A stretch of DNA of 22,108 nt from a virus: positions 1-22,108 of IMG/VR virus record IMGVR_UViG_3300043496_000066. One strand, 5' to 3'. Made by a program: the position numbers and the translations under genes. Below, in pieces: positions 1 through 22,108 of the stretch (its first letter is position 1; every line of letters starts with the position of its first letter). The notes under the pieces are model-generated. The model made no database searches, was not told the origin of the DNA, and worked only from the letters and a program-made list of their open reading frames with translations.

Positions 1-127
1 CTGCTGGGACCGGCATCTCCTCTAAAAAACCGCCCCCTATTTCTAACCCATCCGCTTTATCTCTATCTTTATACTCTAACCAGCTCCAAGTATTATCTAT
101 AGCCCATTCCTCTATTAGACTATCCAT
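1..127 (-). CDS. Small ORF running off the left edge (5' part)
   Basis: An ATG at 127 opens a leftward frame of 42 codons that leaves the window still open. A weak GAAGG lies about 7 bases upstream of the ATG. The peptide starts MDSLIEEWAIDNTWSWLEYK and shows no domain I recognise. If the window ends are joined, the frame continues at 22108 and stops at 22017, giving about 72 residues and overlapping the terminase start by about 50 bases. Codon use (TTA, ATA, GAT, AAT) is unlike the CTG-rich neighbours; I count about 38% GC over 21-127. Its place just ahead of terminase suggests a packaging-related role, but it is short for a small terminase. It may also be an AT-rich packaging site that happens to be open. 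Confidence 0.45.
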   Translation of the reverse strand, partial: MDSLIEEWAIDNTWSWLEYKDRDKADGLEIGGGFLEEMPVPA

Positions 128-334
128 CAGTCTGCCTTCAGGTTTGGTTAGCCTTTGTGGGGGCAGTGGGTTGTTCTAGTGAACCCACTAGCCCACTGCC
201 CCCATCCAGGAGCCGGCTCAGTAGTCCAGGCTCAGCAGTGATACCTGGCTCTGTCACCTGCTCATGCCCAGCTGGAGCACATCACTCAGTGAAGGCAGTT
301 GCCATCACAGCAGTACGGAATCCAGACATCATCC
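128..334. other. Non-coding gap upstream of the terminase side
   Basis: I see no convincing gene here. The leftward frames hold only very short peptides, the longest about 16 codons right after the stop at 335. The main content is the compound inverted repeat at 159-203. By position, between the HNH-side genes and terminase, this is where a cos/pac site or a late terminator/promoter would be expected. Confidence 0.5.
159..203. repeat. Compound inverted repeat near the packaging end
   Basis: Perfect 12-base arms GGGGGCAGTGGG (159-170) and CCCACTGCCCCC (192-203) flank a 21-base loop. Two alternative hairpins overlap them: AGTGGGTT (165-172) with AACCCACT (182-189), and CTAGTG (176-181) with CACTAG (186-191). 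There is no T tract on either side, so it is not a textbook intrinsic terminator. It could be a terminator-like RNA structure, a protein-binding site or part of the packaging site. Confidence 0.7.
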
Positions 335-718
335 TCACTCTGGAAACGTGGGCTCTCTCACTGCAGGCTCAGGGTCAGGCACAGGCTGAGGGCTGGGCTC
401 TGGCTGTGGTTCAGGGTCAGACTTGGTGCGGGATACGACTGGCGCATTCTCTGCTTCACTGCCGTTGTACCGTCCGAAGACAGACCAACCGTAAGGCGTC
501 TCTCGCACAGAGAAGGAGAACCCTTTCTGTCCGATGTAGTTAGACCGCTTCCTGGCATCATCCTTTGTTTCCAGGTCCCACATCCTGGCCCAGCGGCCTT
601 CACCCTGACGCAGTGTCTCCAGCATCTCATCTGCTTCTTTACGCAGAGGGGAAGGCTGCCGGCCAAACCTCTCGGCCAGGGCCTTGGCAGGAGGGGGATC
701 CTCCCAGATCACAGACAT
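335..718 (-). CDS. Conserved hypothetical protein next to HNH, Pro/Glu-rich tail
   Basis: Encodes 127 residues. The ATG at 718 follows a good ribosome site (AAGGGAG, about 5 bases away). The N-terminus begins MSVIWEDPPP, a pattern I recall from hypothetical proteins encoded beside HNH and terminase genes in actinophages. The middle (about 45-90) carries a basic stretch followed by GFSFSVRETPYGWSVFGRYNG, which looks like a small beta-rich fold. The last 30 residues are repeats of acidic, proline-rich PEP units, probably disordered. It is the last complete gene of the leftward early operon before the packaging end. A small-terminase role is possible by position, but there is no visible helix-turn-helix, so function is left open. 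Confidence 0.75.
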   Translation of the reverse strand: MSVIWEDPPPAKALAERFGRQPSPLRKEADEMLETLRQGEGRWARMWDLETKDDARKRSNYIGQKGFSFSVRETPYGWSVFGRYNGSEAENAPVVSRTKSDPEPQPEPSPQPVPDPEPAVREPTFPE

Positions 719-728
719 AGTTACTCCC

Positions 729-968
729 TTACCATTGGATCGTTAACACAGGCGTGTCGTTGTACCTGTGATGCTTCCTGTTATTGCAAGGGCCACAGGC
801 GGCAGCCAGGTTCTCTGGTGCGTCTGTCCCCACAGGTGGAGGGATAAGGTGGTCCACCTGGTTAGCTCTGTTACCGCACATCCAGCAGATGTAGTTGTCA
901 CGTTCCAGGATCAGGGCCCTGAGAGTCTTCCAGCGTTTGTTCCCCAGTTCTGGTCTGTGACTGCCCAT
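729..968 (-). CDS. HNH endonuclease
   Basis: Encodes 79 residues with the complete small HNH fold: CWMC knuckle (about 29-32), the VDHLIPP segment with the catalytic His (about 39-43), the ENL Asn and a second knuckle CGPCNNRKHH (about 59-68). In HK97-type phages such a nuclease works with terminase to cut DNA at packaging, and it lies next to cos. Here it sits at the end of the leftward operon, and would lie just upstream of terminase if the window is circular. The ATG at 968 is preceded by AGGA at about 5 bases. Its first 71 bases overlap a separate small frame (898-1056). Confidence 0.9.
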   Translation of the reverse strand: MGSHRPELGNKRWKTLRALILERDNYICWMCGNRANQVDHLIPPPVGTDAPENLAAACGPCNNRKHHRYNDTPVLTIQW

Positions 969-1056
969 CTGTTTCCTGCTTCTGTTTCAGGAGGGAACGA
1001 ACATACGCAATGTTGTCGAGGTTTCTCTGTCTCTGTGCCCTGGTAATCCGCGGCAT
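898..1056 (-). CDS. Small basic protein overlapping the HNH gene
   Basis: Encodes 52 residues. The ATG at 1056 shares a base with the stop of the upstream gene (TGATG), the coupling pattern used throughout this genome. The N-terminal half (MPRITRAQRQRNLDNIAYVR) is basic and helical; the C-terminal half, which overlaps the HNH start, is polar and low in complexity. No known family recognised. The 71-base overlap with HNH is longer than elsewhere here, so either this gene or the chosen HNH start could be wrong. The CxxC core of the HNH fold begins close to 898, so a later HNH start would cut its first helix. Confidence 0.5.
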   Translation of the reverse strand: MPRITRAQRQRNLDNIAYVRSLLKQKQETDGQSQTRTGEQTLEDSQGPDPGT

Positions 1057-1658
1057 CAGTAATCCTCTGGCAGATAGCGATCCCAGCTCTTGTCTTCTTC
1101 GCGCTCTGGCTGTGGCATGAGCGCGTGCTGAACGAACGCGATGTAAGCGAACTGCCCTTCTTTAGTCCTTCCCACAGAGTCAACTGCCAACTGAAGCGCG
1201 CGCGCAGTAAGAGGTATGGGTTCCGAACTGCGCTGGGGGTTGACAGGTGTGATAGTTGGCGTGTCCTCCAAATGGCCATCCACATAGCTGGTGACTTCTC
1301 GGGAGAAGCCCCCCAGCGGGGCATGAGCTCGGGTGTGCCACTCAAACTTCTGTGAGATGGCCTGATACGCATCAGAGCCCTTTGGCAGGTGGAGCAGACA
1401 CAGGTCTGTCCCATCCACGTCTGACAGCCACTGGTCCTCGTGGAACTGGTAGAGCCAGTCCCTGACAGTGTTCACCCTGTGGTCCATCACCTGGGCCATG
1501 AGCAGAGCGTCCGGCATCACAAGAGACCAGTGGTCAGCCATGGCTGTCATCACCATCAGCAGCCGGCGCTGGTGCTTACTGGCTGGCCCTCCCATGGCCA
1601 GGGCAGCCACAAAGTCATACCGGTACAGGTGAGGATAGACAGTTGTCTCGTATGTCAT
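1056..1658 (-). CDS. Winged-helix-type protein, possible replication or regulatory protein
   Basis: Encodes 200 residues. Residues about 26-80 (KHQRRLLMVMTAMADHWS, then an alanine/leucine-rich helix, VNTVRDWLYQF and WLSDVDG) fit a helix-turn-helix/winged-helix domain like those at the N-terminus of phage replication initiators. The rest is polar with no motif I know. It sits in the early operon downstream of the recombination genes, where many temperate phages carry a replication protein. No helicase, primase or polymerase is visible, so the phage probably relies on host replication. It starts by ATGA overlap with the gene above and ends by TGATG overlap with the gene below. The DNA-binding call is moderate; the replication role is inference from position. 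Confidence 0.7.
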   Translation of the reverse strand: MTYETTVYPHLYRYDFVAALAMGGPASKHQRRLLMVMTAMADHWSLVMPDALLMAQVMDHRVNTVRDWLYQFHEDQWLSDVDGTDLCLLHLPKGSDAYQAISQKFEWHTRAHAPLGGFSREVTSYVDGHLEDTPTITPVNPQRSSEPIPLTARALQLAVDSVGRTKEGQFAYIAFVQHALMPQPEREEDKSWDRYLPEDY

Positions 1659-1831
1659 GCCTCCAGCCTCCCCAGTCTCACCAGACGCAGAGCGTCATAG
1701 CTGATGAGAGCTCCCAGCTGCTCATCTGTGAAGACATCCAGGACAGCACTGGATACGACAGGCTCAAGCCCTGCCTTACCTAGCAGACGACAGAGCCTGT
1801 CGTACTCAGCTACCAGCTGATCCCTGGTCAT
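1655..1831 (-). CDS. Small helical hypothetical protein
   Basis: Encodes 58 residues starting MTRDQLVAEYDRLCRLLG. I chose the ATG at 1831 because it overlaps the stop of the Cys-rich gene above (ATGA), although the frame is open further up to a start at 1861. The sequence is all helical and leucine-rich, with FTDEQLGALI in the C-terminal half. It resembles small helical proteins of phage early operons, but no function can be given. Its stop overlaps the next ATG by ATGA. Confidence 0.7.
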   Translation of the reverse strand: MTRDQLVAEYDRLCRLLGKAGLEPVVSSAVLDVFTDEQLGALISYDALRLVRLGRLEA

Positions 1832-1974
1832 GTCTCTGACCGCCATGGCTTGATCGACCACCAGAGCCTGGCGGTGTCATGGCAGACGCAAGGGCACTCC
1901 TGCACTGAAGGCGGCAGACCATAACCTGACGCGCAACCACAGGGCTCACACATGATACGGCGGATATCAGTCAT
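1828..1974 (-). CDS. Cys-rich mini-protein (zinc-ribbon-like)
   Basis: Encodes 48 residues. The ATG at 1974 overlaps the stop of the PAPS-reductase-like gene (ATGA), and its own stop at 1828 overlaps the next ATG in the same way. Two clusters are seen, MCEPCGC (residues 8-14) and ECPCVCH (26-32), so seven Cys/His ligands fit one zinc ribbon or an iron-sulfur site. The C-terminus is Trp/Arg-rich. Small Cys-rich proteins are common in actinophage early operons; their targets are unknown. Coupling on both sides makes the gene credible although it is short. Confidence 0.7.
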   Translation of the reverse strand: MTDIRRIMCEPCGCASGYGLPPSVQECPCVCHDTARLWWSIKPWRSET

Positions 1975-2810
1975 GTCATGTCCATTAGCGATAGCTGACG
2001 GAATTCACAGGACTGACAGAGCTGGCCAGCCGGTTTGGGTTCCTTGCCTCTGGCCATACCCCATTCACACCAGCGCAAACCCTTGTTGCGGCATTCCTGT
2101 TCCAGTGCTGTGAGCCTGTTATCAAAGTCTGGGTAGAAGAACCTGATCAGCTCTCGCTCCTCTCGGGCAGGCCCTTGAGAGGCCATAGCTCCACAGAGAC
2201 ATTCCCCAGACATGTGCAGGTGGACAGCAACCTCATTCACTGGGAGAGACATGGCAGAGCGGTATTCAGCCATGTTGGCATGACTCCAGAACAGGAGAGG
2301 GTTAACCCAGACCTGGCCACCAGTACGGTTCACAGGATCCTTGTATCCCATCCGCCTGACAGATTCTGCTTGTCTGACGCCAGTGAGAAGCATGAAGCGT
2401 TCACCCCGGAATGTTCTGTGGTGACGCAGCAGCGCCATCACACAGCGTTCCTTGAGACGCTGGTATGTCAGGTAGTGGGCTCCAGGCCCTGGCATTCCAC
2501 CCCAGTTGTTGAGCACCAGATGCTCATAGCTGTCAGGAGGAGTCATCTCTGTGAAGGGGACTCTGTAGCCGGCAGCAGTGCGTCTGGCGAAATCTGTGGT
2601 CTCAGGAATACCGATTCCAGTATTGATATGGACGATTTCGTCGTACTGGCCAGCCAGAGCATCCAGTAGCACCAGAGAGTCATTCCCTCCACTGAACAGC
2701 AGGAAGGTTCTGGAGGGCTGATACTTGGCTTTAGCCGCAGACATGATCTCCCTGGTCTGAGCCAGAGCATCCTCTAGGGACACTTCAAAGAGACGTAGCT
2801 GGTCAGCCAT
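1971..2810 (-). CDS. PAPS-reductase-like PP-loop protein (phosphoadenosine phosphosulfate reductase family)
   Basis: Encodes 279 residues from the ATG at 2810; the frame runs open further upstream, but that part overlaps two coupled genes and is not coding-like. The PP-loop FLLFSGGNDSLVLLDAL (about 35-51) binds ATP or adenylated substrate; the usual SGGxDS has Asn at x. HINTGIGIPET is the next conserved block. A C-terminal cysteine set, SGECLCGAMAS plus LCQSCEF near the end, could hold zinc or an iron-sulfur cluster. The PP-loop superfamily includes PAPS reductases, QueC and the phosphorothioation protein DndC. Phage members are widespread, but their substrate is mostly unproven. Here it follows a nuclease and a membrane peptide in one coupled block. 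Family call firm, reaction unknown. Confidence 0.88.
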   Translation of the reverse strand: MADQLRLFEVSLEDALAQTREIMSAAKAKYQPSRTFLLFSGGNDSLVLLDALAGQYDEIVHINTGIGIPETTDFARRTAAGYRVPFTEMTPPDSYEHLVLNNWGGMPGPGAHYLTYQRLKERCVMALLRHHRTFRGERFMLLTGVRQAESVRRMGYKDPVNRTGGQVWVNPLLFWSHANMAEYRSAMSLPVNEVAVHLHMSGECLCGAMASQGPAREERELIRFFYPDFDNRLTALEQECRNKGLRWCEWGMARGKEPKPAGQLCQSCEFRQLSLMDMT

Positions 2811-2890
2811 CAGAATCGCCTGATGACGATAGCCAGCAGGATGGCAACCAGCAGGATGACAGTCACCCATTGGTAGACTTCTACAGTCAT
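2810..2890 (-). CDS. 26-residue single-span membrane peptide
   Basis: The ATG at 2890 overlaps the stop of the nuclease gene (ATGA), and the TGA shares one base with the start of the PAPS-reductase-like gene (TGATG). The gene fills the space between them exactly. The product is a short polar head, about 17 strongly hydrophobic residues (VTVILLVAILLAIVI) and a basic RRF tail, so it is a one-span membrane protein with a positively charged C-terminus. No family is recognisable. It may act as a tiny membrane effector, or mainly carry translation through to the next gene. Confidence 0.68.
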   Translation of the reverse strand: MTVEVYQWVTVILLVAILLAIVIRRF

Positions 2891-3231
2891 AATTCACCTT
2901 CTTTCGGCAGCAGAGGCACCAGGTGCCTGAGATACAGGAAGCAGGGCCAGTAGGCGACAGAATCCAGTCCCAGGCCCACAGGTTTGGCAACCACCACAGG
3001 GATCTGCCGGCCAATAGCGGCAGTGTCTGCCTGACGCAGAGAGGCCGGGATGTCCAGGTTCCGTCTGGCCTTCACCTCGAAAGCCACGCCTGGTGTACCG
3101 ACAATGTCGGCCTCCTGGTGGCTGCCGTTGCGTCCGAGGGCTGCCCTGTGGGTGGTGGCCAGTGCGTAGCCATTGTCTCTCAGGTATCTGGCTACAGCCT
3201 GCTCTGCGTGCTTCCACGCTTCGTTGGTCAT
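2887..3231 (-). CDS. Holliday-junction-resolvase-like PD-(D/E)XK nuclease
   Basis: Encodes 114 residues from [11 protein letters not shown]. The ATG at 3231 overlaps the RecT stop (ATGA), which is why I do not use a longer frame to 3267. Motifs: Glu in the first helix ([14 protein letters not shown]), the HQEADIVG Asp on the first strand, and the FEVKAR ExK signature (about 54-59). This is the fold of archaeal-type Hjc resolvases and related phage nucleases. Next to RecT and an exonuclease it probably resolves recombination or replication branches, or debranches DNA before packaging. Fold call good; exact substrate inferred. Confidence 0.75.
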
Positions 3232-4124
3232 GACGCTTCCGTCGCTTCCCGGCACAGCTGCAGCCACTGGTTGGCCACGTCAGGACCGAATTTGCCGTCG
3301 CCGGCTTCATCGGGGAGCGGGAGGTTCTGGGCGTCCGCCTGTTCGAGAAGCCAACTGCGCTGCGAGGGCTGGAGCTTCCCGATTGCTTGACTGACCCTGC
3401 TCCTCATGCCTGCCTGAGTCTCATGAGAGGGCCCTAATTCGCCCCCTGCCGCCTTCAAAGGGGGTGGCAGGTCCACTCCATCAGGAGGGCCACTTGAAAC
3501 ACTCTGGCGGCTTTCTGTGACGGTATCAATTCTGTACTTCAAGTCTGAAGAGTTACTGGCCTGTCCCATTTCATCGGATGTGTAGAGGCCAGACAGCTTC
3601 TGAGGGAAGGCTTTACGCAGAGCCAGAGCCTCTGCACATTTAGCCAGCATCTCTGGTCCCATCTGAGCCCACATCTTGGTGGGCCTGCCTTCCTTTGTGG
3701 TCTGACAGTAGGAGTCATACAGGGCCACACCAGTGAACCTGGCTACGGCAGACTGTTCGGTAGCCCAGGTGCGTCCTCGCAGAACAGTGACCTTGGCGGC
3801 ACGTGGTTCATCAGGTCCCAGCCAGACATCAGCCCATTTACCATCAGGGCCACACCACAGAGGACCCTCCTGGCCCATCATCTCCTGGGTGTCAGCAGCC
3901 AGAGTCCTGAGCCCGTCAATGGACACCTGGGTCTGCATCACCTCAGTACGTAGCTGGGAGTCCCAGCGCTTGATCGCATAGATCTGACGTGCAAAGGGAT
4001 CGAGTCCTGTTCGTTCACACTGCTTCACGAACAGTTCCAGCTCTAGGTCGGTCGCTCCCTTGGCCACAGTGCGCTTGACCAGGTCCATCTGGGCTCTGAT
4101 GTCGGAAGGGCTGGTGAGGCTCAT
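3228..4124 (-). CDS. bet: RecT/Bet-type single-strand annealing protein
   Basis: Encodes 298 residues. The N-terminal two thirds matches the phage Bet/RecT family: [20 protein letters not shown], then [22 protein letters not shown] and [13 protein letters not shown]. These proteins anneal single strands made by the partner exonuclease. After residue about 190 there is a Ser/Pro-rich linker and a C-terminal helical part (about 235-298) that may contact partners. It overlaps the exonuclease stop by ATGA, so the two are translationally coupled, as in lambda Exo-Beta-like modules. The usual order and pairing make the call strong. Confidence 0.93.
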
Positions 4125-4945
4125 GCCGGGCTCCCGACAATGATGGGAGCCTGCTGGCCAGGAGACTTCTCAGCCTGCTTCCGCCAGAGGAACGCCTTCA
4201 CCAGAGCCAGGAAAATCTCATGTTCGGCAGGGCCAGCCTGGATTCCGTCCACCTGGAATTCCCCATCTCCGTAGAGATGGACGATGGCGCAGCCGGCTAC
4301 CGGTGGAAGCTCCTGGGTGCCCGTCTCGGTCAGGCCCTCATAGGTGACGGATTCTGTGCAGTACCTGTAGGCAGCCAGCTGGAGCCGCCACTGGTCCCAG
4401 TACTTGCCGGCGCCCAGTTTGGTGTTGCCGGTGGTCTTCAGGTCCAGGAGGAAGGGCTGGCCATCGATGGTGGCCCTCCAGTCGGTGGTACCGACGTACG
4501 TGAGCTCAGGACTGCGGTACCGCACACACTGCTCCCAGGACAGGGTGTCAGGCTTCAGACGCTCCCAGACCCTGGCCAGGCCATCAGCCATGGGCAGCAG
4601 GTCACGGTAGATGTCTGTCTCAGCCTTCTGACGCCAGAGCCGGGAGCCCTGACGCAGTTCCTGGATGACATCAGCCACCCTGACTGTGTGGCCCTGACAC
4701 CACTCAGCGTTTATCTGGTGGATGGCAGTCCCCAGCATGGCCCTGTGATCCCACACACCTCTGTGGTGACGGTATAGGGTGTCGACAGCATCATCTGGTC
4801 TCAGGGCCTGCCACTGGTCCAGATGGTGGACGGCATACTTGGCAGTCTCCCTGGCAGCTCCCCAGGACAGGCCTGGAGCAGACAGCAGAGAGAGGACCTG
4901 GGTAACAGAGGGCAGCCCACTGTTCGCATATGGCCTGTGCGCCAT
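4121..4945 (-). CDS. PD-(D/E)XK exonuclease, partner of RecT
   Basis: Encodes 274 residues. The order of motifs fits the RecB/lambda-Exo/Cas4-like nucleases: GTAIH (72-76), TTDW with Asp155, LLDLKTT with Asp168-x-Lys170, and QLAAYR (189-194). It would chew one strand of DNA ends to give the single strands that the neighbouring annealing protein uses. The ATG at 4945 has a strong AAGGGAG site about 5 bases upstream. It is the first gene of the leftward early operon and follows a leader of roughly 150 bases. Confidence 0.9.
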
Positions 4946-4973
4946 ATCACTCCCTTAGGGATAAGGGTGACCA

Positions 4974-5050
4974 GCACAGAGCCCAGGAATAGCAGCAGCA
5001 GTCACTGTCGCTAGCCCTGGTGTGGCGCCGAAAGGCACTGGGCTCTGTGC
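4974..5050 (-). repeat. Long-range inverted repeat in the leftward leader
   Basis: GCACAGAGCCCAG (4974-4986) and CTGGGCTCTGTGC (5038-5050) are perfect 13-base inverted copies around a 51-base loop. Both fall inside the probable untranslated leader of the exonuclease operon, so the RNA could fold into a large stem that may control elongation or translation. A smaller competing hairpin, CTGTG (5045-5049) with CACAG (5056-5060), uses part of the right arm. Confidence 0.65.
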
Positions 5051-5072
5051 AGTCACACAGGGCCAGTCCCCC

Positions 5073-5089
5073 ATCCTGGTCACCAGGAT
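5073..5089. promoter_or_regulatory. 17-bp palindrome, candidate operator
   Basis: ATCCTGG-TCA-CCAGGAT is a perfect 7-base inverted repeat with a 3-base centre. It lies about 20 bases past the -10 of the leftward promoter candidate, at roughly +13 to +29, where a repressor could block early transcription. No second perfect copy was spotted. It could also act as a short hairpin in the leader RNA. Confidence 0.5.
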
Positions 5090-5108
5090 TTGACTTTCTG
5101 TCCATCTA

Positions 5109-5137
5109 TCAATACTGCAGACAGAATCCCAGGTCAA
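5109..5137 (-). promoter_or_regulatory. Candidate leftward early promoter
   Basis: On the minus strand TTGACC (5137-5132) is followed after 17 bases by TATTGA (5114-5109). The -35 is good and the -10 is weak (first three bases match). It is correctly placed to drive the exonuclease-RecT operon through a leader of about 155 bases. Confidence 0.42.
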
Positions 5138-5365
5138 CCGTGGTGCGTGCTCACTGATGGATGCTCAGGGTGAACTTTCTGGATCAGGCAGTGGTCAGAA
5201 TCCACTGAGATAGGACAGGGCTAGGCGCTGTTACACACTCTGTGTGACCAAATGTGGCCCATTGTCAAGAAATTGACGGAATCCACACACAGGATTTCCT
5301 GCTCTGATACGTTCCAGGGAGTAGCAGCGGACTACAGGAGTCTTCAGGAAGGAGACAGGAGTTAG

Positions 5366-5476
5366 ATGAGAGACAGGGAGGTGGCCCTGGTGTTCTTCGC
5401 CCTCACAGTTCTTCTACTCCTCTCTGGCTTGACACTGTTCAGAGTGGACCAACTGGTGGAGATGTGCCCCAGATGA
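5366..5476 (+). CDS. 36-residue single-span membrane protein
   Basis: The ATG at 5366 follows a purine-rich ribosome site (GGAAGGAGACAGGAG). The product has a charged head (MRDRE), about 20 hydrophobic residues (VALVFFALTVLLLLSGLTLF) and a short tail ending in Cys-Pro-Arg, so it is a one-span membrane peptide. Its TGA overlaps the ATG of the next gene (ATGA). It is the first gene of the rightward lysogeny-type operon, so it may be made in the lysogen. Roles such as superinfection exclusion are possible but unproven. Confidence 0.68.
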   Translation: MRDREVALVFFALTVLLLLSGLTLFRVDQLVEMCPR

Positions 5477-5847
5477 GCAGGTTCAGGGCTGAGGTTCTGA
5501 AGCAGCGAGACAGCCGGCTCAATGAGGGCCTGCTGTGGGTGGGAGATAAGCCGTACCCAGCCCTCCTGGAGTCAGTCCGCCTCTCAGGCCCTGTCTACCA
5601 TCAGGTACGCAGAGCCATGATCCAGAGTGAAACAAGAATCTCTCTGTCGATTATCTGGGGCTGTGCCACCTGGTCAACTAACAGAGACGCCAGGTCAGCA
5701 GAATTCTTTGTGGAGGAGCCTACCAGTGTGGAAGTGGGGATTCTCTGGGATGGCCAGCTACTGGATGACCCTCTGGGCTACCAGACCACTGACCAGGTTC
5801 TGGCCCTTATCAGGGAGACTCAGGAGGGCAGATGGCCCAGTGGGTAG
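5473..5847 (+). CDS. Hypothetical protein, 124 residues
   Basis: I start it at the ATG at 5473 (MSRFRAEVLKQR), which overlaps the stop of the membrane peptide above; a GTG at 5464 in the same frame is less likely. The product is a mixed alpha/beta protein with an N-terminal basic helix, a central hydrophobic strand (ISLSIIWGCATWS) and an acidic C-terminal part. No motif or family is recognised. Position as second gene of the lysogeny operon makes it one candidate for an unfamiliar repressor or immunity protein, but it has no clear helix-turn-helix. Confidence 0.75.
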   Translation: MSRFRAEVLKQRDSRLNEGLLWVGDKPYPALLESVRLSGPVYHQVRRAMIQSETRISLSIIWGCATWSTNRDARSAEFFVEEPTSVEVGILWDGQLLDDPLGYQTTDQVLALIRETQEGRWPSG

Positions 5848-5924
5848 GCCTGCTCATCATAGGAATCATCTTCACAGTGGCAATGTATGACCACTACTCA
5901 TACAACAGGAAGGATGAGGAGTGA
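5832..5924 (+). CDS. 30-residue single-span membrane protein
   Basis: A strong ribosome site (AGGAGGGCAG) precedes the ATG at 5832, inside the 3' end of the gene above. The product has a hydrophobic span (WVGLLIIGIIFTVAM) followed by an aromatic and charged tail (YDHYSYNRKDEE), so a C-terminal cytoplasmic or surface tail is likely. Its TGA overlaps the GTG of the next gene (GTGA). With the 36-residue peptide it makes two micro membrane proteins in one operon. Function unknown. Confidence 0.68.
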   Translation: MAQWVGLLIIGIIFTVAMYDHYSYNRKDEE

Positions 5925-6073
5925 ACCTCAGGGAACTGATGGACCAGCTGGCATCCATAATGCTGACTCAGGGAGACATGCCAGTACTGGGTGAGGAGGG
6001 AGAACCCCTTATCTCCCTGGAATTCAACGATGATGAGGAGCCCTGTGTTCTGCTTCTGTTCGGGGATGACTGA
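5921..6073 (+). CDS. Small acidic protein, 50 residues
   Basis: A GTG at 5921 overlaps the previous stop, with AAGGA upstream, and the frame stops at 6073 directly before the next ATG. The pattern (helix LRELMDQLASIM, then DMPVL, then acidic ISLEFNDDEEP and CVLLLFG) resembles a common class of small phage proteins of the 'xLIexLqxxpxdxxVxv' type, which are short helix-strand acidic proteins of unknown role. The likeness is a pattern judgement, not a database result. Confidence 0.65.
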   Translation: MNLRELMDQLASIMLTQGDMPVLGEEGEPLISLEFNDDEEPCVLLLFGDD

Positions 6074-6565
6074 ATGGCTGAATACTACGTATCAGCCCAC
6101 CCAGACTCCACAGGAGAACTAGCCACCCATTCTGATGATGGACTGGCATTCTGGACACCAGTCCTAGGGCCTACTGCGATGCTCCTGGCCTACTTCCTGG
6201 CAATGCAGGTGGAGGGAGAAGGCCCTGGGAAGGTCCTCCAGTCCCAGCTGTCCACTGACCTGGCTGTGATGCCCAGCAAAGTGGAATCCAGCCTGAACAG
6301 ACTAGCCAGACGCAACATCATTGATAGGGAGGCAGACCAGATTCTCATTCACCTGAACCTGCCCTACCCACATCCAGCTCCTGGTCCAGTGGCAGAAGCC
6401 CTCACTCTCACCATTCCTGAGGCAGCAGCCCTTCTGGGCATCTCTAGGTCAGCAGCCTACACAGCAGCCAGAACTGGGGAGCTACCCACAGTGCAGATAG
6501 GCAGACGATATCTGGTCCCCAGACACAGACTGAACCAGCTCCTGAAGGGTGAAGAGAATGACTGA
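6074..6565 (+). CDS. Winged-helix plus excisionase-like DNA-binding fusion
   Basis: Encodes 163 residues with two DNA-binding parts. Residues about 30-95 (FWTPVLGPTAMLLAYFLAM to RLARRNIID) look like a MarR/replication-type winged helix. Residues about 110-158 (LTIPEAAALLGISRSAAYTA, RTGELPTVQIGRRYLVPRH) are a clear MerR/Xis-type helix-turn-helix with the wing GRRYLV. Single-domain excisionases are usually 60-80 residues, so the added winged helix is unusual. Position a few genes upstream of integrase fits an excisionase/directionality factor or a lysogeny regulator, perhaps both in one chain. It begins right after the previous stop (TGAATG). Confidence 0.82.
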   Translation: MAEYYVSAHPDSTGELATHSDDGLAFWTPVLGPTAMLLAYFLAMQVEGEGPGKVLQSQLSTDLAVMPSKVESSLNRLARRNIIDREADQILIHLNLPYPHPAPGPVAEALTLTIPEAAALLGISRSAAYTAARTGELPTVQIGRRYLVPRHRLNQLLKGEEND

Positions 6566-6788
6566 GCAGAGGCAGGCTCTACATGCCTATCTGTCTGATG
6601 AAGCCTGGAACGCCTGGAGACTGTTCTCTGAGGAGAATGGGGTGAGCACTACAGGGCTCCTGGAGGCTCTGGGGCTGGAGCTGGCAGACCAGTTGGACGA
6701 CATAGAGGCAGACGAACTGAGGCAGCCCTGGGTGAAGGCCGGCAGGAAGATAGATGGCATCAGGAGACGCAGAGGAGGGCAACAGTAG
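6558..6788 (+). CDS. Small DNA-binding-like protein, 76 residues
   Basis: The ATG at 6558 overlaps the previous stop by 8 bases; a GTG at 6549 would add three residues. The core LSDEAWNAWRLFSEENGVSTTGLLEALGLEL resembles ribbon-helix-helix or similar small regulators that carry 'Sxxaxxxwxxfaxxxgvsxxxlleal'. An acidic linker and a very basic tail (GRKIDGIRRRRGG) follow; the tail could contact DNA. It probably acts with the excisionase-like protein or controls the operon. Ends TAG sharing a base with the next GTG. Confidence 0.7.
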   Translation: MTEQRQALHAYLSDEAWNAWRLFSEENGVSTTGLLEALGLELADQLDDIEADELRQPWVKAGRKIDGIRRRRGGQQ

Positions 6789-6967
6789 TGGAGGACTACG
6801 CCAAAGTGGTGGCAGAACTGGTGTGGACTGAAGCGGAGCTAGAGAAGAGAACCGCCGAACGGGACCGGCTGCGGGCGACGCTGGATTATGCCCGGCTCGT
6901 ACTCAACCGGGCACTTGACGTAAGCCCGAATACCGGCGACACACCAGATCCTGACCCCAGAACCTGA
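6788..6967 (+). CDS. 59-residue coiled-coil protein
   Basis: The GTG at 6788 shares its first base with the TAG above. Residues 2-45 (charged heptads such as ELVWTEAELEKRTAERDRLR) form one long amphipathic helix, probably a coiled coil, followed by a Pro/Asp-rich tail. The central part is rich in CpG (nine in 6841-6900 by my count), in contrast with the CpG-poor genes just upstream, which hints at separate origin. No function is recognised. Confidence 0.65.
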   Translation: MEDYAKVVAELVWTEAELEKRTAERDRLRATLDYARLVLNRALDVSPNTGDTPDPDPRT

Positions 6968-7091
6968 GACCCTACAGTCACAGGAAGAGTAGGTTTGAGA
7001 CCCTGCCGACTGTGCAGGTCCAGGGCCTGAAACGTATCCTGACCTGGGATTATTGCCTGTATCGGAATGTATCTGCAGTGGTACTCAGTAA

Positions 7092-7202
7092 ATGATGGAC
7101 ATGGCAGACAGACCCCTTAGAATGGCCCTTCTGGTGCCGACATGGTCTCAACCTGTTACCCTCTGCTGGGTACCAGTCACACCAGGAGGAGACCCAGGGT
7201 GA
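7092..7202 (+). CDS. Possible 36-residue leader ORF before integrase
   Basis: Tandem ATGs at 7092 and 7095 open a frame that ends in a TGA overlapping the preferred integrase GTG (GTGA), the coupling pattern of this genome. There is no clear ribosome site and the peptide (MMDMADRPLRMALLVPTWSQ...) has no recognisable fold. It may be a translated leader that couples integrase expression, or chance. Confidence 0.35.
   Translation: MMDMADRPLRMALLVPTWSQPVTLCWVPVTPGGDPG
7184..7191 (+). promoter_or_regulatory. Ribosome binding site for integrase
   Basis: AGGAGGAG is a near-perfect anti-16S match, 7 bases before the GTG at 7199. No comparable site precedes the ATG at 7142, so it decides the start of integrase. 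Confidence 0.7.
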
Positions 7203-8293
7203 AGCCTAGGATCAGAGCCAGAGCGGGACAGCCGGCAGCCCACTGGAACCAGAAGCGCCGAGAGTGGGAAACCAGAATCGGACTGCCCACTCAGCCAGGA
7301 CAGCCCAGGGTCCGGAAGTGGGTGAGGGCTAAGACTGAAGAGGAGTGTCTGGCTAAGGCCTGGCAGGCTCTGAACCAGCTGGCCGGCGAGGTGGCCCTCC
7401 CAGATGACAGTGAGACGCTGGGTGCTGTGGCCAGGCTATGGCTGGCCTTCATGGAGGGCAGGGTGTCTGACGGTTCCTGGGTCGCCTACAGGACCAGGGT
7501 GGAGCGTCACATCATCCCGATGCTGGGAACTAGAAGGCTGACGGCTCTGAAGACTGTGGATGTGGACCAGTGGCAGAAGGAGCTGGAGGCTAGGGGTCTG
7601 GCTGTGGCCACCAGAAGAGAAATCAGAAGCACCCTGGTCATCATCATTGAATGGGCCCAGGCCAGGGAGATGGTCACCAGGAATGTGGCTGCCCTGTCAC
7701 CAGGTCCTCGGGGAGCCGGCAAGAAGGTGGAGACTCTGACCAAACCTCAGGCTAGGGCTGTCCTGGAGAAGGTCGCCGGCTGGAGGTTTGAGGCGGCAGT
7801 CATCCTGATGATGATGACCGGTCTGCGCATCGGTGAAGCCCTGGGGCTCAGGTGGTCTGACATCAGTGAGGGCAGCGTCACTGTCGCCGGCCAGGTGGTC
7901 ACCAAACCCAAACTGCACTACCAGCCCTACCCGAAGACCGGACGCAGCTTCCGGACGGTAGACCTGCCTCCCAGAGCTCAAACAGCACTAGCGGCTCTAG
8001 GCCCAGGTGAACCCGCCGGCCATGTCTTCCTGAATTCCCGAGAGGGTCTGGTAGACCCCAGCGTCCTGGCCACCGAACTGAAGACCAGAACTGTCAGCCT
8101 CGGGGTAAACGTGCACCCTCACAAGCTGAGGCACACCGCTGCCAGTCTCATGATCGACAGTGGGGTGAGACTGGAGATCGTTTCTAAGATCCTGGGCCAC
8201 AAATCCATCAGGACCACCTCAGACATCTACGGCCACCTGCTGCCGGACGGTAGAGCAGAGGCAGCTGCAGCCATGGATGAGGCCTTGGGCTGA
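7199..8293 (+). CDS. int: Tyrosine-type phage integrase
   Basis: Encodes 364 residues from the GTG at 7199. I prefer it to the ATG at 7142 because a perfect AGGAGGAG (7184-7191) lies 7 bases upstream and the basic arm-binding N-terminus starts there. Catalytic residues on this numbering: Arg210 (TGLRIGEALGL), His308-x-x-Arg311 (HKLRHT), His334 (LGHKS) and nucleophile Tyr344 (DIYGH). The N-terminal region has an arm-binding domain, then a SAM-like core-binding domain (about 60-160). It recombines attP with a host attB. It is the last rightward gene, next to the candidate attP region, and follows an excisionase-like gene. Confidence 0.95.
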   Translation: MKPRIRARAGQPAAHWNQKRREWETRIGLPTQPGQPRVRKWVRAKTEEECLAKAWQALNQLAGEVALPDDSETLGAVARLWLAFMEGRVSDGSWVAYRTRVERHIIPMLGTRRLTALKTVDVDQWQKELEARGLAVATRREIRSTLVIIIEWAQAREMVTRNVAALSPGPRGAGKKVETLTKPQARAVLEKVAGWRFEAAVILMMMTGLRIGEALGLRWSDISEGSVTVAGQVVTKPKLHYQPYPKTGRSFRTVDLPPRAQTALAALGPGEPAGHVFLNSREGLVDPSVLATELKTRTVSLGVNVHPHKLRHTAASLMIDSGVRLEIVSKILGHKSIRTTSDIYGHLLPDGRAEAAAAMDEALG

Positions 8294-8455
8294 CCCAAAC
8301 AGGTGACAATCGCTCCAGAGGGTCCTGTGTGGCTCTCTGCTGCGTTAGAGCCCTGTTCGGCCACTGCCACCCGTTTCGTTTCGTTCAGGCCCTTAGAACG
8401 CCACAGGCAGGTCCCCAGGATGGCTCTGAGCAGGAGTGAGCCGATCAGGAAGGGC
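8294..8455. other. Junction between convergent operons, candidate attP/terminator area
   Basis: The gap separates the rightward integrase from the leftward lysis genes. It holds an imperfect inverted repeat, GCGTTAGAGCCCTG (8342-8355) against CAGGCCCTTAGAACGC (8386-8401), a GTTTC-GTTTC-GTTC tandem (8373-8385) and a shorter IR CAGAG (8316-8320)/CTCTG (8335-8339). There is no tRNA 3'-end sequence and no T tract. A bidirectional terminator and the phage attachment core are both expected here by position; neither can be proven from sequence alone. Confidence 0.4.
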
Positions 8456-8668
8456 CTAGGGACCTGCCAGGGCCGACAGTAGTCGCTCACAGGTGATGTG
8501 TGCCTCTGCCTGTCCACAGACCATGGGTGCATCGCAGATGGTGCACCTGGGCTTCCGATACTGCTTCTCCAGCCACCTGCGTTCCAGGGTGATGATGTCC
8601 CGCCAGGGCCAGTCCTCTAGGCACAGGGGAGAGCCCTCCAGGTGGTTCTTCCCGCAGTACCGGCACAT
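8456..8668 (-). CDS. 70-residue double zinc-knuckle protein
   Basis: The ATG at 8668 shares a base with the lysin stop (TGATG). Two metal sites are seen: Cys2-Cys5-His9-Cys16 and Cys42-Cys45-Cys51-His57-Cys60, separated by a helical, Trp-rich linker. No hydrophobic span is present, so it is not a holin. It is the last late gene. A treble-clef or HNH-remnant fold is possible, but the function is unknown. Confidence 0.72.
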   Translation of the reverse strand: MCRYCGKNHLEGSPLCLEDWPWRDIITLERRWLEKQYRKPRCTICDAPMVCGQAEAHITCERLLSALAGP

Positions 8669-9381
8669 CAGCAGACCGGCCAGGCCCTGACAGCGTCCCG
8701 GTATTTGGCATCCATCTCGTCTACGTCCACAGTGGGCTGTTCTGACAGGACAGAGCCCATCCTGAGAGGGACCAGCTCCCCTTCCTTCAGGACCTTACGC
8801 TTAATCTCTGAGCCCTCCACCACCACCAGGAAAGCCATATCTCCATCCATCCACAGTTGGTTAGGCGTCAGGAACTGGTCAATCCTGTTGTCCAGGATGC
8901 CTCCCATCATTGTGGCAATCCTGTTGAAATCATCGTCTGTCATCTCATCCTCCAGTGGTGGTTTGGGACTGCCTCCTACCAGGGGAGCCCTGTCCAGGTA
9001 TCCAGTGGGATCTATGTTGACTCCCCACTCCCACAGCTCCAGGTGTGCGTGAGAGCCTGTGCTGCTGCCCGTGCTGTCTATCCAGGCAATCTCTGTGCCG
9101 GCTGTGACCCAGCCACCCTGAATGATGGGGCTGGAGTGGTGGAAGCTCTTGAACATGTCGCCACCATCGACCACCCAGGACCAGTGGCCTGCCCCACCAG
9201 ACTCATAGCCTGTAGTCACCTGGCCATCGTAGGGAGCCAACAGAGGCACACCAGCTGGCACTCCATAGTCCACACCTCTATGGAAGGCCCCAGGCTGCCC
9301 TGTGATGGGGTCATACCTGTAGCCGTAGCCTGATGTCTTGGGGTAGGACTCAGGCAGTGGGAAGTAAGTCAGTTCTCTCAT
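8668..9381 (-). CDS. M23-family peptidase, endolysin or tail-associated lysin
   Basis: Encodes 237 residues. The N-terminal half is an M23 (LytM-type) zinc endopeptidase that cuts peptidoglycan cross-links: SGYGYRYDPI, HRGVDYG (His and Asp metal ligands, about 34-39), and SHAHLELW (catalytic and metal His, about 109-116). Residues about 140-237 are an acidic domain of unknown type, perhaps wall-binding. There is no signal peptide, so release would need a holin or another route. No amidase gene and no holin lies beside it. It could instead be a tail protein that opens the wall at entry, since it directly follows tail-fibre genes. Start overlaps the fibre stop (ATGA). Confidence 0.88.
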   Translation of the reverse strand: MRELTYFPLPESYPKTSGYGYRYDPITGQPGAFHRGVDYGVPAGVPLLAPYDGQVTTGYESGGAGHWSWVVDGGDMFKSFHHSSPIIQGGWVTAGTEIAWIDSTGSSTGSHAHLELWEWGVNIDPTGYLDRAPLVGGSPKPPLEDEMTDDDFNRIATMMGGILDNRIDQFLTPNQLWMDGDMAFLVVVEGSEIKRKVLKEGELVPLRMGSVLSEQPTVDVDEMDAKYRDAVRAWPVC

Positions 9382-10250
9382 GATCCCCCCAGGCCTAGGT
9401 TTATGATGACTGCCCTGAGGTAATTGACCAGCGCCATTGTCGTTGCTGGATCGGTAGCGGCAGCAGGGATTCCTGTTTGCCTAGCCACTGGGTTCACCCC
9501 AAAGAACCCCAGTTTCTGAGTAGCGCCATTCCCGATACGGAGTCCTGTCGTCGTACCAGCGTCAAGACTGAAGTTGTCCCGGAATCTCATCATTCCGTCA
9601 AAGACCTGGACCTGGTTTACTCCACCGATACTCGTTATCACCTGGCTTGTACAGTTGGTCACAACCGAACTTGAGTTATACCCGACAAATACTTGATCGG
9701 CAGATGACGCGTAAATCAGGGATTGATCGCCACCGTTGGCAGCGTTCCTGGCGACAATGTGCTGATTGTTAGGCAGCCTGACAATCCCAGTGGACGCAGG
9801 GTTTGTGCCGATGGCCAGGGTACTGGGCATTGTTACCGGCACGGCAGCCGCCCCAACGATAACTTGATCGGGCCTTAGCTCCAGTACTACGGCACCAGAA
9901 CAGTAGAACTGATGCCAACCAGGCGTCCCGGGCGCAACGTAAGTCATCACATCAGCTGGACTGAATCCTATGTAACCACCATCCGCACTATTGGCAGCAT
10001 TACGCCATCGGACATTACCGCCACTAGCCAGCCGGACAACCCCATTGGTTGAAGGGTTCGTTCCCACTGCCAGGTACGGATTGACTGTCAGGCCACCATT
10101 GACAGTTCCACCTGAGGCTGAAGACAGCCAACGTCCATCCAGGACCGACAGGGCAACCTTCTTAGTCCCAGTGGGCTGAACGATGGGCAGAATGTCAGTG
10201 GCGGCCAGGGTGGAGGCTACGGGCAAAGCACTGATCTTTACGTCAGCCAT
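9378..10250 (-). CDS. Tail fibre / minor tail protein with internal repeat
   Basis: Encodes 290 residues beginning MADVKISALP, the common start of phage tail-fibre proteins with the 'ALPxxxxLxxtDxlpv' motif. Two internal copies of one repeat are seen, LAVGTNPSTNGVVRL...RNAAN (about 60-95) and LAIGTNPASTGIVRL...RNAAN (about 146-180), which suggest trimeric beta-structure. The C-terminus (RAVIINLGL) is short and hydrophobic. It probably contributes to receptor contact. Base content is more CpG-rich than in the lysogeny region. Confidence 0.8.
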   Translation of the reverse strand: MADVKISALPVASTLAATDILPIVQPTGTKKVALSVLDGRWLSSASGGTVNGGLTVNPYLAVGTNPSTNGVVRLASGGNVRWRNAANSADGGYIGFSPADVMTYVAPGTPGWHQFYCSGAVVLELRPDQVIVGAAAVPVTMPSTLAIGTNPASTGIVRLPNNQHIVARNAANGGDQSLIYASSADQVFVGYNSSSVVTNCTSQVITSIGGVNQVQVFDGMMRFRDNFSLDAGTTTGLRIGNGATQKLGFFGVNPVARQTGIPAAATDPATTMALVNYLRAVIINLGLGGS

Positions 10251-10377
10251 CGTCCGTTACCTCTTCTTCGACTGGGCCTCCACACTGTCCACACTGGATG
10301 TCCTCCACTGGGAAGTCAGCGCCATCTTTAGGAACCTGGGACTCTGAACATTCTTCGTTCTGGCATACCACGTTCAT
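10243..10377 (-). CDS. 44-residue zinc-ribbon mini-protein in the tail cluster
   Basis: The ATG at 10377 shares a base with the stop of the upstream tail gene, and the frame ends 8 bases inside the next gene. Cys5 and Cys10 with Cys29-x-x-Cys32 fit a minimal zinc ribbon; the remainder is acidic, with a VEEEVTDDG tail. It fills an otherwise empty 126-base gap exactly. A scaffold or regulator role in tail-tip assembly is possible; no family is recognised. Confidence 0.68.
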   Translation of the reverse strand: MNVVCQNEECSESQVPKDGADFPVEDIQCGQCGGPVEEEVTDDG

Positions 10378-10868
10378 CATCTCTGTCCTGTCGCTACGTA
10401 CATCATCCGTACTGTGCTGTTGGCAACAGGTACGTCATCCAGGTTCCGCCGGATATTGAACGTCACTGTGCTGTTGGTATAGGCGATCACTGTGGCCAGG
10501 GCACTCAGGTTCCCAGCCTCATTACCAACAATCACAGGCTGCCCTGTGAAGGCCACTGGGAACGTGACGTTGAAGCTACCGAAAGCGTCAGTGGTAGTCA
10601 CCACGTTCCCTGACTGCAGGTGGAACCCTGCCGGCAGTGGTGACACTGGTGGAGCGGGTGTCAACAGGTCAGCCCAGGCTGACCCTGTCCAATACTGGAC
10701 CTGGCCAGTCCTGTCGTCCAGGACTGTGAGCTGGTTCAGAACTGGTGCTGTCACCTGGGCTGTTCTCTGGGTGGCGTTAGCGAACCTGGAGACTGTCTGG
10801 GACATCAGGTAACTGTTGACATCTACTGCCAGTGCCTCCTCCCCAGCTACAAAGTTCTTGTATGCCAT
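10377..10868 (-). CDS. Minor tail protein
   Basis: Encodes 163 residues from the ATG at 10868, which has AAAGGAG in range; a GTG one codon earlier is too close to that site. The start MAYKNFVAGEEALAVDVNSYLMSQ is the familiar N-terminal pattern of actinophage minor tail proteins ('AGe-lta-dvN-yLm-Q'). The QVQYWTGSAWADL segment is the linker seen in many tail-fibre connectors, followed by a beta-rich domain (about 80-163). It probably attaches at the tail tip. Confidence 0.8.
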   Translation of the reverse strand: MAYKNFVAGEEALAVDVNSYLMSQTVSRFANATQRTAQVTAPVLNQLTVLDDRTGQVQYWTGSAWADLLTPAPPVSPLPAGFHLQSGNVVTTTDAFGSFNVTFPVAFTGQPVIVGNEAGNLSALATVIAYTNSTVTFNIRRNLDDVPVANSTVRMMYVATGQR

Positions 10869-10878
10869 CACTGCTCCT

Positions 10879-12315
10879 TTACCGGAAGGCGTAGCCGGCT
10901 GTCAGTTTGTCGTTGGCGTGAAAGCCCCAGTGGAACACTCCATACAGGTCAGCCAGGGCCAGGTGGATGTCTGTCTCCCAGCTGGTCCTGCTTATCTTGT
11001 GGTCCAGGCCTATGGCTCTGCCGGAGGTGTCTACTGGTGGTGTGTCATCTGGTGGGGTCCACAAGATTCGCACTCTGTCATCCACCAACTTCAGGCCCAG
11101 CAGGTCTGGCCACAGGGCTTCAGTGAACGCTGGGAACGCTGTGACAGTTTCCAGCCTGGCTCTGGGGTATCCCTGGAGTGAGACCAGAAAGGCAGCCCAG
11201 CTAGCCACCAGCGCATCGGACTGCAGGTCCAAGTCTGTTCTCTTGTAACTGTGGAGTCCGAACAGGTCGATGGAACCTTCTGCCCTGACCACCTGCTGGG
11301 TGCCACCGGTCCTGGAGGCGTAGACCGCATTCCTGATGTTCAAGTTGGCTGCCAGCACATCGGCAGCGGTCATAGCGTCATGACCTTCAGGGCATCCCAG
11401 GGTCAGTGCTGGCAGTGGTTCTGTAGTCCAGGTGTCCCGATTGTGGAACTGGAGGACACCACTGGCGTCTATGTAGGTAAACCCTGCCTCATCTTCTGAG
11501 GCTCTGCCGATCAGCTCCCAGGCTGACGTGGCTAGCGTGGTGGCCTGCAGTGTGTTGGTGGAAGAGTCCAGTCTGGTGGTACCAGTCCATCCGTAGTGGG
11601 TCAGGATTCTGGTGATCCTGGCAGGCACTGTGTCACCTGCTCCTACCGGTGGCTGTTCCCCATAGTCCAGGGCTACTAGATCTTTGACAGCGTCACTGCT
11701 GACCACTGTGGCTCTGCGGTCCTGTGGATGGACTTCCCAGGGTTCAGACCAGGAATCCACTGTCCCTTTGTGAATGGGATAGGTGGCCACTGTGACGCTG
11801 GTGTCTTCTGTGACCAACCCGTCTCCGGCTTCCGTCAGCAGGCCCTCTCCGGCTTCTGTGAGGAGTGAGCCACCAGTCTGAGTCAGATGCTCAGCCCAGA
11901 TGAGAATGGGTGTGCCCGGCATGAGCCTGGAACGGCCGCCGTACTGGAACGGGGACCCAGGGTTCAGGGGGTCATAGATCCGGTCAGGGTCAAACAGGGT
12001 GACCTGCGCTGTAGCGGCCTGTGAGCTCGCAATAGCGCCATCCGGTCGGGTACCTCCCAGGTGGGTGTCTACGTCCATCACGTCGCAGCTCAGGTCCACC
12101 CAGAGCCGTCCTGGAAGGGCAGGGGGAGCCGCCCGGGCAGTCTGCTTAGCGTAGACGTTGCCTGCGTCGAGACGGCTCGATGAGCTCGGACCCCAGTGAA
12201 AGCTGGTGCCGGACTGAATGCCGGCGTAGACGTAGAACCGGAGGAAGAGGCTCCAGCTGGGTGAGGCCGCCCCTCCGGCAGTGCCTGGCCACAGGTCACC
12301 GGAAGCCCAGGGCAT
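10879..12315 (-). CDS. Minor tail / baseplate hub-like protein
   Basis: Encodes 478 residues and directly follows the tape measure, overlapping its end by 20 bases. This is the place of the distal-tail or hub protein in actinophages. VTLFDPDRIYDPLNPGSPFQY and the RILTHYGW-type segments are what I know from such proteins. A triple repeat of SLLTEAGEGLLTEAGDGLVTE (about 150-170) is a short insertion. No enzyme motif is seen. It likely joins the tail tube to the fibre proteins. Confidence 0.8.
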   Translation of the reverse strand: MPWASGDLWPGTAGGAASPSWSLFLRFYVYAGIQSGTSFHWGPSSSSRLDAGNVYAKQTARAAPPALPGRLWVDLSCDVMDVDTHLGGTRPDGAIASSQAATAQVTLFDPDRIYDPLNPGSPFQYGGRSRLMPGTPILIWAEHLTQTGGSLLTEAGEGLLTEAGDGLVTEDTSVTVATYPIHKGTVDSWSEPWEVHPQDRRATVVSSDAVKDLVALDYGEQPPVGAGDTVPARITRILTHYGWTGTTRLDSSTNTLQATTLATSAWELIGRASEDEAGFTYIDASGVLQFHNRDTWTTEPLPALTLGCPEGHDAMTAADVLAANLNIRNAVYASRTGGTQQVVRAEGSIDLFGLHSYKRTDLDLQSDALVASWAAFLVSLQGYPRARLETVTAFPAFTEALWPDLLGLKLVDDRVRILWTPPDDTPPVDTSGRAIGLDHKISRTSWETDIHLALADLYGVFHWGFHANDKLTAGYAFR

Positions 12316-14824
12316 GAGCCGGACCCTCCCGCTTCTCCCAGCGTCTCAGGGCATCCACAATGTCCCTCTGGAGCCTGGGGCTGTCTACACCCAGGCCTGA
12401 GTGACTGATGCTGATGTTGTAGACCGGCGCCGGTGCAGTGACGGCTACGCCGGCTCTGCCGACAGCCACGGGCACTGGTACCGGGACCAGGCCACCAACA
12501 GGAGCCATCGCACCCTGAACAGACACGCCATTCTGGTTAGGACCAAAGTTGACACCCTTGAACAGGGCCATGGCCTTCTTGATCTGGGCTTCCATGGGAG
12601 AGATGTCCAGACCCATGGTGGGTGTGTAGACACCGGTGGAAGCGTCAATCAGCTTCTTCTGTGTGGCAGCCAGTGCTGCGTCTGCCGGCTGTGTGTTCAG
12701 GTTCATCTGGGTTTGGATGTTGTCTGGTGTCAGGCCCAGTCTGTCTACGTACGCCTTGGCCTGTACTTCCGTGTAGCCCATCTGAACCATGACGGCTATG
12801 AGCTGATCCCTGTGAGCAGTAAGGCCATCTGTTGCCAGCTTCAGGGCATCCTTGCTGCCTACAATCCCCTGCTGTTCCTGATACGTGGCGTTAGCCAGGT
12901 CCATCGCTGACTTCACATTGTCCTGGACTGCCTTATTGTTGGTGTTAATGATGGCAGCATGCTCCAGGGTGGCAGCCTTACTGGCATCAGTCTGGTCAGC
13001 CATCCCTCTGATGGCTTCAGTGTTCTTTCCCAGGGTGGTCATCAGGGTCAGAGTGTTCTGATTGAAGTTTGTTTCTGCTGCAGCTGCCGACATATGGGCA
13101 CCGGTCAGCGCATCCAAGGATGACTTGTACGCATCGACCTTGTCTTTGGCATCAGAAGTCACATCATTGAACTTCTCTTGCGCGTCTGTCATCTGCAGGG
13201 TGCCGGCACTGGCTACCTGGGTCCTGTCATACAGGGCAGTGATCTTGTCCACGGCTCCAGGGGCTACCGGATCAATACCCTTCTGCTCAGCGATACGCTT
13301 CAGGGTCTCCCCTGTGGCATCCATCTGATCCAGCAGAGGCTTGTTTGCCTCAGTGGCTGCCAGGCTGGCCTTACCCGTGGTGTCCAGGCCATGGGCTGCC
13401 AGGACACTGGTCTCAGCAAAGGTGGCCAGAGAGAGGTTCGCTGCATCCAGCTTCTGCTGGTATTCAGTGTGACTATCAGCCAGAGTGTTGACTGCCTGAG
13501 CATTATCCACCATGGAATCTTCCATGTTGTGGAAAGGAATCAGGATGTCAGCTACTCCACCAGCTATGCCTGAGATGGTGCCCTTCTGGGCATTCAGCAT
13601 CTCGGTAGCCTTTCGGCCTTCTGTGTAGATCTTGGTCTGGGAGTCAGCCATGGCATCGAAGTTGCCGGTAGGTACTTCCTTCCTGACAGTGTCGATGAAC
13701 TTTGTGGCTGACTCAGAACTGGCTGTGAACGCTCCCACCATTCCGTAGACGGCAGCGCCCAGAGCCACCACTGCCATCAGAGGGCCGGCTGCAGTAAGGG
13801 CTGCGTTCAGTGTGGTGGTAGCGGCTGTGGCTATGCCCTCATCGGCAGCCATGGTCAGGAAGCCCTGGCCGGCTGCATAGGCAGCGGCTGCCGTCTCGAA
13901 CAGGAAGGAGGTGATCCCCTGAGCCATCAGTGACGCCTGGGCTATGACCACTGGCGCATAGGATGCAGCCAGGCCTACCAGTCCCACTGTGGCCAGGAAC
14001 TTGACAGCCTCCCCGTGTTCCTCCAGGAATCGGGAAGCCTTCCCTACGGCAGGCCCTAGCGCATTCAGCATGACTTCTGCTGCAGCGCTGACCGGTGGAA
14101 TCAGTTTGGCGCCAATGTCTTCCTGTAGGTTGCCGATAGCAACCCTGAGCTTGTCTAGCGGAGTGCCGGCAGCCTCTGCTGCACCCTTGAATTCCTTCTC
14201 TACCTCTCCCAAGATGATCTTCTGCGCGCCTAGGGCATCACCAGACTCCTGGAGAACCCTGACCTGCTCCTTCTGTTCCTGGGTGAAGGAGACACCAGCC
14301 TTACTGAGTGCTGTCAGGCCCTTGACAGGATCATTCAGGGCCTTCCCCAGCTGGAGGGCTGCACCGGACATGTCGGTACCGAGGGCAGTGGACATGTCCA
14401 GGGCTGCAGCTGTCGCCCTGTCAAACACATCGTTGCCGTCACCTACTGCATTCTGAACGTTTGTGAACGTCAGGAGCAGGTTTGCACCGGACTGGATAGC
14501 CTCATCATCGGCGCCAGTCTTATCGGAGAGTGCGCCGGCCAGAGCCGCCACCCCATCAGCGGACTGCCAGGCTGCAGCACCGGTAGTACTGATTACCCGG
14601 GCTGTCTCTCTGCCAATCTTCGCTGACTCTTCTGCAGCGTTGAAGGCATCCACACCCAGGGCAACTATGGCAGCTGCACCGGCTGCAGCACCGGCTGCTA
14701 CCACCTTACCCATATTCCTGGTGGACTGGCCTAGCCCATCGACAGAGGACTCTGTCTGCTTCAGGGCCTTCTGTGCCTCACTGGCATCAGCCAGGATATT
14801 GATAACCAGGGATGTGCCAGCCAT
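12296..14824 (-). CDS. Tape measure protein
   Basis: Encodes 842 residues, the longest gene in the window. The N-terminal part is helical (LADASEAQKALKQTESSVDG) with an Ala/Gly-rich hydrophobic stretch at 41-60. Two more hydrophobic stretches lie at about 276-300 and 336-366. The remainder is helical and Ala/Thr-rich, as expected for a protein that sets tail length and crosses the membrane at infection. By the usual rule of about 0.15 nm per residue the tail would be about 125 nm. Start follows the chaperone frameshift region by TGATG. Confidence 0.94.
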   Translation of the reverse strand: MAGTSLVINILADASEAQKALKQTESSVDGLGQSTRNMGKVVAAGAAAGAAAIVALGVDAFNAAEESAKIGRETARVISTTGAAAWQSADGVAALAGALSDKTGADDEAIQSGANLLLTFTNVQNAVGDGNDVFDRATAAALDMSTALGTDMSGAALQLGKALNDPVKGLTALSKAGVSFTQEQKEQVRVLQESGDALGAQKIILGEVEKEFKGAAEAAGTPLDKLRVAIGNLQEDIGAKLIPPVSAAAEVMLNALGPAVGKASRFLEEHGEAVKFLATVGLVGLAASYAPVVIAQASLMAQGITSFLFETAAAAYAAGQGFLTMAADEGIATAATTTLNAALTAAGPLMAVVALGAAVYGMVGAFTASSESATKFIDTVRKEVPTGNFDAMADSQTKIYTEGRKATEMLNAQKGTISGIAGGVADILIPFHNMEDSMVDNAQAVNTLADSHTEYQQKLDAANLSLATFAETSVLAAHGLDTTGKASLAATEANKPLLDQMDATGETLKRIAEQKGIDPVAPGAVDKITALYDRTQVASAGTLQMTDAQEKFNDVTSDAKDKVDAYKSSLDALTGAHMSAAAAETNFNQNTLTLMTTLGKNTEAIRGMADQTDASKAATLEHAAIINTNNKAVQDNVKSAMDLANATYQEQQGIVGSKDALKLATDGLTAHRDQLIAVMVQMGYTEVQAKAYVDRLGLTPDNIQTQMNLNTQPADAALAATQKKLIDASTGVYTPTMGLDISPMEAQIKKAMALFKGVNFGPNQNGVSVQGAMAPVGGLVPVPVPVAVGRAGVAVTAPAPVYNISISHSGLGVDSPRLQRDIVDALRRWEKREGPAHALGFR

Positions 14825-15015
14825 CAGAGCCTCTTCGCCCTACCGGAGTCTATGAGAAACTGTTCTGCAGTGAGGAGGGCTCTGTCGTCGTCACAGTCGA
14901 CCCAGGCTCTCCAGTCGGTTCCTGTGAGGCAAGCAACGGCAATTGCTCTGCCAATGATGCTGCCTCCTGTGTAGGGCCTTCTATCACCACAGCGGCGGGC
15001 AGCTTCTCGTAGGTG
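14824..15015 (-). other. Candidate -1 frameshift extension of the tail chaperone
   Basis: In the -1 frame relative to the chaperone gene, the minus strand is open from the TGA at 15018-15016 to a TGA at 14826-14824, 63 codons. It reads ...IIGRAIAVACLTGTDWRAWV...LLTAEQFLIDSGRAKRL, more protein-like than the Thr/Ser-rich in-frame tail. There is no ATG or GTG in it. Its stop overlaps the tape-measure ATG by TGATG, as real genes do here. This fits the G/GT frameshift of siphophages. I see no canonical slippery heptamer, so the slip point is unknown. Confidence 0.62.
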
Positions 15016-15230
15016 TCAATCAGGTCCCTCCACTCCTCATAGGAGGGAAGGTCATGGCCGGCTCTGCGCAGTGCGCAGTAGATCAGGGCTGTCGGCACAA
15101 ACACATTATTCTGCACTTCGCTGGGGGATAGGAGCCCTGTGGCGTTACCAATATCTGTGACTGTGGTACGCACCTCTACCGGTTCCCCATCGTCCCAGCT
15201 GACCTTCCACCGCTCCCTGAGGCTAGCCAT
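14850..15230 (-). CDS. Tail assembly chaperone (G-like)
   Basis: Encodes 126 residues and sits directly before the tape measure, where siphophages keep the tail chaperone. The N-terminal half (VSWDDGEPVEVRTTVTD, FVPTALIYCALRRAGHDLPS, YEEWRDLIDTYEK) matches the G-type domain seen in actinophages. After about residue 85 it turns low-complexity (TTTEPSS), consistent with a region normally replaced by a frameshifted extension. Starts by overlap with the stop of the gp10-like gene. Confidence 0.85.
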   Translation of the reverse strand: MASLRERWKVSWDDGEPVEVRTTVTDIGNATGLLSPSEVQNNVFVPTALIYCALRRAGHDLPSYEEWRDLIDTYEKLPAAVVIEGPTQEAASLAEQLPLLASQEPTGEPGSTVTTTEPSSLQNSFS

Positions 15231-15597
15231 CTAGGTTCGCTTTCCTGATGATGTCCTGGATGTTGTCTTCGTACTTCTTTAACCAGGACGGCTGGGTGGC
15301 TTCTGCTGCCGTCTGGGCGAAGGGCTGAGGCTTGATTCTCCTGGCCCTCCAGCCCCAGTGAATGGGGTTTGCGTAGGGCACCGTGAAGGTGGTCCCAGCC
15401 CCCTTAGCGTCTCGAGAAGGTGAGCCTGACGCTGCCAGCCTCCCTGTACGTCTGGGGGCTCTGCCTCTGGCTGCTGCCGTGACTATCTGGGAGGTGTCAC
15501 TGTTGGCCTGTTTCAGTTCAGTCAGGTCACTGGCTGCCTGCCTCAAGGCCTTCTCCAGTTCCTTGTCTCCCTGAATGTCAAGCCGGAGCGAGGTCAT
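15223..15597 (-). CDS. HK97 gp10-like tail-completion protein
   Basis: Encodes 124 residues. The core matches the gp10/'HK97 gp10 family' pattern: a helical N-terminus (ELEKALRQAASDL), ARGRAPRRTGRLAASG, and YANPIHWGWRARRIKPQPFA. These proteins sit at the head-tail interface or act in tail completion. In most siphophages the gene lies before the major tail protein; here it follows it, an inversion of order. It overlaps the tail-tube stop by 20 bases. Confidence 0.85.
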   Translation of the reverse strand: MTSLRLDIQGDKELEKALRQAASDLTELKQANSDTSQIVTAAARGRAPRRTGRLAASGSPSRDAKGAGTTFTVPYANPIHWGWRARRIKPQPFAQTAAEATQPSWLKKYEDNIQDIIRKANLDG

Positions 15598-16102
15598 ACT
15601 TCGTTACCTCTGGCTCCTCTTCCTCTGGCTCATCGTCCCCAGCCGGCTCATCGTCTCCAACCACAGTCGGCCAGGTGGCGGTGGGCTGCCCGTTGATGGG
15701 CCATTCAAAGTCAGAGGTGATCCTGGTGTTCACGTCTCCACCGACTACCAGAGCCCTGACCTGAACCATCCCATGGAAGCTGGTGGTGCCGGCGTTGGGC
15801 TGCCAGACAAAGGGCACTTCTTCCAGGTTGTGATCCCACGTGTATTTGACAAAGGAGTCAGGAGCATCGAAATCCTGAATTGAGGTGCCGGTCAGGGACC
15901 AGTCTGTCTTCGTGGTGGGCAGCACTGTGTCTCCACACAGCGTCTCCACCATGTCCCCTTCATCACTGAACGCTGGGGTGATGGTAACGTTGGTGGCCTG
16001 GCAGGAGAATTCTTCTCCACCAGTAGGAGGAGCCGGCGGAGTGCCAGGCGTCCCCCCCAGGGTCAGTTTGCCGGTCTTAAGTTTGGACTCTACGACTGCC
16101 AT
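15578..16102 (-). CDS. Major tail (tube) protein
   Basis: Encodes 174 residues. It is beta-rich (FSCQATNVTITPAFSDEGD, VETLCGDTVLPTTKTDWSLTG, RALVVGGDVNTRITSDFEWP) with a very acidic C-terminal tail (GDDEPEEEEPEV). The position between connector-type genes and the chaperone, and the sheet pattern, fit a siphovirus tube subunit. Two Cys residues are present. ATG at 16102 overlaps the previous stop (TGATG). Confidence 0.86.
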   Translation of the reverse strand: MAVVESKLKTGKLTLGGTPGTPPAPPTGGEEFSCQATNVTITPAFSDEGDMVETLCGDTVLPTTKTDWSLTGTSIQDFDAPDSFVKYTWDHNLEEVPFVWQPNAGTTSFHGMVQVRALVVGGDVNTRITSDFEWPINGQPTATWPTVVGDDEPAGDDEPEEEEPEVTKYDLAPA

Positions 16103-16437
16103 CAGACACTCTCCTGGAATGTGATCAGGTAGGAGGGATACTGCTTACCATTCAGTGTGTAGGCCACCAGCTGTGCGTCTCGGCTGTCCACCACCTGGAC
16201 CACCCCATCTACCAGTTCATCCAGGGTGGCCCAGGAGTCCCTGTCTGCCGTCTGTGCGGCCGGTGCCATGGCCACTAGCTGCCAGGCTGCTGTGACCATG
16301 CACATCTGATCCCAGGTCAGGTTGGGTGGGATGATGAGGACACAGGGTGGGGCTGCCACTGTGGGGTCCAGGGTGGCTCTGATGCCCTGGGCTTCCAGCT
16401 TCTGGGCTATCTCCTGCCCTCTGGCCAGAGTGCCCAT
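16102..16437 (-). CDS. Tail terminator / head-tail joining-like protein
   Basis: Encodes 111 residues: helix (ARGQEIAQKLEAQGIRATLDP), then strand LIIPPNLTWDQM and a hydrophobic core. Small size, fold pattern and location between the connector and the tail tube fit the tail terminator (U-like) group. The start overlaps the connector stop (ATGA). Call rests mainly on gene order. Confidence 0.65.
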   Translation of the reverse strand: MGTLARGQEIAQKLEAQGIRATLDPTVAAPPCVLIIPPNLTWDQMCMVTAAWQLVAMAPAAQTADRDSWATLDELVDGVVQVVDSRDAQLVAYTLNGKQYPSYLITFQESV

Positions 16438-16766
16438 CAGCTCAGCACCGGCTCTAGCCAGGGACTGAGAAGCTGTAGGACATCCCTGTCAGCCTTAGCA
16501 ATGGTGGCCACTCCCAGGTCTGCCACTCCAACGATGCCGTCAGGGCTGTTGCGCCGACTCAGGAGCCTGTTAGTCCACAGGAGGGTGGCATACAGAACAT
16601 CTGTAGGACAGTCTGCTGTGGCCAGGGTGGGTGCCCTGGCCACAATGGCTTCCATCACTGCCGACAGGGCCTGGTCAATAGCCACATCATCAGAGGTGTC
16701 TCTAATCCTGGCCCAGTCTTTGTACTCATCCACTGTGGGCCAGTTCAGCCCTGTCGGCAGTGGCAT
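16437..16766 (-). CDS. Head-tail connector (gp6-like)
   Basis: Encodes 109 residues, mostly helical: LNWPTVDEYKDWARI, ALSAVMEAIVARAPT and VLYATLLWTNRLLSRRNSPDG. Helical, with the LLWTNRLLSRR segment, as in gp6/gp15-type adaptor proteins that dock under the portal. It directly follows the capsid gene. Overlaps both neighbours by ATGA-type junctions. Confidence 0.78.
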   Translation of the reverse strand: MPLPTGLNWPTVDEYKDWARIRDTSDDVAIDQALSAVMEAIVARAPTLATADCPTDVLYATLLWTNRLLSRRNSPDGIVGVADLGVATIAKADRDVLQLLSPWLEPVLS

Positions 16767-18100
16767 TACTGGTTCCCAGCCTTCTTGGCAGCTGCCCCAG
16801 TCCCAGACTTCTCGTAGGCAGTCTCACCGTTGCCGGTAGTGCTGGTGGCCAGTGGCAGGGTGGGAACACCAGTGATCTTCACAAAGGCTGCCGCTTCCAG
16901 GACCAGCCAGGCAATGTAGCCGTAGAAGGCCATCTGGGTGCCCAGCACACTGGGTTCGATTACTGAGACCTGGCCACCAATCGTCTCATAGGTCTCCACG
17001 TACGTGGAGTCTCCCAGGATGGCGGTACCTGCCGGCAGGTGCTTATCCACTACCAGTCTCATGCCGGCCACTGAGCCGGACATGCTGGTGGGAGAGATGC
17101 TGCCCAGAGCGTTGCTGGGGTTCACTGTGGGGAACAGTTGCCGGCCACTGGAGTCGTGCAGGCTGCCGATAGCTCCCCAGACGTCTGGTGCCACCCACAG
17201 GGTGTCCGGCATTCCGTTAGTGGCGCCGAAGATGGTGGCGGTGGCTGCGTAGATGGCTCCTACCAGGCCTTCACCATCTGCTGTGGCCAGGGCCTGGGTG
17301 GCAGTGATGGCTCCAGCGAAGTACGTGCAAAAGGCCTTGTCAGTCTCCTGGAAGTAGGAGGCAGCCATGTCACTGACCAGCAGGTCCATAATCGCAGGGT
17401 CTGTCCAGTCCCTGTCCTGCCAGCTGAGATTAATCGTCCCGCCGTAAGTGGATTTGGTGACTGTGATGGGGTCCACAGTCATATTGCGGCTGGGGAGCTC
17501 TGCCTTCTCAGCAGACTGTGGACCAGCCAGAGTGTTCTGGGTGATCCGGGGACGCTGGAAGGTCTTCCCAGGCCCAGGGAGTGGCCGGCGGGTAGTGGCT
17601 TCAATGGCAGGCCTACGCTGGGACTGCTGGGTGAACACAGGTCCCAGGATGGGCACTGGCAGCAGACCAGGGTTCTGCGCAGTGGTCTGGTGGGCGACGG
17701 CACGCTGCAGGTACCGGTTGAACCGGTTCTTGGCGTCGGGGTTCTCTTCCCTGGTCAGATAGTCGACCAGGTACTGCCCTGGGGTCTCGTAGACCTGCTC
17801 AGCCTGGCCACTGCGCTCCACTGTCTGGGTGCGCTGCTCTCCTGCCGGCGCTGTGCCGATGTGGGACACCATCGTCTGATAGGTGGCGCTGCGCTGAGCC
17901 AGGTCAGCCTCCACCTTGATAGATGGCTCCAGCTCAGCGATACGTGACCGGCGGGCTTCACAGGTGGAGAGCTCAGAATCGGACAGGTCTCTGTCTTCAT
18001 CGGCAGCCCGAGAGGTGATGGTTTCAACATCAGCCAGGGCCTGGTCCATCTGGCGCTTCAGCCAGTCCAGTCGTTTGGACCCAGAAAGAGTCTCAGTCAT
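16766..18100 (-). CDS. HK97-type major capsid protein
   Basis: Encodes 444 residues. The first about 110 residues are a charged helical coiled coil (KRLDWLKRQMDQALADVETI), the delta/scaffold domain that the prohead protease normally removes. The rest carries the HK97 fold pattern: PGLLPVPILGPVF, KSTYGGTINLSWQDRDWTDP, the MDLLVSDMAASYFQETDKAF helix, DTLWVAPDVWGAIGSLHD and the P-domain/A-domain end with AFYGYIAWLVLEAAAFVKIT. It is the third long late gene after terminase and portal, and is preceded by a structured 205-base leader, unlike any other late gene. Confidence 0.93.
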   Translation of the reverse strand: MTETLSGSKRLDWLKRQMDQALADVETITSRAADEDRDLSDSELSTCEARRSRIAELEPSIKVEADLAQRSATYQTMVSHIGTAPAGEQRTQTVERSGQAEQVYETPGQYLVDYLTREENPDAKNRFNRYLQRAVAHQTTAQNPGLLPVPILGPVFTQQSQRRPAIEATTRRPLPGPGKTFQRPRITQNTLAGPQSAEKAELPSRNMTVDPITVTKSTYGGTINLSWQDRDWTDPAIMDLLVSDMAASYFQETDKAFCTYFAGAITATQALATADGEGLVGAIYAATATIFGATNGMPDTLWVAPDVWGAIGSLHDSSGRQLFPTVNPSNALGSISPTSMSGSVAGMRLVVDKHLPAGTAILGDSTYVETYETIGGQVSVIEPSVLGTQMAFYGYIAWLVLEAAAFVKITGVPTLPLATSTTGNGETAYEKSGTGAAAKKAGNQ

Positions 18101-18110
18101 GACTACTCCA

Positions 18111-18136
18111 GTCAGAACGTAGATATAGGTTCTGAC
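18111..18136. repeat. 8-base inverted repeat in the capsid leader
   Basis: GTCAGAAC (18111-18118) and GTTCTGAC (18129-18136) are perfect inverted arms around a 10-base AT-rich centre. It lies about 10 bases before the capsid ATG (18100), so it could mask or expose the start, or act as a protein-binding site. Confidence 0.6.
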
Positions 18137-18183
18137 ATGGGTGAGGCTGTGGTGTCAGCCTGAGTCATGTCCAAGGGCTGAGG

Positions 18184-18236
18184 ACCTGCACCAGGACCAG
18201 CTAAAGCCAGTCCGCAAAGGGGGTCCTGGTGCAGGT
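18184..18236. repeat. 15-base perfect inverted repeat in the capsid leader
   Basis: ACCTGCACCAGGACC (18184-18198) and GGTCCTGGTGCAGGT (18222-18236) pair perfectly around a 23-base loop. There is no T tract after it, so an intrinsic terminator is not clear. A long GC-rich stem upstream of the most strongly expressed phage gene could be an RNA processing or stability element. Confidence 0.75.
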
Positions 18237-18244
18237 GTGGAAGC

Positions 18245-18283
18245 GGGGTGAAGCGCTCCTCAGCAAAGCTCTTGTATCACCCC
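18245..18283. repeat. Inverted repeat just after the protease gene
   Basis: GGGGTGA (18245-18251) and TCACCCC (18277-18283) are perfect 7-base inverted arms with a 25-base loop. On the minus strand it is the first hairpin after the protease stop at 18306. Confidence 0.5.
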
Positions 18284-18305
18284 AGCGAGAGGCTTGTCTA
18301 GAGGG

Positions 18306-18878
18306 TCACTGCCGGCGAACCCTGGATGTCCAGTCCTGCCAGTAAGCCAGCCTCTCAGGTGGCCCTTCAGGTGGAGCTGACCGGACTGCCTCCACTTGGG
18401 CTGTGGCGTAGGCAGGGAACTGGCACAGGGCTACGTGGTGGAGGGCCTTGATCTTCCGTCGGACTATGACCCTCTTGTCTTCTACCGTCCTGGTGGCATT
18501 ACCGTGAGGGTCTTCACTGAGCCTGTAAGCCACAGACAGCCCAGGTGTCTGCCCGTCTCTAATCTTGAATGCTGCTTCCCTGCCAGCTTCCGTATCGTCC
18601 AGCCGCATGTCTGCAGCCAGACCTTCAGCACTGTCCCTCCAGACACTCCCTCTGCCTACCCAGTGGCCATTGTGTTCCAGCTGGAGTCTCAGGTAGCTGG
18701 CATTCCCTCTGAGGGCTCTCGAGAAGCAGCCACGCTCGAACATCTCCCAGTAAGGCCCAAATCCATCATCCACTTTGGCCGGCGTGTTGTAGGGGGCCAG
18801 GAGTCCAGTGACAGTTCTACCGTCGCCTGTGACTTCCAGCTCTGAGACTACTGCTCTGATATACAGGCCATCCATCAT
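18306..18878 (-). CDS. Prohead protease (HK97 gp4 / U35-like)
   Basis: Encodes 190 residues with LLAPYNTPAKVDD, FERGCFSRAL, LQLEHNGHWVGRG (catalytic His in LEHN), then TPGLSVAY (catalytic Ser) as in the HK97 prohead protease. It cleaves the capsid delta domain during maturation. Tandem ATGs at 18878 and 18875 are possible starts. It lies upstream of the capsid, as usual, but a 205-base leader separates them. Confidence 0.9.
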   Translation of the reverse strand: MMDGLYIRAVVSELEVTGDGRTVTGLLAPYNTPAKVDDGFGPYWEMFERGCFSRALRGNASYLRLQLEHNGHWVGRGSVWRDSAEGLAADMRLDDTEAGREAAFKIRDGQTPGLSVAYRLSEDPHGNATRTVEDKRVIVRRKIKALHHVALCQFPAYATAQVEAVRSAPPEGPPERLAYWQDWTSRVRRQ

Positions 18879-19267
18879 GGTTCGCCCCAGACTCTCATCA
18901 TGTCCTGGTGCTGCTGCTGCAGGGTGCGAGTATTAGCCTTCACTGCGTCTATCAGAACCCTAAGGAGGGTCTGAACCGACTCCTCCTCAGGCTGAACAGG
19001 GTCAGGGGTCTTCCTGGCTGCCGCTGCGTTCCGCTGTGAAAGGGGGAATGTCTTCTTAACCCAGGACCTGCCAGCCTCTGCTGCTGCATTCCTAGACCCA
19101 TGAATAACAGCCGACACCCAGACAGGCTCACCATCGCTGTCTTCTACCCTGGCCCTAAATCCACCAGGAACCTCTCTAACCCAGAGAGTAAACTGGTGTC
19201 TGTCCCACAGCGTGTGACTGGCCACCTGGCTCCAGGCAGGAGCAGACCCATTAGATGTGATGGTCAC
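18875..19267 (-). CDS. Hypothetical protein between portal and protease
   Basis: Encodes 130 residues starting with a GTG at 19267, which overlaps the portal stop (GTGA). The first about 75 residues are mixed strand and helix (TLWDRHQFTLWVREVPGGFR, ARVEDSDGEPVWVSAVIHGS), with a lysine/alanine-rich middle and a C-terminal helix rich in Gln (TRTLQQQHQDMM). Its place suggests a head-assembly role, for example a scaffold-like helper. I recognise no family. Confidence 0.7.
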   Translation of the reverse strand: MTITSNGSAPAWSQVASHTLWDRHQFTLWVREVPGGFRARVEDSDGEPVWVSAVIHGSRNAAAEAGRSWVKKTFPLSQRNAAAARKTPDPVQPEEESVQTLLRVLIDAVKANTRTLQQQHQDMMRVWGEP

Positions 19268-20415
19268 AGGACATCTACCTCCTCCTGCACATTCTCTATG
19301 AATTCCACAGCGCCTAGATTGAAGAATGCTCTGGCTTCCTGCTGGGTGAACAGTCCACCCTGGAGACTCTTAATGGCCAGGTCCACTCTCTGGGGAAGAT
19401 CTGGCCTGAGCACAGCACCCAGGAAGAACCTGGCCTGTGTCCCTCTAGGCAGACACTGGAGGGTCATCTGCTGCTCTAGTGGAACCAGGTAATGCATCAC
19501 AGTGGTGGTGATGAACTGTTGGAACACATCTGTGATGTTCCTATAGGTGAGGCTGGGAGAGTCCAGACCTAGCAGGGCTCCAGGGATTCCGATTGCCATG
19601 GCCAGCTGCTGTGCGTTCAGCTTCCTGGTCTCATTCAGCTGAGCCTTCTCAGCATCACTGCTGAGCACTTCCAGTTCTGTCCCTCCTGGGAGGATGGCCC
19701 ACTCCCTGGCCATGGCCACAGCCCTCATCTTTGCCTTAAGGGTGTCAGCCTGGGCCTGGGTGAGCTCTGGGTTTGGATGCTTCACAGCTCCTGGCGGGAC
19801 TGCTCCACCTTCGAAATATGCAGCCGCCCATCTCTCTGCAGCCACGTTGCTCGCCACTAGGCCCGTGTACAGGGTCATGATGCCTCTGCCAACCAGCTCC
19901 CCGTTCAGGGCATTCATGCTGACATGGAAGACCTGCTCTGGCGAGTAACTGATGCCGTTCACCAGGTACCGGTAACTGCTGCCGTCTACCAGAATCTCCC
20001 ACTGGCCAGCTGGTACTGGAACGAACAGGTCAGGCCAGCCGGCAGCATTCTTAGGTCCCAGGACAGCGACATAGTTGCCGAACAGGAGCATGTCCCTCAG
20101 ATACTCAGAGATGAAATCTGCAAAGGTTCTCTGGGGTCCTGGAGTGGGATTAGTCAGGATGGCTGGGTCTGGGTTCAGTGGAGTTGCCTGCCTGTAGCCA
20201 CGGAGTGGCATCTGGAGCAGGAGACTGGTGGTGATGTTTAGGAAGCCTCCTACCACTGGCAGGCCCAGTACCTGGTCCTCTGTAACCCATGGGTAGCTGG
20301 TGTCATAGCCTGGCCAGCCCTGCAACACAGCCAGAGGTGTGAGGCTGGTGTGAGGAGTGGCTGTCTTCCTAACAGTGGGAGTCCTGGCCCTCTGTAGCAG
20401 CTCTAGGAGGGCCAT
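19264..20415 (-). CDS. Portal protein (HK97 family)
   Basis: Encodes 383 residues. The characteristic blocks are present: a long N-terminal segment with hydrophobic GGFLNITTSLLLQMPL, FISEYLRDMLLFGNYVAVL, VNGISYSPEQVFHVSMN, LQGGLFTQQEARAFFNLG, and the KLNAQQLAMAIGIPGALLGL stretch, typical of phage portals. It forms the ring through which DNA enters. It overlaps the small membrane gene above (TGATG). Confidence 0.92.
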   Translation of the reverse strand: MALLELLQRARTPTVRKTATPHTSLTPLAVLQGWPGYDTSYPWVTEDQVLGLPVVGGFLNITTSLLLQMPLRGYRQATPLNPDPAILTNPTPGPQRTFADFISEYLRDMLLFGNYVAVLGPKNAAGWPDLFVPVPAGQWEILVDGSSYRYLVNGISYSPEQVFHVSMNALNGELVGRGIMTLYTGLVASNVAAERWAAAYFEGGAVPPGAVKHPNPELTQAQADTLKAKMRAVAMAREWAILPGGTELEVLSSDAEKAQLNETRKLNAQQLAMAIGIPGALLGLDSPSLTYRNITDVFQQFITTTVMHYLVPLEQQMTLQCLPRGTQARFFLGAVLRPDLPQRVDLAIKSLQGGLFTQQEARAFFNLGAVEFIENVQEEVDVL

Positions 20416-20591
20416 CAGTCAGTGGCTCCCACTGAGGAGTGCTCTACGTACAGACAGCAGAGCAGGACGACACAGGCAGCAATGAGCGCAAACACTGGCC
20501 TGTCGACCAGAACCCAGGAAGTGTAGAGAATGGTGATGAGGCTCAGCAGCTCCAGCACCCAGAGCACATACTGTGGAATAGCGTTTCTCAT
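20415..20591 (-). CDS. 58-residue two-span membrane protein between terminase and portal
   Basis: The ATG at 20591 shares a base with the terminase stop (TGATG), and its TGA shares a base with the portal ATG. The product has two hydrophobic spans, YVLWVLELLSLITILYTSWV (about 8-27) and VFALIAACVVLLCCLYV (about 33-49), joined by a charged turn (LVDRP). The C-terminus is short and polar. Two-span small proteins of this size are typical of class II holins, but holins usually sit by the lysin, which is about 11 kb away. Holin is a candidate only; a head-assembly or membrane role is equally open. Confidence 0.7.
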   Translation of the reverse strand: MRNAIPQYVLWVLELLSLITILYTSWVLVDRPVFALIAACVVLLCCLYVEHSSVGATD

Positions 20592-22066
20592 CAGTAGATC
20601 GTCCAGTTCAGGGCTGGGTCCTGACGTAGCTGTGTGGGAGCCCAGAGGGCCAGCACAGCCGCCAGGGCAGCGTCGTTGTCTGCACTGTCGTTGATTCTGT
20701 GAACCTGCGACACCAGGCCATCAGGTCCTCTCTTTGTCAGAGCCAGGGCTGCCGATATGGCAGTGCCTCCTGGGTGGGAGACCTGCCGGCCACGCACTGC
20801 TGCGTAGAAGGCTCGGCAGGCTCTCGCCCATTCGGCTGGTCTGACCGCACTATGTGGGATCCCATGAGAGGTGGCTATTTGGGCCACAGAGGGCTCACAG
20901 GGGGACTTCTGGGTGGTCACTAGCGCAGAGGGCTTCCAACGGCTCAGAAGGCCATCTAGGCGGGTCTCAGCGAAGGTTAGCGCATTGGGTCCGGTAAAGG
21001 TCTCCACGAGCTCTATGTGGTGAACCCTGCCGACCATGGCGCCGGCCACGATGGACACATGCCTGAGCTCGGGCACAGCATCGATGGCCAGGACGAACGG
21101 TTGGTCTATGGGGAACCGGTCCTGGGTGACACAGGCGTCCCATTCTGCCGGCTCAACCCAGCCACTGATCTGGGACACCTTCCTGCACAAGACTTCCACT
21201 TCAAACACTCTGGGAGGGTCTGTCTGGAATTCTGCTCTGACAGTGTCCTCATCCAAGAGGTATCCCAGTGCAGGGTTTGCGTGAGCCCAGGCCCTGATGT
21301 CCCCGGCGTTCATCCTGGGTGGGGCAGACCATTCAAAGTAGCCCACAGGACTGTCCTGGCCTGCCTCTATGGCATCTTTGCCTATCGTCTGCAGCTTGTT
21401 CATCACCACTGAGGAGATGTCCCCTTCTGTGGTGATAGCCCAGGCCTGACTGTTCCTGCGCACACGCCTGGTCTTATCGAGGGCTGCGTATGTCTCCCAC
21501 TTCCCCATCTGACGTAGCTCGTCCAGGATCACCAGGTCCACACCTGACAGCCCTCTCGCCCCCTGAGTGGAGCCAGAGACCAGTTTGTAGCGGGAACCAG
21601 AAGCCAGAGTGAATTCTTCCAGGCCTGTTCCCCTGCGCACCTTCCCCAGCTGGATGCCGGCGTTCACAGCGATGTCCATTGCGTAGTTGAACGAATCCAG
21701 CGCGACCTGTCTGTTGTGGGCAGTGCCGATCACGAACCTCTCCCCGAACAGGCACATCCCACCCAGAATCCTGATAGCAGTAACCAGGGTCTTACCGTTC
21801 TGTCTGGCCACCACAGCCAACAGAGTCCGGTAACGGTACTTGCCATCCCTCAGGACCAGGCCCTCACGTAACAGGAACTGCTGCCAGGGAAGGAGCTCCA
21901 CACCCAGCACTTCCCCAGCCCAGGCGATCAGAGCGTTCCCCCTGGAATAGTCTAACGCTTTATAGCTAACAGGACTGATCCTGGGAAACGTTATGCCCAA
22001 CAGGCTGGACTTGGCGTCAAAAGCCTCTGAAATTGGGTCGTTTGCCCCATTGACCTGGTGATTCAA
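20591..22066 (-). CDS. terL: Terminase large subunit
   Basis: Encodes 491 residues from a TTG at 22066; no ATG or GTG gives a better start and the frame is open to the window edge. The ATPase motif is VVARQNGKT (Walker A, about 85-93) with VDLVILDELRQ (Walker B, 176-186) and AITTEGD (motif III). The C-terminal nuclease begins with FVLAIDAVPE (Asp ligand, about 310). It pumps and cuts DNA at the head. No recognisable small subunit precedes it; the candidate is the frame starting at 127 and wrapping round. Confidence 0.93.
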   Translation of the reverse strand: MNHQVNGANDPISEAFDAKSSLLGITFPRISPVSYKALDYSRGNALIAWAGEVLGVELLPWQQFLLREGLVLRDGKYRYRTLLAVVARQNGKTLVTAIRILGGMCLFGERFVIGTAHNRQVALDSFNYAMDIAVNAGIQLGKVRRGTGLEEFTLASGSRYKLVSGSTQGARGLSGVDLVILDELRQMGKWETYAALDKTRRVRRNSQAWAITTEGDISSVVMNKLQTIGKDAIEAGQDSPVGYFEWSAPPRMNAGDIRAWAHANPALGYLLDEDTVRAEFQTDPPRVFEVEVLCRKVSQISGWVEPAEWDACVTQDRFPIDQPFVLAIDAVPELRHVSIVAGAMVGRVHHIELVETFTGPNALTFAETRLDGLLSRWKPSALVTTQKSPCEPSVAQIATSHGIPHSAVRPAEWARACRAFYAAVRGRQVSHPGGTAISAALALTKRGPDGLVSQVHRINDSADNDAALAAVLALWAPTQLRQDPALNWTIY

Positions 22067-22108
22067 TGGTCTTTTTGACCCATTTCTGGGACTTTTTTGG
22101 GTGCTGGG
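22017..22108 (-). CDS. Possible 3' part of the edge-spanning ORF
   Basis: If the window ends are joined, the frame that leaves the left edge at base 1 enters here and reads AQHPKKSQKWVKKT and GQWGKRPNFRGF to a TGA at 22019-22017. It overlaps the terminase start by about 50 bases in a different frame. The peptide is basic and Trp/Lys-rich, fitting a small DNA-binding or packaging role. This is an inference from continuity of the frame only. Confidence 0.4.
   Translation of the reverse strand, partial: QHPKKSQKWVKKTIESPGQWGKRPNFRGF

Follow-up and report, generated by a model that had tools for sequence, protein, structure and literature searches.

A small ribbon-helix-helix-like protein and a conserved early leader as candidate parts of the lysogeny switch in a siphophage lacking a recognisable classic repressor

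How might a phage maintain lysogeny when none of its genes encodes a recognisable repressor? The question was raised by the window analyzed here, a stretch of 22,108 bases that is the complete IMG/VR record IMGVR_UViG_3300043496_000066. An initial annotation had described a temperate-looking phage with no visible cI, XRE or ImmR-type protein, had listed three proteins of 163, 76 and 124 residues as candidates for the missing function, and had suggested that an integration-linked or fusion-protein switch might operate instead.

The record is not circular. The N-terminus of the terminase lies at its left end and the remainder at its right end, and these pieces form a single ORF in relatives; the genome is therefore near-complete, and little can be missing. 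The phage is a small siphophage whose terminase shares approximately 33% identity with Arthrobacter phage terminases; the records matched are mostly actinobacterial phages. Every early gene and every structural gene is carried on the minus strand, and a plus-strand operon (5366-8293) diverges from exo (Table 1). In addition to exo and the RecT-like gene, the early genes encode RusA-like, PAPS reductase and HNH proteins, the PAPS reductase gene being located at 1971-2846 (PHROG 424, E 9e-21). Relatives were collected by searches with the terminase, the exonuclease and the family of the 76-residue protein, and eight further phages were found to hold the region (L015, L017, L019, L020, L023, L028, L040 and L041). 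L019 and L023 are near-identical across it, leaving eight distinct leaders among nine control regions. The exo product is 75-88% identical in relatives.

No cI, XRE or ImmR-type protein was found by Pfam and PHROGs in the lysogeny operon or among the early genes sampled, and no repressor-type HTH appeared in scanned early-gene products or in a sample of the structural genes. Within the lysogeny operon, HTH-type matches in these databases were confined to the 163-residue protein, which has an HTH_17 domain at residues 112-158 (Pfam, E 3e-12, which passes the curated cut-off) as well as a weak, sub-threshold MarR-like winged helix at residues 45-88. The proteins of 124, 50, 76 and 59 residues had no significant match in either database. 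In the lysogeny operons of the eight relatives, which were read through and from which selected proteins were scanned, there was likewise no cI/XRE-type gene; the lack of a classic repressor is thus a trait of the whole family. On this point the initial annotation was borne out, and its suggestion of looking for known repressors at the same place in relatives gave none of the cI/XRE type.

The phage is likely temperate, judging from its integrase, a conserved attP-like site and the Xis-like domain. Two limited genome scans for host prophages, by portal and by integrase, returned no related prophage or lysogen, so that the earlier description as temperate-looking is supported from the phage genome but not from the host side. 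Alignment of the integrase N-terminus with those of relatives makes a GTG start at 7199 more likely than ATG 7142. The conserved block preceding int looks like attP: each of the seven distinct phages with a tyrosine integrase has the pair of arm-type repeats and the core, and neither of the two serine-integrase phages does. In those two relatives a serine integrase replaces the tyrosine integrase (L018:209-1633(+) and L020:14280-15719(+)), and L020 nonetheless retains the same control region and the 76-residue gene. Once the phage has integrated, int could be driven from a promoter-like TGGACA-16-TAGAAT at 7096-7123, which lies between int and the attP-like core.

Table 1. Features of the lytic and lysogenic sides of the control region, in positions of the window
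Feature	Position	Strand	Remarks
RecT-like annealing protein, early lytic operon	3228..4124	-	PHROG 2780, E 4.8e-60
exo, exonuclease of the PD-(D/E)XK type, heading the early lytic genes	4121..4945	-	PHROG 298, E 1.6e-20
Non-coding control region, 420 bp	within 4946-8293		between exo and the plus-strand operon
Structured leader of the early lytic transcript, two alternative conformations	4946..5101	-	between P_L and exo
Small hairpin TCCC-TAA-GGGA	4951..4961	-	overlaps exo Shine-Dalgarno; alignment columns 151-161
Segment 3 (4974-4986) and outer-stem 3' arm CTGGTCACC (4966-4974)	4966..4986	-	
Hairpin 3	4983..5020	-	sequence variable, pairing conserved; 5 of 7 scored pairs changed on both sides
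Segment 2 GCACAGAGCCCAG	5038..5050	-	complements both segment 1 (upstream) and segment 3 (downstream)
Hairpin 1 of conformer A, segment 1 paired with segment 2	5041..5064	-	
Outer stem 5' arm GGTGACCAG	5076..5084	-	98% of helix cells pair across 8 phages
Candidate early lytic promoter P_L, TTGACC-N17-TATTGA	5109..5137	-	single match in window
Candidate lysogeny-operon promoter P_R, extended -10 TGATACGTT	5305..5313	+	conserved position
36-residue hydrophobic peptide, opens the plus-strand operon	5366..5476	+	read from sequence; no family match
124-residue protein	5473..5847	+	no family match; homologues in L019/L023 and L042
30-residue gene	5832-5924	+	
50-residue acidic protein	5921..6073	+	conserved in all relatives holding the region
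163-residue wHTH and HTH_17 (Xis-like) fusion	6074..6565	+	only in this phage
76-residue RHH-like protein, candidate repressor	6558..6788	+	present in all 9 lysogeny operons
59-residue protein, last gene before the attP-like block	6788..6967	+	weak match in L040
attP-like block	6961..7100	+	arm-type repeats GAGACCCT at 6966 and 6997, 31 bp apart
attP-like block, continued	7049 and 7089	+	core-like ATTATTGCCTGT at 7049, TAAATGATGGA at 7089
Tyrosine integrase	7199..8293	+	Pfam PF00589, E 5.5e-20

Among the proteins, the 76-residue product is now the best of the three candidates originally listed. Its gene is retained in operons with other accessory genes as well as in the one with a serine integrase. 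Members of the family also occur in three other phages (L035, L036 and L042); in L035 an XRE-type gene adjoins the homologue, which counts against a repressor role. A profile search of the nine phages revealed no further member except a diverged second copy in L041 (2822-3118(+)), where it is the last gene before attP. The L041 lysogeny operon also contains a short DpdA-like gene (2110-2580(+); Pfam DpdA, E 3e-43, with the profile partly covered).

A 5-sequence alignment gave a poorer model of the protein (pLDDT 67), and the model based on 12 sequences (pLDDT 83) was used instead. Foldseek searches with it returned mostly ribbon-helix-helix (RHH) proteins (Arc, CopG, PutA, MazE-type antitoxins, NikA, ParG and MatP), each at E 1-6 and none significant. 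A VIA comparison placed Arc and PutA at Z 4.1 below a top row, McdB (Z 5.6), that is not an RHH protein. Helices 14-27 and 31-46 align to Arc, CopG and PutA, and a basic C-terminal RRRR is conserved in the family. We hold with fair confidence, on the basis of the modeling, that the protein is probably a ribbon-helix-helix protein. The hallmark of this fold (MetJ/Arc/CopG) is an obligate dimer in which an N-terminal beta strand precedes two helices. That the monomer model lacks the strand is a genuine reservation, the N-terminal stretch where it is expected being modeled as helix at low pLDDT. No RHH family profile matched significantly the protein or the homologues scanned; RHH_7 gave a sub-threshold match to one homologue (E 0.13) and none to the protein of the window. 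A PDB sequence search with the protein gave no match, and searches of cultured phages and plasmids with the family brought nothing useful. The structure prediction proposed at the outset has thus yielded RHH-like matches but no single significant one. RHH proteins also act as antitoxins, partition adaptors and relaxase accessories, which counts against reading this one as a repressor.

The promoter-like sites that such a protein might control are conserved. The P_L pattern, as TTGACC-N17-TANNGA, occurs once in the window against 0.01 expected, and it lies at the same place in nine of nine control regions, as does the P_R pattern TGNTA(C/G)G(T/G)T. The repeats of CTGGTCACC were considered as operators and rejected, since folding and covariation identify them as arms of the outer stem of the leader; a candidate operator for a 76-residue repressor was thereby lost. 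GGTCA half-sites showed no clear enrichment.

The leader between P_L and exo is an element beyond the candidates of the initial annotation. In single-sequence folding all eight distinct leaders folded strongly (z -2.7 to -5). Their alignment contains 37 pairs with 94% paired cells, nine of them with changes on both sides, a covariation score reached by none of 500 shuffles. The RNAalifold energy was -49.1, compared with -14.1 (sd 3.3) for shuffled columns. The outer-stem helix is mostly invariant and hence shows little covariation. Segment 2 belongs to a 13-nt perfect inverted repeat, with a compensatory change relative to relatives (columns 60/133), and can pair with either segment 1 or segment 3. 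The two pairings are mutually exclusive, and the resulting conformers lie within approximately 3 kcal/mol of each other in all eight leaders; in eight phages the segments follow the order 1-2-3, and the middle one complements both neighbors. A covariance model of the leader matched strongly only at the leader in each relative, Rfam had no match to it, and when further leaders were sought by DNA pattern, just the known relatives and chance matches came up. The antisense strand folds about equally well (alignment z -10.6 sense, -10.4 antisense), so that the near-equal energies do not settle which strand carries the structure; we infer a minus-strand leader RNA from its position relative to P_L and exo.

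The likeliest on/off switch is formed by the Arc-like 76-residue protein and the conserved leader fold together. Under this proposal, lysogeny would be kept without a cI/XRE-type repressor. An Arc/CopG-like RHH dimer of the 76-residue protein, expressed from P_R as part of the lysogeny operon, would bind the control region that separates exo from the plus-strand operon, shutting P_L and silencing exo, RecT and the genes onward. Transcripts escaping from P_L would carry the bistable leader, which may impose a second control, at the RNA level, ahead of exo. After integration at the attP-like site, int would be parted from P_R, with the 76-residue gene remaining beside P_R. The proposal draws on a gene found in all relatives, its RHH-like model, the promoter-like sites and the conserved leader fold; from these we infer that the protein binds DNA, that P_L is its target and that it has a role in immunity. 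The specific assignment, with the protein repressing P_L and the leader providing a second control at the RNA level, is put forward tentatively, as somewhat short of an even chance. The leader is a candidate either for that second control or for the immunity determinant itself.

It is also conceivable, if on balance doubtful, that the leader is a cis element unrelated to immunity, serving put-like antitermination of the long lytic transcript, regulating the translation of exo, or acting as a replication origin linked to an RNA. It directly follows P_L on the strand that holds all lytic genes, early and late, and its small hairpin covers the exo Shine-Dalgarno. The leader matches no known RNA family, however, and although noncoding-RNA prophage origins are known in mycobacteriophages (PMC7157519), those belong to extrachromosomal parABS prophages, whereas the phage here has an integrase.

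The same structure would be explained by RNA immunity of the P4 type, in which processed segment 2 would pair with newly made P_L transcripts at their segments 1 and 3, stopping early lytic expression with no need of a protein repressor. The complementarity of segment 2 to both neighbors in eight phages, the two exclusive conformers of similar energy, the compensatory changes (the segment 2/3 pairing included) and the failure to find a protein repressor are all consistent with this mechanism. However, no intrinsic terminator was found in the leader on the minus strand, the two strands fold about equally, Rfam is silent, and cis-only roles account for the same data. We consider P4-type immunity in this phage quite unlikely. 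The broader proposition, that there are autonomous tailed phages which hold lysogeny by a P4-like RNA switch, having an RHH protein as sole protein repressor or none, and no cI-type protein, we regard as unlikely.

The 163-residue protein could tie immunity to excision if it were the repressor, as it unites two DNA-binding domains in one product of the lysogeny operon, and excisionases such as Apl of phage 186 can control lysis-lysogeny (PMC7498355). Its distribution speaks otherwise. None of the first ten relatives tested yielded the fusion, and the control region is conserved whether or not the fusion is present. In L028, the most distant relative, the winged-helix half is a separate gene, facing a convergent HTH_17 gene on the lytic strand; in the lytic operon, between exo and RecT, L028 and L040 carry a further HTH_17-like gene. 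A PDB sequence search with the protein gave nothing informative, and the winged-helix family had no useful match among cultured phages. This distribution makes the fusion an improbable repressor and tells against the fusion-protein switch suggested earlier.

Alternatively, the first gene or genes of the plus-strand operon might encode unrelated repressors swapped as a module, given that this position is occupied by the 124-residue gene here and by genes for 140 and 96 residues in relatives. That, too, is a poor prospect: no DNA-binding domain was recognised in the first-position proteins scanned, the control region is conserved though the first gene changes, and the 124-residue homologues in L019/L023 and L042 occupy other positions than here. 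Farther along the operon, the 59-residue gene (6788-6967) appears by eye more CpG-rich than its neighbors and is possibly a recent acquisition.

Integration-dependent immunity, as in mycobacteriophage BPs, is most improbable, and the integration-linked switch raised earlier is not supported: the attP-like block does directly precede int and the genes from P_R to int share its orientation, but the block overlaps merely the last codons of a preceding gene that differs between relatives, arm-type repeats are present, and by reading neither the integrase nor the 76-residue protein bears an LAA-type tag.

The lifestyle of phages known from sequence is often called temperate or not from the presence of an integrase and a repressor. 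If the 76-residue protein or the leader confers immunity, prediction based on repressors overlooks a class of temperate phages. Comparison of the relatives reduces the candidates for the switch to two, a small conserved protein and a leader whose structure is conserved.

Several known systems share parts of this arrangement. P22 has a separate c2 repressor beside Arc and Mnt, whereas no c2/cI-type repressor was found in this phage. The 76-residue protein is, like Arc and Mnt, small and phage-coded, and its model matches Arc across two helices (1myl, 1par, 1baz); it differs in an additional basic C-terminal helix. In P22, Arc and Mnt act on ant within the immI region (PMC2629481). The BPs and Brujita phages are alike in their tyrosine integrase, actinophage-like genome and lysogeny genes adjoining int. 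In BPs-type systems, attP lies inside the repressor gene, and there are no arm-type sites and no RDF (PMC9262239); here, the attP-like block is not within a repressor gene, and predicted arm-type repeats and an Xis-like HTH_17 domain are present. Apl and Pf XisF, excisionases acting as a switch, resemble the present case in that an Xis-like domain is encoded near the switch region, although here it is fused to a winged helix and in one phage only. The put antitermination RNA of HK022 is a structured leader right after an early promoter, as here, but the present fold is larger and multibranched. The P4 CI RNA works by pairing with seqA upstream and seqC downstream of CI (PMC4825925). The leader described here likewise precedes early genes and has a middle segment complementary up- and downstream; it belongs to an autonomous tailed phage and has no detected terminator, and the likeness to P4 is one of layout.
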